From NCBI RefSeq assembly GCF_014193585.1, contig NZ_BLXY01000009.1:62001-126000 (forward strand): a stretch of DNA of 64,000 nt, written 5' to 3'. Shown piece by piece: positions 1 to 64,000 of this stretch. The notes beneath the pieces were generated by a model, which did no database searches, was not told where the DNA came from, and saw only the letters and a list, made by a program, of their open reading frames with translations. Within the stretch, counting starts at the first letter, position 1. Every line of letters starts with the position of its first letter. Made by a program: the position numbers and the translations under genes. The stretch comes from Geomonas paludis (lineage in GTDB: Bacteria > Desulfobacterota > Desulfuromonadia > Geobacterales > Geobacteraceae).

Positions 1-501
1 ATGTCGACAAAGGATAACCTTGCCGAGGCATTTGCTGGAGAGAGTCAAGCCAACCGTAAGTACCTTGCTTTTGCCAAGAAGGCCGAAGCGGAGGGGCTGC
101 CGCAGGTAGCCAAGCTGTTCCGCGCCGCGGCCCACGCCGAAACGGTGCATGCCCATGCGCACCTGCGCGCCATGGACGGAATCAAGAACACCGTCGACAA
201 CCTGAAAGAGGCCATCGAGGGAGAAGGTTTCGAATTCCAGAAGATGTACCCGCCGTTTCTCGAGCAGGCCAGGCAGGAGGGGCACCGCGCGGCGGAGAAC
301 TCCTTCAAGTTCGCCCTGGCGGTAGAAGAGGTGCATCACGACCTGTACCAGCAGGCCCTGGCGGCGGTACAAAACGGTGTCGACCTCGCCGACCGTCCCA
401 TCTACGTCTGTGAAGTCTGCGGCAACACCGTCTACGACGAGGCGCCCGACAAGTGCACCGTCTGCCTGGTCCCCAAGGACAAGTTCACCAGGATCGCCTG
501 A
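1..501 (+). CDS. rbr: Rubrerythrin
   Basis: Cytoplasmic non-heme di-iron peroxidase that reduces hydrogen peroxide in anaerobes, with electrons entering through a rubredoxin-like iron site. The 166-residue protein has an N-terminal ferritin-like four-helix part carrying the expected carboxylate/histidine patches (GESQANRKY near 13-21, HAETVH at 45-50, EEVHHD at 109-114) and a C-terminal rubredoxin-type knot with C137, C140, C152 and C155. The window starts exactly at the ATG, so the ribosome binding site cannot be seen; MSTKDN is a normal start for the family. A terminator-like hairpin follows directly, so it is probably transcribed alone or as the last gene of its unit. Confidence 0.95.
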   Translation: MSTKDNLAEAFAGESQANRKYLAFAKKAEAEGLPQVAKLFRAAAHAETVHAHAHLRAMDGIKNTVDNLKEAIEGEGFEFQKMYPPFLEQARQEGHRAAENSFKFALAVEEVHHDLYQQALAAVQNGVDLADRPIYVCEVCGNTVYDEAPDKCTVCLVPKDKFTRIA

Positions 502-505
502 CGCG

Positions 506-541
506 AAAAAGGCACTGCCGAAACCGGCCGCGCCTTTTTTC
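506..541 (+). terminator. Intrinsic terminator after rubrerythrin
   Basis: AAAAAGGC and GCCTTTTTT form complementary ends around a G+C-rich middle, with a T run on the plus strand, 4 bases after the rubrerythrin stop. Confidence 0.6.
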
Positions 542-563
542 AACCCCTTTGAACTCAACGCAA

Positions 564-640
564 TAACGCAAAGCCGCAAAGAACGGTAAAGAGCCTGCCC
601 CCTGATTGGCCTCTCTTTGCGCCTTTGCGGCTTTGCGTTA
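564..640. repeat. Dispersed inverted repeat, CTTTGCGGCTTTGCG family
   Basis: The left arm TAACGCAAAGCCGCAAAG (564-581) is the reverse complement of the right arm at 623-640, with about 40 bases between. The same arms recur at 12130-12222 and, in diverged form, at 33987-34160. It fills the gap between rubrerythrin and the convergent hydrolase gene. Confidence 0.85.
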
Positions 641-651
641 GATAAATGGTT

Positions 652-1389
652 TCACGGGTTCCTGATGCTCACCCGCCCCGGCGCCGACCAGTCGTTGTGG
701 CCGCCTTCGATCTCACGGAACACGGTTCCCGGCCTGCTCTCAGCAAGGCTCTTGGCGAACTTTTCCGGAATCACCTTATCCTCCCTGGCGCCGAAGATCT
801 CCACCCTCCCCTGATACCCCTTGAGTGCCTTGATGTTGTCCCAGTTGTCGGGGAGGAGCAGGCGCACCGGCAGAAACCAGTAGTGGTACTGCGCCACCCG
901 GTGCAGCTTGTCGAACGGCGCCACCAGCACGATCTTGTCCGGCGCAGGCTGAACTGCGGCCAGGGAGCAGGCGGGACCGCTCCCTAGCGACTCCCCCACC
1001 ACGCAGACCGGCGTGTCCGGGTACTCGCGCCGCAGCAATAGGTATCCCTGCTTGGCTGCCTGGTTCAGTGCCTCCTTGGAAGGAGAACCGGGGCGCTGGC
1101 CGTAGCCCGGGTATTCCAGGATATAGACGGTGTCTTCGTCGGCAAACGAAGGAAGGGCGTAGGCGCGGTCACTGGCCTGCCCGCCGTTGCCGTGCAGCAT
1201 GAGCCAGACGTTCTTTGGACTGGGGACGGTCCGGGCGAAACCGATCACCTCCCCCTGGTCGCGCCACGGCGCCAGCCCGTTGCTGCCATCGTGATGGGTC
1301 GGGAAGTACAGCAACTGCCGCTGCCAGGTGGCGGCAGTCAGCACAAGGGCCACCAGGCAAACAAGCAGCAACCGGCAACAACGTCCCAT
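652..1389 (-). CDS. Alpha/beta hydrolase, membrane-anchored or exported
   Basis: A 245-residue serine hydrolase of the alpha/beta fold, Bem46/YfhR-like in layout; the substrate is unknown. Residues 4-20 form a hydrophobic segment that looks like a signal anchor or signal peptide, so the enzyme probably works outside the cytoplasm. Visible motifs are HGNGG (oxyanion loop), GESLGSG with the nucleophilic Ser, GAREDKV with the likely acid and GGHND with the catalytic His. The open frame extends far upstream through the kinase gene, but the ATG giving MGRCCRLL sits 11 bases after the kinase stop and is the sensible start. It is therefore probably co-transcribed with the kinase. Confidence 0.8.
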   Translation of the reverse strand: MGRCCRLLLVCLVALVLTAATWQRQLLYFPTHHDGSNGLAPWRDQGEVIGFARTVPSPKNVWLMLHGNGGQASDRAYALPSFADEDTVYILEYPGYGQRPGSPSKEALNQAAKQGYLLLRREYPDTPVCVVGESLGSGPACSLAAVQPAPDKIVLVAPFDKLHRVAQYHYWFLPVRLLLPDNWDNIKALKGYQGRVEIFGAREDKVIPEKFAKSLAESRPGTVFREIEGGHNDWSAPGRVSIRNP

Positions 1390-1400
1390 GCCAAATCCCC

Positions 1401-3083
1401 CTATCCCCGCGGCAGGGTGAAGTACACGGTGGCACCCTGGTCCACCACCCCGTGCGCCCAGACCGATCCGCCGTGCCGCTCCACGATCCGTTTCACCGTA
1501 GCCAGGCCGATGCCGGTCCCCTCGAACTCGGCGCCGTGCAGCCGCTGGAACGCCCCGAACAGCTTGTCCTGGTACGCCATGTCGAACCCGACACCATTGT
1601 CCTTGATGAAAAAGGCCTCGCCCTCCTCGTGCAGCGAAGAGCCGAGCTCGATCCGGGCCCGCTCCCGGACGCTGGAGTACTTCCATGCGTTGCCGACCAG
1701 ACTTTCCAGCATCAACTCCAGCAGCAGCCGGTCTCCCTCGACGTGCAGACCAGGCTGGATCAGGAAATCGACTCGCCGCGACGGCTCGGAATCCTGCAGT
1801 TTGCAGCCGATGCCGAAGGCGAGTTCGCTCAGGCTCACCGTGTCCCGGTTCAACTCGGAGCGCCCGATGCGGGATAGTTCCAGCAGGCCGTCGATCAGGT
1901 CCCCCATCCTCTTGCTGGAGGTGCGGATCCGCTCCAGGTATCCTCGCGCCTCGGGCGCGAGATCCGGGCCGAATTCTTCGAGCAGTATCGAACCGTAGCT
2001 GTTGATGTGCCGCAGCGGGCCGCGCAGGTCGTGGGAGACCGAGTAGCTGAAGGCTTCCTGTTCCCGCATGGCCACTTCCAGCCGCTCCGTGCGCTCTACT
2101 ACCCGTCGCTCCAGTTCTTCGTTCAACTGCCTCAGTTCCTCTGCCATGCGCCGGCTCTGGGTGACGTCGCGGGAGATCCCGAAGAGGCCGACCACCTGTC
2201 CCTGCTTGTTGTGCAGCGGCCCCTTGATCACCTCGACCACATACCGTCCGCCGCCGCCAACTAACTCCCGCTCCCCCACCTGCGTCCGGTTGGCCGTCAG
2301 CACCTGCTGGTCCATCGCCATAACGGAACACGCCACCTCGGAGGGAAAAACCTCCATGTCATCCTTGCCCAGTACTTGCTCCTGCGTCTTGCCAGTCATC
2401 TGGCAGGAGGCCTTATTGAAGAGGAGATAGCGCCCGTTGATGTCTTTGACGAAGATGGCGTCCGTAGTCCCGTTGATCACCGAATTCAGCAGCTCCTGGT
2501 TTTGCAGCAGCGCCCCCTCCACCTCGGCACGCTCCACGATTACCCGCTGCAGTTCCTCGTTCACCGCGACCAACCGGTTTTGCTCCTTCTCGTAGTTTCT
2601 CAGCAGCGTCCAGAGCATGACGGCGCAGAATACGGTGGTAACGGCGAAACCGACGATGTTATCTGCGAGGCGATCCTGTTCGGAGCGAAACGGCGTGACC
2701 CACTCGGGAAACCGCAACTCCAGGGCCATGAGCACCATAGCGTCAATGAAGGTAACGGCCAGCGGAAGCCATCGCGCTCGCCCCCTGAAGAAGATGGGGA
2801 GGTACATAAGCAGGCAGAAAAAGTACAGGGGCAGGCTTCCCTCCGAAGCGGCGTTGGGGAACCAGATCAGGTTCAGCAGGACCAGAAACAGGAAGAAGAG
2901 CGCCGCCGTGTGGTAGCGCCCCCGGCTCGCCTCACACAGAAGCAGCAGCGCCAGCACTCCGAAAACGGCGACGCAAACGTTGATGTAGACAGGAAGGTGC
3001 TGCAGGTAATTAGTGGGAATGACGACAAAGAACGAGGCGACGGCCGCCGTGATGCACAGCAGCACAAAGAGGTGATGCTCCAT
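1401..3083 (-). CDS. Membrane-bound PAS sensor histidine kinase
   Basis: A 560-residue sensor kinase. The N-terminal ~190 residues contain about six hydrophobic helices, followed by a short coiled region, a PAS domain (roughly 205-325), a HisKA dimerisation region with SHDLRGPLRHI (phospho-accepting His near 351) and a HATPase domain with N box NAWKYS (~465), DNGVGFD (~495) and GTGIGLATVKR (~520). The start at 3083 is chosen because GGGGAGG lies 7 bases upstream; an upstream in-frame ATG at 3149 lacks a good site. No response regulator gene is adjacent, so the partner is elsewhere. The PAS fold may hold a ligand, but no binding residue can be assigned. Confidence 0.9.
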   Translation of the reverse strand: MEHHLFVLLCITAAVASFFVVIPTNYLQHLPVYINVCVAVFGVLALLLLCEASRGRYHTAALFFLFLVLLNLIWFPNAASEGSLPLYFFCLLMYLPIFFRGRARWLPLAVTFIDAMVLMALELRFPEWVTPFRSEQDRLADNIVGFAVTTVFCAVMLWTLLRNYEKEQNRLVAVNEELQRVIVERAEVEGALLQNQELLNSVINGTTDAIFVKDINGRYLLFNKASCQMTGKTQEQVLGKDDMEVFPSEVACSVMAMDQQVLTANRTQVGERELVGGGGRYVVEVIKGPLHNKQGQVVGLFGISRDVTQSRRMAEELRQLNEELERRVVERTERLEVAMREQEAFSYSVSHDLRGPLRHINSYGSILLEEFGPDLAPEARGYLERIRTSSKRMGDLIDGLLELSRIGRSELNRDTVSLSELAFGIGCKLQDSEPSRRVDFLIQPGLHVEGDRLLLELMLESLVGNAWKYSSVRERARIELGSSLHEEGEAFFIKDNGVGFDMAYQDKLFGAFQRLHGAEFEGTGIGLATVKRIVERHGGSVWAHGVVDQGATVYFTLPRG

Positions 3084-3408
3084 GGTGGAGCCTCCCCTTT
3101 TCCATATGCAGGTCTTGAACCTCGCTATGGGAGATCGCATCTCGCTCATGTGTTACCTCGTGCGCTGCCAAAAGCGACAGCGGAACAGCAGAGGGACAAA
3201 AATAACACATTAGCGAAGGCTGATAAACCATTTTTTCGCTTCGAGGGCAATTAGGGTCATGGCTGCAACGGGATACCCACTCCATCTATCCTGAATGAAG
3301 ACAGTGACAGGGCCTGCAATGACAGTACGTGCGAGCTTGTCCCCTCAGCGCCGCGCATCGGCCTTCAGGCGCCCCTGCCAAGAGATGAAGGGTACGAGGA
3401 GCACGCCG

Positions 3409-3711
3409 TCAGCGCCCCCCGGGCCCGGCCATCCTGCGGAAGATGACCAGCTGTGCGGTGATGTCCACGGCCAGCACGGCAGTGGTGCAGAACAAAAGCC
3501 ACGCGATACCGTCGAAATAGGCCAGGCAGTTGAAGAACATGTACAGGGCCACCACCGCGGAGAGCAGCCGTCGGATGCCCCGGACCGACGCCTCGGCTCC
3601 CTCGGCATCGGTCCCCACCAGTGCCGCCAGGGCCGGAGCCGCGTAATACCCGACGGTAGCGTCGATGAAGGTCAAAAAGATGTTGGCCACGAAGGCATAG
3701 GTAAGTTGCAT
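3409..3711 (-). CDS. Small hypothetical membrane protein
   Basis: A 100-residue protein with about three hydrophobic helices (roughly 5-25, 48-65 and 68-90). I do not recognise the family. The frame is open further upstream to 3828, but that extension runs into an intergenic repeat, and GGGAG three bases before the ATG at 3711 supports the short form. It stands alone between the histidine kinase and the fumarate reductase operon. Confidence 0.6.
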   Translation of the reverse strand: MQLTYAFVANIFLTFIDATVGYYAAPALAALVGTDAEGAEASVRGIRRLLSAVVALYMFFNCLAYFDGIAWLLFCTTAVLAVDITAQLVIFRRMAGPGGR

Positions 3712-3783
3712 ATCACTCCCAACGGCTGAAGCCGGCTGCGCCAGAAAGTAAGGCAAATCGGGGCCGGAATCAAGTACTAAGAA

Positions 3784-3880
3784 GGGACTGGCTCCGTAGA
3801 TGCCTGTCCCTCTAGCGGAACGCTCCATTGCGCCCTGCCCGCCTTACGCCAAGGGGACAGGCACCTACGGAGCCAGTCCC
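3784..3880. repeat. Dispersed inverted repeat, GGGACTGGCTCCG family (copy 1)
   Basis: The left arm starts GGGACTGGCTCCGTAG and ends with TGCCTGTCCC (3784-3810); the right arm GGGGACAGGCACCTACGG, ending AGCCAGTCCC (3853-3880), is its near-perfect complement, so the whole could form a cruciform or long hairpin. Related copies are at 26643-26777, 33449-33486, 55440-55474 and 58533-58677. Confidence 0.9.
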
Positions 3881-3937
3881 CCTCCTTCGGTGCAGGGCGA
3901 CAAGGAGGAGAACCAACGAGGATCGCGAATATAGCCA

Positions 3938-3972
3938 TAAAAAAAGGGCGGAAGGTTTCCCTTCCGCCCCGG
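3938..3972 (-). terminator. Intrinsic terminator of the frdCAB operon
   Basis: GGGCGGAAGG (3946-3955) and CCTTCCGCCC (3960-3969) are perfect 10-base arms around TTTC. On the minus strand the hairpin is followed by seven T residues. It lies 25 bases after the frdB stop. Confidence 0.9.
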
Positions 3973-3994
3973 GTTCTTCTTTGATACGAGCCGC

Positions 3995-6648
<2,654 letters not shown>

Positions 6649-6657
6649 TTGAACCCC

Positions 6658-7323
6658 CTAAAGTTTCAATAAGCCGGCCAGGATGACCGCAGGAATCGAG
6701 ATGTAAGCAAGCATGAGGATGGCGGAGATGACCTTGCCGCCGGTACCGAAGGCCGGGATGGTCTTCTCGTTGTTCCAGCCCATGGTCTGCAGGAAGCTCG
6801 GGATGCCGTGGGAGAGGTGCAGGAACAGCATCAGCATGGCGAACATGTAGGCCAGGGAGATCAGCGCGTTGCCGAAGCTGGTCACCACCATCCTGAACAC
6901 GTCCGGACGGTTGGCGGAGTCGAGGCCGACTACGACGTCGGGGGTGCCGTGAATGGTGAACTGCAGCAGGTGGTAGCCGATGAAGCACAGCACCAGCAGG
7001 CCGGTCCAGATCATGTTCTCGGAGGCGAAGCTCGCCTTCAGGTTCCTTTTCACCGCGTAAGCGCCGGGGTTGGCTGCCTTGTTCTCCAGGGTCAGCGTGA
7101 CGCCGTAAGCGATGTGAACGGCGATGGCTGCCAGCATGAACAGGCGGAAGGCCCAGACCAGCGGCGGCAGGCTATGCAGATGCTCAGCATAGGCGTTGAT
7201 GCCGTTGGGGCCGAAGAAGATGGTGGAGTTTCCGATCAGGTGTATCAGGATGAAGATGATCAGGAGCTGACCCGTGATGGACATCAGGATCTTTCTTCCC
7301 ACAGAGCTAGATAAGATTCGCAT
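6658..7323 (-). CDS. frdC: Fumarate reductase/succinate dehydrogenase cytochrome b subunit
   Basis: The 221-residue membrane anchor is of the di-heme b558 type, with five hydrophobic helices (about 13-35, 56-76, 101-122, 147-170 and 195-217). Histidines inside or at the ends of helices (H28, H69, the GYHLLQF His and HLSHG) are candidates for axial heme ligands. It exchanges electrons with menaquinone and passes them to FrdB. It is the first gene of frdCAB, which has a 435-base divergent space to tgt in front, where its promoter must lie. The start MRILSSSVGRK is typical for the family. Confidence 0.93.
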   Translation of the reverse strand: MRILSSSVGRKILMSITGQLLIIFILIHLIGNSTIFFGPNGINAYAEHLHSLPPLVWAFRLFMLAAIAVHIAYGVTLTLENKAANPGAYAVKRNLKASFASENMIWTGLLVLCFIGYHLLQFTIHGTPDVVVGLDSANRPDVFRMVVTSFGNALISLAYMFAMLMLFLHLSHGIPSFLQTMGWNNEKTIPAFGTGGKVISAILMLAYISIPAVILAGLLKL

Positions 7324-7758
7324 GTTTTTTGTCCCTTTGCCTTTTTTCGATAATCAGTTGAGTTGGATTGCGTGCGTACACCGGAGGAGTACAAGTCCCG
7401 AAAACCCGGTCACGGGGCGGACTCGCGGCTTCCGCTTGGGGGGGATGGGGGACCGCGCCACGGGCTCAGTGTCTGCATTCGATCTCTCCTTTATTGAACT
7501 CACATTAGCAACAGTGGATGGTATCTATAACATAAAAATCGGCGGGTTGATAGACGCGCATATTAAATGCCGTTATACGAAAATGCAACAGTTTTTTGTA
7601 TACAGCATACAATTAATGGTTCAGACACCTTAGCCCCTTCTAAAGTGAAGTAACCCTGTTTTGAAATATCGCTTACGCCGCCGTAATGTTGCATTTTTTA
7701 CCCCGCTCTGCTAATTAGGATAGGCACCCTCAGTAAAACATTAAAGCCAGGAAGGTTC
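7324..7758. promoter_or_regulatory. Divergent promoter region between frdC and tgt
   Basis: This 435-base space separates two divergent genes and must hold both promoters. The part near 7500-7740 is clearly A+T-rich. It contains an inverted repeat TTGTAT-ACAGC-ATACAA (7596-7612) that looks like a regulator site and resembles the TTGTATACAA palindrome at 10396-10405. I could not place -35/-10 boxes with confidence. Confidence 0.5.
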
Positions 7759-8865
7759 ATGATTTATAAACTGCTCAAGAAGGACCCCAAGTCCGGAGCG
7801 CGCCGCGGCGTGGTGACCACCGCCCACGGCCAGATCCAGACCCCGATATTCATGCCGGTTGCCACCCACGCCGCCATGAAGGCGATGACGCCGGCACAGG
7901 TGAAGGAGACCGGTGCCCAGATCATCCTCTCCAACACCTACCACCTGCACCTGCACCCGGGCGAGGCCCTGGTGCAGAAGGCGGGCGGGCTGCACAAGTT
8001 CATGTGCTGGGACGGCCCCATCCTCACCGACTCCGGCGGGTTCCAGGTCTTCTCGCTCCCGAAAAAGCGCATCACCGAAGAAGGGGTCTTCTTCCGCCAC
8101 GAGGACACCGGCGAGGAGATCTTCCTCGACCCGGCCAAGGCCATCGCCATCCAGGAGGCCCTGGGCGCCGACATCATCATGAACTTCGACGAGTGCATCC
8201 CCTACCCCTGCGACAAGGCGTACGCGGAGCGCTCCACCGAGAAGACCATCCGCTGGGCCAAGCAGTGCATCGAGGCGCACTCGCGCGAGAACCAGTACCT
8301 GTTCGGCATCGTGCAGGGGAGCGTGTTCGAGGACCTGAGGAAGCGCTGCGCCAAGGCCCTGGTGAAGATGGACTTCCCCGGCTACGCCATCGGCGGGGTT
8401 TCCGTGGGCGAGGGGCTGGAACTTCTGAAGCAGGTGGTCGGCTACACCGCGCCGCACCTCCCCGAGGACAAGCCGCGCTACCTGATGGGTGTCGGCCTCC
8501 CCGAGGACATCCTGGAGAGCGTCGAGCGCGGCATCGACATGTTCGACTGCGTCATCCCGACCCGCTACGCCAGAAGCGCCACCCTCTTCACCAACCGCGG
8601 CCGTATCCGCCTCACCAACAAGAACTACCGGCGCGACTTCTACCCGGTCGAGCCCAACTGCACCTGCTACACCTGCCGCAACTTCACCAGGGCCTACCTG
8701 CACCACCTGTTCACCTCGAACGAGGTGCTCTCGGCGATCCTGGCCAGCATCCACAACGTGCACTTCTACCTGAACATGATGGCCGAGATCAGGACCTCCA
8801 TCGAGGAGGGGCGTTTCCTGGAGTACAAGCAGAACTTCCTCGGCACCTACTTGAAGGGGAAATAG
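7759..8865 (+). CDS. tgt: tRNA-guanine (queuine/preQ1) transglycosylase
   Basis: A 368-residue enzyme that swaps guanine for preQ1 at position 34 of GUN-anticodon tRNAs in queuosine synthesis. It shows DSGGFQVFSL (D91, base-recognising Asp), NFDEC, IGGVSVGE, DCVIPTRYAR (nucleophile D263) and a C-terminal zinc site with CTCYTCRNFTRAYLHH. AGGAAGG lies 6-12 bases before the ATG. The downstream cytochrome gene begins inside its stop codon (TAGTG), so the two are coupled. Another queuosine gene, queH, occurs at 32896 in this window. Confidence 0.97.
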   Translation: MIYKLLKKDPKSGARRGVVTTAHGQIQTPIFMPVATHAAMKAMTPAQVKETGAQIILSNTYHLHLHPGEALVQKAGGLHKFMCWDGPILTDSGGFQVFSLPKKRITEEGVFFRHEDTGEEIFLDPAKAIAIQEALGADIIMNFDECIPYPCDKAYAERSTEKTIRWAKQCIEAHSRENQYLFGIVQGSVFEDLRKRCAKALVKMDFPGYAIGGVSVGEGLELLKQVVGYTAPHLPEDKPRYLMGVGLPEDILESVERGIDMFDCVIPTRYARSATLFTNRGRIRLTNKNYRRDFYPVEPNCTCYTCRNFTRAYLHHLFTSNEVLSAILASIHNVHFYLNMMAEIRTSIEEGRFLEYKQNFLGTYLKGK

Positions 8866-9221
8866 TGAAGTTAACTATGCGCACTTATATTCTTGCGACG
8901 CTGGCGCTGGCGCTTGCGGCCGGCTGCTCCAAGGGGGAACCGCAGCAGCCTGCCGAGACCAGGCGTCCTCCGGCCCAGTTGGAGCTCACCGACGAGGCGC
9001 TTTTCAACGAGCGCTGCCGCGACTGCCACATCGTCAAGGGCAAGGGCGGCGTGGTCGGCCCCGAACTGTCCCACGTCGGGAGCAAGCGGGATTCGCGTTT
9101 CCTGGAGCAGGTGATCCGCGAGCCGGCCAAGGTCTACCCCGGCACCGCCATGCCCCCCTACGACACCTTCTCGAAGAAACAGGTCGACTCCCTGGTCGAC
9201 TACCTGAGCGGGCTCAAGTGA
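8865..9221 (+). CDS. Monoheme c-type cytochrome lipoprotein
   Basis: A 118-residue lipoprotein cytochrome. A hydrophobic N-terminus ends in the lipobox LAAGC, and one heme site CRDCH lies near residue 45, followed by the class I cytochrome pattern (PELSHVG, then AMPPYDTFS with the likely distal Met ligand). It is probably attached to a membrane on the periplasmic side and carries single electrons. The GTG at 8865 overlaps the tgt stop and has AAGGGG about six bases upstream; an ATG at 8877 is possible but less well placed. Coupling to tgt is probably an accident of operon structure. Confidence 0.85.
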   Translation: MKLTMRTYILATLALALAAGCSKGEPQQPAETRRPPAQLELTDEALFNERCRDCHIVKGKGGVVGPELSHVGSKRDSRFLEQVIREPAKVYPGTAMPPYDTFSKKQVDSLVDYLSGLK

Positions 9222-9270
9222 TCCTGATCCTTTAGCTCGTTCACCACGTTCCTTGTTCCACTTGCCCGTC

Positions 9271-9396
9271 CACCCCCTCTCCCGCCGGGAGAGGGGGCCC
9301 GGAAGGCGGGTGAGGGATTTGCCCCGCAGCGGCTGGTGCACGTAGCAACGCCCTCACCCCGGCCCTCTCCCAGAGGGAGAGGGGGCAGTGGACCAC
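9271..9396. repeat. Inverted-repeat unit, CCTCTCCC/GGGAGAGG family
   Basis: A CCCTCTCCC...GGGAGAGGG hairpin with GGGTGAGGG is followed by its inverted copy CCCTCACCCCGGCCCTCTCCC (9351-9371), which ends in GGGAGAGGGGG. Similar units occur at 33600-33715, with a half unit at 35928-35952. It fills the gap between the cytochrome gene and mazG. Confidence 0.8.
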
Positions 9397-9429
9397 ATCA
9401 CGACATTAATTCCTTCCGGAGATCCAACC

Positions 9430-10224
9430 ATGTCCACCGAAACCACCCAAGACCGCTTCGACCGCCTTATGGAGATCATGCGCAGACTGCGCGCCCCCGG
9501 CGGCTGCCCCTGGGACGCGGAACAGACCCACGAATCGCTGAAGCGCTACCTCTTGGAGGAGTCCTACGAGGTGATCGAGGCCATCGACGCCAACAACGAC
9601 GAACTCCTCAAGGAAGAACTGGGGGACCTCATCCTGCAGCCGGTGTTTCACGCGGCGGTCGCCGAGGAACGCGGCGCATTCACCATGGACCAGGTGCTGG
9701 ACGCCATCAACGACAAGCTGGTGCGCCGCCATCCCCACGTCTTCGGGGACCAGGTCATCGAGAACAGCGCGGCACAGGTGGAGAACTGGGAGAAGATCAA
9801 GAAGAGCGAAAAGGGGGACGAGCGGAAGTCGGCGCTGTCGGGGATCCCGCCGCACCTGCCCGCCCTTATGAAAGCGCAGAAGATCACCGAGAAGGCTGCG
9901 CGGGTCGGCTTCGACTGGGAGCACACCGACCAGGTCTTCGCCAAGGTGATGGAGGAGTTGCACGAGTTCCAGGAGGCGATGGCCGCCGGGGACCAGCAGG
10001 AGATGGAGTCCGAACTGGGCGACCTCATCTTCGCCATCGTGAACCTGGGGCGCTTCCTGTCGCTCGACCCGGAGGAGGCGCTCAGGAAGACGATTCAGCG
10101 TTTCACCCGGCGCTTCAACCACATCGAAGAGACGCTGCACGGCGGGGGGCGGAGGCTGCAGGATGCCACCCTTGAAGAGATGGACCTACTCTGGGAAGAG
10201 GCCAAGAAATTAGAGAAATGTTGA
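9430..10224 (+). CDS. mazG: Nucleoside triphosphate pyrophosphohydrolase MazG
   Basis: A 264-residue all-alpha NTP pyrophosphatase that hydrolyses NTPs/dNTPs to NMP and pyrophosphate and is thought to clean up abnormal nucleotides. It has the two-domain layout of long MazG proteins: metal-binding EESYEVIEAID and EELGDLILQ in the first half, and EELHEFQEAM with ESELGDLIFAIVN in the second. GCPWDAEQTH near the N-terminus is typical. The start at 9430 has CGGAG eight bases upstream; the frame is open earlier, to 9388, but that part lies in repeat sequence. It converges on murJ. Confidence 0.94.
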   Translation: MSTETTQDRFDRLMEIMRRLRAPGGCPWDAEQTHESLKRYLLEESYEVIEAIDANNDELLKEELGDLILQPVFHAAVAEERGAFTMDQVLDAINDKLVRRHPHVFGDQVIENSAAQVENWEKIKKSEKGDERKSALSGIPPHLPALMKAQKITEKAARVGFDWEHTDQVFAKVMEELHEFQEAMAAGDQQEMESELGDLIFAIVNLGRFLSLDPEEALRKTIQRFTRRFNHIEETLHGGGRRLQDATLEEMDLLWEEAKKLEKC

Positions 10225-10533
10225 ATCTAATTAATATTTTTGAGAGACCAGAGGCTTATCCACATTTTGTGTGGATAAGGTGTGGAAAACGATGTTGACA
10301 AACTGAGAAACCTACGGCTTTTAAGCACTTTCCGCGTTCTGCATAAATATTGGCCACGCCGATATTCGAACGAAAAATCAACTACTTATGCCGGATTGTA
10401 TACAAACGTGGTCTATCGACCACACACTGTATTAGCTGAACCTAATTAGGTGGCGACCCCGGTGGAAATCCTGTGCATAACTACCCGATTTCCGCCCACC
10501 TCGCGCCCCCGTGGCCTTCCCAAAGCGCCCCTT
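10225..10533. other. Convergent intergenic region with DnaA-box-like sites
   Basis: This 309-base gap lies between two convergent genes, so no promoter is required, yet it is rich in structure. It holds a palindrome of two DnaA-box consensus sequences (TTATCCACA 10256-10264 and TGTGGATAA 10270-10278), a third loose box TGTGGAAAA (10282-10290) and a fourth TGTGCATAA (10472-10480). It also contains the perfect palindromes TTGTATACAA (10396-10405) and CCTAATTAGG (10441-10450). A G+C-rich stem GGTGGAAATC (10461-10470) with GATTTCCGCC (10487-10496) may act as the mazG terminator. Confidence 0.6.
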
Positions 10534-12102
10534 CTATTTTTTAAACAGCTTCCTCTTCACCAGGCCGATCACGTCACCGGCCTCTTCGCAGCGCAGCAGG
10601 TGCGCCGACACCAGGAAGATGGCCATACCGGCCAGCACCCCGCCTCCCAACACGCCCCCTTTGAGCAGCCTTTTCCCTGCCGGCGACCAGTCGATGAGAC
10701 GCATGATCCAATACACCGCCAGCGCCATCGGAATGGAGGCGATCACCCCTTTCACCCCGGCAACGGCAATGGCCCGACCGCCGAAGGGGCCGATCTTCTT
10801 TCTCAGGAACCAGAGCAGGAGCATCATGTTCCCCAGCGCGGAAAGCGACGAGGCCAGCGCGAGCCCGCCGTGCTTCATCGGCCCCATCAGCAGCAGGCTG
10901 AACAGCAGGTTGAGCAGGAAGGCGACGAAGGCGATCACGACCGGCGTCTTGGTGTCCTTGAGCGCGTAGAAGGCGGGGACCAGCACGCGCACCAGCGCCA
11001 CGAAAGTCAGCCCCACCGAGTAGTAAAGAAGCGCGGTGCCGCAGTTGACTGCCTTGGCGTAGTCGAAGGCCCCGCCCATGAACAGCAGGGAGAAGATCGG
11101 CGTGGCGCAGAACATGAGCCCGACCATGGCGGGTATGGTGATGAGCAGGGTGAGCCGGACGCCGTAGGAGAGCGATTCCTTGAGCGCGTCCATGTCGCCT
11201 GTGGCTGCCTGCCGGCTCATGGAAGGAAGCACCGCCTGGGCCACCGACACGGTGAAGATCCCCTGGGGAAACTCGAACAGCCGCTGCGCGTAGTAGAGGT
11301 AGGAAACGCTCCCCTCCGGAAGCAGCGATGCCAGGATGGACCCGACCGCTATGTTGAGGTAGTAGACCCCGACGCCGAAAACCGACGGCCCCATGAGCAG
11401 CGTGATCCTCTTCAGGGCCGGGTGGTTCAGGTCAAAGTTGGGCTTGAGCGGAAAGCCCATCCGGTACAGGACCGGCAACTGCAGGACCAGCTGCAGCACC
11501 CCGCCGATCAGCACGCCGACGGCCAGGGCGACGATGGGGACCTGGAAGCGGTCGTGCAGCAGCAGGGCGCACAGGATCATGGAGATGTTCAGGAACACCG
11601 TCGAGATGGCCGGGGTGAAGAAATGGCGCAGCGTGTTCAGTATCCCCATGCACAGGGCGACCAGGCTCACGAAGAAGATGTACGGGAACATGAGCCGGTT
11701 CAGCAGGATGGTCACCGAGAGCTTCTCCGGGTTGGAGGAGAAGCCGGGGAACATGACGTGCACGATCTGGGGCGAGAAGATGATGCCGAGGATGGTGATC
11801 CCCGCCATGACTATGGTGAGCGCGGTGAAGCAGACGTTGGCCAGCGCCCGGGTCTCCTCCTCCCCCCTGTTGGTGTGCCATTCCGAGAAGGTGGGGACGA
11901 AGGCGGAGGTGAGTGCTCCCTCGGCGAAGAAGCGGCGCAGCATGTTGGGGATCTGGAATGCGGCGAAGAAGGCGTCGGTGTAGAGGCCGGCGCCGAACAT
12001 GCGGGAAACGACCATGTCCCGGATCATGCCCATGATGCGGGAGAGCATGGTGGCTGCGCCCAACACGCCGGCGGCGCGGGCTATGTTCTTCTTTTCAGAC
12101 AA
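10534..12102 (-). CDS. murJ: Lipid II flippase MurJ (MviN family)
   Basis: A 522-residue integral inner-membrane protein of the MOP superfamily with about 14 hydrophobic helices. It flips the peptidoglycan precursor lipid II to the periplasmic face. The N-terminal segment (AATMLSRIMGMIRD, then AFFAAFQIPNMLRRFFAEGA) is the MviN signature and contains the conserved Arg residues of the substrate cavity. The length is normal. It converges with mazG and is separated from the class II aldolase gene by an inverted repeat. Confidence 0.95.
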   Translation of the reverse strand: MSEKKNIARAAGVLGAATMLSRIMGMIRDMVVSRMFGAGLYTDAFFAAFQIPNMLRRFFAEGALTSAFVPTFSEWHTNRGEEETRALANVCFTALTIVMAGITILGIIFSPQIVHVMFPGFSSNPEKLSVTILLNRLMFPYIFFVSLVALCMGILNTLRHFFTPAISTVFLNISMILCALLLHDRFQVPIVALAVGVLIGGVLQLVLQLPVLYRMGFPLKPNFDLNHPALKRITLLMGPSVFGVGVYYLNIAVGSILASLLPEGSVSYLYYAQRLFEFPQGIFTVSVAQAVLPSMSRQAATGDMDALKESLSYGVRLTLLITIPAMVGLMFCATPIFSLLFMGGAFDYAKAVNCGTALLYYSVGLTFVALVRVLVPAFYALKDTKTPVVIAFVAFLLNLLFSLLLMGPMKHGGLALASSLSALGNMMLLLWFLRKKIGPFGGRAIAVAGVKGVIASIPMALAVYWIMRLIDWSPAGKRLLKGGVLGGGVLAGMAIFLVSAHLLRCEEAGDVIGLVKRKLFKK

Positions 12103-12129
12103 ACAACCTCCTAAATCCGAAAACCAAAA

Positions 12130-12222
12130 TTAACGCAAAGCCGCAAGGCCGCAAAGAAACCAACCCGAACCCTTTTAAAAGAGGTTGTGGCTTCCTTTGC
12201 GCCTTTGCGGCTTTGCGTTAAA
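12130..12222. repeat. Dispersed inverted repeat, CTTTGCGGCTTTGCG family (copy 2)
   Basis: TTAACGCAAAGCCGCAAGG at the left and CCTTTGCGGCTTTGCGTTAA at the right are complementary across about 50 bases. The arms match the copy at 564-640. Confidence 0.85.
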
Positions 12223-12224
12223 TT

Positions 12225-13394
12225 TTAAGCCTTTGTGATATCAAGCTGCCGGAAGTACTCCTCACGGCAGAAATTCTCCACGTCGACCATGGCCCTGAAG
12301 GTCTCGCCGAAGCCTGCGCGTCCCAGCGTGAAGACGCCGTGGCCGTAGACGATGGCGGAACCGCTGGCGCCGATGACCGGCGGGACCCGCTTCGCCAGCC
12401 CGCCGGCCCCTATCTCGCCGGCGACGACCGGCGTCCCCCCCAGGTCGCGCACGTGGGGGCAGTCCTTCCAGCAATCCTTGATGGCGCAGTCCTTCTTCTT
12501 GTCGCAGAGCATGCTCATCACCACGGAAAACTTGGGATGCCCGTGCAGGATGACGCGGGCGCCGGTCTGCTCGTAGATCTTTCGGTGCGCCAAGAGCTCG
12601 CTGGAGGCGGTGATCCCGGTGGTGGAGGAGTTGTCGGCCGGAACGGGGTCGATACACCCCTTCAGTTCGTCGAGACTCGCCGCGGTCTGCGAGATGTAGA
12701 TCCGCTCGCCGGCCACCGCCGAGATGTTGCCGAAGAAGGAATCCACCAGCCCCCGCTCCACGGTGTAGCGCCCCACCCGCTCGATCTCGGCAAGGATCGC
12801 TTCCTTCTCCAGGGAAAGCGCCTCGACGAAGTCGAGCCCGGAGGCGGAGAGCGGCCTCAGCCACTCCCTGCGGAAGGAGTCGAAGGCCTCCTCCTCGCCC
12901 GGAAGGCGGAACCCCTCGACGAGCACGTCCTGCAGGTACTTGACGAAGGTGGAATGGAACACGGAGGAGTAGTTGATGAAGGCCTGCTCCACGGTGATGG
13001 CGCCGACGGCGACGATGCCGACTCCCTCGACGATGACCCCTTTGCGGTTGCCGAGCAGCCGCGCCAGGACGGGGGCGGCGTCCCCCGAGAGATCCTTGCG
13101 GCGCAGGAAGGGTATGTCGTGCAGGAAGGTCCGGGTCTCGGTATCCTGCGGCACGATGCACTCCTCCCCCTGCCCCGCCCGCGCGACCAGGAAGTCGGCG
13201 AAGGGAAGCGTCGGGCGCGCGGCCACGAGCGCCAGGGAGTTCAGGCGCGACAGCGTGGCTCCCGCCAGTGCGGCCAGTTCGGGGGCGCCAGCCGTGATCA
13301 GCGCGTCGTCCTGGGCCGCGAAGGCGATGCCGTCGGCACAGGCCGAGCGGTCGGCAAGGAGCTTGCCGGTGTATTTACTGATCTGGTCTCGCAT
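12225..13394 (-). CDS. Class II aldolase/adducin family protein, double length
   Basis: A 389-residue protein. The C-terminal half (from ~200) is a clear class II aldolase/adducin domain: GLVDSFFGNISA, the TGITASSELLAHRKIYE segment, a zinc-binding HGHP near 283 and a further YGHGVF His near 345. The N-terminal half looks like a degenerate copy of the same fold (VIVEGVGIVAVGAIT, then FINYSSVFHS), which makes it about twice the usual ~200-residue length. Family members cleave or epimerise sugar phosphates such as fuculose-1-phosphate; the substrate here is unknown. A short Cys-rich insertion (CDKKKDCAIKDCWKDC) is unusual. It lies 35 bases after an AOR gene, suggesting aldehyde products are passed on. 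Confidence 0.8.
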   Translation of the reverse strand: MRDQISKYTGKLLADRSACADGIAFAAQDDALITAGAPELAALAGATLSRLNSLALVAARPTLPFADFLVARAGQGEECIVPQDTETRTFLHDIPFLRRKDLSGDAAPVLARLLGNRKGVIVEGVGIVAVGAITVEQAFINYSSVFHSTFVKYLQDVLVEGFRLPGEEEAFDSFRREWLRPLSASGLDFVEALSLEKEAILAEIERVGRYTVERGLVDSFFGNISAVAGERIYISQTAASLDELKGCIDPVPADNSSTTGITASSELLAHRKIYEQTGARVILHGHPKFSVVMSMLCDKKKDCAIKDCWKDCPHVRDLGGTPVVAGEIGAGGLAKRVPPVIGASGSAIVYGHGVFTLGRAGFGETFRAMVDVENFCREEYFRQLDITKA

Positions 13395-13429
13395 ATCTCA
13401 CAGCTTCATGTTGGTTGTGGTGGCGTACA

Positions 13430-15169
13430 TCAGGGCAACTCATCGAGAAGGTTTCGGTCGCCGAAACGGCCGTCCTCGTCCAGGCCGCGGATGCGGTAGT
13501 ACTTCTGCAACTCCTCGTCGAAACGGGCGCGGTCGATCGGGTGCACGTCGATCCCCTCGCCCGCGCTCCCCGCCTCCTCGAAGAACCGGCGCGGCAGCGT
13601 GTCGTGACTGCGGTCGAAACCGTTGCCGCAGTTGTAGAAGCGCTCGGTAAGGTAGATGCGCTCGCCGATGCCCTTGAGCGACTCCGGCCCGTACTCCACG
13701 CCGGTCACCGCGGAGAGGAGCTCGCCGTATTCCTCCAGGGTAGCGCCGAAGAAGGCGAACTTGCAGGCGACCAGGGAATCGACCGCCGCGTTGACGTCTT
13801 CGGCGATCTTGATGATGCGGGCCTTGCCGGAGAAGGAGAAGCGGTCGGTGGGGACCGGCTTTCTCAGGATCTCGTGCGAGATCGGGTAGGCGCGCAGGTG
13901 GCAGCCGCCGCGGTTGGAGGTGACGTAGGCGAGCGCCATGCCGTAGGCGCCGCGCGGGTCGTACGCCGGCAGCTCCAGGGATTTCACGCTCATGGAAAGC
14001 TCGGGCTTGCCCAGGACCTCCGCCATGCGCCGCGAGCCGAGGCTTAAAAGTTCGCCCTGGTCGTGCCGGTAGGCGATATCGGCCAAAAGGGTCGCCACCT
14101 CGGCGGCATCCGGGAAGCGTCCGCGCGCCTCGCCGAAGGCGGAGAGGGTCGCCGCGGCGGAGATGGTGTCAAGCCCCAGTTCGTTGCACAGGGAGTTGGC
14201 CTTGACGATGGCATGCAGGTCGGAGATGCCGTTCAGGGCGCCGAAGTGGTTCACGGTTTCGTACTCCGGCAGCGGCTCGCCGGCGGCGCTCGCCTTCTTG
14301 CACTGGATGGGGCAGCCGTAGCACCCTTCCTTCCTGGCGCCGCACTCCTTGCGGATGGCCGGTCCCGAGTAGTTGCCGGAATCGGCGAAAAAGGTGGAGC
14401 GGAAGTTCTCGGTGGGCGCCATGCGCCGCTGCGCCATCAGGTCGACCAGCGCCGGGGTGCCGTACTCGGCGATGCCCAGTTCCCCGAAGATGACCGGCGA
14501 GGCGCGGAACAGACGCATGACATCGCCGCGGGCGGCATCGAAGCGCTCCTTATCGGCGACGCCGGTCACGCCGTCCCCCTGCGCGGTGATCGCCTTCAGC
14601 CCCTTGGCCCCCATGACGGCGCCCAGCCCGCCGCGGCCGATCGAGTTCCCCTCGCCCATCATGATGTTGGCGAAGAGGACGCCGTTTTCCCCGGCGGGGC
14701 CGATGGTGGTGACCGAGCCATACTGGCCGAGCGCCGCCACGGTCTCCTTCACCCCCTTGCCCCACAGCGACTGGGCCGGATGCAGATGGTCCCCTGCCGG
14801 GTCGATGGAGAGGAAGACCGGCGCAGGGCTCTTGCCGGTGATGAAGAGGGCATCCAGGCCGGCCGCCTTGAGCCGCCAGGCGAAACGCCCCCCGGCCGAG
14901 CAGTCGTAGATGGTGCCGGTGAGCGGCGAGCGCGAGACGCAGGAGAGGCGCGCCGCGGTGGGTGAGCTGGTGCCGCACAGGGGGCCGACGGCGAAGATGA
15001 GCGGCAGGTCCGGCTCGAAGGGGCCGAGGCGGAAGTAGTCGCGCATGAGCCGGACGCCCAGCCCGCGCCCGCCCAGGTAGGCGTGCAGAATTTCAGTGGG
15101 GATCTCCCTGCGCTCGCAGGTGCCGCGGGTGAGATCGACATGCAGCAACTTTCCGGTCCAGCCAAACAT
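13430..15169 (-). CDS. Aldehyde:ferredoxin oxidoreductase (tungstopterin enzyme)
   Basis: A 579-residue AOR-family enzyme that oxidises aldehydes to acids with ferredoxin, using a bis-tungstopterin and one [4Fe-4S] cluster. The N-terminus MFGWTGKLLHVDLT, then YLGGRGLG, TAARL and GRGGLGAVMGAKGLKAI, is diagnostic. Cluster ligands are GCYGCPIQC near residue 280 and a late Cys in VACKFAFFG near 460. It is shorter than archaeal AOR (~605) but normal for bacterial members. The class II aldolase gene follows at 35 bases. The real substrate, for example an aromatic or short aliphatic aldehyde, cannot be read from sequence. Confidence 0.9.
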   Translation of the reverse strand: MFGWTGKLLHVDLTRGTCERREIPTEILHAYLGGRGLGVRLMRDYFRLGPFEPDLPLIFAVGPLCGTSSPTAARLSCVSRSPLTGTIYDCSAGGRFAWRLKAAGLDALFITGKSPAPVFLSIDPAGDHLHPAQSLWGKGVKETVAALGQYGSVTTIGPAGENGVLFANIMMGEGNSIGRGGLGAVMGAKGLKAITAQGDGVTGVADKERFDAARGDVMRLFRASPVIFGELGIAEYGTPALVDLMAQRRMAPTENFRSTFFADSGNYSGPAIRKECGARKEGCYGCPIQCKKASAAGEPLPEYETVNHFGALNGISDLHAIVKANSLCNELGLDTISAAATLSAFGEARGRFPDAAEVATLLADIAYRHDQGELLSLGSRRMAEVLGKPELSMSVKSLELPAYDPRGAYGMALAYVTSNRGGCHLRAYPISHEILRKPVPTDRFSFSGKARIIKIAEDVNAAVDSLVACKFAFFGATLEEYGELLSAVTGVEYGPESLKGIGERIYLTERFYNCGNGFDRSHDTLPRRFFEEAGSAGEGIDVHPIDRARFDEELQKYYRIRGLDEDGRFGDRNLLDELP

Positions 15170-15187
15170 AACTAACCCCAGAAATCC

Positions 15188-15299
15188 GTTCTACGTTCTA
15201 TGTTCTACGTTCTACGTTGTAAGCCCCCGCCTTCGACTCAGCACCTGGCGTGGTGGTTAGAGCAGTTAACGTAGAACCTAGAACGTAGAACGTAGAACT
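15188..15299. repeat. TTCTACG tandem/inverted repeat (copy 1)
   Basis: GTTCTACGTTCTATGTTCT... (15188-15218) is complementary to AACGTAGAACCTAGAACGTAGAACGTAGAAC (15268-15298). It is a small hairpin-forming unit built of 7-8-base repeats; a relative lies at 26494-26567. Confidence 0.8.
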
Positions 15300-15303
15300 G
15301 TTT

Positions 15304-16377
15304 TTAAAGCAGTTCCAGCTTCCCCTGCCGCTCCAGTTCTTCGACCACTTTCTTCACGTCCTGGGCGGCACCCTTGGAGCAGACCAGGAGGGCGTCGGGG
15401 GTGTCCACCACGATCAGGTCGCTGACCCCGACAAAAGCTACCACTTTACCGTTGCCATAGGCAAGACACTCCTTGGCTCCGACGGAAACGGCGCCGCTTG
15501 AGTTGATCACCACGTGCCCCGCCGCGTCCGCCTCCATCACCTCGGGAAGGGCGCTCCAACTCCCCACGTCGCTCCAGCCGAAGGAGGCCGGGATGACCTG
15601 CACGTCCTTGGCCTTCTCCATCACGCCGAAGTCGATCGACTCCCCCTTGATGCCGCCGTAGATGTCGGCGATCTGGGGCTTCAAGTCGGAGAGCTCCCAG
15701 ACGTCGGACTCGAAGCAGAGCTTGGCCAGGGCCCGGGAGAGCTCGGGCATGTGCTGACCGATCTGGTCCAGTATGGCGCAGGCACCCCAGACGAACATGC
15801 CGCTGTTCCAGTAAAAACGCCCGGAGGCCAAGAACTCGACGGCGCGCTCCAGGTTCGGCTTCTCCACGAAGCGCTTCACCGGCGCCGCCCCCGAATCGGC
15901 CGGCTCAGCCGCCTCGATGTAGCCGTAGCCGGTCTCGGGCCGGGTGGGGGTGATGCCCAGGGTCACCAGCGCTCCGCTCACGGCTACCGAACGGGCCGCC
16001 GCCAGGGTGGCACGGAAGGTCTCTTCGTCGACGATGTAGTGGTCGGCGGGGAGCACGACCATGATCCCGTCGGGATCGAAACGGGCGATGATGGATGCGG
16101 CCAGGCCGATGGCAGGCGCGGTGTTGCGCCCCACCGGCTCCTCGATCACGTCCACCGGGACCCCTTCGATGCAGGACAACTGGGCCCTGGTCTCGGCCGC
16201 CTGCAGGGCGTTGGTGATCACCAATACCCGTTTGGGATCCAGCGGCAGGACGCGTTCCACGGTCCTTTGCAGCATGGACTTGCCGCCGAAGACGGACATG
16301 AGCTGCTTCGGGGTGCTCTTGCGGGAAAGCGGCCAGAACCTGGTGCCGGAGCCGCCGGCGAGGATGACGATGTACAT
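15304..16377 (-). CDS. manC: Mannose-1-phosphate guanylyltransferase
   Basis: A 357-residue nucleotidyltransferase that makes GDP-mannose from mannose-1-phosphate and GTP for surface polysaccharide. The N-terminal signature AGGSGTRFWPLSRKSTPKQ binds the nucleotide, PADHYI and FVEKP are family motifs, and FYWNSGMF is the sugar-binding region. It lacks the C-terminal mannose-6-phosphate isomerase cupin found in bifunctional ManC/AlgA; a separate cupin gene of that type lies upstream, beyond nhaA. GGAGG five bases before the ATG fixes the start. Confidence 0.92.
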   Translation of the reverse strand: MYIVILAGGSGTRFWPLSRKSTPKQLMSVFGGKSMLQRTVERVLPLDPKRVLVITNALQAAETRAQLSCIEGVPVDVIEEPVGRNTAPAIGLAASIIARFDPDGIMVVLPADHYIVDEETFRATLAAARSVAVSGALVTLGITPTRPETGYGYIEAAEPADSGAAPVKRFVEKPNLERAVEFLASGRFYWNSGMFVWGACAILDQIGQHMPELSRALAKLCFESDVWELSDLKPQIADIYGGIKGESIDFGVMEKAKDVQVIPASFGWSDVGSWSALPEVMEADAAGHVVINSSGAVSVGAKECLAYGNGKVVAFVGVSDLIVVDTPDALLVCSKGAAQDVKKVVEELERQGKLELL

Positions 16378-16430
16378 GGTTTCCTCCAGTTCTGCGATGA
16401 TCCCCGCCCAAGGGGGGAAGAACTACGAAG

Positions 16431-17582
16431 CTACGCGCCTGTCTGCCTGGCGCGGCGCATTTTCATCACCAGCGCAGCGGGCACGAAGGCGAACAGGCTC
16501 AGCATGGCGCCCATCTTGGCGGCCGAGCCCGCTTCGGAATCCGGAAATGCCTCTCCGGCAACGAACAGTGCCACGGTGAAGCCGATCCCGGCGATCAGGC
16601 CGGTGGCGAACAGTTCCCTCAGCCCCACCCCGATGGGAAGCGGGAAACCGAGCTTACTTCCCAGCAGCCCGAACCCGACGATGCCGATCATCTTGCCGCA
16701 GATCAGCGAGGCCAGCACCAGCCAGGTGGCGGTGCCGACGGAACCGAAAGCGACGCCGGCGTTGACCAGCCCGAACACGAACAGCCCCAGGTCGACGAAC
16801 AGCTTCCAGTCATGCTCGAAGCGTGACAGCGGCGTCAGGTCGTCCGGGTCGATGTCGAACATGTGGCGTTTCTCCACCGGCGGGTGCGGCAGGAACGGGA
16901 CCACCAGGGTCAGCGCCAACGCGGGGTGCAGGTGGGCCTCATGGAGCCCCAACCAGCTCAGCGTCCCCCCGAATATGAGGTAGGGCCAGTAACTGATGAC
17001 CCTGAAGCGGCGCAGCAGCCAGCAAAGGAGCAGGGCGCCGGCGCACAGCAGCAGCCATTGGGGCTGCACCGGGGCGAGCGGGTCGCCGTAGAAAAGGGCT
17101 ATGATGACCAACCCCACCGCATCGTCGGCTATGGCCAAAAGGAGCAGGAACGAGATGGCCGGATGCCCCTTGCCGAAGATGAACCGCGCCGCCAGCCAGG
17201 CGAGCGCGATGTCCGTTGCCGTCGGGATGCCCCATCCCCGGTACAGGGCGGGATCGCCGAAGGCCCTGTTCAGCAGCAGGTAGAGCACGACCGGCCCCAG
17301 GATGCCTCCCACGGTCGCCAGGAGCGGGTTGACCGCGCGCCGCAAGGGGTGCAGGTCGCCCCCCGGCAGACAGCTCTGGGTGATCTCGACGGCGGCGATG
17401 CCGAAGAAGAACGCCATGAACAGGTCGTTGGTGACGAAGTGAACAGAAAGACCCGCGAAAAGCGGGTCGTGCAGGAGGTGGTGGTACTGCTCCGGGGCCA
17501 GGTTCGCCCACAGGAGCGCGGCCACGACGCCGGCCGCCAGGGGGGCCGAGAACTCCCTGAGCAGGCTCAGTTGTCTCTTCAT
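16431..17582 (-). CDS. nhaA: Na+/H+ antiporter NhaA
   Basis: A 383-residue inner-membrane antiporter with about 11-12 hydrophobic helices, exchanging internal Na+ for external protons. The ion-binding pair is visible in AIADDAVGL near 153-154, and TDIALAW and the NDLFMAFFFG segment are family signatures. The ATG directly abuts the stop codon of the upstream cupin gene (TAA then ATG), so the two are probably coupled. Its place between the two halves of a GDP-mannose module is odd and looks like an insertion into a polysaccharide operon. Confidence 0.93.
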   Translation of the reverse strand: MKRQLSLLREFSAPLAAGVVAALLWANLAPEQYHHLLHDPLFAGLSVHFVTNDLFMAFFFGIAAVEITQSCLPGGDLHPLRRAVNPLLATVGGILGPVVLYLLLNRAFGDPALYRGWGIPTATDIALAWLAARFIFGKGHPAISFLLLLAIADDAVGLVIIALFYGDPLAPVQPQWLLLCAGALLLCWLLRRFRVISYWPYLIFGGTLSWLGLHEAHLHPALALTLVVPFLPHPPVEKRHMFDIDPDDLTPLSRFEHDWKLFVDLGLFVFGLVNAGVAFGSVGTATWLVLASLICGKMIGIVGFGLLGSKLGFPLPIGVGLRELFATGLIAGIGFTVALFVAGEAFPDSEAGSAAKMGAMLSLFAFVPAALVMKMRRARQTGA

Positions 17583-17975
17583 TTATGCGACAGGCTCCCC
17601 GGCCGCCTCGACGGTGCTCTCCGCAGCGGTGGTCTCGACGCGGTGGTAGTCATCCTGGAAGCGGACGATGTCGTCCTCGCCCAGGTACTCGCCGCTTTGC
17701 ACCTCGATGATGACCAGCGGGATCACGCCCGGGTTCTCCAGGCGGTGCGTCGACCCGATCGGGATGAAGGTGGACTCGTTGATATTGACGATCTTGACGT
17801 CCTCTCCGCAGGTGACCTTGGCGGTGCCGGACACCACGATCCAGTGCTCGCTGCGGTGATGGTGCATCTGCAGCGAAAGCCTCTGGCCGGGCATCACCTC
17901 GATGCGCTTGATCTTGTAGCCGTTGTGCTCGTCCAGGACGGTGTATGTTCCCCAGGGACGCTCTCCGCGCTCCAT
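17583..17975 (-). CDS. Mannose-6-phosphate isomerase-type cupin
   Basis: A 130-residue single-domain cupin equal to the C-terminal isomerase domain of bifunctional ManC/AlgA (type II PMI). [11 protein letters not shown], the [21 protein letters not shown] segment with metal-binding His residues, and STHRLENPG are typical. It should interconvert fructose-6-phosphate and mannose-6-phosphate for GDP-mannose synthesis, although single-domain versions have not all been shown to be active. GGAGG lies five bases before the ATG at 17975; the longer frame to 18029 crosses a repeat hairpin and is rejected. The nhaA start follows at once. Confidence 0.85.
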
Positions 17976-17993
17976 GATGGCCTCCGTGTTGTT

Positions 17994-18016
17994 GTAGGGG
18001 CGAATAATCATTCGCC
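17994..18016. repeat. AGGGGCRAATAATCATTYGCCC palindrome (copy 1)
   Basis: GGGGCGAAT, AATC, ATTCGCCC form a near-perfect hairpin between rfbD and the cupin gene. The second copy, with compensating base changes (GGGGCAAAT/ATTTGCCC), is at 33519-33543. Confidence 0.8.
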
Positions 18017-18030
18017 CTGCCCTTGTCATT

Positions 18031-18864
18031 TTACCGAACCGGCCTCAACTCCATGTACCGCGCCAGCGCGTCCTGCCAGGGCTGGGGCACGAAGCCGGTG
18101 TCCTGCTGCAGCTTGCCGCAGTCCAGGGTGGAATAAAGCGGCCGCGGTGCGGGACGGTTCAGTTGCTCCGTGGTCATCGGCAGGACGGTGACGTCCAGTC
18201 CGGCCAGCCGGAAGATCTCCTTGGCGAACCCGTTCCAGGAGACGAACCCGGAGTTCGCCGCGTGGTAGGTCCCCTGGCACCCCTTGTCCAAGAGCGCCTT
18301 GATGGCCAGTGCGAGATCGCGAGTCCAGGTGGGGGAGCCGATCTGGTCGTCCACCACGGTCAGTTCCTTCTTCTCCGCGCCCAGTTTCAGCATGGTCTCC
18401 ACGAAGTTCCTGCCGCCGTGGCCGTAGAGCCACTGCGTGCGCACGATCAGGTGGCTGGGGTTGAACCAGGTGTTCATCTCGCCGCCCAGCTTGGACTCGC
18501 CGTAGACGCTCAGCGGGCCAGCCAGGTCGTCCTCCACGTAGGGGGAGCCTTTTTGGCCGTCGAAGATGTAGTCCGTGCTCACCTGGACCAGCTTGGCGCC
18601 GATCTCCTTGCTGATCATGGCCAGAAAGCCCACCCCTTCGCTGTTGACCATCATGGCCTGTTCCGTGTTGGACTGGCAGCCGTCCACATCGGTGTAGGCG
18701 GCAGCGTTGATCACCACCGAGGGCTTCAGGGTGAGCAGCACCCGCTGCACCGACTCGAGGTCGGTGATGTCGATCTCGTCGACGTCGACCCCGCGCGCCG
18801 CATCGCCGTACAGCGCCATCAACTCCTGCCCCAGCATCCCTTTGCTGCCGACTACCAGAATCAT
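18031..18864 (-). CDS. rfbD: dTDP-4-dehydrorhamnose reductase
   Basis: A 277-residue short-chain reductase that completes dTDP-L-rhamnose synthesis by NADPH reduction of the 4-keto sugar. It has the N-terminal [10 protein letters not shown] dinucleotide motif, the [12 protein letters not shown] segment, STDYIFDG and the catalytic YGESKLGGE Tyr/Lys pair. It works in the same pathway as RfbB, encoded upstream on the same strand; rfbA and rfbC are not in this window. Confidence 0.93.
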
Positions 18865-18880
18865 CTAACCTCCAAAAACC

Positions 18881-19036
18881 CGTTCAAGGTTCAACGTTCA
18901 ACGTTCGCCGGGAGTGCCGCTTCGGCCACCGGCAACGTGACCGACTCCCAAACGCGGAACAAGAAAAGATAATAGCCGACATCGATGAAATATGAACCTG
19001 CGGATGTGCCTAACGTCGAACGTTGAACGTTGAACG
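18881..19036. repeat. GTTCAACG inverted repeat
   Basis: GTTCAAGGTTCAACGTTCA... (from 18882) at one end and GTCGAACGTTGAACGTTGAACG (19015-19036) at the other are complementary, framing about 100 bases between rfbB and rfbD. No gene or promoter could be identified inside. Confidence 0.8.
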
Positions 19037-19041
19037 GCCGT

Positions 19042-20109
19042 TTATGCCGCTCCGTACTGCATCTCGTAGTATTCCCGGTAGGCGCCACTGACGACTTCTT
19101 CGACCCACCCCTGGTTGGCCAGGTACCAGTCGATGGTCTCGGCGATGCCGCGCTCGAAGGTGTAGCTCGGCTCCCAGGAGAGCTCGCGCTTCAACTTGGA
19201 GGCGTCGATGGCGTAGCGCCGGTCGTGCCCCTTACGGTCCTTGACGAAGGTGATCAGCTCGCGGCTCTCCCCCGCGGCGCGCCCAAGACGCTCGTCCATC
19301 AGGTCGCAGACCAGCTTCACGATATCGATGTTCTTCCACTCGTTGTTGCCGCCCACGTTGAAGATCTCGCCGGGCTGGCCCTGCTTGAGCACGCGCTCGA
19401 TGGCGGCGGAGTGGTCCTTCACGTGCAGCCAGTCGCGCACGTTGAGGCCGTCGCCGTACACCGGCAGGGAGCGCTTCTTGAGGATGTTGTGGATCATGAG
19501 CGGAATCAGCTTCTCGGGGAAGTGATAGGGCCCGTAATTGTTGGAGCAGCGGGTATTGAGGGTGGGGAGACCGAAGGTCTCGAAGTAGGCGCGCACCAAA
19601 AGGTCGGCGCCGGCCTTGCTCGCGGAGTACGGGGAGTTGGGCGCCAGCGGCGTCTCCTCCGTGAAGTACCCCTCGGGGCCGAGGCTGCCGTACACCTCGT
19701 CGGTGGAGACCTGCAGGAAACGGAACTCGTCAAGCTTCTCGGCGTGCTGCCGGCTCGCCTCCAGGAGGGTCTGGGTCCCCAGCACGTTGGTTCTCACGAA
19801 GATGTCGGGGCCGGTGATGGAGCGGTCCACGTGCGATTCGGCCGCGAAGTGCGCCACGGCATCGACCTTCTCCTCGGCCAAAAGGCGCGCCACCAGCTCG
19901 GCGTCGCAGATGTCACCCTTGACGAAGCGGTAGTTGGCACTCCCTTCCACAGCGGTCAGGTTCTTCAGGTTCCCGGCGTAGGTCAGCAGGTCCAGGTTGA
20001 TCACCCGGCACTGCGGGTTACCGGCCATGAAATGGTTGATGAAATTGGACCCGATGAAACCGGCCCCACCGGTAACCAGTAACGAGGTGGGTGTGAACAC
20101 GTCCTGCAT
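19042..20109 (-). CDS. rfbB: dTDP-glucose 4,6-dehydratase
   Basis: A 355-residue extended short-chain dehydrogenase that converts dTDP-glucose to dTDP-4-keto-6-deoxyglucose. It shows LLVTGGAGFIGSNF (NAD binding), HFAAESHVDRSI, STDEVYGSLG and the catalytic YSASKAGAD. TRCSNNYGPYHFPEKLIP is the substrate-binding family motif. GGAGG is placed four bases before the ATG. With rfbD it supplies activated rhamnose or related deoxysugars for LPS or exopolysaccharide. Confidence 0.95.
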   Translation of the reverse strand: MQDVFTPTSLLVTGGAGFIGSNFINHFMAGNPQCRVINLDLLTYAGNLKNLTAVEGSANYRFVKGDICDAELVARLLAEEKVDAVAHFAAESHVDRSITGPDIFVRTNVLGTQTLLEASRQHAEKLDEFRFLQVSTDEVYGSLGPEGYFTEETPLAPNSPYSASKAGADLLVRAYFETFGLPTLNTRCSNNYGPYHFPEKLIPLMIHNILKKRSLPVYGDGLNVRDWLHVKDHSAAIERVLKQGQPGEIFNVGGNNEWKNIDIVKLVCDLMDERLGRAAGESRELITFVKDRKGHDRRYAIDASKLKRELSWEPSYTFERGIAETIDWYLANQGWVEEVVSGAYREYYEMQYGAA

Positions 20110-20237
20110 AACGCCTCCGCTCGGCTCTGCCTCGGCGCCTTGGTGCAGCGGCGCCCTTTTTTAAGCCGACTATTGTAGATACACCGGGGAAAGCAAAAGT
20201 GTCAACTGCTTCCCCTTCCGGCAGCAGGACACCCCGG

Positions 20238-22370
20238 TTAGAAGGTCTGGATCGGCCCCAGCGACCCCAGTCCGGCCAGCGAGAAGTTGATGGTGAACTG
20301 TTTTTCGCCGCTGACCTGGTGGCTGCTGACCCGGTCCGAGTAGGCGAGGATGACGCTCCAGCACTGCTGCCGGTACTCCAGCGCGTAGCGGGACTCGAGA
20401 AAGCCCCCCTTGTCGAAGGAGTAGCGCCCCAAGAGGTCGGCGGTGATCTGACTGGTGAGCGGGAAGGTGACCCCGGCGCCAAGGTAGTTCAACTCGTCGC
20501 GGCTGTGCCGATAGGTGAGGCTGGCCTGGTTGCGTCCTTCCCCCTTGACCTGCAGTCCGAGGTTGGCGGTGGAAAGGACGTTGTCGGTCATGTTGTAGCG
20601 CCCGTCGACCAAGAGGGAAAGGTCCTTCACCGGGGTGATGACGCTCTCCAGCATCAGGTCGGTGAGGTGGTTCCCCTCGTCCACCAGGGTGAGCAGGTCG
20701 CGGCGTTGCCCGGAAAACTGGTACCCCTGGGAAAGCTTCAGGTAGAGGATGTCACGGTACTCGTCAGGCATCCCTTCCCGCACGTACTTCCTGGTGAAGG
20801 TATTGGCGACGGACCAGTAGGCGATGCTCTGCCCGAGCACGCGGTCGCCGTAGTCAAAGAAGGGGAGATCCTCGTCGCTGCGCCGCTGCACGTAGTTGTA
20901 TTGCAGCGAGGGGACCAGCAGGTGCCGTAGCGTCCCGTTGTCGTAGATCCGCTCCAGCGGCAGCGACAGCGCTCCGCCGCCGTCGGCCTGGCCGATCTGG
21001 CGCCAGCCGGTCTCCGGGGTGTCGCCGTGGGCGTTGTACAGGCGCTGCTGGAAGGCGCCGAAGAGCGAGAAGTCGATGATCCCGGCGGGCTTGGCGTAGT
21101 AGCTGACCCGGGGGTGCAGCACCAGGCGCTGCCCGGTCGGCCCCACCGCGTGCTCGAAGTTGGTCAGGCTGGAATCCATGGACAGGAAGACCGGGCCGAC
21201 CTTCTCACCCGCGGCGATGAAACCGAAGGTGGGGAGGCGCTGCAGCGTGGCGCGGTTGTTGGGTGCTTCCAGGTCCTGGTCGTAGGTCAGCGCGCCGAAC
21301 AGGCCGTAGCGCTGCCAGCGGCGGTCGAAGGAGACCGACGACTCCAGGAGCTGGCGGTTGTATTCGCCGGAGAACTCGCCGTAGTCCAGGTAGTACTTGC
21401 GGTCCGAGACCAGGTGCACGGTGGAGGCAAGGGTGAGCTCGGGCGTGGGCAATTCCAGGTGCTTTTGCTGCAGCTCCCCGCGGAACTTGGACGCGTTGGT
21501 ATCGTAGATGCCGAAGGCGCGCAGGCGCCCCTGGCTGTCGTTGGGCCGCAGGTACCGGTAGTCCACGCCGGCGCCGACGCCGCGCGAGCTCTCCAGGTCG
21601 AGGTCGAACGTAGCTTCCTGGCTGGGGTCGATGGCCCAGTAGTAGGGCTGGTCCAGGTAAAAGCCCTTCTTCGAGGAGAAGCCGAGCTTGGGGATCATGA
21701 GGCCGGACTGCCGTTCGGTGTTGGCCGGGAAGATGAGGTACGGGGTGTAGAAGATCGGAACGTCGTCGACGTAGAAGACGGCGTTTCTGGCGGTGGCGTA
21801 CTCGTCCAGCGTGACATCCACCTTCTTGGCCTCGAAGCGCCAGCTCGGGTGGTCCCCGTCGCAGGTGGTGAAGATGCCGTGCTCGACGCGGTAGTCCTCG
21901 TCGCCGGTCTTCAAAAGGCGCGGGGCGCGCAGCCGGAAGTTGGATTTCTTGATGAAGAGCTCGCCGTTTACCAGTTCCCCTTTTTGCGTGAGCAGGTTCA
22001 GGGAGAGCTGCTCTCCCTTCATGGTGTCGCCGCCGCGCTCCAGCAGCACGTCACCTTCGGCCAGGGCGTCCCCGGTCAGGCGACGGTAGATGACGCTGTC
22101 TGCCAGCAGGGAAGCGCCGCCTTGCAGGATCTGTACGTTGCCTTCGGCGTTGTAGCTGTCGTTGGGCGTGTCCACGTAGAGGGAATCCGCTTTGAGCGTC
22201 ACCTCCTTGCCGGGCAGGACCGCCTTTTCGGGGGTGCCCCCATTGTCAGCAGGGGCCGCCTTCTGGGCAGGGGGCGCCTTGCTGAAAGACATGGCGTTGT
22301 CCTTGCCGTGAGCAAGGGGCGCCGACAACAGCAGGTATGTAACAAGCCACAAGGCTTTTGCAGGTTTCAT
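20238..22370 (-). CDS. lptD: LPS-assembly outer-membrane protein LptD
   Basis: A 710-residue beta-barrel protein that inserts lipopolysaccharide into the outer leaflet of the outer membrane together with LptE. It starts with a signal peptide (residues 1-23, ending APLAHG), followed by a low-complexity linker, the periplasmic OstA/LptA-like jellyroll (about 55-180; GNVQILQGGASLLAD, DSVIYRR) and the C-terminal barrel. The conserved VPIFYTPYLIFP lies at the transition. TTGGAG four bases before the ATG supports the start. The short C-terminus ends in Phe, as expected for a barrel. Confidence 0.92.
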   Translation of the reverse strand: MKPAKALWLVTYLLLSAPLAHGKDNAMSFSKAPPAQKAAPADNGGTPEKAVLPGKEVTLKADSLYVDTPNDSYNAEGNVQILQGGASLLADSVIYRRLTGDALAEGDVLLERGGDTMKGEQLSLNLLTQKGELVNGELFIKKSNFRLRAPRLLKTGDEDYRVEHGIFTTCDGDHPSWRFEAKKVDVTLDEYATARNAVFYVDDVPIFYTPYLIFPANTERQSGLMIPKLGFSSKKGFYLDQPYYWAIDPSQEATFDLDLESSRGVGAGVDYRYLRPNDSQGRLRAFGIYDTNASKFRGELQQKHLELPTPELTLASTVHLVSDRKYYLDYGEFSGEYNRQLLESSVSFDRRWQRYGLFGALTYDQDLEAPNNRATLQRLPTFGFIAAGEKVGPVFLSMDSSLTNFEHAVGPTGQRLVLHPRVSYYAKPAGIIDFSLFGAFQQRLYNAHGDTPETGWRQIGQADGGGALSLPLERIYDNGTLRHLLVPSLQYNYVQRRSDEDLPFFDYGDRVLGQSIAYWSVANTFTRKYVREGMPDEYRDILYLKLSQGYQFSGQRRDLLTLVDEGNHLTDLMLESVITPVKDLSLLVDGRYNMTDNVLSTANLGLQVKGEGRNQASLTYRHSRDELNYLGAGVTFPLTSQITADLLGRYSFDKGGFLESRYALEYRQQCWSVILAYSDRVSSHQVSGEKQFTINFSLAGLGSLGPIQTF

Positions 22371-22406
22371 TGGACTCCAACCAAATAGTAAGTTTCATCG
22401 CTCGGC

Positions 22407-22495
22407 AGTCGGACCAGTCGGACCATTCGGACCAGTCGGACCAGTCAGACCAGTCAGACCAGTCAGACCAGTCGGACCAGTCGGACCAGTCAGAG
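22407..22495. repeat. 9-bp tandem repeat AGTCRGACC
   Basis: About ten copies of AGTCGGACC or AGTCAGACC stand head to tail between lptD and folC, with one unit changed to ATTCGGACC. The units have no spacers, so this is a simple tandem repeat and not CRISPR. Confidence 0.9.
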
Positions 22496-22518
22496 TCGGA
22501 CAGCCGGCCGCAACGCCT

Positions 22519-23793
22519 TCACCCTCTGAACGGCTCGAAGTTGCGTGACTTGAGGTGGCTGCGGGCCTCGCCGACGGTGAACAGGGAACCGCAAACGAGG
22601 ATCAGGTCGTCGTCCTGGGCCAGGTTCCGCGCCAACTCGATCCCCTGCGCCACGCTCCCCGCGTCCATCGCCTCGACCCCCGCGCCGAAACAGTAGGTAG
22701 CCAGCTCCCCCGCCGGGAGAGCCCGCTCCAGGGCGGGAGCGACGGCAAAAACGCGGTCGGCCAGCGGCAACAGCGGCGCCAGTATCCCGGAGAGTTCCTT
22801 GTCGGCCATGACGCCGGCCACCAGGAACAGTTGCCCGCGCGGGATGTCCGCGAGCGCCTCGGCCAGCGCGGCCGCCCCAGCCGGGTTGTGGGCGCCGTCG
22901 AGCAAAAGGCGCGGCGGCCCGGGGAAGAATTCCATCCTGCCCGGCCAGCGCGCGTTGGCCACGCCGGCAATCATCGCCTGCGGCGTCACCGGGAAACCCA
23001 CCGCCCGCAGCAGTTCCGCCGAAGCAAGGGCGAGCGCCGCGTTGCCGCTTTGATAGCGACCGTACAGGCCGCAGGAAAGCGCGTCCAGCGTGACGCCGAT
23101 GCCGCGGTAGTTGAGCAGGCCGTCCAGCCAGAAGGCGTCGAAGGATTCCCCCTGGCGGTAAAGCGGTGCGTCGAGCTGGGCCGCCTGGTGCTCGATGATG
23201 AACTGCGCGTCGCGGTCCTGCCGCGCCGAGAGTATCGGGGCGCCGGGCTTGCAGATCCCCGCCTTCTCCGCCGCGATATCCTCGATAGTTTTACCAAGAT
23301 AATCGGTGTGTTCCAGGGAGATGGGCGCGATGGCGCAGAGCACCCCCTGCAAGATGTTGGTTGCGTCGAGCCGCCCCCCCATCCCCGCCTCGAAGACGGC
23401 AATCTCCACGCCCGCTTCAGCGAAATAGAGGATGGCGAGCGCCGTGACGATCTCGAAGAAGGTGGTTTCCTCGGGCGCGGCAGCCATGACCGCCTCGGCC
23501 AGACGCACCACGTCCGCCTCCTCGATTTCGGTCCCGTTGACCTGAATGCGCTCGGTGAAGGAGATCAGGTGCGGGGAGGTGAACAGCCCCACCCGGTACC
23601 CGCCGGCTTTGAGGATGGAACAGAGGAAGGAGGCCGTCGACCCCTTGCCGTTGGTGCCGACTACGTGGACTGCCTGGAAGGCGTCCTGCGGGTTGCCCAG
23701 CGCGGCAAGCAGGGCCGTGATCCTGTCCAGCCCGGGCTTGATGCCGAAGCGACCCAGGGCGTAGATGTGCGCAAGTGTTTCGGCGTAGGTCAT
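22519..23793 (-). CDS. folC: Bifunctional folylpolyglutamate/dihydrofolate synthase
   Basis: A 424-residue Mur-ligase-type enzyme that adds glutamate to dihydropteroate and to folates, in an ATP-dependent cytoplasmic reaction. The P-loop GTNGKGST lies near residues 47-54, FTSPHL is the folate-binding segment, [13 protein letters not shown] is the metal-binding region and LLDGAHNP (~305) begins the C-terminal ligase domain. The length is normal. It lies upstream of lptD on the same strand but is separated by a tandem repeat; accD-folC proximity is common in bacteria. Confidence 0.93.
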
Positions 23794-23854
23794 GACAGGC
23801 CGGGATTATAGGTAAAGAAGGTGAAAAAGTCCATATTAATCCCGGCCGCGGGAG

Positions 23855-24481
23855 CTAGCGCTCCGGCCAGGCCAGGCGCAGTCCCAGGGCGATCAGGATG
23901 CACCCTGCCCCCTGCCCGATCCGGCTCCCGGCGCCGGTGCTGCGGTTGAGCCAGCGCCCGATTTCGCCGGACAGCAGCGCGACCACGCCGAAGCCGAGCA
24001 GGGTCAGTACGACGAAGGTGGTCCCCAGGATCAGCATCTGCATCGGGACGCCGCCGCGGCCCCGGTCCACGAACTGCGGGAAGAAGGCGAGGAAGAAGAG
24101 CGCCACCTTGGGGTTCATGATGTTGGCCAGGATGCTCTGCCGGAAGATGACCCGGCTCTGCAGTTGCCCCGCCGCGCCGTCCGGGACCAGCGCTGCGCGG
24201 CTTTTCAGCATCTTGTAGCCGATGTACATGAGATAGGCGGCGCCGGCGTAACGGACGCAGGCGAACGCGGTCGCCGAGGAGGTGATCAGGGCGGAGAGGC
24301 CGACGATGGCGAAGAAGGTGTGGGCGAAGTTCCCCAGTGCGAAACCGGCCGCGGCGGCCAGCGCCGCCTTCCTCCCCTGGGCCACGCCCCGGGTCATCAC
24401 GTAGATGATGTCGGGTCCCGGGGTGAAAATGAGCACGGTGGAGGTGACTGCAAACAGGGCCAACTGGGAAAGGGAAACCAT
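23855..24481 (-). CDS. LysE/RhtB family amino-acid exporter
   Basis: A 208-residue inner-membrane protein with about six hydrophobic helices. The N-terminal pattern FTPGPDIIYVMTRGVAQG and the following GFALGN are the LysE/RhtB signature. Members export amino acids such as homoserine, threonine or lysine; the substrate is not readable here. GGAGC before the ATG is an acceptable ribosome site. Confidence 0.85.
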   Translation of the reverse strand: MVSLSQLALFAVTSTVLIFTPGPDIIYVMTRGVAQGRKAALAAAAGFALGNFAHTFFAIVGLSALITSSATAFACVRYAGAAYLMYIGYKMLKSRAALVPDGAAGQLQSRVIFRQSILANIMNPKVALFFLAFFPQFVDRGRGGVPMQMLILGTTFVVLTLLGFGVVALLSGEIGRWLNRSTGAGSRIGQGAGCILIALGLRLAWPER

Positions 24482-24502
24482 GGGAGCTCCGGAGCAGAGT
24501 GA

Positions 24503-24690
24503 GATTAAGATTAAGATAAAGATTAAGACTAAGACAAATATTTAGATTCGACGTCGGCCACAGTGTGACAAAGGTGAAGTCGTACCCCTAAAAAGAAAGG
24601 TTAAGACAGCAAGGGAATCCTCTCCGCTGTCTTAACCTTTCAAATACCAGAGCTAAGTCTTAATCTTAGTCTTAGTCTAAGTCTTAAGCT
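24503..24690. repeat. Nested inverted repeat between accD and the LysE gene
   Basis: The outer arms are runs of GATTAAGA-type units (24503-24537) and the complementary TCTTAATCTTAG-type units (24657-24690, overlapping the accD stop). Inside is a perfect 15-base stem, AAAGGTTAAGACAGC (24596-24610) with GCTGTCTTAACCTTT (24626-24640). The inner hairpin may serve as the accD terminator on the minus strand. Confidence 0.75.
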
Positions 24691-25535
24691 GCTTTGTAAA
24701 GCATCTTGAGGATGCTGGAGAGCTGCGACTTCATCTTGGCGCGCTCCACGATGACATCCACCATGCCGTGGTCGAGCAGGTACTCGGAGCGCTGGAAGCC
24801 CTGGGGGAGCTTCTGGCGGATGGTCTGTTCGATGACGCGGGGACCGGCAAAGCCGATCAGCGCCTTGGGCTCGGCCATGTTGACGTCGCCCAGCATCGCG
24901 AAGCTGGCGGTGACGCCACCGGTGGTCGGGTCGGTCAGGATGGAGACGAAGGGGAGCCCGGCCTCGCGCAGTTTGGCCAGCGCGGCCGAGGTCTTGGCCA
25001 TCTGCATGAGCGACAGGATGCTCTCCTGCATCCTGGCGCCGCCGGAGGCGGATACGATGATGCACGGGGTGCCCTGCTCCAGGGCGCGCTCGATGCCGCG
25101 GGTGATCTTCTCGCCCACCACGCTGCCCATGGAACCGCCCATGAAGGCGAAGTCGAAGACGCAGATCTGCACCGGGGTGCCTTCGATCTTGCCGGAACCG
25201 CACACGATGGCGTCCTTGCTGCCGCCCTTGGCCACGGCCTGGTCGATGCGGTCCTGGTAGCTCTTGCTGTCCTTGAATTCGAGGAAGTCGACGGAGACCA
25301 TGCCGGCGTCGAACTCGGTGAAGGTCCCCTCGTCGATGAGCAGCTCGATCCTCTTCTTGGTGGAGATGCGGTAGTGATGACCGCACTTCGGGCAGACGTT
25401 CAGATTGCTCTCGATATCCTTCGTGTAGATGGTCTCGCTGCAGCTGACGCACTTCGTCCAGAGCCCTTCCGGAACCTTTACCTTGTGCTCACCAGCCTTC
25501 GCCATCGGCGGATTATCCCTTTTGAACCAAGCCAT
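24684..25535 (-). CDS. accD: Acetyl-CoA carboxylase carboxyltransferase subunit beta
   Basis: A 283-residue subunit that, with AccA, transfers the carboxyl group from biotin to acetyl-CoA to form malonyl-CoA. The N-terminal zinc ribbon has C29, C32, C48 and C51. The crotonase-like carboxyltransferase core shows [21 protein letters not shown] and [11 protein letters not shown]. It lies about 140 bases after trpA on the same strand; the trpA-accD-folC order is common in bacteria. Confidence 0.96.
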
Positions 25536-25674
25536 ATGTGCCCTCTTTTGGGGAAAGCCCCAAGCTGTTTTATTAAGACGTAAATCAGCGCTGTTTCTTA
25601 GCAGATCGAACCTGCTATGTCAAACAAAACGGTGCGGCCTGTCCGCTAAACTTTTGAAAGTAAGGGGATTATTT

Positions 25675-26475
25675 CTACGCCCCCTGCAACACCCCTTGTT
25701 TTAAAGCGGAGACGAAGGCAGAGACTTCCTTCAGCAGTTCCTCGCCCTGGTACTTCTCGAAATACTTTACCAGGGCGCTTCCCACCACCACGCCGTCGGC
25801 GACCCGCGCCACCTGGCCGGCCTGCTCTGGGGTGGAGATGCCGAAGCCCACCACGAGGGGGAGATCCAGCGCATTGCGCACTTCGGTAACGCGATCGGCA
25901 AGCGTATCGGCAACCGCCGTCCTTGCGCCGGTGACGCCGGTAACGGAGACATAGTAGATGAAGCCGGAGCCCTGGCGGGCTACGGAATCGACGCGCGAGG
26001 CGTCGGAGGTGGGGGTCAGCAGGAAGATCAGGTCCAACCCGCAGCGGTCGGTATGCTCTTTGAGCTCGGCCGCCTCCTCGGGGGGAAGATCGACCACCAG
26101 CAGGGCGTCCACGCCGGCCTTGGCGGCATCGCAGGCGAAGCGCTCGGCGCCGTAGGCGAAGATCGGGTTGAAGTACCCCATGAGGACGATGGGGATCTGG
26201 GTGCGGCTCCTGAGCCGGGTCACCAGTTCCAGGATGCCGGGCAGGGTAGTACCCGCCGCCAGTGCGCGATCGGAGGAGAGCTGGATGGTCGGTCCGTCGG
26301 CCATGGGATCGGAGAAGGGGACCCCCAGCTCGATCAGGTCGGCGCCCGCCTTTTCCAGTGCCAGGACGACCTGCTCGGTGCTGGCGAGGTCGGGGTCGCC
26401 GGCGGTGACGAAGGTAACCAGCGCCTTTTCCCCGCGGGCTTTCAATGCTGCGAATCTATCGGCAATCCTGCTCAT
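25675..26475 (-). CDS. trpA: Tryptophan synthase alpha subunit
   Basis: A 266-residue TIM-barrel enzyme that cleaves indole-3-glycerol phosphate to indole and glyceraldehyde-3-phosphate, passing indole to TrpB. The catalytic Glu and Asp are seen in [34 protein letters not shown], the [14 protein letters not shown] segment, VGFGIS and VVVGSALV follow in order. No trpB lies in this window beyond it; repeats fill the upstream gap. Confidence 0.96.
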
Positions 26476-26642
26476 GGTGACTCCTTAACAACCGTTCTAC
26501 GTTCTACGTTCTACGTTCTACGTTCTACGTTCTACGTAAAACGTAAAACGTAAAACACGTAAAACGTTGCTATTACGTCCCCCCCTTCGCGAAGGGGGGA
26601 CAGGGGGGATTTAGCCGGGGAAGCCACAGCATCCCGGAAGGA

Positions 26643-26777
26643 GGGGACTGGCTCCGCCAGGTGCCTGTCCCCTTATTGCCTCGCCAGGTGCCCTGTCCCC
26701 TTACTGCTTGGGGAAGTAGGCTGAGCGGAAAGAAGCGTCCCGCTAGAGGGACAGGCACCTGACGGAGCCTGTCCCTT
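26643..26777. repeat. Dispersed inverted repeat, GGGACTGGCTCCG family (copy 2)
   Basis: The left arm, GGGGACTGGCTCCGCCAGG then TGCCTGTCCCC, pairs with AGGGACAGGCACCTGACGG (26747-26765), which ends CCTGTCCCT. Its interior shares words such as CTGAGCGGAA and GAAGCGT with the copy at 58533-58677, so the two are related over their full length. Confidence 0.88.
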
Positions 26778-26803
26778 CCGCCAAGCCCGGCCTCCCCTTA
26801 TAA

Positions 26804-26834
26804 CAAAAAAAGTCCCCCTCGGGGAGAGGGGGAT
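26804..26834 (-). terminator. Intrinsic terminator of the porin/cytochrome/MCP operon
   Basis: TCCCCCTC (26813-26820) and GAGGGGGA (26825-26832) are complementary; on the minus strand the hairpin is followed by a run of seven T. It lies about 40 bases after the MCP stop codon. Confidence 0.8.
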
Positions 26835-26871
26835 TTGGTCGGTACTGCAAAAAAAGTTCGCTGTGCGCGTG

Positions 26872-29076
26872 CTAGATCTTGAACGCGTCCATTTCCTGCT
26901 TCAGCAACTCGGTCTGGCGGAAGAGCTTGTACACCGCTTCGTCCATGACACGGGTCGCCTCGAGGTTGGCGTCGGTGGCCTCCTGGATGTCCTCGACCGA
27001 CATGACGATCTGCTCGGAGCCGCGGGTCTGCTCGTCGCAGGCGCGCTTGATGTGGCGGATCATCTCGGTGATGCTCTCCGTGGACTGGGCGATCAGGTTG
27101 CCCACCTTGTTCTGCTCGCGGGTGGAGGAAAGCACCTGGGAGGTCAGGCTCTTCATGTTCTCGACCGCGGCCATGATCAGCTCGCTCCCCTGCCCCTGCT
27201 CCCGGGTCGCCTTGGCGATCTGGGCCACCATCTCGGAGACCTGCTCCATGGCCTCGCGGATCATCTGGCTCCCCTTGGCCTGCTCGACCGTGGTGCGAGC
27301 GATCTCGCTCACCTGGGCGGTCGCCTCGGTGACGCCGACCACGATCTTGGTCAGCGCCTCGCCCGATTTCTGCGACAGCAGTTCGCCGTCGGCGATGGAG
27401 CGTTCCGCCTGGTCGATCGCCTCGACGGCGCGCTGGGTTTCTTCCTGCACGCCGCGGATCACCTGGGATATCTCGCGGGTGGAACTGGAGGTACGCTCTG
27501 CCAGTTCCTTGATCTCGTCGGCCACCACGGCGAAGCCCTTGCCGTGTTCGCCGGCCTGGGCCGCAATGATGGCGGCATTCAGCGCCAAGAGGTTGGTCTG
27601 CTCGGCCACCTCGTCGATGACCGAGAGGATGTCGCCGATGTCGGCGGCCCGCTCGGAGAGGGTGGCGACGACCTCGCTGGTGATCTGGGAGGCGCGCTTG
27701 ATCTCCTGCATGCCGTTGATGACGGCGTCGACCGCCTCGCGCCCGGTCTCGGCGTCGATACGGACCGCCTTGGAGATGGCGGCGGTCTCGTTGGCGTTTC
27801 TTTCCACCTGCTTGATGGAGCTGTCCATCTCCATCACGGAAGAGGCGGTGGCGGTGGATACTTCCATGAGGCTCACCACGCCGTTGCCGACCTGCTTGAT
27901 GGATGCCCCCATCTCGACGATGGAGGAGCTGACCTCGTTCACCGACAGGGCCAGGTTCTCCATGTTCTGCACCACCTCTTCGACGCTGGAGGCCATCTCC
28001 AGGATGGAAGAGGAGCTCTCGGAGGCGGAAATGGAGAGGGAATCAACCCCCTGGGCCACCCCCTTCACCGAGGTGTTGATCTGTACGATGGCAGCCGAGG
28101 TCTTGGAGACGCTCTCGGCCTGGGTCTTGGCGGAGGCGACCACGGAGTGGGAGGCCTTGGCCATGGTATCGGAGATGCCGGCCAGCTCGTTGGAGGAGCG
28201 GGAAACCTTGCCGATCATCCCGGAGAGCTTGCCGACCATCTCGTTGAAGTCGCTCCCCAGCTTGCCGATCTCGTCGTGGTTCGCCATCTCGACCCGTGCG
28301 GTGAGATCGCCCTCCGAGCCCCTGTCGACGGCCTCGGCCATCACCGAGAGGCGGGAAACGATGTTGCGCGTGATGAGCAGGCCCAGCAGGACCGCCAGGG
28401 CCACCGCCACCAGGATGACAGCTGCGAAGGTAATCCCGGCCGACTGCTGGATGTCGCTGACCTGCTTGTTCGCCGCCGTCATCCGGTTGCCGACCTCGAC
28501 CAGGATATCGTCCAGGGCCTCCTTGGCCTTGTCGTTGGCGGTGGCGATGTCCTCGTTGGCAAGCTGGTTCAGGCGCTGGTCGGCCAGGGCATCCTTGGCC
28601 GCCTGGCTCATCACCCCGGGGGGAACCCCCTTCATGAGCGTCTGCTTGCGCGCGACCAGTTCGTCGGCAACCTTCTCGAACTCGGACCAGCTCGCCAGGA
28701 ACTGACGGGTCCTCTGCTCGACCACGCTCCCCTTGGCCACCGGGAGCACGCCCAGCTTCTTGTTCCCTTCCAGGATGATCTGCGCCTGGCTGAGCAGGGT
28801 GTCCCGCTTCATCTGGTAGTCGTCGATGTACTCCTGGAGCTTCTCCGGGTCGTTGGGGACCAGGGCCGCCTGCATCAGGCTCACGTGGCAGTACTTCTGG
28901 GTCACTCCCATGAGGAGCACCAGCTTTTGCTGCTTGGCGAGCTGCTCGAGGATGTTCTGGATCTGGCCGCCGACCCTCTTGATGTTGAGGGCGCCGAAAC
29001 CGCCGGTGAAAGCGACCAACAAGGCCATGATCAGGAACGACCCGATCAGGCGGGTACGCAAGGTCAGGTCTTTCAT
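26872..29076 (-). CDS. Methyl-accepting chemotaxis protein
   Basis: A 734-residue transmembrane chemoreceptor. An N-terminal helix (8-30), a periplasmic mostly helical sensor region of about 175 residues (four-helix-bundle type), a second membrane helix near 212-235, a HAMP domain and a long cytoplasmic coiled coil are seen. The hairpin tip [21 protein letters not shown] contacts CheA and CheW. There is no C-terminal pentapeptide tether for CheR. It is the third gene of an operon, five bases after a periplasmic cytochrome c gene, itself behind a porin-cytochrome gene; this suggests the receptor senses redox state or cytochrome-linked electron flow. No heme motif is present in the receptor itself. 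Confidence 0.93.
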
Positions 29077-29081
29077 TATGA

Positions 29082-29441
29082 TTACTTCTCCGCTTCAGAG
29101 AGGAGGTAGTTCATCAGGTCCACGGACGCCTTGACTTCGGCCTTGCTCATGTTGGAGTCCGGCTTCCTGAGCATCTTGATGCCGTAGGCCTTGGTGGCGT
29201 TGCGGTCGAAGGGCTGCCCGGAGATGGGCGCGACACCGGTCTGGATGGCGACGATGGTGCGCTCCATGGTGTGACATTTTACACACTTCACACGCATGAT
29301 CTCGTAGTTGGCTTTCATGGCCGGCGGGAAGTTGCTGGAATCGAGACGCATGGCGTCGCCTTTGCCGACAACCTTGAGACCGGCATGGGCGGTGGCAGCG
29401 GTTGCTGCGACAAGGAGCATGGTAACCAGGAGCTTCTTCAT
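29082..29441 (-). CDS. Periplasmic monoheme c-type cytochrome
   Basis: A 119-residue secreted cytochrome. The signal peptide ([20 protein letters not shown]) is followed by a small domain with one heme site, CVKCH near 53-57; a later Met (for example KMLRK or NMSKAE) may be the distal ligand. GGAGG seven bases before the ATG at 29441 fixes the start; the longer frame to 29489 is rejected. It lies between the Cyc2-like gene (62 bases) and the chemoreceptor gene (5 bases), so it may carry electrons from the outer-membrane protein or act as a periplasmic partner of the receptor. The exact family is not recognised. Confidence 0.85.
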
Positions 29442-29503
29442 AGTACGTCCTCCAAATTTTGTCGGCGGCGGCCGCCGCCGTTTGGGCATGTCCGGGCCGT
29501 CAG

Positions 29504-30802
29504 CTACATGCTGAAGGCGATGGAAGCAAAGGCGATGTTGCCCGTTCCTTCCGGGGCAATGCTGTGTGTGTATTCAACCGACATCCGCACGTTTTGCAGC
29601 GGAGCGTAGGCGATGGCCGGGGTCAGGCGTTTGATGGTGCCGTCGCCGGCGTTCAGGTATTCGTAGCGGAAGAGCGGGACGAGGTTCACCGGCGCCCCCA
29701 GGTAGTACTCGGCCTCGAGGGTGTAGGCCTTGCTGTCGACGGGCGCCTTGAAGAATCCGAATACCGGGTTGGAATCGCGACCGAAGCTGCCGCTTCCCTT
29801 GAGGTGCAGGCGCTGGTAAAGGATGTCGGCCTCCGCACCGATCCTCCTGAAGTTGTTCAGGTTCTGCGCCACGCCGTTGGCGTCGAACTCGCCGTTTTGC
29901 CCCCAATAGCCAAAGGCGCCCAGGGTAACGCTCAGGTAATCCCACAGGCTATCCTTCTCCAGATCGACTTCCGGCTCCTGTCCCTTGAAGTCGGTCCCGC
30001 CGATCTTCAGGGAGATGTGCCCGTAGCCGTCTTCCCGGTCCTGGCCGTTGCGATCCACGACACCCCCGGCAACGAAGACGCGGTTGCCCAGCAGGGCGTT
30101 CAGCTCCACTCCATCCTCGGTGGCATCGCTGCTGAAAGGAGAGGCGCCGACGCGATAGGTGGTGGACGCATAGGACGGGACCGGCAGGATGCGGTTACTC
30201 TTCTTCCACAGCGAAAGTTTCGGCTCGAAGCGCCCCACCTTCGCGTTGACCGGGGAGCCCAGGGCCTGGCGCCAGACCAGGAACAGCTCGTCCAGGTCGG
30301 GGTCGTTGCTGGGAGGAACGTTGGTGTTGTTGGCGGGATTGGCGAGCGCGGAGGCGCGCTGCATCCCCTGGGAGTAAAGATTGTAGGTGGCGAAGAAACC
30401 GAACATGTCCCGGAAGGAGCCGCCGGCCTGCAGCGTTACCGACCTGGTGGACAGGTCGAGCTTGTTGCCGTCCGCGGCATCCTCGTCATAGGCGAGGTCG
30501 GCGCTCGCGGTAAGCGACAGCGGTATCTGCTGGGGCAGGCCGGAGATGATGGACCACTCGTTGCCAGGCTCGGCAGCTTTAGCCCCCGCCCCATCCTTCT
30601 TGTGCGGGTAAACGTAACCGTTTTTCAGGAAGGCGTCGCCGAACTCGTTGAGCTCGGGGTAGATGGTGTGACAGGTGGAACATTCGGTCTTGTGCTGCCG
30701 GCTGAAAGCCGGGATTGCGCTTGCCGTGCCCGGGGCCAGCAGAGGCGCACAGGTGATACCGAGAAGGAACATGACCGCTACAGTATTCTTTTTGAGAAAC
30801 AT
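29504..30802 (-). CDS. Cyc2-like fused cytochrome c-porin
   Basis: A 432-residue outer-membrane protein. After a signal peptide (about 1-29) comes a short heme domain, SRQHKTECSTCHTIYPELNE (heme Cys 41 and 44, His 45), continuing FGDAFLKNGY. This matches the N-terminal pattern of Cyc2 proteins of iron oxidisers (ARQ-x-CxxCH-x-PxLxxFGRxFKxxGY). The remaining ~360 residues alternate polar and aromatic residues as in a beta-barrel, ending in AFSM. Cyc2 moves electrons across the outer membrane with one heme; direction and partner here are unknown. AGGAGG six bases before the ATG at 30802 fixes the start. It is the first gene of an operon with a periplasmic cytochrome and a chemoreceptor. Confidence 0.75.
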   Translation of the reverse strand: MFLKKNTVAVMFLLGITCAPLLAPGTASAIPAFSRQHKTECSTCHTIYPELNEFGDAFLKNGYVYPHKKDGAGAKAAEPGNEWSIISGLPQQIPLSLTASADLAYDEDAADGNKLDLSTRSVTLQAGGSFRDMFGFFATYNLYSQGMQRASALANPANNTNVPPSNDPDLDELFLVWRQALGSPVNAKVGRFEPKLSLWKKSNRILPVPSYASTTYRVGASPFSSDATEDGVELNALLGNRVFVAGGVVDRNGQDREDGYGHISLKIGGTDFKGQEPEVDLEKDSLWDYLSVTLGAFGYWGQNGEFDANGVAQNLNNFRRIGAEADILYQRLHLKGSGSFGRDSNPVFGFFKAPVDSKAYTLEAEYYLGAPVNLVPLFRYEYLNAGDGTIKRLTPAIAYAPLQNVRMSVEYTHSIAPEGTGNIAFASIAFSM

Positions 30803-31047
30803 TTTTGTCCTCCTGCACTGCAATCAGCGATAAAATTAGATTTAATTAATACTATTAGCAGGCCTCAATCCCTCGCCAAATGCGTACTTGACGCAATTGG
30901 ACTGATGATTAATACAATATTGCAGAAGTGAAGTCAACTTAACAAAAAGCGCATCGCGGCCGCTGTGAGCTAACACTCATTTTTCTCTACTTTTTTGCTC
31001 TAGAAAATGCTATAAGGTAGCGTCTCAAATCTCAGGGAGGGCCTGCT
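30803..31047. promoter_or_regulatory. Divergent control region of two cytochrome units
   Basis: A 245-base A+T-rich space between the Cyc2-like operon and the ten-heme cytochrome gene. It must hold both promoters. AGGAGG before 30802 and AGGGAGGG before 31048 are clear ribosome sites. A TATAAGG near 31011 could be a -10 box for the plus strand, but no convincing -35 partner was found. Confidence 0.5.
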
Positions 31048-32886
31048 ATGCTGCTAAAAAGCCTTGTTTTCCTCATTCTCACAACGCTCCTCGTAGCGGG
31101 GTGCGGAGGCGGTTCCACCAACAACGCCACTGGTGTCTCGAAGCTGGCCCAGTCCCAGAAGTGCATGGATGCAAGCTGTCACGCAGGCTCCGTTTCGCCG
31201 GGAACCGGCGCATTGATCGTGCAGGAGTGGAAAAATTCCACGCACAACCTCAACAACGGTGCTGGATGCGCCGACTGTCACGAGCCCCACCCCGGCCACC
31301 CGGAATCCTGTGCCAAATGTCACGGGGGAGGAAGCGGCGTGGCGACGCAGAATCCGGATGCCGCCCACAAGTGCAACAAGTGCCACGGTCTCTCCCATCC
31401 CGACGACATCCAGGTCAGGCTCGCACCGCAGCACTTTGGCAACATGACGGCAAGCATCAACAACAGCACCTACCGCGCCTCGTACCTGAGCTCCAACTAC
31501 GTCGGCAACTGCCGCAAGTGCCATAACCCGCACGACCCGACCTCGGCGATGGCGGCCAATGCTGAGTGGGCCGAGTCCGGGCACGGCGACGTCATCGCCG
31601 GCGCGAGAACCCGCTACGAATTCAAGACCCGCGGCAGCTACGAACCGGTCAACAAGACCTTCCAGTACTACTGCGTTCGTTGCCACACCTCCACCGGCTA
31701 TATCAACTTCGTCACCAGCGGCTTCTCCGACATCAGACCTTTTGCGGGTCCGGGATACGCGGTGGTGCAGAACTACCCGGTCAAGGTGGCAGCCGGCGCC
31801 GCGCAGCCTGCGGATGCCCCCTCCCCGGACAAGACCAAAGAGGTCACCGCCTGCAACGTCTGCCACGACAACGGCGCCGGGCGGGCCTACAACTGGGCCA
31901 CCCGTGCGGTACCTGCCTACCGTGGCTATTACAACTTCTCGTCGGCCAACAGCTCACCCACGGTGAAGCTCAACGACAAGGTCACCGTCTATCCCAATCT
32001 CAACGACTCCAACGTCTGCATCCCCTGCCATTCCGGCCGCGGCGTAGGCACCATGATCAATGACGCGCAGGCTGCCGGGATGGACTTCAGCAACACCACC
32101 GCACCGGGAGCACACGACCGCGCCGCAGCAACACTTATCTTCGAGACCGGTGGCTACGAGTTCCCCGGCAGGAACTATGTCCCGACCAGGTTCCTCCACG
32201 GCAGCATCGGCTTGGCGAACACGCGCGGAACCGGCTACGCTGGCCCCTGCGCCACCTGCCACATGAAAACACCGACTCCGCACGGCTTCTTGCCCGTGAC
32301 CAAAGACAGCACCGGCAAGATAGCTTCCATCGTCAGCACCGCGTGTGCCCACTGCCACACCGGCGACCCGGTGCAGTTGACTGCCACGACCCTGCAGACC
32401 GAGAAGGACGGCTACGCCGCGGCCATCGCCATGCTGAACGTGCTGAAGACGGATTCCACGCTGCCGGTTAACCCCCTCAACCCCACGCGCTCCAAGGTGC
32501 GTCCTTTGGCGAACAGGAACTCCGACTACAACGCGGCCTTCCCCGGCGGCGGCGCGAACACCATGGGGGCGTTCTTCAACTCGAGCCTGTTGCAAAACGA
32601 TCCCGGCGCTTTCGCGCACAACCACCAGTACGTGAAGCGGCTCATCTACGACTCCATGGACTGGCTGAACAACGGGGTGCTCGACAACGACGTCGAAGCA
32701 GCCATCAACAACGCGACCCTGGCGGTGAACAGCAACACCGGCAAGGTTTCGCTCAGCAACCCCATCATGGGCGGGTCGTACATTACGGCCCAGGTGCCCG
32801 GCGTCGCATACGCGGCGGCCTTCGCCCAGGTGAAGGCGGATGCCATCACCTGGCTGTTGGGCGGCCCCGGCGGGGGGCGCCCGTAA
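31048..32886 (+). CDS. Decaheme c-type cytochrome lipoprotein
   Basis: A 612-residue multiheme cytochrome. A signal peptide ends in the lipobox LLVAGC, so the protein is lipid-anchored, probably in the outer membrane. Nine CxxCH sites are seen (CADCH, CAKCH, CNKCH, CRKCH, CVRCH, CNVCH, CIPCH, CATCH, CAHCH), plus one N-terminal CMDASCH with four residues between the cysteines, giving up to ten hemes. Extra His residues between the sites could be distal ligands. The last ~180 residues lack heme sites. It probably takes part in extracellular electron transfer. It is divergent from the Cyc2-like operon and followed nine bases later by queH. Confidence 0.9.
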   Translation: MLLKSLVFLILTTLLVAGCGGGSTNNATGVSKLAQSQKCMDASCHAGSVSPGTGALIVQEWKNSTHNLNNGAGCADCHEPHPGHPESCAKCHGGGSGVATQNPDAAHKCNKCHGLSHPDDIQVRLAPQHFGNMTASINNSTYRASYLSSNYVGNCRKCHNPHDPTSAMAANAEWAESGHGDVIAGARTRYEFKTRGSYEPVNKTFQYYCVRCHTSTGYINFVTSGFSDIRPFAGPGYAVVQNYPVKVAAGAAQPADAPSPDKTKEVTACNVCHDNGAGRAYNWATRAVPAYRGYYNFSSANSSPTVKLNDKVTVYPNLNDSNVCIPCHSGRGVGTMINDAQAAGMDFSNTTAPGAHDRAAATLIFETGGYEFPGRNYVPTRFLHGSIGLANTRGTGYAGPCATCHMKTPTPHGFLPVTKDSTGKIASIVSTACAHCHTGDPVQLTATTLQTEKDGYAAAIAMLNVLKTDSTLPVNPLNPTRSKVRPLANRNSDYNAAFPGGGANTMGAFFNSSLLQNDPGAFAHNHQYVKRLIYDSMDWLNNGVLDNDVEAAINNATLAVNSNTGKVSLSNPIMGGSYITAQVPGVAYAAAFAQVKADAITWLLGGPGGGRP

Positions 32887-32895
32887 GGGAAGAGC

Positions 32896-33426
32896 ATGAA
32901 GATCCTGCTGCACATCTGCTGCGCGCCCTGTGCCATCTACCCGGTGAAGGAGTTGAGATCCGCCGGGCTGGATGTCACGGGGCTCTTCTTCAACCACAAC
33001 ATCCACCCGTACACCGAGTACAAGCTGCGCATGGAGGCGCTGAAGACCTACGCCAAGCTGGTGGAGTTGGAGGTGCACTACCGGGAGGAGTACCTCCTGG
33101 AGGAATTTCTGACCAACGTGGCCGGCGAGCCCCAGGGGCGCTGCGCCTACTGCTACCGCTCCCGCCTGGAGGAGACCGCACGCACCGCGGCAGAAATGGG
33201 TTTCAAGAGGTTCACCTCCACCCTGCTCTACAGCCGCTATCAAAACCAGCAGTTGATCCGCGAGTTCGGTGTTAAACTTGGCGAGCGCTACGGCGTGGAA
33301 TTCCATTACGAGGATTTCCGTACCGGTTGGCAGGAGGGGATCAACCTCTCCAAGGAGATGGGGCTGTACCGCCAGAAGTACTGCGGCTGCATCTACAGCG
33401 AGAAAGAGCGCTACGTCAGGAAGTAA
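32896..33426 (+). CDS. queH: Epoxyqueuosine reductase QueH
   Basis: A 176-residue protein of the former DUF208 family, which performs the last step of queuosine synthesis (reducing epoxyqueuosine in tRNA) as a non-homologous replacement for QueG. Conserved cysteines are seen at C8, C9 and C12 (HICCAPC), in GRCAYCYRSR and in KYCGCIY, matching the iron-sulfur and metal sites of the family. It supports a complete Q pathway together with tgt at 7759. It sits nine bases after the decaheme cytochrome gene and is followed by a terminator-like repeat. Confidence 0.92.
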   Translation: MKILLHICCAPCAIYPVKELRSAGLDVTGLFFNHNIHPYTEYKLRMEALKTYAKLVELEVHYREEYLLEEFLTNVAGEPQGRCAYCYRSRLEETARTAAEMGFKRFTSTLLYSRYQNQQLIREFGVKLGERYGVEFHYEDFRTGWQEGINLSKEMGLYRQKYCGCIYSEKERYVRK

Positions 33427-33444
33427 CTGAGCCAGGCGAAATGA

Positions 33445-33486
33445 AAAAGGGGGACTGGCTCCGCAAGGTGCCTGTCCCCTTTTTGC
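33445..33486 (+). terminator. Likely queH terminator formed by a GGGACTGGCTCCG repeat
   Basis: AAAAAGGGGGAC and GTCCCCTTTTT are complementary arms around TGGCTCCGCAAGGTGCCT, with a T run, 19 bases after the queH stop. It shows that one half of the repeat family can act as an intrinsic terminator. Confidence 0.7.
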
Positions 33487-33518
33487 ATTTCGCCCCGACA
33501 ATGCTGCACGAGACGGTC

Positions 33519-33543
33519 TGTAGGGGCAAATAATCATTTGCCC
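33519..33543. repeat. AGGGGCRAATAATCATTYGCCC palindrome (copy 2)
   Basis: GGGGCAAAT, AATC, ATTTGCCC. Compared with copy 1 at 17994-18016 the stem differs by a compensated G-C to A-T change, indicating that the structure is kept. Confidence 0.8.
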
Positions 33544-33752
33544 AGCCGCTCGTGCCCCTCTTGAGCTGTGGCACAATAGACGCTGCGGCACCGGAGGTGT
33601 TACCCTCGCCCTCCGGGAGAGGGTGCCCGCAGGGCGGGTGAGGGCAATGCCACGAAGATGGAAAGGTGCCCAAGCTATGCCCTCACCACGCCCCTCTCCC
33701 AATGGTAGACGGAGGGTGAACCACAAACCTGACGACACGCACGAGGACTACA

Positions 33753-33965
33753 ATGCCATCCTTCGGCAAATCTCTCATCATCCTGGGTCTGATCATCGCC
33801 GCCGTCGGCGTCCTCTTCACCCTCGCCGGCCGCATCCCGTGGCTGGGGCGTCTACCCGGCGACATCTACGTGAAGAAGGAAAACTTCACCTTCTACTTCC
33901 CGCTCGCCACCAGCATCATCATCTCCCTGGTGCTCTCCCTCATCCTCTGGCTGTTCCGCAGATAA
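33753..33965 (+). CDS. DUF2905 small membrane protein
   Basis: A 70-residue protein with two hydrophobic helices (about 5-27 and 47-67) separated by GRIPWLGRLPGDIYVKKENF, the signature of the DUF2905 family. Its function is unknown; the loop between the helices is the most conserved part. GAGG six bases before the ATG supports the start. Confidence 0.88.
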   Translation: MPSFGKSLIILGLIIAAVGVLFTLAGRIPWLGRLPGDIYVKKENFTFYFPLATSIIISLVLSLILWLFRR

Positions 33966-33986
33966 GCAGAAGAGCTTTTAAAAGCC

Positions 33987-34160
33987 GTTACGCAAAGAAC
34001 GCCGAGTATCCGCGAAGAACGCAAAGAAGGCTTTGGGGTTAAACCAGAAACAACGGCACCCCCCCAAAAACACCAAAGTCGACCCCAAAGGGGAACCTCG
34101 CCCTAGCGCCCCACATAGCGTTCTTCGCGCATACTTTCTGTCGGTACTTTGCGTAACTGC
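33987..34160. repeat. Diverged inverted repeat of GCAAAGAACGC units
   Basis: TTACGCAAAGAACGCCGAG with further GAACGCAAAGAA words (33987-34029) and GCGTTCTTCGCGCATAC with ACTTTGCGTAA (34118-34157) are complementary. It is related to the TTTGCGGCTTTGCG family and fills the gap between the DUF2905 and hpnI genes. Confidence 0.7.
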
Positions 34161-34175
34161 TTTTCCGGCTTTCCT

Positions 34176-35318
34176 TCATCTGCCCATCTCCACAATCTTC
34201 CCCCCCTTCTCCAAGAGGAACAGGTCCCCGCGCCAGCGCACCCGGTTGCCGATGAGCGACAGCCCCCAGACCCCGAAGGAAAGCGCGTCCCGCAAGGGGA
34301 GAAGCCAGAGCCAGCGCGGCAGGAGCCGATCCTTGACCAGCAGCTGGCTGTAGGTGGTGCAGACAGTCGACCGCACCAGGTAGAGCAGCGCCGCGGCGCC
34401 CCATCCCGCCGCAGAGAATCCCGAGATGAGCAGCGCGAGGAGCGCCCCCGGAAACGGCAGCGTGATCCCCGAAGCGAGATACCCGCCCGGGCGGGAGACG
34501 CGCATGGTGCGCCCCCAGCGCAGTTGCCGTGACAACAGTTCCGAGAGCTTCTCGTCCCCGCGCATCATGCTCTCAACGAAGTACGGCGAGAGCTCCAGCC
34601 GGTAGCCGGCCCTGTGGATCATGTTGCCCAACTGGTAGTCGTCGGCGAGGTAATCGACCAGCGCCTCGAATCCCCCGATTCCCTCCAGTGCCTCCCGGCG
34701 CACCGCCATCGATGCCCCGAGGGCGAAGGAAAGCCCCTCCAGTTTCAGCGCCGCCATCACGTTGGGTATCATCTCGCAGCAAAAACCCAGCGCCTCGACG
34801 GCGCAGCCGGTGCCCTGCACCTCAGAGCTGCGGTACAGCGAGGTGACCAGCCCCACCTCGGGATCGGCAAAGGGGGCACAGACCTGGCGCAGATACTGCT
34901 CCCCCACCCTGATATCGCTGTCGCAGACCACCAGGAGCGGGTGCTTCGCCCTGGCGTAGGCATGCATCAGGTTGCAGACCTTGTAGTTGGCACCGTGAAT
35001 GGCGGGATCGACCACCAGCTCGATATCCGTCTCCGGATAACGCCGCATCAGCTCCCTGATGATGGGGAGCACGGGATCCTCGTGCGAGGCGACGGCGAAG
35101 ACGATCTGGTAACAGGGGTAGTCCTGGCGGCAGAACGAGGCGAAGTTCTCGAAGCTGTCGCCGTCCACGCCCCGCACCGGCTTCAGGATGGAAACCGGCG
35201 GCGCGTGGTCGGCAAGGGGTGCAGGCGCGGCGAAGAAACTGCGGCCGCAGTAGAGCGTGATGGCGGCGTAGGCCAGGGCAGGTGTGACGGCAAGGAACGG
35301 GAGGGCTTCGCGCAGCAT
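34176..35318 (-). CDS. hpnI: Hopanoid-associated glycosyltransferase HpnI
   Basis: A 380-residue membrane glycosyltransferase of the ceramide-glucosyltransferase type (GT21), probably adding N-acetylglucosamine or a related sugar to bacteriohopanetetrol. It has an N-terminal membrane helix, VSILKPVRGVDGD, the metal-binding DSDIRV, FALGASMAVRREALEGIGG, DDYQLG and the QLRWGRTMR (QxxRW-like) motif, then C-terminal membrane helices. It overlaps the preceding methyltransferase gene by one base (ATG within TGATG). The expected partners HpnK and HpnJ are not nearby, but other hopanoid genes are. Confidence 0.85.
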   Translation of the reverse strand: MLREALPFLAVTPALAYAAITLYCGRSFFAAPAPLADHAPPVSILKPVRGVDGDSFENFASFCRQDYPCYQIVFAVASHEDPVLPIIRELMRRYPETDIELVVDPAIHGANYKVCNLMHAYARAKHPLLVVCDSDIRVGEQYLRQVCAPFADPEVGLVTSLYRSSEVQGTGCAVEALGFCCEMIPNVMAALKLEGLSFALGASMAVRREALEGIGGFEALVDYLADDYQLGNMIHRAGYRLELSPYFVESMMRGDEKLSELLSRQLRWGRTMRVSRPGGYLASGITLPFPGALLALLISGFSAAGWGAAALLYLVRSTVCTTYSQLLVKDRLLPRWLWLLPLRDALSFGVWGLSLIGNRVRWRGDLFLLEKGGKIVEMGR

Positions 35319-35923
35319 CAGCGGATCCTTTCGATGAGCACCAGGTACGGTGCCGTGTCGGGGCGGTTCAGTTGCCGGTGGCGCCAGACGTTGAACCTTC
35401 CCGGGTGCAGCGCGGCGGCCCAGCCCTCGACGGCGGCCGCCTCCTCCGGGCCGCCGGCATGGCCGGTGTAGAGGGCGATGGTGACGATGCCGCCCGGCGC
35501 GAGCAGTTGCGCCGCCTGTCCCAACGCGGAGACGGTATTGGCCGGGTCGGTGATGAGGGAGGTGTCGCCTCCGGGAAGGTAGCCCAAGTTGAACGCAGCC
35601 GCCGTGATTCCCTGCGGCACGAACTCCGCCACCCGCTCGTGTCCCGCCTCGACGAGCCGCACCTGCGCCAGACTCCCTTCCCGCTCAAGGAGATTGCGCG
35701 TGGCGGCGATGGCGCGCGGCTGGACGTCGAAGGCCCAGACCGTCCCCCCCTCCCCGACCAGTTGCGCGAGCAGGAGGGTGTCGAGACCGTTGCCGCAGGT
35801 CGCGTCCAGCGCCAGGTCTCCCGGGCGTACCCGCTCCCTCAGGAAGTAGTGCGACAGCGGCACCGCCCCGCGCAAAGATTCAGCCTTGTTGCCAGCCTTG
35901 CCCAATTGCCCCCCAAACGACAT
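35318..35923 (-). CDS. SAM-dependent methyltransferase, MnmM/YtqB type
   Basis: A 201-residue class I methyltransferase of the YtqB/MnmM family, which methylates the wobble nm5s2U of tRNA in other bacteria. LALDATCGNGLDTLLLA is the SAM loop, and AAFNLGYLPGGD followed by ITDPANTV is the family signature. An AGGGGG just upstream of the ATG serves as ribosome site. It is coupled to hpnI by a one-base overlap although it is not a hopanoid gene, so operon sharing here is probably not functional. Confidence 0.82.
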   Translation of the reverse strand: MSFGGQLGKAGNKAESLRGAVPLSHYFLRERVRPGDLALDATCGNGLDTLLLAQLVGEGGTVWAFDVQPRAIAATRNLLEREGSLAQVRLVEAGHERVAEFVPQGITAAAFNLGYLPGGDTSLITDPANTVSALGQAAQLLAPGGIVTIALYTGHAGGPEEAAAVEGWAAALHPGRFNVWRHRQLNRPDTAPYLVLIERIR

Positions 35924-36010
35924 AATCCCCCTCGCCCTCCGGGAGAGGGGTTAATAGAAAAGAACTTCTCAGATTTCCTCAGATTCTCTCCGTGGCCAAT
36001 GGTTCTGGCT

Positions 36011-38659
36011 TTATTTCTTCGCAGCCAGGTTCAGCACCGCCGGCAGCGTGACCATGAAGGCGATCTGGCAGGCGACCATCCCCAGCGACATCACCGCGCC
36101 GATGCTGAACACCCCCTGGTGCCGCGCCACCATGAGCGCCCCGAAGCTGGCCATGATGGTGAGCGTGTTCAACAACACACCGACGCCGGTGGAACTGAGG
36201 ATCACACCCGCAGCGCTCCCCTCCTCGCGCCGGTACCGGTTGATGATGTAGATCCCGGAGTCGACGGCGATACCCAACACCAGCGGCAGCACGATGATGT
36301 TGGCTGAGTTGAAGCTGATGCCGAAGAGCCACATGCCGCTCACCATGAAGAGCAGTCCCACCAGCAGCGGCACCAGCCCGATCAGCGCGAACTTGAAACT
36401 CCGGAACGCGAACAGGAGAATGCCGACGATGGCGACGAAGGCGTAGATGAAGGCGAGGCGATAGGAGTCGCGCATGATGGTCATGGACTCGTAGACCATC
36501 ACCGGTTCCCCGGTGGCGTGCGGGTCGACGCTTCGCACCTCGTCGATGAAGGCCTTGAGCGGCTCGCGGTTGAAGATCTCCCCCTTGGGGGCAACCTGCA
36601 GCATCAGCTTGCCGGTCTTGCCAACGAACCGGGAACGAAGTTCCCTGGGGACGTCCGCCTCGGTTACCGGCCTGGCCGCGAGACTCTGCTTGAGGAGCTC
36701 GATCTTGGCCGGGAGTTCCTTGAACATCCCGCCCTGGAAATCCTGGAGCATCCCCACCGCGTTCTTGTCCCGCTCCTTTTCCAGCCCGGCGAAGAACTTG
36801 TCCAGGGTCGCCACGAAGGAGGCCGCCTGTTTCGCCTCCGGGCGCCGCTCCTTCTCCAGCCGCTCCTTGAGCGCGACCGCGGCGTTTCTGAACGCCTCGA
36901 ACACCTTGGGCAGCTCCATGAGCGAGAGGCTTTCCTCGTAGGGGACGGGCTTCACGTCGGCGAGCTCGCGCTGCAGCGCGGCCAGTTCGGCCAGCTTCTC
37001 CTGCTGGTGGTCCGGCACGAGGGTGTTCAGGCTCACCACGTGGTCCACGCTCGGCAGCCGCTCCAGCCTGGCCGTCTTCGCCTGGGCATCCGCTGCGTTA
37101 TCGGCCATTACCACCGCGAAGTAGCCGCTGTTCTCCTTGCTTCTCATCAGCTTGTAGGCATAGGTGACCGACTCCAGTCCTTTGGCCTGCAGGTTCATCA
37201 GGTTGTAGTCGAAGGAGACCCGTGACAGGGGATAGAGCGAGGCGACGCACAGCACCAGGGTCAGGGCGATGACCAGCTTGGGACGGCCGAAGAGCAGCCG
37301 GGACAGCACCCCGTGCTCGCTCAGGCGCGCCTCCGTGGCGCGGGTCCGGGTCTTGCGGTAACGGGCGAGCAGCACCAGCAAAGCGGGGAGCACGGTGAAG
37401 GTGACCAGGACGCAGATGACGACCCCGCCGGCGGCGATGATGCCCAACTCGGCGATGCCGCGGAAGTCGGTGAAGACGAAGGTGAGGAAAGCGGCGGCGA
37501 CGGTGGCCGCGGCCATGACGATGGCCCAGACGTTCCTGGTCAACCCCGTTTCCAGGGCGATCATCTCCCCCGCCCCCAGGCGCAGTTCCTCCTGGTAGCG
37601 CAGCACCACCTGGATGCCGTACTCGATGCCGATGCCGATCAGCATGACGGCAAACACCATGGAAAGTATGTTCAGGTGCCCTACGGCGACGGTGGCGAAA
37701 CCGAACGAGAGGGAGATGGCAACCAGGAGCGAAACCATGGCGGCAAAGACGTTGAGCACTCCGCGGAAGGCGAAGAGAAGCAGGACCACCGTCAGCACCA
37801 GGGAGACCACGGTCGCCAGCGTGATGTCCTTCTCGCTGGTGGTCATCTCCTCGTGTTCGAGGACCGGGGTCCCGGTGAGCCCCACGCTGATCCCCTTGTA
37901 CTCGGGCAGCGCCTTCAGGCGGGCCACCTCGCCGCGGACCACGGCTATCGCCGCCTTGGCGGGGACGAATCCCGCCATGTCCCGCACCGGGAGCGCGGTC
38001 AGTATCTGCTGACGGCCGGCGCGGGCGAAGGCGGAATCGGGATTCATGAAGACGCTTTCCATCGAGGGGACGCTCCCCTTCCCGGTACCGAAGCTGGTGA
38101 AGCCGGCGCCCAGCTTGTCCAGCATGAACATGATACCCGGCAGCTCCCTCTCGTCGCCGGCCAGGTAGCGATCGATGCTCCCGGTCATGTACGTGAAAAG
38201 GGTCTGCACCGAGGGGGAGGCCGACAGCGCCCGCAGGGCGGGGGCCGCCAGGGTGAGGTTGCGGCGCAGTTCCTTGATCTCGTCCAGGGACATGAACAAC
38301 AGGCCGTTGTCCCGGAAAAACGGGAGCGCGAAGGGATAGAAGACGTCGGAGAAGTGCCCCTTGTCCTTGGCGAGCGCATCGTGCAGCCGGCTGCCGAACT
38401 CTCCCACCTTGTCGGCATCCTGCCCCTCGATCACCACCACGATGTCCTCCATGCTGCCGAACTCGGCACGGAAGGCGCGGTAGTCGCGGTTGAAGGAGGT
38501 GTTCTGCGGCATCAGGTCGTCCCGCCCGGTGAGAAACTCCATGCGCTGCGCAGTGAGCCAGATGGAGAGGACGGAGAACAGCAGCGCGAGGGCCAGCACC
38601 AGCCAGGGGCGGCGCGCCGCGAGGGTGAACAGGATGCTCGTTTTGGGGGCTTCATTCAT
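36011..38659 (-). CDS. hpnN: Hopanoid-associated RND transporter HpnN
   Basis: An 882-residue RND-superfamily (MMPL-like) inner-membrane transporter with two sets of hydrophobic helices, one after each large periplasmic loop. In other bacteria HpnN moves hopanoids to the outer membrane. The N-terminus (RRPWLVLALALLFSVLSIWL, then GRDDLMPQNTSFNRDY) and the later VLMIGIGIEYGIQ and VLGIAVDSGIYI segments are typical. The start at 38659 is chosen because the upstream extension (to 38725) is rich in Cys/Arg and unlike the family; its ribosome site is weak. It is divergent from shc. Confidence 0.88.
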   Translation of the reverse strand: MNEAPKTSILFTLAARRPWLVLALALLFSVLSIWLTAQRMEFLTGRDDLMPQNTSFNRDYRAFRAEFGSMEDIVVVIEGQDADKVGEFGSRLHDALAKDKGHFSDVFYPFALPFFRDNGLLFMSLDEIKELRRNLTLAAPALRALSASPSVQTLFTYMTGSIDRYLAGDERELPGIMFMLDKLGAGFTSFGTGKGSVPSMESVFMNPDSAFARAGRQQILTALPVRDMAGFVPAKAAIAVVRGEVARLKALPEYKGISVGLTGTPVLEHEEMTTSEKDITLATVVSLVLTVVLLLFAFRGVLNVFAAMVSLLVAISLSFGFATVAVGHLNILSMVFAVMLIGIGIEYGIQVVLRYQEELRLGAGEMIALETGLTRNVWAIVMAAATVAAAFLTFVFTDFRGIAELGIIAAGGVVICVLVTFTVLPALLVLLARYRKTRTRATEARLSEHGVLSRLLFGRPKLVIALTLVLCVASLYPLSRVSFDYNLMNLQAKGLESVTYAYKLMRSKENSGYFAVVMADNAADAQAKTARLERLPSVDHVVSLNTLVPDHQQEKLAELAALQRELADVKPVPYEESLSLMELPKVFEAFRNAAVALKERLEKERRPEAKQAASFVATLDKFFAGLEKERDKNAVGMLQDFQGGMFKELPAKIELLKQSLAARPVTEADVPRELRSRFVGKTGKLMLQVAPKGEIFNREPLKAFIDEVRSVDPHATGEPVMVYESMTIMRDSYRLAFIYAFVAIVGILLFAFRSFKFALIGLVPLLVGLLFMVSGMWLFGISFNSANIIVLPLVLGIAVDSGIYIINRYRREEGSAAGVILSSTGVGVLLNTLTIMASFGALMVARHQGVFSIGAVMSLGMVACQIAFMVTLPAVLNLAAKK

Positions 38660-38891
38660 AGGATCATTGACCTTTTCCGCACAGAAAATTAAGCCTCTGC
38701 AACCTAGCACACACCGTCGCCACAATCAACTGCACCGAGCAAAATCCTTGTTTTCATTAAGAAAAAAAACGAACATCAGGAAAAAACAGTGTACCTTTTG
38801 TCAAATCCATGGTAGATTTCGAGCCTTGTAACTATGAGCAAAGCAGCTACACTGAGTTAATGCGCACCAATCCGGCAGAAAGGAGTATGTG
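38660..38891. promoter_or_regulatory. Divergent promoter region of hpnN and shc
   Basis: A 232-base space, A+T-rich in its middle (38745-38800), between two divergent hopanoid genes. AGGAG at 38881-38885 is the shc ribosome site. No operator could be identified. Confidence 0.45.
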
Positions 38892-40934
38892 GTGACTTCC
38901 CCCTTCAAACACCCCATATCACATGCACTCACCTCATTCAACGGCACCGTTAGTGAGCCGGAGTTGAACGTCGAACACAAGGCAGGGGCAACGGTCCATC
39001 AGTTTCCTCCCGCTCTTTGGAAGAGTAAGCCGGGCAAGGTAAAGAGCCCTCTCGATCTCGCCATTGAAGGAAGCCGCGACTTCTTCTTCCGCGAGCAGCT
39101 CCCCAAAGGTTATTGGTGGGCCGAGCTCGAATCCAATGTCACCATAACTGCAGAATATATAATGCTGCTCCACTTCCTTGGGCTGGTTGATCACGAGCGC
39201 CAGCGCAAGATGAGCAATTACCTCCTCTCCAAGCAGACCGAGGAGGGGTTCTGGACCATCTACTACGGCGGCCCCGGCGACCTTTCCACCACCATCGAGG
39301 CCTACTTCGCCCTCAAGCTCGCCGGCTACCCTGCCGACCACCCCGCGCTGGAAAAGGCGCGCGCCTTCATCCTCTCCAAGGGGGGGGTGATCAAATCCCG
39401 CGTCTTCACCAAGATCTTCCTGGCGCTCTTCGGGGAGTTCGACTGGCTGGGCGTGCCCAGCATGCCGGTGGAGCTGAACCTGCTCCCCAACTGGGCCTAC
39501 ATCAACATCTACGAGTTCTCCAGCTGGGCCAGGGCCACCATCATCCCGCTCTCCATCGTTATGTTCAAGCGGCCGGTGCACAAGCTCCCCCCCGCGCAGC
39601 GGGTGCAGGAACTGTTTGTGCGGCCGCCGCGCGCCATCGACTACACCTTCACCAAGGAAGAAGGGATCTTCACCTGGAAGAACTTCTTCATCGGCCTGGA
39701 CCACATGCTCAAGCTCTACGAGCGCAGCCCCATCCGTCCTTTCCGCAAGCGGGCCATGACCAGGGCCGAAGAGTGGGTGCTGGAGCACCAGGAGGAGTCC
39801 GGGGACTGGGGCGGCATCCAGCCGGCCATGCTGAACGCGGTGCTGGCGCTGAGCGTGTTGGGCTACGACAACGACCACCCGGCGGTAGCCCAGGGGCTGA
39901 AGGCGCTGGAGCACTTCTGCATCGAGACCGACGAACAGCTCGTGCTGCAGTCGTGCGTGTCGCCGGTGTGGGACACCGCGCTCGCGCTCAAGGCGCTGGT
40001 CGATGCCGCCGTACCGCCCGACCATCCCTCGCTGGTGAAGGGTGCACAGTGGCTCTTGGAGCGAGAGGTGAGGCGCCCCGGCGACTGGAAGATCAAGTCC
40101 CCCGACCTGGAGCCGGGCGGCTGGGCCTTCGAGTTCCTGAACGACTGGTACCCGGACGTCGACGACTCCGGCTTCGTCATGATCGCCCTGAAGGGGATCG
40201 AGGTGAAGGACCGCAAGGCGATGAACGCCGCCGTCAAGAGGGGCATCGACTGGTGCCTGGGGATGCAGAGCAAAAACGGCGGCTGGGGCGCCTTCGACAA
40301 GGACAACACCAGGCACATCCTGAACAAGATCCCCTTCGCCGACCTGGAGGCGCTCATCGACCCGCCCACCGCCGACCTCACCGGCCGGATGCTGGAGCTG
40401 ATGGGGACCTTCGGTTATCCCAAGACCTACCCGGCGGCGCAGCGCGCCCTGGAGTTCCTGAAGAAGAACCAGGAGCCTGAAGGTCCGTGGTGGGGGCGCT
40501 GGGGGGTCAACTACCTGTACGGCACCTGGAGCGTGCTCTGCGGCCTCGCCGCCATCGGCGAGGACATGGAGCAGCCCTACGTCAAGAAGGCGGTCAACTG
40601 GATCAAGTCGCGCCAGAACATCGATGGCGGCTGGGGCGAGACCTGCGAGTCCTATCATGACCCCGCCCTGGCCGGGATGGGAGAGAGCACGGCATCGCAG
40701 ACCGGGTGGGCGCTTCTGGGCCTGATGGCGGCCGGCGAGGCGCATTCTTCCACCGTGGTGCGCGGCATCCAGTACCTGATCTCGACCCAGAAGCAGGACG
40801 GCACCTGGGACGAGACGCAGTACACCGGGACCGGGTTCCCCAAGTACTTCATGATCAAGTACCACATCTACCGCAACTGCTTCCCGCTCATGGCGCTGGG
40901 GACCTACCGCACCCTTACCTGCGGGGCGGAGTAG
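38892..40934 (+). CDS. shc: Squalene-hopene cyclase
   Basis: A 680-residue membrane-associated triterpene cyclase that turns squalene into hopene/hopanol, the base of hopanoid lipids. Several QW-type repeats are visible (KGYWWAELE, EEGFWTIYYGG, SGDWGGIQ, NGGWGAFD, DGGWGET, DGTWDETQ). The catalytic acid motif DxDDTA appears as DVDDSG (Asp 422, 424, 425), with Ser for Thr and Gly for Ala. The start codon is GTG; 38892 is preferred because AGGAG is six bases upstream, though a GTG three bases earlier is possible. hpnA follows at nine bases. Confidence 0.94.
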   Translation: MTSPFKHPISHALTSFNGTVSEPELNVEHKAGATVHQFPPALWKSKPGKVKSPLDLAIEGSRDFFFREQLPKGYWWAELESNVTITAEYIMLLHFLGLVDHERQRKMSNYLLSKQTEEGFWTIYYGGPGDLSTTIEAYFALKLAGYPADHPALEKARAFILSKGGVIKSRVFTKIFLALFGEFDWLGVPSMPVELNLLPNWAYINIYEFSSWARATIIPLSIVMFKRPVHKLPPAQRVQELFVRPPRAIDYTFTKEEGIFTWKNFFIGLDHMLKLYERSPIRPFRKRAMTRAEEWVLEHQEESGDWGGIQPAMLNAVLALSVLGYDNDHPAVAQGLKALEHFCIETDEQLVLQSCVSPVWDTALALKALVDAAVPPDHPSLVKGAQWLLEREVRRPGDWKIKSPDLEPGGWAFEFLNDWYPDVDDSGFVMIALKGIEVKDRKAMNAAVKRGIDWCLGMQSKNGGWGAFDKDNTRHILNKIPFADLEALIDPPTADLTGRMLELMGTFGYPKTYPAAQRALEFLKKNQEPEGPWWGRWGVNYLYGTWSVLCGLAAIGEDMEQPYVKKAVNWIKSRQNIDGGWGETCESYHDPALAGMGESTASQTGWALLGLMAAGEAHSSTVVRGIQYLISTQKQDGTWDETQYTGTGFPKYFMIKYHIYRNCFPLMALGTYRTLTCGAE

Positions 40935-40943
40935 CGGCCGGGT

Positions 40944-41936
40944 ATGAAAGCCTTCGTCACCGGGGCCACCGGTTTCATCGGCGCGAGCATCGTGCGCGAG
41001 CTCCTCAAGGAAGGGGCGCAGGTACGCGTGCTGGTGCGCCCCGGGTCGGACCGGCGCAACCTGGCCGGGCTCGACCTGGAGTTGCACGAGGGCGATCTCT
41101 CCGAGCGCCAGTCGCTGGTCAGGGCGCTGTCCGGATGTGACCTCCTCTTCCACGCCGCCGCCGACTACCGGTTGTGGACGCGGACGCCGCAGGCGATGTA
41201 CGACGCCAACGTGCTGGGCACGCGCAACATCCTCTCCGCGGCGCTGGCCGCAGGCGTCGGCAGGGTGGTCTACACCAGCAGCGTGGGGACCCTGGGCAAC
41301 CCCGGCGACGGCACCCCCGGCACCGAGGAGACCCCGGTCGACTTCGCGGACATGGTCGGGGATTACAAGAAGAGCAAGTTCCTGGCGGAGCGTGCCGCCG
41401 AGTCCTACCTGGAGAAGGGGCTGCCGCTGGTGATCGTGAACCCGTCCACCCCGGTGGGGCCGATGGACGTGAAGCCGACCCCGACGGGGAAGATCATCGT
41501 CGATTTTTTAAACGGCAAGATGCCCGCCTACCTCGACACCGGATTGAACCTGATCGACGTCGAGGCATGTGCGCGGGGGCACCTGCTGGCGGCCCGGAAA
41601 GGCCGGATCGGGCAGAAGTACATCCTCGGGAACCGCAACCTGACCATGGCGCAGATCTTCGAGATGCTCTCTGCGCTCACCGGGCTCAAGGCGCCGTGGG
41701 TGAAGCTTCCCTACTACCCGGTCCTCGTGGCGGCCTACGCCAACCATGCGCTCGCCGCCGTCACCGGGCGCGAGCCGCTCATCCCGCTGGCCGGAGTGCA
41801 GATGGCGAGGAAGTACATGTATTTCGACTCCGGCAAGGCCCAGGCCGAACTGGGGTTGCCGCAGGCTCCCGTGGAAGACGCCCTGGAGCGCGCGGTGAAG
41901 TGGTTTAAAGACAACGGCTACATCCAAAACCGCTAA
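40944..41936 (+). CDS. hpnA: Hopanoid-associated sugar epimerase HpnA
   Basis: A 330-residue NAD-dependent extended short-chain dehydrogenase found in hopanoid clusters; its exact reaction is unsettled. It has AFVTGATGFIGASIVRELL, HAAADYRLWTR, YTSSVGTLG, catalytic YKKSKFLAE and NPSTPVGPMDVKPTPTGKII. It begins nine bases after shc and is probably translated from the same message. A repeat unit separates it from dxs. Confidence 0.9.
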   Translation: MKAFVTGATGFIGASIVRELLKEGAQVRVLVRPGSDRRNLAGLDLELHEGDLSERQSLVRALSGCDLLFHAAADYRLWTRTPQAMYDANVLGTRNILSAALAAGVGRVVYTSSVGTLGNPGDGTPGTEETPVDFADMVGDYKKSKFLAERAAESYLEKGLPLVIVNPSTPVGPMDVKPTPTGKIIVDFLNGKMPAYLDTGLNLIDVEACARGHLLAARKGRIGQKYILGNRNLTMAQIFEMLSALTGLKAPWVKLPYYPVLVAAYANHALAAVTGREPLIPLAGVQMARKYMYFDSGKAQAELGLPQAPVEDALERAVKWFKDNGYIQNR

Positions 41937-41942
41937 CAAGGA

Positions 41943-42040
41943 GAACATCTGAGAAAATCTGAGACGGCACCCCCGGAGGAAGGCAAAGACTTGGGGAGGT
42001 AACTCTCAAAAGCTTTTCTCAGATGTCCTCAGATTTCCTC
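41943..42040. repeat. CTCAGATTTCC inverted repeat
   Basis: ACATCTGAGAAAATCTGAGA (41945-41964) is complementary to TTCTCAGATGTCCTCAGATTT (42016-42036). A related half unit, TTCTCAGATTTCCTCAGATT, lies at 35966-35985 next to hpnN. Confidence 0.75.
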
Positions 42041-42110
42041 CTTGTGAATGGTTTTAAGGTTTCTCTGATGTTCTCATGCTTCTAATCGTTACGGGTTCTC
42101 AAGGAGATCC

Positions 42111-44018
42111 ATGTACACATTGCTCAGCAAGATAAACGGTCCCGACGACCTGAAGAAGCTGGATGCCGAGGAGCTGGTGCTGCTCGCAGACGAGGTGCGC
42201 GGCTTCCTCATGGATACGGTGGCGAAGACCGGCGGACACCTGGCCTCCAACCTGGGTGTGGTCGAGCTCAGCATCGCGCTGCATTACTGTTTCGACTCCC
42301 CCAAGGACAACATCGTCTGGGACGTCGGCCACCAGGCCTACACCCACAAGATCCTCACCGGGCGCCGCGACAGCTTCCACACCCAGCGCTGCTACAAGGG
42401 GATCAGCGGCTTTCCCAAACGCTCCGAGTCCCCCCACGACGCCTTCGGCGCCGGGCACTCCTCCACCTCGATCTCCGCGGGGCTCGGCCTCGCCGTGGCC
42501 CACACGTTGAAGGGGGACGACGCCCGGGTCATCTCGGTGATCGGCGACGGCTCGCTGACCGGCGGCATGGCCCTGGAGGCGCTGAACCAGGCCGGGCACC
42601 TGAAGAAAAACATGATCGTGGTCCTAAACGACAACGAGATGTCCATCTCCAAGAACGTGGGTGCCCTCTCATCCTTCATCTCCAGAAAGATGACCGGCTC
42701 CTACTACCGCGGCCTCAAGAAGGAGATGGAGGGGCTCCTGGCGGGGATCCCGGCCATCGGCGGCAACATCCTCCACTTCGCCAAGAAAGCGGAGAACTCG
42801 CTCAAGGGCTTCCTCACCCCGGGGACGCTCTTCGAGGCGCTCGGCTTCGAGTACGTCGGCCCCATCCCCGGACACGACATCCCCACCCTGCTGGGCGTAC
42901 TGGAGAACGTGAAGCGGCTGGAAGGCCCGATCCTGCTGCACGTCATGACCAAGAAAGGGAAAGGCCACGGACCGGCCGAGGACATGCCGGACAAATACCA
43001 CGGCGTGGCCCCCACCAAGCCCGCCAGTGCCACCCCGAGCAAGCAGGCTCCCCCCTCCTACACCAGCGTCTTCGGCAACACACTGGTCAAGCTGGGAGAA
43101 AAGGACGAGAAGATCCTGGCCATCACCGCGGCCATGCCCGACGGCACCGGACTGACTCCGTTCGCGGAACGGTTCCCGGAGCGGTTCTTCGATGTCGGCA
43201 TCGCCGAGCAGCACGCCCTGACCTTCGCGGCGGGGCTCGCCGTGGAAGGGTTCCGCCCGGTCGCCGCCATCTACTCGACCTTCACCCAGCGCGCCTATGA
43301 CCAGGTCTTCCACGACATCTGCCTGCAGAAGCTCCCGGTGACCATGGCACTGGACCGCGCCGGCCTGGTAGGCGACGACGGCCCGACCCACCACGGCGCC
43401 TTCGACATCTCGTACCTGCGTCACCTCCCCGAGCTCACCGTGATGGCGCCCAAGGACGAGAACGAGCTGCAGCACATGCTGAAGACCGCCATCTACCTCG
43501 GCCGCCCCGTCTCGCTGCGTTACCCGCGCGGCGCCGGGTTCGGCGTGGCGATGGACAAGGAGTTGAAGTCGCTCGAAATCGGCAAAGGGGAGCTGCTGAT
43601 CGAGGGGACCGACCTGACCCTGGTCGCCGTCGGCTCCACCGTCTATCCCGCACTGGAGGCCGCCGCCCTGCTGAAGCAGAAGGGTATCTTCGCCTCCGTG
43701 ATCAACGCCCGTTTCGTCAAGCCTTTGGACCGCGACTTGATCCTCGCCGAAGCCGGCCGCACCGGCTGCCTGGTGACGGTCGAGGAGAACGCCCTGTTGG
43801 GCGGGTTCGGCAGTGCCGTGCTCGAAGCGGTAGCAGATTCCGGCCTAACCGGGGTGCGGGTGAAACGGATCGGCATCCCCGACAGCTTCATCGAGCAGGG
43901 AAGCCAGGCCCAGTTGCGCGCCGACCTGGGGCTCGACGGTGCCGGCATCGCCGCCACCTGCCAGGCCTTCCTCAAGGGAGCCGGCAGCGTTCACCCGCAA
44001 CTGACCGTAGTAAAGTAG
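42111..44018 (+). CDS. dxs: 1-deoxy-D-xylulose-5-phosphate synthase
   Basis: A 635-residue thiamine-diphosphate enzyme that condenses pyruvate and glyceraldehyde-3-phosphate, the first step of the MEP isoprenoid pathway. [45 protein letters not shown] (TPP/Mg binding), [10 protein letters not shown] and [15 protein letters not shown] are diagnostic. AAGGAG four bases before the ATG fixes the start. Its position inside a hopanoid cluster fits supply of isoprenoid precursors for squalene; the genome may hold another copy. Confidence 0.96.
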
Positions 44019-44048
44019 CAGCGTTTTACTTGCACTCAGGCAGCTAAC

Positions 44049-44089
44049 GCGGGACAGGCTGAAAGCTTCATCTCCTCGGCCTGTCCCGC
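44049..44089. repeat. Perfect inverted repeat after dxs
   Basis: GCGGGACAGGC (44049-44059) and GCCTGTCCCGC (44079-44089) are perfect 11-base arms with a 19-base loop, 30 bases after the dxs stop. Only a weak T run follows, so it may be an inefficient terminator or mRNA-processing hairpin. Confidence 0.6.
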
Positions 44090-44140
44090 AGCCGTCTTTA
44101 TCAGTCGTCAACCAAAGAACAGCCGGAAGGATACTCTACA

Positions 44141-45139
44141 ATGCGTTTTCCGATGCGATTGAATTACGATCTCACCCGTTACATCATGGGCAACAAGATG
44201 AAGAAGCAGGAGAAGTATCCCCTGGTCCTCATGCTGGAGCCGACCCACCTGTGCAACCTCGCCTGTTCCGGCTGCGGCCGCATCAGGGAGTACGCCGACA
44301 CCATCCAGGAGATGATGAGCCTGCAGGAGTGCCTGGACTCCGTGGACCAGTGCCCGGCGCCGGTCGTCACCATCACCGGCGGCGAGCCGTTTCTGTATCC
44401 CCACATCTTCGAACTGATCGACGCGGTGCTCAAAAGAGGGAAGCACATCTATCTCTGCACCAACGCTCTGCTCCTGGAGAAGGCGCTGGACACGCTGAAG
44501 CCGCACCCCAACTTCGTGCTCAACGTCCACCTGGACGGCATGGAAGAGACCCACGACCGCATCCTGGAGCGCCCCGGCACCTTCAAGATCGCCATGTCCG
44601 CCATCAAGAAGGCCAAGCAGCTTGGTTTTAGGCTCTGCACCAACACCACCATCTTCAAGGAAACCGACCTGATCGAGATCGAGATGCTCTTCTCGCACCT
44701 GAGGGACCTGGGCGTCGACGGCTTCCTGGTGGCCCCCGGCTTCGGCTACGAAGCGGTCGGCGAGAAGCTGTTCCTGGAGCGGCGCGAGATCCAGAAGAAG
44801 TTCGAGGCCGTGTACGAGATGAGCAAGCGCTTCCGCTTCTTCTCCACGCCGATGTATCTGAGGTTCCTGAAGGGCGAAAAGGAGCTCGAGTGCACCCCGT
44901 GGGGCAACCCGACCCGGAACCCGCGCGGCTGGAAGGCCCCCTGCTATCTGATCACCGACGAGCACTACGGCAGTTTTGCCGAGATGATGGCGAAGACCCA
45001 GTGGGACAAGTACGGCGTCGGCAAGGACCCGCGCTGCGCGCAGTGCATGATGCACTGCGGCTTCGAGCCCACCGTCGTCGAGGAGATCGGCAAGAGCTGG
45101 AAAGAGATGTGGGAAATGTTCCTCTGGAACCTCACCTGA
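44141..45139 (+). CDS. hpnH: Radical SAM hopanoid enzyme HpnH
   Basis: A 332-residue radical SAM enzyme that joins the 5'-deoxyadenosyl group to diploptene, the first step of C35 hopanoid side-chain synthesis. The cluster motif is CNLACSGC (C38, C42, C45). ITGGEPFLYPH and NVHLDGMEETHD are family signatures, and a C-terminal Cys-rich stretch (CAQCMMHCGFEP) is typical of the SPASM-like tail. The start MRFPMRLNYDLTRY fits the family, with GGAAGG ten bases upstream. It is the last gene of the shc-hpnA-dxs-hpnH group and is followed by a strong terminator. Confidence 0.94.
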   Translation: MRFPMRLNYDLTRYIMGNKMKKQEKYPLVLMLEPTHLCNLACSGCGRIREYADTIQEMMSLQECLDSVDQCPAPVVTITGGEPFLYPHIFELIDAVLKRGKHIYLCTNALLLEKALDTLKPHPNFVLNVHLDGMEETHDRILERPGTFKIAMSAIKKAKQLGFRLCTNTTIFKETDLIEIEMLFSHLRDLGVDGFLVAPGFGYEAVGEKLFLERREIQKKFEAVYEMSKRFRFFSTPMYLRFLKGEKELECTPWGNPTRNPRGWKAPCYLITDEHYGSFAEMMAKTQWDKYGVGKDPRCAQCMMHCGFEPTVVEEIGKSWKEMWEMFLWNLT

Positions 45140-45170
45140 GAAACGGTCTTGCAAAAGGTTTGAAAACAGG

Positions 45171-45199
45171 AAGGGGCAGCCTCACGGCTGCCCCTTCTT
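45171..45199 (+). terminator. Intrinsic terminator after hpnH
   Basis: AAGGGGCAGCC, loop TCAC, GGCTGCCCCTT, then CTTATT. The same hairpin with one base change occurs at 52438-52463, on the far side of the accessory block. Confidence 0.88.
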
Positions 45200-45250
45200 A
45201 TTCATCAGGCCTCTATCGTGGACTGGTGTGCGGTTGTCATTACTTTGCTT

Positions 45251-46582
45251 TTATATCGGTTCCAGCCCGAGCAGTTCCCGAAACTCTTTATCAGTAGCGA
45301 AGCATTCCAGATCATTCTCCTCCGCGTTTTTCGGTTTTCCTGAACTTGAAACATAATCTTTCAACATCAGCATCCTGAAGGTATCCAACCAGTTTTTGTC
45401 GGTGTCGAGCGCCTTTTTCATTGCATTGAGCGCTTTCATTCTGACATCCTCCAGATCTACCTCACTTTTCTTACGTTCCTCGGGAGGGAAGTTGGAATAG
45501 TACGCGAACTTCTGCCCATACGCGCTCGCCAAGTTAACCCAAATTGAACCGGCAACGGAGCCACTCGCACGAGTGACATATTCTTCTCCGTACTTGATGG
45601 CGTCGCTAAACCCCTTTGGTGGGTCCAGATATAGCGAAACGTAGGAGAGAGCGTTGTAAACACTCAGCACCTGGTAGGGTTCTGTACGTGCGTTGATTTT
45701 CTTGTACGCCGTCAACAGTTTTGTACGCACATCCTCAATCGGTCTGCCCGCCGCTTCCAGTGTTTCGGCAAATTCAAGAAGTAGCCCTATATCATCCGGG
45801 AACTGAGAGACGGCCAGGGCATACCCCTTGATGGCATCCTCGTAGTTCTTCTTGATCAATTGTGCTTTGGCCCATGCCGCGTAATCTTCAGGCTTGCCAC
45901 CCAGTTGATTCAAGGAATACTTGGCTAGGTTAGTGGCTGCTTTTTCGACCGGCTTTGCCAGTTCGGCATGACCATCACCCGCGTTGAATTTCCCCAGTGA
46001 CGCCACCTCGGTCTTTTTCAGTAATTGGAGATCGCTGCGAGAAGCCAGCTGAGCATCGGCGTACTTGAAGGCACCTGCGAGAAAGATGCGCGTCAGTATA
46101 TACCCCGAGAGAAAGCCGAGGGTTATGAAGTACACCACCGTAGCCGCCGCCAACGGCTGCGCCTGCTGCGGCCCGTTAAGGCCTATGCCGCCTGCAATGA
46201 AAACGGTTGCCCGTTGGAAATACTCGTATATCGTACGCAGTTCCACCAACCCGACGCCTACAATGATCTTTGTGAGCCAATCGGATATCTGCTCCAAGTT
46301 CGTGTTCTGTTCCAGATTGGATTCCTGCAAAGTCCGGTCTCCATCCGGTGGGGCGTTTCCGCTCGCATTTTTCTTGCCGGTTTGGTCGACCCGGGGAATG
46401 CCAAACAGAAAGCCAAGGAGGACCCCCCCGCTAAACAACGCCAGAGCGCACATCAGGACAACGTGTGTGGAACTGCACAACCAGATGAGATATAGCCCCA
46501 AAGCTCCGAAGAGAAGCGTTAGCATCGCCACGAGTGAGGCATTTTTCAGCGTTTCTGTTTTGCAGACCGCGCTTTCTTCCAT
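45251..46582 (-). CDS. Membrane-anchored TPR protein of the accessory block
   Basis: A 443-residue protein with about four hydrophobic helices in the first 165 residues (two near 15-60, two near 105-165) and a soluble C-terminal helical-repeat region (about 210-400) that looks like TPR/Sel1-type pairs (AWAKAQLIKKNYEDAIKGYA). The segment FLFGIPR, then NTNLEQISDWLTKIIVGVGLVEL, resembles membrane modules I associate with bacterial immunity-like proteins, but this is from memory. The start at 46582 has GGGAGG eight bases upstream; the GTG at 46591 is too close to it. Base composition looks less G+C-rich than flanking genes. It probably acts as a scaffold or sensor for the metacaspase encoded just upstream. 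Confidence 0.75.
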   Translation of the reverse strand: MEESAVCKTETLKNASLVAMLTLLFGALGLYLIWLCSSTHVVLMCALALFSGGVLLGFLFGIPRVDQTGKKNASGNAPPDGDRTLQESNLEQNTNLEQISDWLTKIIVGVGLVELRTIYEYFQRATVFIAGGIGLNGPQQAQPLAAATVVYFITLGFLSGYILTRIFLAGAFKYADAQLASRSDLQLLKKTEVASLGKFNAGDGHAELAKPVEKAATNLAKYSLNQLGGKPEDYAAWAKAQLIKKNYEDAIKGYALAVSQFPDDIGLLLEFAETLEAAGRPIEDVRTKLLTAYKKINARTEPYQVLSVYNALSYVSLYLDPPKGFSDAIKYGEEYVTRASGSVAGSIWVNLASAYGQKFAYYSNFPPEERKKSEVDLEDVRMKALNAMKKALDTDKNWLDTFRMLMLKDYVSSSGKPKNAEENDLECFATDKEFRELLGLEPI

Positions 46583-46769
46583 CACGGGCACCTCCCATAT
46601 CTTTGATATGCAGGCTTATAAGGGCGTCCCCAGCAAACGCCAGCATATCCGTTCAGGACTGACAGACATAGGACAACTGCAAAAACCGCGAACATGTCTA
46701 GCTCCTCAATAATGCTCGCGCGCTTCGAGCAGGTTATTGAAACAAGTCATTCCCGATGTAGCGGCAGAA

Positions 46770-48488
46770 TTATCGACCGGGTATCACGTGGCTGCACTTA
46801 TCTCTGGGACAAACCAGGTTAGGGGTCTGCTGGTACTTGAGCTCCTTCAGTCGCTGGGAGACAGCTTTGATCAGTGCCTCAAAGGTGACCGGCTTCGCGC
46901 CGCCCCGCAGCTTACGCATGACGTTCGCCAGACAGTAGGTGAAGGCTCCATAGGAGGTGACTCCGTGCCGGTATTCGTAGGAATACTCCTCCTCGCTGCA
47001 GGCCTCGAGAAGAATAGGGATGAAAGGGCCTTGATGCCGGTAGGCTTTGGTGGCCTTGCGGAATCCGGTCGCGGAGGTCCAAAGCGGTACGGCCCGCCCC
47101 AGAAGGCGCTCTGCTCCGCTGTCCCCTAGGAAATTGGCTTTATCTCCCTTGTCGATCATTTTCGCAGTGGCCAGCTTCAATTCCCGGGGGATCCACATGC
47201 AGCGTTTTGCATCCCACTTAAGCGAGCGGTGGCGGATGTCGTCCGGCGGATCGAGGCCGCGCACCCTGACCGAACCGTTGCGGGTCATGCCTCCCGAATG
47301 GCAGCAGTCCAGTATCGCGGTGAAGTTCGTGTCGTATGGGAGTTGGCTGTAGAGTTGGCAGAACCAGTCGTCGGTAATGGCCTTTTCCTTGGACCAGTCG
47401 AAGTCGTACGGGACCAGACACTCGTCCACATGATCCACTTCTTCCTTGCCGCCGTAGCCAGGGATCTGCGCTCCATGCCCGCTGTAGAAGAAGACGCGCT
47501 GGTCGCCCTTGGCGGCCCCGTCCATGAGCCACTCCAACCGTTGCCGGATGCCGTCCGCAGTGGCTCGTTCGTTGAAGACCACCCGAATATCCTCGGGAGG
47601 GAACCCCTGCTCTTGGAGAATCTCGCTCATCAAAAAGACGTCGTTGATGCACCCCTCCAGGCGGTCACCGGGGTTGGGGTAGTCGTTGATACCGACCAGG
47701 AGCGCACGGAACTGCGGCTTGGCGGTCGTCTTCTTGACCGCCGTATAGGCGCGACTGAGGGACCTGGGTGTTTTGCCGAACACAGGGGTCCATACGTTGG
47801 TGATGGCATTGGGGTGAGAGAGATAGTGCGCCGGATCATGATCCGCGATTCCGGGGATGTCGAAATAGGTGGTGACCTGTTCGAAGTTGTCCGCCCTGAT
47901 GTCAATCTCCGCGGTGAGGACACTATCGTTTTTGTTGTAGAGGTGGTACCAGAAGGACGTCTGTTCCAGGGGCACCAGTCGCCCCCCGAAGATGGAGCGC
48001 ACGAACGGGTTGCCGATCTGGGAACCCAGGCTCACGAAGGTTCTGCCCGCCACTATCTCGGGTTGGCGTGCGAAGGTATCATAAGCGATCAGGGAACCCA
48101 AGCTGTGGGCGCAGATCACGTCGGGTTTGAATGCGCTGATCTTTTGCGCCAGTGCGGCGTTGCAGGCAGCCCTAAGTTTCTCATCGGCGGCCCACTGCGC
48201 TACCATACCGGCAGTCCAGCGAATGTCGTCGCCGAAGCCCCGGGATGTGAAGATATCGCCGATGCCATGCCATACGCCGCTAGCCAGCAACCGTGCTAAC
48301 GCCTCTGCGACGATTGCGGCATCAAGCTTGGCGTTGGCGAAGATGCTGTCATAAGGAAGCCCGTCATACTCTAACTCTATATCGGCGGCGATACTGGCCG
48401 TGGCTTTAGCAATGGCCGCCTTCCAGTCAGCATCCCACATCCCACTTATTTCTTTGTGCCCCACGCCGTGAATCAGAAGGACTTTCAT
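46770..48488 (-). CDS. Alpha/beta-hydrolase-metacaspase fusion protein
   Basis: A 572-residue cytoplasmic protein with two enzyme domains and no signal peptide. Residues 1-240 form a lipase-like alpha/beta hydrolase: LLIHGVGH, nucleophile Ser129 in AHSLGS, acid Asp188 in NKNDSV and a His near 221 in PAHYLSH. Residues ~260-560 form a type I metacaspase (peptidase C14): FRALLVGINDYP, catalytic His338 in SGHGAQ and catalytic Cys396 in DCCHSGG. Metacaspases cleave after Arg/Lys. Both active sites look intact. The TPR membrane protein gene lies 187 bases downstream and an amidase gene 138 bases upstream. I infer a protease that triggers lipid hydrolysis or lysis; the target is unknown. Confidence 0.85.
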   Translation of the reverse strand: MKVLLIHGVGHKEISGMWDADWKAAIAKATASIAADIELEYDGLPYDSIFANAKLDAAIVAEALARLLASGVWHGIGDIFTSRGFGDDIRWTAGMVAQWAADEKLRAACNAALAQKISAFKPDVICAHSLGSLIAYDTFARQPEIVAGRTFVSLGSQIGNPFVRSIFGGRLVPLEQTSFWYHLYNKNDSVLTAEIDIRADNFEQVTTYFDIPGIADHDPAHYLSHPNAITNVWTPVFGKTPRSLSRAYTAVKKTTAKPQFRALLVGINDYPNPGDRLEGCINDVFLMSEILQEQGFPPEDIRVVFNERATADGIRQRLEWLMDGAAKGDQRVFFYSGHGAQIPGYGGKEEVDHVDECLVPYDFDWSKEKAITDDWFCQLYSQLPYDTNFTAILDCCHSGGMTRNGSVRVRGLDPPDDIRHRSLKWDAKRCMWIPRELKLATAKMIDKGDKANFLGDSGAERLLGRAVPLWTSATGFRKATKAYRHQGPFIPILLEACSEEEYSYEYRHGVTSYGAFTYCLANVMRKLRGGAKPVTFEALIKAVSQRLKELKYQQTPNLVCPRDKCSHVIPGR

Positions 48489-48626
48489 CGAGTACCCCCC
48501 TTGATCAGCGATATGTACGTGTGTAGGTGGTGTAAGAGGGGGACGTTGTCTCTCAAAAAAACAAGGACGTCCCCTGTCTTCCCCCTGTCTCGCATGCAGT
48601 GGCAGAGGACAGGTTATGGGAGGTTT

Positions 48627-49424
48627 TCACAATAAGTAATCGCCGCAAACCCATTGCTGGACCGCAGGATGGATGCGACACCAGCCGTTTCGGTCCTCGT
48701 AGACCTGGACAAGGACCCCTTTCTGGAGTTTCATCACTATCGGCGCGTCGATGCGCCCCTCGACGCGTACGTTCAAGAGGGAGGCGTTCACCATCGCTGA
48801 GCGAAGGGCGGAAGTCACTAGTGGCGCCGGTATCGCCGCACTCAGGGCCGTGAGCACTTCCGGTATGAATCCGGTCTGAGCCGCGTCTACCGAGTTGCCA
48901 CCGAAAAAAGCGGTCCCCGGACAGCTCTTGGTGTTTCCCGTCCCGCCGGTCCTTCGGCCTGTGTCGAGGTCGTACCAGTGGTGATAGACGATGGTTTCCG
49001 TTGTCGGCGTCAGTCGGAACTCACGGCAGAGCAGGGCGTTTACCTCGATTATCGCTTGTCTGTGCGCCTGAGTCATGGTGTCCCGTCCCGAATCGAAATC
49101 GCCGAGATTCTCGATGCAGATCCCGGCCTGGTTGGCGCCCTTAATGCCTGCGGGGATCTTTTCGAGCGGCCTGCAAAGAGCTACCGTTCCATCCGGAAAG
49201 GTCGTCAGGTTCTGGGCGATCTCGGAAAAGCCTCGCTCCACGACATGATAGTGCTCCATGCCACAGAGAAGATCGAAATGGTTCGATCCGGTGAACGAAC
49301 GGTAGGAAGGCTCCTTGGTATGGTGGTTCTGGATGACTTGAACCTTCCTGTTGAAACAGGTCTCCCGGAGCCACTGGTCGAATTCAGATATGGTGAGAAG
49401 GTTGAATTTGCCGTTACTGGTCAT
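48627..49424 (-). CDS. N-acetylmuramoyl-L-alanine amidase with SH3-like domain
   Basis: A 265-residue protein with an Amidase_2 (PGRP/T7-lysozyme-like) zinc domain and a C-terminal bacterial SH3 domain. Candidate zinc ligands are H34/H35 (IQNHHTKEPS), H148/H149 (YHHWYD) and C168 (SCPGTAFF); GICIENLGDFD is the usual core strand. Residues ~210-265 (LNVRVEG, GVLVQVYEDRNGWCRI) make the wall-binding SH3 fold. It should cut the amide between MurNAc and L-Ala in peptidoglycan. No signal peptide is present, so, like a phage endolysin, it would need a membrane pore to reach the wall; two small membrane proteins are encoded just upstream. Confidence 0.85.
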   Translation of the reverse strand: MTSNGKFNLLTISEFDQWLRETCFNRKVQVIQNHHTKEPSYRSFTGSNHFDLLCGMEHYHVVERGFSEIAQNLTTFPDGTVALCRPLEKIPAGIKGANQAGICIENLGDFDSGRDTMTQAHRQAIIEVNALLCREFRLTPTTETIVYHHWYDLDTGRRTGGTGNTKSCPGTAFFGGNSVDAAQTGFIPEVLTALSAAIPAPLVTSALRSAMVNASLLNVRVEGRIDAPIVMKLQKGVLVQVYEDRNGWCRIHPAVQQWVCGDYLL

Positions 49425-49453
49425 GGTAGTCCCTCCTGTTGCTTCGACAAAAA

Positions 49454-49951
49454 TTATCCAACCGATCCGTCGTCAGTCATCATCCGGGTCGCCATGGCGG
49501 GAGCTGCGGCTGGAACAGTTGCCGTTGCAGGAGTCGCTGTCACTGTTGCGGTTGCTGTCCCCCCTGGCGCCACCCCTCCCGATTCGCCCGGAGCCGCAGA
49601 GCCTCCTGTGTCCTCCGCCTGTCTTGCAGCCGAAACATCCTTCATGGCCTGGATGCCTTTACCCAATACATAGGAGCCGCCGCTGATACCGAGAAGGGAC
49701 AAAATACCGGCTGGTATCTCCACCGGAAATCCAGGTCCATCCTTCTTGCTTATGATCACGATAAAAAGGCTCATGGAGATGACGAACGTGAAAATGAGCA
49801 ACTGGAACCGCGCCATGCTCGCATTGCCGTTGTCTTCGCTGATGAGCATTCTCAGGTCGATCTTCCCTTTCACTATCAGGTAGAGAATAATGAGCTCCAG
49901 ACAGAAGAAGAAAATTGCTGTCATCCATTGAGTTGCGACAATAGGCTCCAT
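49454..49951 (-). CDS. Small three-helix membrane protein with Ala/Thr-rich tail
   Basis: A 165-residue protein with hydrophobic helices at about 9-28, 47-66 and 78-96 and a long low-complexity tail (GGTATATVTATPATATVPAA) that may lie outside or bind a partner. The pattern ARFQLLIFTFVIS with GGSYVLGKGI matches TRFQLLGVTVLTS with GGSNLLYLAGKF in the next upstream gene, so the two are related. The ATG at 49951 has GGAGGG four bases upstream, within an alternative GTG/ATG-led extension. The size and helix count resemble phage holins, and the amidase gene follows at 29 bases. No homology to a named holin family was recognised. Confidence 0.65.
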   Translation of the reverse strand: MEPIVATQWMTAIFFFCLELIILYLIVKGKIDLRMLISEDNGNASMARFQLLIFTFVISMSLFIVIISKKDGPGFPVEIPAGILSLLGISGGSYVLGKGIQAMKDVSAARQAEDTGGSAAPGESGGVAPGGTATATVTATPATATVPAAAPAMATRMMTDDGSVG

Positions 49952-49972
49952 GCTACCCTCCATTGTGACAAG

Positions 49973-50275
49973 TCACCTTGAAAGGAACTTGCCTGCTAAA
50001 TACAAAAGATTGCTGCCTCCCAGGATATAGAAAAGTTCAGGTGGGACTGCTGGAAGCTGTGAGGGGTTTTCAATGAGGCGGAAAGTAAAGTAACCAGAAG
50101 TGAGGACCGTGACACCGAGAAGTTGAAACCTTGTGACGTTGTTCCTTCTCCGGGTTGAGATGACCCCCCCCCGGATGCCGCTCTTTCCTTTGGTGACCTG
50201 AAAGATGGCTGCTACATAAAGGGCTACCACGAGTACCACAACTTGAACCTTCAAGATGGCGACGAGATGTTCCAT
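49973..50275 (-). CDS. Small three-helix membrane protein, paralogue of the next gene
   Basis: A 100-residue protein with three hydrophobic helices (about 7-27, 51-67 and 80-96) and a positively charged loop (KGKSGIRG, STRRRNN) between the first two. It shares the RFQLL segment and C-terminal GGSNLLYLAGK pattern with the 165-residue neighbour but lacks its tail. The ATG at 50275 has GGGGAG eight bases upstream. It might form a holin/antiholin-like pair with its paralogue; this is inference from size, topology and the adjacent amidase gene only. Confidence 0.65.
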   Translation of the reverse strand: MEHLVAILKVQVVVLVVALYVAAIFQVTKGKSGIRGGVISTRRRNNVTRFQLLGVTVLTSGYFTFRLIENPSQLPAVPPELFYILGGSNLLYLAGKFLSR

Positions 50276-50306
50276 AGCCGCTACTCCCCTTTTTTTGTCG
50301 CCACCA

Positions 50307-51188
50307 CTACTGGAACCAGGATACGGCCTTCTTGAACTTGCTCAGGTCGCTTGCGCTCAGGCCGAACATGAAGCTGCTGCCATCTGGCTTGTAGAGTCCC
50401 CACAGCCCGAGAGCGTTGAGTTGGGTGCCGGCGCCAAGCAGCAGCTTGGCGCGCTCGTCGAGGTTGCCCACGCCGATGCCCAGGCGGAAGCCGCTTTTCC
50501 GCACCCAGTTGGACAGAAAATTCTCTTTGAACACGAAAGGCATGGTGTTTTGATCTATCTCAGGGAAAAAGGTGTAACTAAGACCGGCCGTGCCCATGAT
50601 CGCGACCTGCGCTCCGTGCTCGAACGCCAGTGTTGGTTCGAATCGGAAGATCGCCTCCCACGGTGAGATGCCCAGGTTCGGCCGATGTAAAGCCTCGCCG
50701 GTGTGGTCGGCCCGTGTCAGCGACCAGTTGCTGTTGACGTATCCTTCGAGGAAATTGGCGTTTTTCGCGGTTTCGGTCTTGAAGTACTTCCTCTCGAGCA
50801 ACTGGTCCTGCAAGGATACGAGGTTGATGTAGTGAGACTTTAGATACGGTTGCAGGTTCATGTTGTAGGCGTCCACTTCCGCGGATACCCCGGAGGAATT
50901 CGACGTATCGGGTGTCAGCCCGCCGATCGCCTTTATCCTCGCGTTTTTAGCCGTCTTCAGGGCATCGGGAACACGCGGATCGCCCACCTCCAATCCATCG
51001 AGCGCAGATGCCCCGGTGAGGCAGGCCTCCAGATATGTCTGCACAATCACGTTGGTCTCGTTGGCACGCGCCAGTTGAACCTTCATCTTGTACTGTTCCA
51101 CTGAGGACGATAGTTGACCTGCCAGTGCGACCGTCGTCTGGACCAAAAAAACAACCCCGACGAGAAATCCGCTCACGTATTTGCTCAT
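50307..51188 (-). CDS. Secreted hypothetical protein, barrel-like C-terminus
   Basis: A 293-residue protein with a clear signal peptide (MSKYVSGFLVGVVFLVQTTV, then ALA-GQ). Residues ~25-150 are mainly helical and polar; from ~170 the sequence alternates in a way that suggests beta-strands (EAIFRFEPTLAFEHGAQVAIMG, SYTFFPEI, GFRLGIGVGNL, ALGLWGLYKP, SFMFGLSAS). It is probably periplasmic or inserted in the outer membrane. I do not recognise the family. It begins one base before the end of the upstream hydrolase gene region, so the two are tightly linked; the small membrane protein gene follows at 31 bases. Confidence 0.65.
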   Translation of the reverse strand: MSKYVSGFLVGVVFLVQTTVALAGQLSSSVEQYKMKVQLARANETNVIVQTYLEACLTGASALDGLEVGDPRVPDALKTAKNARIKAIGGLTPDTSNSSGVSAEVDAYNMNLQPYLKSHYINLVSLQDQLLERKYFKTETAKNANFLEGYVNSNWSLTRADHTGEALHRPNLGISPWEAIFRFEPTLAFEHGAQVAIMGTAGLSYTFFPEIDQNTMPFVFKENFLSNWVRKSGFRLGIGVGNLDERAKLLLGAGTQLNALGLWGLYKPDGSSFMFGLSASDLSKFKKAVSWFQ

Positions 51189-51189
51189 T

Positions 51190-52098
51190 TCATGCTCCCT
51201 TTCCCAGCATAGCTGACAATGCCGAGCTGAACTGGGGCTGCTTCAAATAGGTGAGGACGTCATGGTTTTCCGCTATCTTGCCGGGGTCGCGCGTACCGAA
51301 GGAGATGAACTCAACGCATCCCGGGTGCTCCGTATTCAGGACCTTGATCTCGGCCGGGGTGAACCCCTGCCGCAGTGGAATCAAATCCACCAGCTTTCCT
51401 GGGGCAACCTGAAACTTGACGTCGCTGCACACAATGTCGTTTTCATTGCAGATGAACCTGAGCTTGTCCTTTCCCAGCATGTTCCACATGCGGGCGAACA
51501 TTGACAGGGTTGTCAGGCGGTCCCAGTCAAAGTACTCTCCCATCCTCTGAAGGAAATCCTTGCAGACGTTGCGGATCGGGGATTCGAACCCCAGCGGTGA
51601 AGCCAATAGGATCATGCCGCGGTAGGGAACGGTCCCGGTCTCGGCGAACTCACGCCACACCAGGTGAGGCAGCATCGCCGCGCCAAGGGAATGCCCCACC
51701 AGGATGGTGTCCGCCTCCTTGAACACTTCCTTCCCGTTGGCATCCCGGCGCAGAGCCTCAAGCTTGAGAGCACACTCGTCCTGGATCATGAGCCACATGT
51801 CCGGCAGGCCCACGTAGACCAGGACGTCCATCATGTAGTCCCTGAAGACTTTCCAGCTGTCATTGCCCACCCACTTCTGCAGGTCGGTGAAGCCGCACAT
51901 CCCGACGACATCGGCCATGGCTCCGCTTACCACATCGTACTTGTCCTCGACCTTTTGCAAGACTTCTTCCCAGAAAAGCCCCTTGACCGTGACGTTGGTG
52001 AGATCGGTGTTTTGCCTGATCGCCGATTCCCAGGACTGACAGAAATCTTCTGCGGCATTGCCGATCCCATGTGCGACAACAATGAGTGTGTTTTGCAT
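51190..52098 (-). CDS. Lipase-like alpha/beta hydrolase of the accessory block
   Basis: A 302-residue cytoplasmic serine hydrolase. It begins LIVVAHGIGNAAEDFCQSWE, like the first domain of the hydrolase-metacaspase fusion. The nucleophile is Ser137 in VGHSLGAAM; NENDIV probably holds the acid and AENHDVL the catalytic His. A lipase or thioesterase role is possible; the substrate is unknown. The ATG at 52098 has GGAGG four bases upstream; a frame open to 52275 is rejected because it crosses leader DNA. It is the first gene of the block and abuts the secreted-protein gene (one base between). Confidence 0.8.
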   Translation of the reverse strand: MQNTLIVVAHGIGNAAEDFCQSWESAIRQNTDLTNVTVKGLFWEEVLQKVEDKYDVVSGAMADVVGMCGFTDLQKWVGNDSWKVFRDYMMDVLVYVGLPDMWLMIQDECALKLEALRRDANGKEVFKEADTILVGHSLGAAMLPHLVWREFAETGTVPYRGMILLASPLGFESPIRNVCKDFLQRMGEYFDWDRLTTLSMFARMWNMLGKDKLRFICNENDIVCSDVKFQVAPGKLVDLIPLRQGFTPAEIKVLNTEHPGCVEFISFGTRDPGKIAENHDVLTYLKQPQFSSALSAMLGKGA

Positions 52099-52437
52099 GA
52101 CTCCTCCTTGTTTGATGGCGCGTACAGTGAACCGAGTCAGCTTAAAGTGTATGAAGCTGCTGCAAACGAGTTTTATGGAGCCTGGATTTGTGCTCTGAAA
52201 AGGGTGGGGGGATGACTGCCATTGACCGCAAAAGTCATACCGCGGATGGCGCCGAAGGAAAGTATACAAAAACAAGCACTTCGAGGAATTTGTGCTGACA
52301 AAACCGGTTGCTGTGTGTGAACATTTTTACAGTACCCTCATCATGAAACAAAAAAAACATGTTAAATCGCATGTTAATAGACGTTGTAAAATAATTCACA
52401 CTGTGATTTTTTTTACAACGTTGTGAGATTCAACGAG
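52099..52437 (-). promoter_or_regulatory. A+T-rich leader of the accessory block
   Basis: This region, upstream of the first hydrolase gene, becomes very A+T-rich from 52260 on. It holds a direct repeat CATGTTAA (52358-52365 and 52370-52377, 12 bases apart) and a nested inverted repeat: outer arms ACGTTGTAAAA (52381-52391) and TTTTACAACGT (52411-52421), inner arms TCACA (52396-52400) and TGTGA (52402-52406). It looks like an operator region; no promoter boxes were assigned. Confidence 0.5.
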
Positions 52438-52470
52438 AAGGGGCAGCCTTACGGCTGCCCCTTCTTTTTG
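52438..52470 (+). terminator. Orphan terminator matching the hpnH terminator
   Basis: AAGGGGCAGCC, loop TTAC, GGCTGCCCCTT and then CTTTTT form a strong plus-strand terminator, but no plus-strand gene precedes it for 7.3 kb. It differs from the hpnH terminator by one loop base. Confidence 0.85.
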
Positions 52471-52607
52471 TCCACATCATTCGAGGTCGGCACACAATTC
52501 TTCTCGCCCCCCCGGATCCCCTCCGCCGGAGCACTGCCCCCACCTGCTCGACCCCAGTCACCTTCATTTCCACTTTCTCCAGGGACACTTTTCCCTTCAG
52601 GTCGAAG

Positions 52608-52674
52608 AAAAGGGGACGGGCTACTTTTCCATTTCCAGCAGCCGGACTTTAAAAAGTAGCCTGTCCCCTTTTTT
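52608..52674. repeat. AAAAGTAGCCTGTCCCC inverted repeat
   Basis: AAAAGGGGACGGGCTACTTTT (52609-52628) pairs with AAAAGTAGCCTGTCCCCTTTT (52652-52672) around 23 bases. A single arm of the same family is at 53660-53680. It lies after the DUF3105 gene and could act as its terminator. The rest of 52471-52693 shows no gene. Confidence 0.8.
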
Positions 52675-52693
52675 CCTGTCCCCGACTCTCCTG

Positions 52694-53260
52694 TTATTGC
52701 ATCTCATTTTGCCCATGTTCCGGGCCTTTGCCGCGGAATGCGTCGATGAACGCCTTTGCACGGCCCGGATCAAAGGGATCAAGACGGAGCATCTTGGTCC
52801 AGGCCGTAAGGATCACCACATCTCCCAGTCCTGGCAGCGGGGTGACGATTATCCCATCCCACTTGCCGCCATATCGTTTTTGCCATTTATTCAGTTGAGC
52901 GAGTACGGATGGCGCTGGTGTTTCGTAGTAGATGACGATGTTGCCGTGCTCCAGCGAGTGAACCAGCTTTTCCGGCGCTTGAGGGATCTTGTAGAAAGCG
53001 GGCTTGACCGGTTTGGGGTCGTGGGGACCGGAAGTGGGAGGGTAGTGGCCATACTCCCATTTCTCGCCGGGATCCAGATGTGCCCGCCCTTCTGAACGGA
53101 AAGTCTGAACCTGTTCAAGCCCCTTAACGTCTGCGGGAGCATCTTCCTTGGGAACGGAATCATGAGCCATGGCGACCGACACGGTTAGAGCCAGAAAGGT
53201 CAGGGCCACGGTCAGCCGGAAGCATCTATTCAGCGAAGATGAAAGCATGATCGATTTCAC
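52694..53260 (-). CDS. DUF3105 exported protein
   Basis: A 188-residue protein with a signal peptide (about 1-32, ending SVAMAHD) and a DUF3105 domain marked by YPPTSGPHDP, LVHSLEHGNIVIYY and WDGIIVTPLP. The function of the family is unknown; the two conserved His residues suggest metal or cofactor binding in the periplasm. The GTG start overlaps the stop of the upstream cupin gene (GTGA), so they are translationally coupled; an ATG four codons later is the alternative. Confidence 0.82.
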   Translation of the reverse strand: MKSIMLSSSLNRCFRLTVALTFLALTVSVAMAHDSVPKEDAPADVKGLEQVQTFRSEGRAHLDPGEKWEYGHYPPTSGPHDPKPVKPAFYKIPQAPEKLVHSLEHGNIVIYYETPAPSVLAQLNKWQKRYGGKWDGIIVTPLPGLGDVVILTAWTKMLRLDPFDPGRAKAFIDAFRGKGPEHGQNEMQ

Positions 53261-53598
53261 TGCTGCTTGACTATGTCGACGGAGATCTCCACCGCCGGGA
53301 TCGTCCCTTTGTTCTCAAGCCAGTGTATGGTGTTCCTATCCTCGGGCCACCCCACCCCCGGCCCGTACTCCGTCGCAACACCGTCGCGATGGTCAGTGAT
53401 TGTGCCTTGCAGTATATAGACCGTGCCCGGTCTGTCTTTATGGTCGTGCATCGGTCCGAAGACGCCTCCCGGTTCGATGGTCACCATACGCATTCGGAGC
53501 TGGCGCCCTTCCATTCCCTCGATCTCCGGGCCGAGATCCACCGTTGCAAGTAACTGCACCGAAACACCTTTCGTTTCAGGAACCTCCTCATTGCTCAT
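53257..53598 (-). CDS. Cupin-domain protein
   Basis: A 113-residue single cupin barrel. Metal-binding residues are seen in PGGVFGPMHDHKDRPG (two His and a possible third acid or base) and in the second motif TIHWLENKG. Small cupins of this kind bind metal or small organic ligands; no reaction can be named. It is coupled to the DUF3105 gene by a four-base overlap. Confidence 0.82.
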   Translation of the reverse strand: MSNEEVPETKGVSVQLLATVDLGPEIEGMEGRQLRMRMVTIEPGGVFGPMHDHKDRPGTVYILQGTITDHRDGVATEYGPGVGWPEDRNTIHWLENKGTIPAVEISVDIVKQQ

Positions 53599-53852
53599 AG
53601 CGATCTCCTGTTGTACGCAGAACCTACCGTGGCCTAGTCCCTATTTTAGCATTTCAAAGAAAAGGGGACAGGCTACTTTTCTATCTTCGACCTTCTGGCA
53701 TGGGTGCGATTCGTGCCGGAGCTTGCCTAGTCTAATCAACGAGGGGGGATCTTCTTACTCATGGCGGGACGGTCAGGGCGGGACGTAGGTGACTTATGTA
53801 ACGTGTTAATGTCGTTGGGGTAGTGGCGTCACAACAGGCCCACAGTCCCCCT

Positions 53853-54248
53853 TCACCCCGCTCTATAGAACCTCACAAGCGACATGAAGAGTGCGAAGGT
53901 GTAGCCGTAGGTGAAACTGTCCAGGAAAAAGACTTGCCGTCCTTTGGATTCCTTTAGCTGCCGCAAACCGGCCATGGTTACTCCGCAAAGTAGCGGCACG
54001 AAAAGGAGCCCGTACCCTTGCAGGTGCTTGGAGTGAACGATATGGTTGGGAGCGATCCACAGACTGACCACCCCGGCCAGACTTCCCAGCAAGATGCTGC
54101 CGATGAACGCAAACACGGGATGCATACGATCACTCTTGCGGAATGGCTCCACAAGCGACCGCAGGCCCAACTCCACCAATAGCTGAAAGATGATGTTGGC
54201 AAACAACTCCCACAGCAGACCGAAGATCAACTCAAAAATGGCTTCCAA
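53853..54248 (-). CDS. Hypothetical membrane protein
   Basis: A 131-residue protein with four hydrophobic segments (about 3-27, 45-65, 78-95 and 108-126). I do not recognise the family. It appears to start with TTG at 54248; GGAG lies unusually far upstream (about 13 bases), so the start is uncertain. The lipoprotein gene upstream ends 21 bases before it, and the two are probably one unit. Confidence 0.6.
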   Translation of the reverse strand: MEAIFELIFGLLWELFANIIFQLLVELGLRSLVEPFRKSDRMHPVFAFIGSILLGSLAGVVSLWIAPNHIVHSKHLQGYGLLFVPLLCGVTMAGLRQLKESKGRQVFFLDSFTYGYTFALFMSLVRFYRAG

Positions 54249-54269
54249 AGAATCTAGCTTCTCCTATTT

Positions 54270-54779
54270 TCACCATCCTCGGTTAAGTGACGGGCAGGCG
54301 CACTTGTCGCCGTCGGCCCATTGCTTGAGCGGGTCGGAAATCTTGCCGCGACGGGCGTGGTAGATGTCGAGCTCGGTCTTGTTTTTGCCTGCCGGACGTA
54401 TCTCGGCCACGAGGGTGTAGATACCGTCACGCGGTGTCCCTGACATGTGGCTGTCGTTATACTCCTCCTGCAGCGTGAGCGCGGTGGTGTCGTTGCCTGC
54501 ACTTTCAAAACGGGGCCGGAAGGTTGTCGAACCTCCCGTCTCCTTCAACGCATAGTTGGGCGGGTCTACCACCCGAACGTCGAGACACTTTTGAGCGAAA
54601 GCTTTTACGTCGGAGGTGACGGATTTGGCGGAGCGGTTGACGGTGTAGTGCTCCGCCTTGCCGAATACCTTGGCATCCTTATACATGTCCACGAACTCCT
54701 GCCGGCTTTGTGGAACTCCTATGGCACAGCCTGCAACAACTGGGACAAGGAGCAGCAAAGAAAGACTGCGAAACGACAT
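54270..54779 (-). CDS. Hypothetical lipoprotein
   Basis: A 169-residue protein with a lipoprotein signal (LLLLVPVVAGC). The mature part is polar, contains three further Cys (QKCLDVR, DKCACPS) and has no recognised domain. AGGAGG is ten bases before the ATG. It should be tethered to the inner or outer membrane on the periplasmic side and is likely co-transcribed with the membrane protein downstream. Confidence 0.7.
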   Translation of the reverse strand: MSFRSLSLLLLVPVVAGCAIGVPQSRQEFVDMYKDAKVFGKAEHYTVNRSAKSVTSDVKAFAQKCLDVRVVDPPNYALKETGGSTTFRPRFESAGNDTTALTLQEEYNDSHMSGTPRDGIYTLVAEIRPAGKNKTELDIYHARRGKISDPLKQWADGDKCACPSLNRGW

Positions 54780-54937
54780 GAGCGATACACCTCCTGCATG
54801 GTAGGCTAGGTACTCGACAAGCTAATGCAGTTAGGCACTCTAAATTAACGCTAGCTCCTGTTCAAGCTAATTCTTTTCCGCCGCCGCCCATTAAGCATCC
54901 CCCAGGCCCCCCGTGACTGCAACGACACGCGCTGCAA

Positions 54938-55340
54938 CTTCCACGACGCGTACTGGAACTTTCCCGGCGCCCTCTGGAACTTCCATTGAGCGTCCCGGAA
55001 CTTCTCTGGCGCCTTCGGAAACTTCCACGGAGCGTCCGGGAACTTCTCCGTCGCCTTCGGGAACTTCAACGGAGCGTCAGAGAACTTCTCCGACGCCTTC
55101 GGGAACTTCCACGCAGCGTCCGAGAACCTCTCCATCGCCTTCGGGAACTTCAACGGAGCGTCAGAGAACTTCTCCGACGCCTTCGGGAACTTCCACGCAG
55201 CGTTCGAGAACTTCTCCCACGCCTTCGGGAACTTCCACGAAGCCTCAGGGAACTTCTCCGACGCCTTCGGGAACTTCCACGAAACGTCCGGGAACTTCTC
55301 CGTCACCGTCGGGAACTTCTACGAAGCCTCCGGGAGCTTT
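54938..55340. repeat. 21/42-bp tandem repeat array (KFPKA-type if translated)
   Basis: About 19 imperfect copies of a 21-base unit (GGAACTTCCACGGAGCGTCCG or GGAACTTCTCCGTCGCCTTCG) alternate to make a 42-base period. A ~75-base block is repeated almost exactly 84 bases apart (55053 and 55137), a sign of recent expansion. On the minus strand it reads as WKFPKASEKFSDA repeats in an open frame 54851-55306 (151 residues), but the upstream unit is cut by a TAG (55326-55328 region) and no ribosome site precedes the GTG. The plus strand is also open. Coding status is undecided; the whole gap 54780-55587 holds no other gene. Confidence 0.75.
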
Positions 55341-55439
55341 CGGAGAGCGTGTTCGGACAGAGGGGGGGCAGAAGGGGCTGGGCTCAGGTGGCTGCCTTAG
55401 AAGTACGCTCATTTCAACTCAGCCAGCTTCCCAAGCACT

Positions 55440-55474
55440 AAGGGGACAGGCACCTGGCGGAGCCAGTCCCCTCC
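55440..55474. repeat. GGGACTGGCTCCG-family hairpin (half copy)
   Basis: AAGGGGACAGGCACCTGGCG, then GAGCCAGTCCCCT, is a single arm of the family in the orientation opposite to the copy at 33449; its ends are self-complementary (GGGGAC/GTCCCC). Confidence 0.8.
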
Positions 55475-55518
55475 TTCGGGAAAGGGAAGCCAACGCGTAT
55501 CGCTGATAGAACCAATAA

Positions 55519-55555
55519 AGATGGGGGGTGCCTTACGGCACCCCCCATTGTTTTT
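55519..55555. terminator. Bidirectional terminator hairpin
   Basis: ATGGGGGGTGCC (55521-55532), loop TTAC, GGCACCCCCCAT (55537-55548), with TTGTTTTT after it on the plus strand and CTTTATT on the minus strand. It probably ends the hypothetical gene at 55588 on the minus strand. Its TTAC loop resembles that of the terminators at 45171 and 52438. Confidence 0.75.
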
Positions 55556-55587
55556 ACGGCGGCTATTGTGGCGGGACTTGGAGGGGA

Positions 55588-55998
55588 TCAAGCATGGACA
55601 CTGTTCTGATCGTCGTCGTTTGCAGCAGCTTTCTTGGCCCGGGGGTGTGCCCTTCTTTCTTTGCCGAGATCGAATCCGGAGAGGACAAGGAGCTCAGGGT
55701 TGCGCACCGCTGCCATTTCCAGCAGAGAGGCGATCTCGTCCAGATACCCGACCAGCTCTTCCTGGAGGCGCTCACGCTCTGCAATCGCCAATCTGCCGCC
55801 CAGCATCGACTCGTGGTAAATTACGTCATACTTGTTCGATGCCCCGAGATACTCTTCCCGCAGCTTGGGGTGAGCCGCCCAGAACCACTCCGGAATTCTG
55901 CTTAGATCCATGATGGCGTTTCTGATTCTCTGGTTTAGGTTGTGAAACTTTGTAGGGCCTATGCTATGGTAGGTTCGCAAGATCCGTTGATATGCCAC
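55588..55998 (-). CDS. Hypothetical protein
   Basis: A 136-residue soluble, mainly helical protein with no recognised domain. It has a WFWAAHPKLREEYLG segment, then a long amphipathic helix (IAERERLQEELVGYLDEIASLLEM), and ends in a charged tail. AAGGAGG lies five bases before the GTG at 55998; a GTG at 56001 is too close. It stands alone between a terminator and the divergent alkyltransferase-like gene. Confidence 0.6.
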   Translation of the reverse strand: MAYQRILRTYHSIGPTKFHNLNQRIRNAIMDLSRIPEWFWAAHPKLREEYLGASNKYDVIYHESMLGGRLAIAERERLQEELVGYLDEIASLLEMAAVRNPELLVLSGFDLGKERRAHPRAKKAAANDDDQNSVHA

Positions 55999-56116
55999 CA
56001 CAACCTCCTTCCTTCGTGTCTACGAAGGGCGCATTGGTTAAGATGAACTAACGATTCCCGCCACGCAGAAATATACAACGCCGCAAAAAGGGGCGCAACT
56101 CAGAGGTGAGAAAAAA

Positions 56117-56464
56117 TTGGAACGGACTCGGCAAAATCCTTACGGACAGGCAACGACCTCATCCACCTATCGGCACATCTATGCCGTCGTATCCCAAATC
56201 CCGAAGGGACAGGTGGCCACCTACGGGCAGGTAGCGGCGCTGGCGGGCCTGCCGGGACGGGCGCGCCAGGTCGGCTATGCCTTGAGCGCGCTCAACGATC
56301 CCTCCGTCCCCTGGCACCGCGTCATCAACGCCAAGGGGGAGATCAGCCTCCGCTCCGGCGGCAGCGACGGAGATGACCTGCAGCGCTTGCGATTGGAAGA
56401 CGAGGGAGTCGGCTTCGACTCCCACGGCCGCATCCCGCTTCATATCTACCGGTGGCGACCGTGA
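56117..56464 (+). CDS. atl: Alkyltransferase-like protein (ATL)
   Basis: A 115-residue homologue of the DNA-binding domain of O6-methylguanine-DNA methyltransferase in which the active-site PCHR is replaced by PWHRV (Trp66). ATL proteins bind O6-alkylguanine without repairing it and flag the lesion for nucleotide excision repair. PKGQVATYGQVAALAG (helix-turn-helix) and ARQVGYALSAL with the arginine finger are present. It begins with TTG at 56117, six bases after GAGGTGAG. Confidence 0.9.
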   Translation: MERTRQNPYGQATTSSTYRHIYAVVSQIPKGQVATYGQVAALAGLPGRARQVGYALSALNDPSVPWHRVINAKGEISLRSGGSDGDDLQRLRLEDEGVGFDSHGRIPLHIYRWRP

Positions 56465-56679
56465 TCAACCACACAGCCGTAGCCGAATGAGCGTTGCTCG
56501 CCGTCGGAATACGGCAGGCATCCGCCGGAGTCGGGAAAAACGCATAGTGCAACAAGCAATTGACATCATAGGCAAAAATAATTAGATTACCCCCATCGTA
56601 CTCCCCACCATCTCCCACACGCACCGTTGGCATTGACAATAACAGCTTGTCCTGATCGGATCTATCCTTGGAGGCTGCT

Positions 56680-57801
56680 GTGGATACCCATTTCGCTCCC
56701 GCCGAACGCGCCACTGACGATCAACTGCAACAGGAAATCGTAAAGGTCACCACCAGCGCGGTAGTCCAGGAACTGCTGCATTCTATCGGCGGACTGATAG
56801 CCGTACTGGACGAGCACCGCCAGGTTGTCGGTCTTAACGACTCTTTTCTGAAGACGCTGGGAATCGATGATCCCGGTCCGGTGCTGGGACTTCGTCTGGG
56901 CGAGGTGCTGGGATGCGTGCACAGCAAGGACGAACCCCACGGCTGCGGGACCACGAGGTACTGCAGCACCTGCGGCGCGGTGATCGCCATGGTCGCGGCA
57001 CTGAAGGGTGAGGGGCCGGTGGAAGAGCTTTGCTCGCTCAGCACCAGCAAGGGTGACATGACCGCCGAGTACGCGATCATGGTCCGCGCCAGTACGCTAA
57101 AGCTGGAGGGGCAAACCTTCATCCTGCTCTTCCTGCACGACGTCACCGTGGAGCATCTGCGTGCCGCCCTGGAGAGAACCTTCTTCCATGACATGGGCAA
57201 CATGTTCACCGGACTGCTGGGCGCGAGCCAGTACCTGGTCCGGGAAGACAAGTCCGAAATGGCGGCCATGATCCATCGCGCCGCCTTGCGGCTGCACAAG
57301 GAACTGGAAATCCAGAGGTGCCTCTTCAAAAACGACTTCCTGGAATACCGCCCCTCGCGCGACGACACTACTGCGGGGGAGCTTCTCGCCGAGCTCAAAG
57401 GCATCTTCGCCAAGCACGACGCCGCCACCGACAAGGCCATGATACTCCCCGACTCGCTGCCGCTGCTCAGCGTGAAGACCGACAAGTCACTGGCGTTGCG
57501 GGTCATGTCCAACATGGTCCTCAACGCACTGGAGGCAACGGAGGAGCACGGCGAGGTGAAACTGTGGTTCGAGCAGGAGCCGGATGCCTTGCAATTCTGC
57601 GTCTGGAATGAGAAGGCCATCCCCGACGACGTGCAGTGCCGGATCTTCCAGCGCAGTTTCAGCACCAAGGAGGGGGCCGGCCGCGGGGTGGGAACCTTCT
57701 CGATGCAACTGATCGGCGAGAAACTGCTGGGCGGCAAGGTGAGCTTCTCCTCCTCAACGACGCAAGGGACCCTGTTCAAGTTCCAGATACCGGTCCACTG
57801 A
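56680..57801 (+). CDS. Sensor histidine kinase with four-cysteine PAS domain
   Basis: A 373-residue soluble sensor kinase. A PAS domain (about 30-150) carries C79, C89, C95 and C98 (C-x9-C-x5-C-x2-C; HGCGTTRYCSTCG), a pattern fit for an iron-sulfur or zinc site and therefore redox or gas sensing. A dimerisation helix follows with HDMGNMFTG, where the usual HE/HD-x-RTPL box is changed, then a HATPase domain with NMVLNALEAT and GVGTFSMQLIGEKL. GTG at 56680 is preferred because GGAGG is five bases upstream; the TTG at 56668 overlaps that site. No response regulator is adjacent. Confidence 0.85.
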   Translation: MDTHFAPAERATDDQLQQEIVKVTTSAVVQELLHSIGGLIAVLDEHRQVVGLNDSFLKTLGIDDPGPVLGLRLGEVLGCVHSKDEPHGCGTTRYCSTCGAVIAMVAALKGEGPVEELCSLSTSKGDMTAEYAIMVRASTLKLEGQTFILLFLHDVTVEHLRAALERTFFHDMGNMFTGLLGASQYLVREDKSEMAAMIHRAALRLHKELEIQRCLFKNDFLEYRPSRDDTTAGELLAELKGIFAKHDAATDKAMILPDSLPLLSVKTDKSLALRVMSNMVLNALEATEEHGEVKLWFEQEPDALQFCVWNEKAIPDDVQCRIFQRSFSTKEGAGRGVGTFSMQLIGEKLLGGKVSFSSSTTQGTLFKFQIPVH

Positions 57802-57953
57802 CCTCACACCAGCCCCGCCAGCAGTTGAAAACGCCCGCCCCCTGCGGCTCTTCCGGCTCAAGCTGAATCATGGCTCACTCTTCTAATAGCAAAGCTGTGA
57901 CGCGGTGCTATAGTCATAGCTGTGAAAATTCGCTATCAAGGGAGGAGAAGGTC

Positions 57954-58508
57954 ATGAGTCAGTATCAGATAGCTGTTATCGTTGGGAGCCTGAGGCGTGA
58001 TTCGATCAACCGCAAGCTCGCCAATGCACTGATCAAGCTGGGGCCTGCCGATTTTTCTTTCAAGCTTCTCGAAATAGGCGACCTGCCGCTGTACAACCAG
58101 GATGACGATGACAACCAGGCGCAGTCTGTGGTGCGCCTGAAAAGCGAAGTCAAGGCGGCCACAGGTTTGATCTTCGTTACCCCTGAGTACAACCGGTCTA
58201 TGCCGGGGGTGCTCAAAAATGCGCTCGACAACGCATCCCGCCCCTACGGTACCAGCGCCTGGACCGGTAAGCCCGCCGGAATTCTGGGGGCTTCCATCGG
58301 ACAGATCGGCACCGCGCTCGCCCAGCAGCACCTGCGCAACACCCTGGCCTACCTCGACGTCCCCACCATGGGGCAGCCGGAAGTCTTCATCCAGGTCAAG
58401 GAGGGTTTCTTCGACGGGGTGGGCGACATCACCAATCCTGATACGGTCAAGTTCCTGCAGGGGTGGATGGAGCGCTACGTCCAGTGGGTGAAGCGGCACG
58501 CGCAATGA
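57954..58508 (+). CDS. NADPH-dependent FMN reductase
   Basis: A 184-residue flavodoxin-fold flavoprotein that reduces FMN, quinones or azo/metal substrates with NAD(P)H. GSLRRDSINRKLANAL binds the FMN phosphate, and TPEYNRSMPGVLKNALDNAS is the family signature, with GKPAGILGAS after it. GGAGG lies 10 bases before the ATG at 57954; the frame open to 57870 lacks a site. It may protect against oxidative or quinone stress; the physiological substrate is unknown. Confidence 0.88.
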   Translation: MSQYQIAVIVGSLRRDSINRKLANALIKLGPADFSFKLLEIGDLPLYNQDDDDNQAQSVVRLKSEVKAATGLIFVTPEYNRSMPGVLKNALDNASRPYGTSAWTGKPAGILGASIGQIGTALAQQHLRNTLAYLDVPTMGQPEVFIQVKEGFFDGVGDITNPDTVKFLQGWMERYVQWVKRHAQ

Positions 58509-58532
58509 GCTTGTGCTTCAGGAGGGCTGTTT

Positions 58533-58677
58533 GGGGACTGGCTCCGCCAGGTGCCTGTCCCCTTGCTGTTTGCGAAAGGTGGCTGAGCAGAAGGAATGTT
58601 TCTGAGCTGAGAGAAGCGTTCCTGTGCTGAAAGGAACGTTCCGCAAAAGGGACAGGCACCTACGGAGCCTGTCCCTT
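58533..58677. repeat. Dispersed inverted repeat, GGGACTGGCTCCG family (copy 5)
   Basis: GGGGACTGGCTCCGCCAGG, continuing TGCCTGTCCCC, pairs with AAGGGACAGGCACCTACGG at the other end, which continues AGCCTGTCCC. The interior has two GCTGA-AAGGAACGTT-like words. It lies between the convergent FMN reductase and NlpC/P60 genes. Confidence 0.88.
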
Positions 58678-58693
58678 CTGCGTTGGCCTGCGG

Positions 58694-59443
58694 TCAGATG
58701 ACGCGTTTGGCGCCCAGGTAGCGCGGGCGATAGTAGTCGCTGTTCATGTCGGAGATGGTCACCTCTCCCTTGCCGGAGGAGGCATGGATCATCTTGCCGT
58801 CGCCGAGGTAGATGCCGACGTGGGACGGGTACTGCGCGTAGGTCTGGAAAAATACCAGGTCCCCCTTGCGCAACTCGCCCGGCGCCACGTCGCTGCCGAC
58901 GTTGATCTGCTCCCGCGCAGTACGCGGCAGGTCGATCTGGTTGGCGTGGAATACCTGCTGCACGAAACTGGAGCAGTCGATCCCGTCCGCCCCCTCACCG
59001 CCGAAGCGGTAGGGGGTGCCGAGGTACCGCGCTGCGGTCGCACTGATGTGGTCGATCTCTGCCGCCGTGTCGCTGGGCATCAGGGCAGGCGCCGAGGGGA
59101 CCGGCTCGCCTTCTGTCTCTGCCGTCTCGAGGGCGGCGCTGCCGCGGTAGGCGCTGGAGAAGGCGAAATCGAGCCCGGGCACGGACGGCAGTGCCGCGCC
59201 GGAGGCTGCAGCAGACGCGCCGTCAGAAACGGCCAGGGCCAAGGTGCTCTGCATCATCTGGACCCGGAGCATTTCCGCGGCGACACGGGGGGAGACCTGC
59301 TCCGTGCCGACCGCACCGGTAACGGATTGCAGCAGGGACTCGAATCCGGAAGGGGCGCCTGGGGCCTTCTTCTCCGTGCACACCTCACGCGGAGACGCCA
59401 CGGGGGATGTTGTCTGTAAAACATTTACGGCATTTATGGTCAT
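58694..59443 (-). CDS. NlpC/P60 family peptidoglycan hydrolase
   Basis: A 249-residue protein with a C-terminal NlpC/P60 cysteine peptidase domain (about 130-249): the catalytic Cys is in DGIDCSSFVQ, the His in SHVGIYLGDG and the third polar residue is probably His in KMIHASSG. Such enzymes cut gamma-D-Glu-DAP bonds in peptidoglycan. The N-terminal ~120 residues lack a normal signal peptide and include SPRVAAEMLRVQMMQSTLALA, reminiscent of rod/FlgJ-like N-termini, so export by the flagellar route is possible but unproven. Confidence 0.88.
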   Translation of the reverse strand: MTINAVNVLQTTSPVASPREVCTEKKAPGAPSGFESLLQSVTGAVGTEQVSPRVAAEMLRVQMMQSTLALAVSDGASAAASGAALPSVPGLDFAFSSAYRGSAALETAETEGEPVPSAPALMPSDTAAEIDHISATAARYLGTPYRFGGEGADGIDCSSFVQQVFHANQIDLPRTAREQINVGSDVAPGELRKGDLVFFQTYAQYPSHVGIYLGDGKMIHASSGKGEVTISDMNSDYYRPRYLGAKRVI

Positions 59444-59680
59444 TGCGAACTCGTCTTGCTGCTCCCGCGCCTCGAGACGCCGCAGGCGCTTTTTTGACGC
59501 GGGGAGTCATTGCGCCGTCACCGCCGGCCGGTCCGGAAGCGCAGGCAGCGCGGCTTTCGTAGTCTTTTCATCGGAATGGAACTGCCCGTACCGTTATCTT
59601 TGCAATTTGGCAGCCAAGATGGGGAAAGAGAGGATCGAGGTGAGACGGGTTGCAGATGCTTGGCTGGTGACGGGAGAGCC

Positions 59681-59887
59681 TCAGTCGCCGAAAGCTTCGC
59701 TGTCGGAAATCTCCGCGGACTCGCGCGAGGTCTTCACCACGGTGCCGCGGTAAAGGATGTATTGCCTTTGACAGGCACAGGAATACGACAACCTCACGCT
59801 CCAGTGGGCCTGCACGTAACCGGGGTATTCGTTACGCAAGCCGCACTCGCAGGTAAAACCAGTATCGTCGTGCTCTATATTCGCCAT
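59681..59887 (-). CDS. Small cysteine-rich hypothetical protein
   Basis: A 68-residue protein with two CxC pairs (FTCECGL and YSCACQR), a likely zinc-binding mini-domain. I do not recognise it. AGGGGG five bases before the ATG at 59887 supports the start. Overlapping longer frames on the plus strand have no ribosome site. Confidence 0.6.
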   Translation of the reverse strand: MANIEHDDTGFTCECGLRNEYPGYVQAHWSVRLSYSCACQRQYILYRGTVVKTSRESAEISDSEAFGD

Positions 59888-60235
59888 GAAGTCCCCCTGC
59901 CCTGCCACAGCATAATAATGAAGATTGCAGCCTGCACATTCAATTCGCAGGATTTACCTCGTTATATCAACCATCTTAACATGAACGAGCGTCCGCCGCC
60001 CCCATTAAAAAAGGTGCCGATTTTTTCTGTATACGATTCTATGCAGCTTCACATGAAAGTCAACGGCGAATTGAAAAAGGTCGCTGCCCGCCCCCGGTGC
60101 AGGCGCCGCTGCCGCTGAACGGGCGGCACGGTCCCCTCTCAGCAAATCCCGGTTGCTTTATTGCCGGGCAATAGTGTAATGTATTCAATGCCCTACACAT
60201 AGGCGGCCGGCTGATTCCGGCGCCCCCTCATACGG
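59888..60235. other. Intergenic leader upstream of the riboswitch
   Basis: No convincing gene. The promoter that feeds the riboswitch transcript should lie here. A plus-strand open frame 59510-60118 crosses it but lacks a ribosome site and family features. Confidence 0.4.
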
Positions 60236-60323
60236 ATCGATACACGATAATACTAAACCACCCGCGAGGGTGGGGCGGAAAGCCCATTGGGTCTCACGAA
60301 GACAGCCGGGTTGCCGAAATATC
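60236..60323 (+). ncRNA. GEMM-I riboswitch, cGAMP (GEMM-Ib) type
   Basis: The aptamer contains CTAAACCACCCGCGAGGGTGG (P2 stem with GNRA-type loop), then GGCGGAAAGCC, then the P3 hairpin GGGTCTCACGAAGACAGCC and GGGTTGCCG, closed by GATA/TATC. This is the GEMM-I consensus. Aligned to the Vc2 c-di-GMP aptamer (CACGCACAGGGC), this one reads CACGATAATACT, so the ligand-contacting G20 is A. That change marks the Geobacter GEMM-Ib class, which prefers 3',3'-cGAMP. A terminator overlaps its 3' end, and the coiled-coil gene at 60382 is controlled. Ligand choice is inferred from family knowledge. Confidence 0.9.
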
Positions 60324-60347
60324 ATATTAGGCAACGCGGCTTTTTTT
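60305..60347 (+). terminator. Riboswitch expression-platform terminator
   Basis: GCCGGGTTGCC (60305-60315) pairs with GGCAACGCGGC (60330-60340) with one mismatch, followed by seven T. The left arm is also part of the aptamer, so ligand binding should prevent termination: an ON switch. Confidence 0.9.
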
Positions 60348-60381
60348 GTTCGGTAACCGAGTAGCGGATACTGGAGGTCTT

Positions 60382-62367
60382 ATGCTGGCACTCGATAGCA
60401 CCCTAGGCTGTATCGAAGTATCCGAATCTGAAGTCGTCGACCTCTACCGCTCCGCCCCCAGCACCCGCAGCTCGGAGCAGCGCACGGAGACCATGGAAGC
60501 CTACATCTGCGCCATCAGGAAAAACACGCTGGTGAAGGTGTACCTCGCGCTGGTGGTGAACGATCGCAGCATCTACGTCTACTCAAGCCCCGGCAAAGGC
60601 AAAAAGGAGCAGGAGTATCCCGCCGAGGTCGAAAAAAGCCTCAGCTACGCCAGGGCCATGGGATTTTCCCCGGAACGGGTCGATCTAAGCTACAGTCCGG
60701 CCATGCGCGAGGTGGTGGTGCGTAACACCAAGATCCTGCGCCTTCCCGGAACCAGGGGAACCGGCCTCAAACATGGCATGCCCGGCGCGCCGGTACTTCC
60801 CATACTCCAGCAGAGCGTAACTGCGGCACCTGAACCTGCCATGGCAGTCCCGGCACCGGCAGCCACTCCGGTTCCTGTCTCGTCGGGTGAACCTGCGGTG
60901 CAGGAAAGACAGGGGGGCGAACGACTGGCGGCCCTGACCCAGCTGCAACACGAGCACCAGGCACTGACCGCCGAGCGGGACGCCCTGGCCAGGCAGTTGC
61001 AACAGCTCGCGACGCAGCACCACGAGACGGTAAAGGAGTTGACCGCCGCGCGCAAAACAGTGCAGGAGATGGCAGGCGACAGGGACACCCTGCGCTCCCA
61101 GCACCGGGAGGCCGACGATCTCCTGGCGGCAAAAGAGTCGGTCATTGCCGAACTGCAAAAGCACGCCGCCGACCTGGCCCTGGAGCGGGAGGCCCTGACC
61201 GCACAAAATGCCGAACTGGCGCGCATCAACGACGCGATGCTGGAAAACCTGGCGCAGGCCCGGCAGGACATTGCCGCCCTCTGCGCGCAACGCGACGCGG
61301 ACCTGGCGGAGTCGCAGGCGGCAATGCAGCAGCACCGGGAAACGGCTACGCAGCTAGAGGGGGCCCGTCAGGAAGTGGAAAGCTCGGCACGCGAGGCGGC
61401 CGTTGCGCGGCAACGGGTCGGGACGCTGGAAGAGGCCGTGCAGAGCCAGGAGCAAGAACTGGCCACCCTGCGGCAGCAACTGGCAGGCGAGAACTCGGAG
61501 AGGGATGCGGCGCTGCAACGGGCGGCAGCACAGCCTGTAAATGCGGGAGTCGACGCCGAAGTGGAACGGCTGCGCCGGGAACTGGAGCAAGTCATTGCCG
61601 AAAGGGATACGGCGCTCGCACAGCTGGCGGCCGCGGGCGAAGCGCAGCCCCGGGTAGCGGAGGAGACGGCGGACGGCGGGGATGCAGCAAGCACCGGGTG
61701 CAGGCCGGGCGAGGAAACATTCCCGAGCCGCGTCCTGCCGGGACTTCAGGATCCCGGCCGGGAAACTCTCCCGGCCTTCGCGGAAAGCGCACTCCCGCCC
61801 TTCTCGCAGCTGCAGGCACCGCCGCAGATGGGACATCCCTGGGACAGCTCCTCAGACGAAGCCGAGGACGCCCCCCCCGATGAGAGCGGCGCCGGCGTTG
61901 CCTTGGGAGACCAGGACGCCCCGTTCCTGCCCCTGGGCGACCTGCAGGACGGCTTCTTCTCGGCCGGCGCCGACGACGCACCGGTCCGCTTCCTGCTGGA
62001 AAGCGGCCTGGACGCCATCGACTGCCCCGCCGCCGACGTCCTCGAACTGCACCAGTCCATCAACAACGCCTACCTGTCACCGGAAGGAACCGGGGGACAG
62101 GAAAGCTGCCAGGGGTACATCTGCTGTCTGCGCCGGGGGGACGAAAAGACGGTTTTCGCGGCCATCTACGGCACGACGAGCCACCGGACCCGGGTCTACC
62201 TTCCGGAGAGCCAGCCCCGGGACGACGAGTCCTACGCCAGGACGGTGCGTGGTGCCGTGAGTTTCGCTGAAGAGGTGGGGCTGATGATGGAACGGGTACC
62301 GCTCGAGGCGACCGGCCCCAAACGACAGGAACGCCTCAAGCGGTGCCCGGCCTTGAGATTGGCCTAG
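60382..62367 (+). CDS. Riboswitch-controlled coiled-coil protein with twin end domains
   Basis: A 661-residue protein with no signal peptide or membrane helix. Residues ~1-110 and ~535-645 are diverged copies of one domain (LDSTLGCIEVSESEVVDLY and YICAIRKNTLVKVYLALV at the start; LESGLDAIDCPAADVLELH and YICCLRRGDEKTVFAAIY at the end, each followed by R-x-x-VY and a SYAR helix). Between them is a ~250-residue Gln/Glu/Ala-rich coiled coil and a Pro/Asp-rich linker. GGAGG lies four bases before the ATG at 60382. It would be made when cGAMP is high, as for genes of surface-associated electron transfer in Geobacter. The family is not recognised. Confidence 0.85.
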   Translation: MLALDSTLGCIEVSESEVVDLYRSAPSTRSSEQRTETMEAYICAIRKNTLVKVYLALVVNDRSIYVYSSPGKGKKEQEYPAEVEKSLSYARAMGFSPERVDLSYSPAMREVVVRNTKILRLPGTRGTGLKHGMPGAPVLPILQQSVTAAPEPAMAVPAPAATPVPVSSGEPAVQERQGGERLAALTQLQHEHQALTAERDALARQLQQLATQHHETVKELTAARKTVQEMAGDRDTLRSQHREADDLLAAKESVIAELQKHAADLALEREALTAQNAELARINDAMLENLAQARQDIAALCAQRDADLAESQAAMQQHRETATQLEGARQEVESSAREAAVARQRVGTLEEAVQSQEQELATLRQQLAGENSERDAALQRAAAQPVNAGVDAEVERLRRELEQVIAERDTALAQLAAAGEAQPRVAEETADGGDAASTGCRPGEETFPSRVLPGLQDPGRETLPAFAESALPPFSQLQAPPQMGHPWDSSSDEAEDAPPDESGAGVALGDQDAPFLPLGDLQDGFFSAGADDAPVRFLLESGLDAIDCPAADVLELHQSINNAYLSPEGTGGQESCQGYICCLRRGDEKTVFAAIYGTTSHRTRVYLPESQPRDDESYARTVRGAVSFAEEVGLMMERVPLEATGPKRQERLKRCPALRLA

Positions 62368-62383
62368 AACAATTGACGCAGTG

Positions 62384-62596
62384 TCACGCCTGCTTTCTCT
62401 TGAAGAGGAAGTCGCTCCACCTCTCCCCTGCCCTGGTGAGCGGCTGCTGCGACTTCCGTACCGGGTCGCGCCCGATGTGAACCCACCCTGACGACCTCTG
62501 GAAGGCGATGATTTTGTTCTCCCGGATCAGGTAATCGAGCATATAAGAAGGGACCTTCTTCTCTTCCCCGTTGTGAAAAATAACCGTGATACCCAT
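62384..62596 (-). CDS. Small hypothetical protein with RSSGWVHIGRDPVR motif
   Basis: A 70-residue protein (MGITVIFHNGEEKKVPSYML...) of a short basic family seen repeatedly in Geobacter genomes (possibly the GSU3473 group; from memory). The centre FQRSSGWVHIGRDPVR is the conserved part. The ATG at 62596 has CGGAG six bases upstream; a longer frame from a GTG at 62683 lacks a site. It faces the end of the riboswitch-controlled gene. Function unknown. Confidence 0.7.
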   Translation of the reverse strand: MGITVIFHNGEEKKVPSYMLDYLIRENKIIAFQRSSGWVHIGRDPVRKSQQPLTRAGERWSDFLFKRKQA

Positions 62597-63014
62597 GCGG
62601 TTCTCCGTTTGGTGATACTCCCCTTTCCTACCTGAATAGTCGAATTCGACACCCACCCCCTTTTCATAAATCATGCCAGCCACTAAGCATTCTATCCCAC
62701 GGACCTAACCGATTCAAGGGCCTTATTGGGCGGACAAGGCACCCCCGTTCGCCCGTTGGTCGTCCCCTCCGGCCGGTGTCCCCGCCCCCCACAAAAAACG
62801 CGGCGCGCCCTTGCTATTTCATGAACAACTGCTAAGTTTCTACATTGTGTTTGAAATCTCTAATAATTACCAGGAGGTGTTCACATGATTGTGACGGACT
62901 ACGACAGCTCATAAATCCCGCCGACACCAATATCCCCCCTAGAACAAATCTGCTGTGGCTTTCTTTCCGGGTCCAGAAGCAGCCTTCATGCGACACCAGA
63001 GACAAGGAGGATTT
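62597..63014. promoter_or_regulatory. Leader region of the OmcA/MtrC-like gene, with a mini-ORF
   Basis: This 418-base space holds the promoter of the cytochrome gene. It contains a nine-codon open frame MIVTDYDSS (62885-62914) with an excellent AGGAGG (62872-62877) seven bases upstream, about 100 bases before the cytochrome start. The stretch 62815-62870 is A+T-rich. No GEMM aptamer is seen here. Confidence 0.5.
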
Positions 63015-64000
63015 ATGCAAGAAAAGCTTTTGAAACGGTTTTCCGCTTTCATGATTGCATCGACCGCGGCCACCGCTCTGTTGCTGGGCGGCTGCGAAGG
63101 GGACCGGGGTCCCAGGGGCGCACAGGGCCCAGCGGGCACCGGTGTCTTCACCAACCTGAGCTCCTCGACTGCCGATCAGCAGGCCAACATCACCTTCGAT
63201 CAGCAAAACAGCACCGTCAACAGCGTTACCATCCAGAGCCCGCCGGTGGTGACCTTCACCCTGAAGACCGCCAGCGGCCAGCCGGTGGAGGGGATCGGCA
63301 GGAGGAACGCTTCGGGTCAGCTCACCAACCTGGCCTTCTCCATCGCCAAACTGATCCCGGCCAGCAACGGGACCCCGTCGCACTGGGTCAACTACATCGT
63401 GACCACGGCCCCCACCAACGGTTCGGCCCCCACCGCCACCAGGCCGACCAGGGACCGGGAGGGGACGCTGGTGTACCTGGGCAACGGTCAGTACCGCTAC
63501 ACCTTCGCGCGTGACATCAAGCTGATCCAGAGCCAGGTGAACGCGATGACCTTCAGCGGCAACAACCGCAGAAACGACCTGGGCGACCTCACCTACGAGC
63601 CGAACCTCACCCACCGCCTGGTGATCGAGTACGGCGGCAACATCGCCAACACGTCACCGCAGCTGATCTACAAGAACGCCATCAACATCGTCTACGACTT
63701 CATCCCCGCCACCGGCGCCAGGGTGACCTCGTCGACCACGGGTGCTGCCGAGCGCAACATCGTGCTCACCAAGTACTGCAACGAGTGCCACGGCAACCCG
63801 GGCGACCCCAACGACCTCAACCAGCAGGGGTGGGGCCTGGGCATCACCACCCCGCACGCCGGCCGTGTCGATACCCGCTACTGCGCGATCTGCCATACCA
63901 GCCAGCGTGCCTACGGCAGGGCCATCTCCAACCCGACCAACGGCGCCTTCACCGGCACGACCTACGTGACCGCCGAGGCCGGCGTCACGGACCCGAGCAC
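63015..64000 (+). CDS. OmcA/MtrC-like multiheme cytochrome (partial, runs off the window)
   Basis: The first 328 residues of a lipoprotein cytochrome. The signal ends in the lipobox LLLGGC and is followed by a short collagen-like turn (GDRGPRGAQGPAG) and a beta-rich domain. The heme sites seen so far are CNECH and CAICH near residues 255-300; TTPHAGRVDTRYCAICH resembles OmcA/MtrC-family decaheme proteins. It is probably at the outer cell surface and takes part in extracellular electron transfer. AAGGAGG four bases before the ATG fixes the start. The 3' end, and so the heme count, is not visible. Confidence 0.85.
   Translation, partial: MQEKLLKRFSAFMIASTAATALLLGGCEGDRGPRGAQGPAGTGVFTNLSSSTADQQANITFDQQNSTVNSVTIQSPPVVTFTLKTASGQPVEGIGRRNASGQLTNLAFSIAKLIPASNGTPSHWVNYIVTTAPTNGSAPTATRPTRDREGTLVYLGNGQYRYTFARDIKLIQSQVNAMTFSGNNRRNDLGDLTYEPNLTHRLVIEYGGNIANTSPQLIYKNAINIVYDFIPATGARVTSSTTGAAERNIVLTKYCNECHGNPGDPNDLNQQGWGLGITTPHAGRVDTRYCAICHTSQRAYGRAISNPTNGAFTGTTYVTAEAGVTDPS

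What the first reader, a model, noticed from the sequence alone, without database searches (positions are those of the whole stretch)
45251..52098. Seven-gene accessory block combining a metacaspase, lipase-like hydrolases, holin-like proteins and a wall amidase
Seen: seven same-strand genes with short gaps at the upstream end (1, 31, 21 and 29 bases, then 138 and 187), encoding in order a lipase-like hydrolase, a secreted barrel-like protein, two related three-helix membrane proteins, a zinc amidase with an SH3-like domain, an alpha/beta hydrolase-metacaspase fusion and a membrane TPR protein. Known: caspase-like proteases act as switches in bacterial suicide and antiphage systems, and amidase plus small membrane proteins is the layout of phage lysis cassettes. 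Inferred: a protease-gated lysis module aimed at the cell's own envelope, for defence or programmed release. I know of no named system with this set.
Basis: partly seen in the sequence, partly recalled or inferred. Interest (0 to 1): 0.82.

Follow-up and report, generated by a model that had tools for sequence, protein, structure and literature searches.

The report
Caspase and envelope-hydrolase gene cassette
A relative of Geobacter carries a seven-gene insert that pairs a caspase-like protease with enzymes likely to attack its wall and membranes, plausibly a self-destruct kit; the combination is unusual, but caspase-plus-wall-amidase operons were already noted in 2012.

Summary
The seven genes are real and form a discrete accessory unit. 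They lie between two near-identical 38-bp hairpin repeats and are absent from the orthologous site in 9 of 9 congeners examined; one of these shows an almost clean empty site with a single hairpin copy. The full set was found nowhere else.

Subsets recur. (1) A 60%-identical hydrolase-caspase fusion in another genome of the phylum sits with a second caspase, an outer-membrane phospholipase, an alpha/beta hydrolase, a membrane protein and a putative wall hydrolase. (2) The two small membrane proteins are a split form of a tandem-domain protein. Wall hydrolases or patatins adjoin this domain in three other genomes, but in only 2 of the 27 membrane-pair loci; 15 of 27 carry an unknown family instead. 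(3) Relatives of the last gene's membrane domain adjoin putative wall hydrolases in two Rhizobium plasmids, with a caspase or a Tle1-like phospholipase.

Best reading: a caspase-controlled envelope-lysis (suicide) cassette, about 0.47; trigger, gating and phenotype are untested. Closest precedents: caspase/hydrolase conflict systems (Kaur 2020), LypABC lysis (2026) and the 2012 metacaspase-amidase survey. New variant of a known kind.

The parts
45165..45202 (.). left copy of the 38-bp hairpin repeat, downstream of the hpnH-like gene (recalled name)
   Evidence: D3, 89% to the right copy; hairpin core at 2 sites in the own genome and 1 in the 19-kb stretch L096 of the empty-site congener; homology with the 9 congeners ends between 45132 and 45199
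45251..46591 (-). gene 7: membrane domain (FGIPR...NTNLEQISDWLTK motif) plus TPR-like C-terminal part; possible sensor or adaptor
   Evidence: TPR sub-threshold; 3 hydrophobic segments; 30-34% identity to three Rhizobium plasmid relatives
46770..48488 (-). gene 6: alpha/beta-hydrolase domain (HSLG) fused to metacaspase domain (SGHG ... DCCHSG)
   Evidence: PADLOC caspase 4.5e-19; 60% orthologue; metacaspase structures; motif positions
48627..49424 (-). gene 5: Amidase_2 wall hydrolase with SH3 domain, no signal peptide
   Evidence: PHROG endolysin 1.5e-6; NHHT, YHHWY, KSCPG; no hydrophobic N-terminus
49454..49963 (-). gene 4 (TM2): small membrane protein, three helices in the model, RFQLLxFTF motif
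   Evidence: 20-row alignment; model
49973..50275 (-). gene 3 (TM1): small membrane protein homologous to gene 4
   Evidence: 1.8e-9 against the TM2 profile
50307..51188 (-). gene 2: exported-looking protein of unknown fold
   Evidence: N-terminal hydrophobic segment; no usable model; own genome only, of 148
51190..52098 (-). gene 1: alpha/beta hydrolase (HGIG, GHSLG), lipase-like, no signal peptide
   Evidence: own genome only, of 198 searched
52432..52469 (.). right copy of the 38-bp hairpin repeat

Best explanation
The block is a horizontally acquired 7.3-kb accessory cassette, most likely a caspase-regulated envelope-lysis (suicide) module with tools for more than one envelope layer. Shown: the unit, its boundaries, the domain content and catalytic motifs. 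Inferred: a stress or infection signal, perhaps sensed through the membrane/TPR-like protein (gene 7), activates the cytoplasmic metacaspase; proteolysis releases the lipase-like hydrolases (gene 1 and the front half of gene 6) and opens or unblocks the small membrane pair (genes 3-4); the signal-less amidase (gene 5) then reaches the wall; the exported protein (gene 2) acts at or beyond the periplasm. The cell dies or lyses, for population-level defence or release. Proteolytic gating, the pore role of genes 3-4 and the place of gene 2 are the weakest steps.
For: Insert between hairpin repeats, absent in 9 of 9 congeners at the site. Independent operon around the only other full-length gene-6 relative found (L049, 60% identity): second caspase, OMPLA-type phospholipase PF02253 1.2e-36 and DUF900 hydrolase 1.2e-27, a three-segment membrane protein and a putative muralytic protein, all on one strand, with none of the window's other six proteins recognised there. 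Membrane pair just before an amidase (L004: gaps 36 and 3 bp), before a muramidase then a patatin (L008), and, as a fused tandem, 42 bp before a patatin (L131). Gene-7-type membrane domain directly after a putative wall hydrolase in two Rhizobium plasmids, followed by a Tle1-like phospholipase (8.1e-67, L073) or by DUF1353 and a caspase (L047). Nine wall hydrolases/lipases tested (window genes 1 and 5; L004 and L008 wall enzymes; muralytic-type proteins of L047, L049, L073; L049 DUF900; L073 Tle1) show no hydrophobic N-terminus; the OMPLA does. Literature: in VMAP systems caspase domains always have an alpha/beta-hydrolase neighbour (PMC7159879, passages); metacaspase-Amidase_2 fusions, one also with a lipase domain (PMC3501461); peptidases needed for lysis in LypABC (PMC13236601).
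Against: The full set was found only in this genome. Genes 1, 2 and the gene-7 domain hit only the own genome in 198, 148 and 148 genomes of the phylum. Of 27 membrane-pair loci only 2 have a wall hydrolase beside the pair; 15 have an unknown family right after it and 10 have neither; none of 15 lytic, caspase and unknown-family queries plus the window proteins showed another lytic neighbour in the stretches held. Genomes with the pair have no caspase fusion: 6 of 23 matched, by the caspase part alone. Four other caspase loci of the phylum show no lytic relative. The gene-5 relative in Sinorhizobium looks like an orphan. No NTPase sensor, gasdermin or nuclease was recognised. The 138- and 178-bp gaps allow more than one transcription unit; promoter- and terminator-like counts are at chance. 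No cleavage site or phenotype is known.
Confidence: 0.47

Rival explanations
1. A patchwork: two or three unrelated accessory units (hydrolase plus exported protein; membrane pair plus amidase; caspase fusion plus membrane protein) that sit together in one variable site without one shared function.
For: Larger gaps of 138 and 178 bp before genes 6 and 7; pieces occur apart elsewhere; the same site carries unrelated cargo in several congeners.
Against: All seven lie on one strand inside one pair of near-identical repeats; other operons combine the same functional classes.
Confidence: 0.25
2. An interbacterial weapon: wall hydrolase and lipases are effectors aimed at neighbours, with the caspase or membrane proteins as export or immunity parts.
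For: Tle1-like domain, named for T6SS phospholipase effectors, beside the muralytic-type protein in L073; exported-looking gene 2.
Against: Genes 1, 5 and 6 have no export signal; no secretion-effector domain was hit in the seven proteins; no immunity protein recognised.
Confidence: 0.12
3. Envelope maintenance or stress repair: amidase, lipase and protease turn over damaged wall and lipid.
For: Amidases and lipases commonly do this (established knowledge); the membrane pair is mostly found without lytic partners.
Against: Gene 3 has no match in 18 of 18 congeners; the block is an acquired, repeat-bounded insert.
Confidence: 0.12
4. Degenerate prophage lysis region.
For: Amidase plus small membrane proteins resembles a lysis cassette; PHROG endolysin/amidase matches to gene 5 and one weak PHROG match (unknown function, 6.9e-5) to the caspase domain.
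Against: No PHROG hit to genes 3-4; no relative of gene 4 in 50,697 phage records; none of gene 4 or of the caspase fusion in the pattern-based IMG/VR scans; gene 5 matches 4 phage records, each over 31-38% of its length.
Confidence: 0.02

Closest known systems
Metacaspase operons and fusions with Amidase_2 (Asplund-Samuelsson et al. 2012, PMC3501461; sections 8 and 13 read, other passages seen)
   Same: Metacaspase with a wall amidase, in one operon in Geobacter sulfurreducens PCA and fused in four bacteria, one also with a GDSL lipase; programmed death suggested there.
   Different: Here amidase and caspase are separate, the caspase is fused to an alpha/beta hydrolase, and a membrane pair, an exported protein and a membrane/TPR-like protein are added. 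The G. sulfurreducens operon itself was not examined here.
NTP-dependent conflict systems: caspase/alpha-beta-hydrolase pairing and the NucA-trypsin System 3 (Kaur et al. 2020, PMC7159879; section 32 and passages read)
   Same: Caspase coupled to an alpha/beta hydrolase; peptidoglycan-attacking effectors proposed.
   Different: No MoxR, vWA, GTPase, STAND, NucA or trypsin domain was hit in the window proteins.
LypABC / CARD-NLR lysis hub of Caulobacter (Banks et al. 2026, PMC13236601; abstract, sections 9 and 13 read)
   Same: Peptidase activity is required for host-cell lysis; the downstream lytic effector is unknown there.
   Different: Trypsin-like peptidases plus NLR-type ATPase; no such genes in the window block.
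Canu caspase-nuclease systems (Tuck et al. 2025, PMC12799240; abstract and passages read)
   Same: Caspase activates a co-encoded effector enzyme.
   Different: Effector is a nuclease; here the candidate effectors are wall and lipid hydrolases.
Phage holin-endolysin cassettes (general knowledge)
   Same: Signal-less amidase next to small membrane proteins.
   Different: No phage homologue of the membrane proteins found; chromosomal accessory unit with a caspase.

Membership tests
Metacaspase (Peptidase_C14) | Caspase fold with His-Cys dyad | tested here: met
   PF00656 4.8e-31; SGHG and DCCHSG motifs; metacaspase structures matched down to 2.1e-22; dyad residues assigned from recalled motifs
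VMAP / MoxR-vWA ternary systems | MoxR ATPase, vWA protein and VMAP component | tested here: not met
   no MoxR or vWA Pfam hit in the seven proteins nor in nine right-flank ORFs; the rest of the genome was not scanned
EACC1-associated caspase system | caspase of the EACC1 type with an EACC1 gene | tested here: not met
   NF047832 47 bits against a cut-off of 140; no EACC1 match among the seven proteins
CARD-NLR / LypABC | trypsin-like peptidase plus NLR-type ATPase | tested here: not met
   no such domain hit in the block
Bacterial gasdermin systems | gasdermin pore protein | tested here: not met
   no gasdermin hit in Pfam, PADLOC or NCBIfam; a remote relative in gene 2 cannot be excluded
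Canu | caspase with MBL-type pro-nuclease | tested here: not met
   no nuclease domain hit in the block
Phage lysis cassette | endolysin lacking its own export signal | tested here: met
   gene 5
Phage lysis cassette | small membrane proteins related to known holins | tested here: not met
   no PHROG hit to genes 3-4; no phage or viral relative of gene 4; no PDB match for the gene-4 family
Phage lysis cassette | membrane proteins form holes that release the endolysin | not testable with these tools
   needs expression assays
Anti-phage defence system | protection against phage | not testable with these tools
   of the seven proteins only the caspase fusion matches a PADLOC model

The most novel reading that the evidence does not exclude
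A modular class of caspase-controlled lysis cassettes attacks several envelope layers and swaps non-homologous parts in each slot (amidase, muramidase or other wall hydrolase; lipase, patatin, Tle1 or OMPLA; membrane pair or other membrane protein). The RFQLLxFTF tandem membrane domain would be one of the gates. Such cassettes would be candidates for the missing lytic effectors downstream of peptidase-driven death hubs.
Probability: 0.2. Interest if true: 0.8.

Novelty: new variant of a known kind. Interest (0 to 1): 0.5.

Why it matters
In the caspase and related peptidase systems seen in the papers read, the executioner is a nuclease, a gasdermin, a phospholipase or unknown. A caspase that controls wall and lipid hydrolases would be a lysis-type executioner encoded beside its protease. 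The LypABC authors state that the lytic effector of their peptidase hub is unknown; this cassette and its partial relatives give concrete candidates to test, and a small membrane-domain family to follow.

Tried and rejected
Prophage origin: rejected, though the muralytic-type domain of L049 has one phage relative (Bradyrhizobium phage, 40%). Defence hotspot: cargo at the site in congeners looks, by eye, like sensor kinase, cytochrome, transposase and unknown genes (part of that output was cut); PADLOC at 1e-5 matched 2 families (mad2 in 2 members, a methyltransferase in 1) among 41 proteins scanned of 53 listed ORFs, 12 left out as short or doubtful, so no clear defence island. Gene 1 and the front of gene 6 as paralogues: BLASTP E 0.20, not shown. 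Fold of gene 2: failed. Fold of gene 4: no PDB match better than E 6. Plasmid relatives: none for genes 1 and 4. L107, a gene-7-domain relative in a genome of the phylum of L011: no lytic neighbour recognised by eye. Rfam: nothing. Papers: a search for pYEATS found none.

Weak tool of mine: my simple ORF picker lost the gene-4 relative in 5 of 27 loci and in the window itself and the caspase in 3 of 4 caspase loci, so counts of neighbours rest on the later tblastn run, not. I lowered the main odds from 0.50 to 0.47 and the novel case from 0.22 to 0.20, and raised the patchwork rival from 0.22 to 0.25, because the check showed the membrane pair's usual partner is not lytic.

Labels from recall, not from a call: 'muralytic' or lysozyme-like for the domain of L049/L047/L073 (no Pfam or PDB match of its own; supported by fusion to PG_binding_1 in L047 and L073 and Peptidase_M15 in L070), 'SPOR-like' for the tail of the L049 membrane protein (no Pfam hit), 'hpnH', amidase and caspase residue roles, 'LodA-like' in L073, Nostocales as a group name.
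Full report
Check of the observation. Domain scans agree on caspase (4.8e-31), Amidase_2 (2.9e-10) and SH3; the hydrolase labels of genes 1 and 6 are sub-threshold but both carry HGIG/HGVG and HSLG motifs. TPR in gene 7 is sub-threshold, and 'barrel' for gene 2 could not be tested. Genes 3 and 4 are homologous; gene 4 models with three long helices at moderate confidence, while a hydropathy scan found two segments in it and one in gene 3.

A discrete insert. G+C is about 0.63 on average to the left and 0.51-0.60 across 45-57 kb. Gene 3 has no match in 18 of 18 congeners (2 of 58 genomes overall, the own one included). All 19 genomes of the genus searched, the own one included, have the upstream gene. 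I took the orthologous site from 9 congeners: in all 9 the seven genes are missing. In L096 homology runs from window 45199 to 53257 with 43 bases between the matched pieces; in the others the interval is longer or holds other sequence. The seven genes lie between two copies of a 38-bp hairpin repeat, 45165-45202 and 52432-52469, 89% identical. The hairpin core (up to 3 mismatches) occurs at two sites in the own genome, these two, and the reversed control pattern at none; the 19-kb stretch L096 has one site (the rest of that genome was not searched). The DUF3105 gene at 52694-53260 is outside the repeats but also without a match in the 9 stretches. No integrase domain was hit in the block, so the mode of entry is unknown.

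The caspase fusion. Full-length relatives are rare: 2 of 297 genomes of the phylum sample including the own one (14 of 297 match at 1e-20, the other 12 in the caspase part only), and 2 strong of 395 with the front domain alone (5 further genomes have weak partial matches, E 2e-5 to 9e-5). No plasmid record matched over the front domain in the 30 of 179 records listed (rows start at residue 189 or later). The one other genome, L049, is 60% identical over the whole length. Its genes, all on one strand, are the relative, a second caspase, an ORF6N-like protein (the upstream copy hits PF10543), a 268-aa muralytic-type protein, a membrane protein, a DUF900 alpha/beta hydrolase (1.2e-27) and an OMPLA-type phospholipase (PF02253, 1.2e-36). 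None of the other six window proteins was recognised there, so functional classes recur while parts differ. This is the strongest single argument for an envelope target. Against it, four other caspase loci of the phylum (L050-L053, 14-15 kb each) show no relative of the lytic queries.

The membrane pair. A pattern scan of a collection of 84,980 species genomes gave 27 loci with a gene-4 relative, from Acidobacteria, cyanobacteria, a Geobacter MAG, a deltaproteobacterial MAG and a gemmatimonad. A gene-3 relative was detected just upstream in many. A tblastn run with window proteins and 15 further queries gives: wall hydrolase right after the pair in 2 of 27 (amidase in L005, the same place as L004, Amidase_2 2e-16; muramidase 2.2e-40 then patatin 4.3e-8 in L008); an unknown ~300-aa family right after it in 15 of 27; neither in 10 of 27 (8 cyanobacterial loci, L007, L031). 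I did not scan every neighbour with Pfam. Genomes with the pair lack the caspase fusion: 6 of 23 searched matched, by the caspase part alone. A profile search of 395 phylum genomes hit 6 including the own one. Four of the other five hits are single proteins with two tandem copies of the domain; one of these lies 42 bp before a patatin (L131, 4e-13); the fifth was not recovered as a protein. The tandem fusions suggest that genes 3 and 4 work together. A hole-forming role is inferred from size, topology and a minority of neighbourhoods only.

The last gene. Its membrane domain has relatives in Rhizobium plasmids (2 records, a third). In L047 such a gene overlaps by 4 bp the gene of a muralytic-type protein with PG_binding_1 and is followed by DUF1353 and a caspase. 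In L073 it follows a similar protein by 33 bp and precedes a Tle1-like phospholipase (8.1e-67). In L048 no lytic neighbour is annotated apart from none, and in L107 none was recognised. In the phylum sample only the own genome has it (1 of 148); 1 of 199 in the phylum of L011.

The muralytic-type domain of L049 hit 12 plasmid records. Within 7 kb, 6 of 12 have a peptidase or lipase: trypsin-like (H33), trypsin-nuclease fusion with alpha/beta hydrolase and CHAT (H34), caspases (H35), S8 peptidase and patatin on the opposite strand (H37), caspases and CHAT (H38), Tle1-like (H39). The 4 Methylobacterium records, Nodularia and a Rhodoplanes plasmid with phage tail genes do not, by annotation. Five control stretches of five of these plasmids had none by annotation, though one lists a putative metallopeptidase. 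The control is small and less closely read than the hits, so this is suggestive only. The same domain occurs in 1 of 50,697 phage records.

Mechanism. The amidase, gene 1 and gene 6 lack export signals, gene 2 has a signal-like N-terminus. With membrane proteins next to the amidase this is the logic of holin and endolysin, here beside a protease. I therefore commit, at about 0.47, to caspase-controlled self-lysis. The order of events, the gate and the trigger are inference.

Comparison with print. Kaur et al. 2020 (PMC7159879; passages and section 32) report that caspase domains in VMAP systems always have an alpha/beta-hydrolase neighbour, and propose wall-attacking effectors in NucA-trypsin systems; the core NTPases were not found in this block. 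Asplund-Samuelsson et al. 2012 (PMC3501461; sections 8 and 13, passages) already list metacaspase-Amidase_2 fusions, one with lipase, and an amidase in a metacaspase operon of G. sulfurreducens, and suggest programmed death. Banks et al. 2026 (PMC13236601; abstract, sections 9 and 13, passages) show peptidase-dependent lysis with unknown effector. Tuck et al. 2025 (PMC12799240; abstract and passages) show a caspase activating a nuclease in phage defence. Searches for caspase with hydrolase, holin, endolysin and lysis terms listed no paper that I recognised as describing this set; only the held open-access library was searched, and all but the papers named were seen as listings or, for PMC8195603, passages.

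Verdict. A real, discrete, probably functional accessory cassette; new variant of a known kind; the suicide reading is plausible and testable, and the idea of caspase plus amidase is not new.

Noticed in passing
window 52608-52672 and 53660-53680: REP-like 21-bp hairpin arm with 32 matches (up to 2 mismatches) in the genome and 0 for the reversed control, three of them by the right edge of the insert.
   Followed up: partly
L011:10354-11271 and 14 other loci: Unknown ~300-aa family right after the membrane pair in 15 of 27 loci, mainly Acidobacteria; only a weak DUF4431 match. The commonest partner of the pair, so a key to its role.
   Followed up: partly
L126, L127, L128, L129: Single proteins with two tandem copies of the TM1/TM2 domain, one with a TIG domain; no Pfam model was hit for the membrane part.
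   Followed up: partly
L068 (Caulobacter rhizosphaerae plasmid): Two trypsin-like peptidases and an AAA ATPase around a muralytic-type protein, reminiscent of LypABC with a wall hydrolase added.
   Followed up: partly
L073:10307-13408: LodA/LodB-like oxidase genes (recalled) next to the muralytic-type, membrane and Tle1-like genes.
   Followed up: no
L013-L017, L019-L021: Membrane pair in 8 cyanobacterial loci without any lytic or unknown-family partner detected; role unexplained.
   Followed up: partly
window 45200-53256: The interval downstream of the radical-SAM gene holds different sequence in several congeners, a variable site in the genus.
   Followed up: partly
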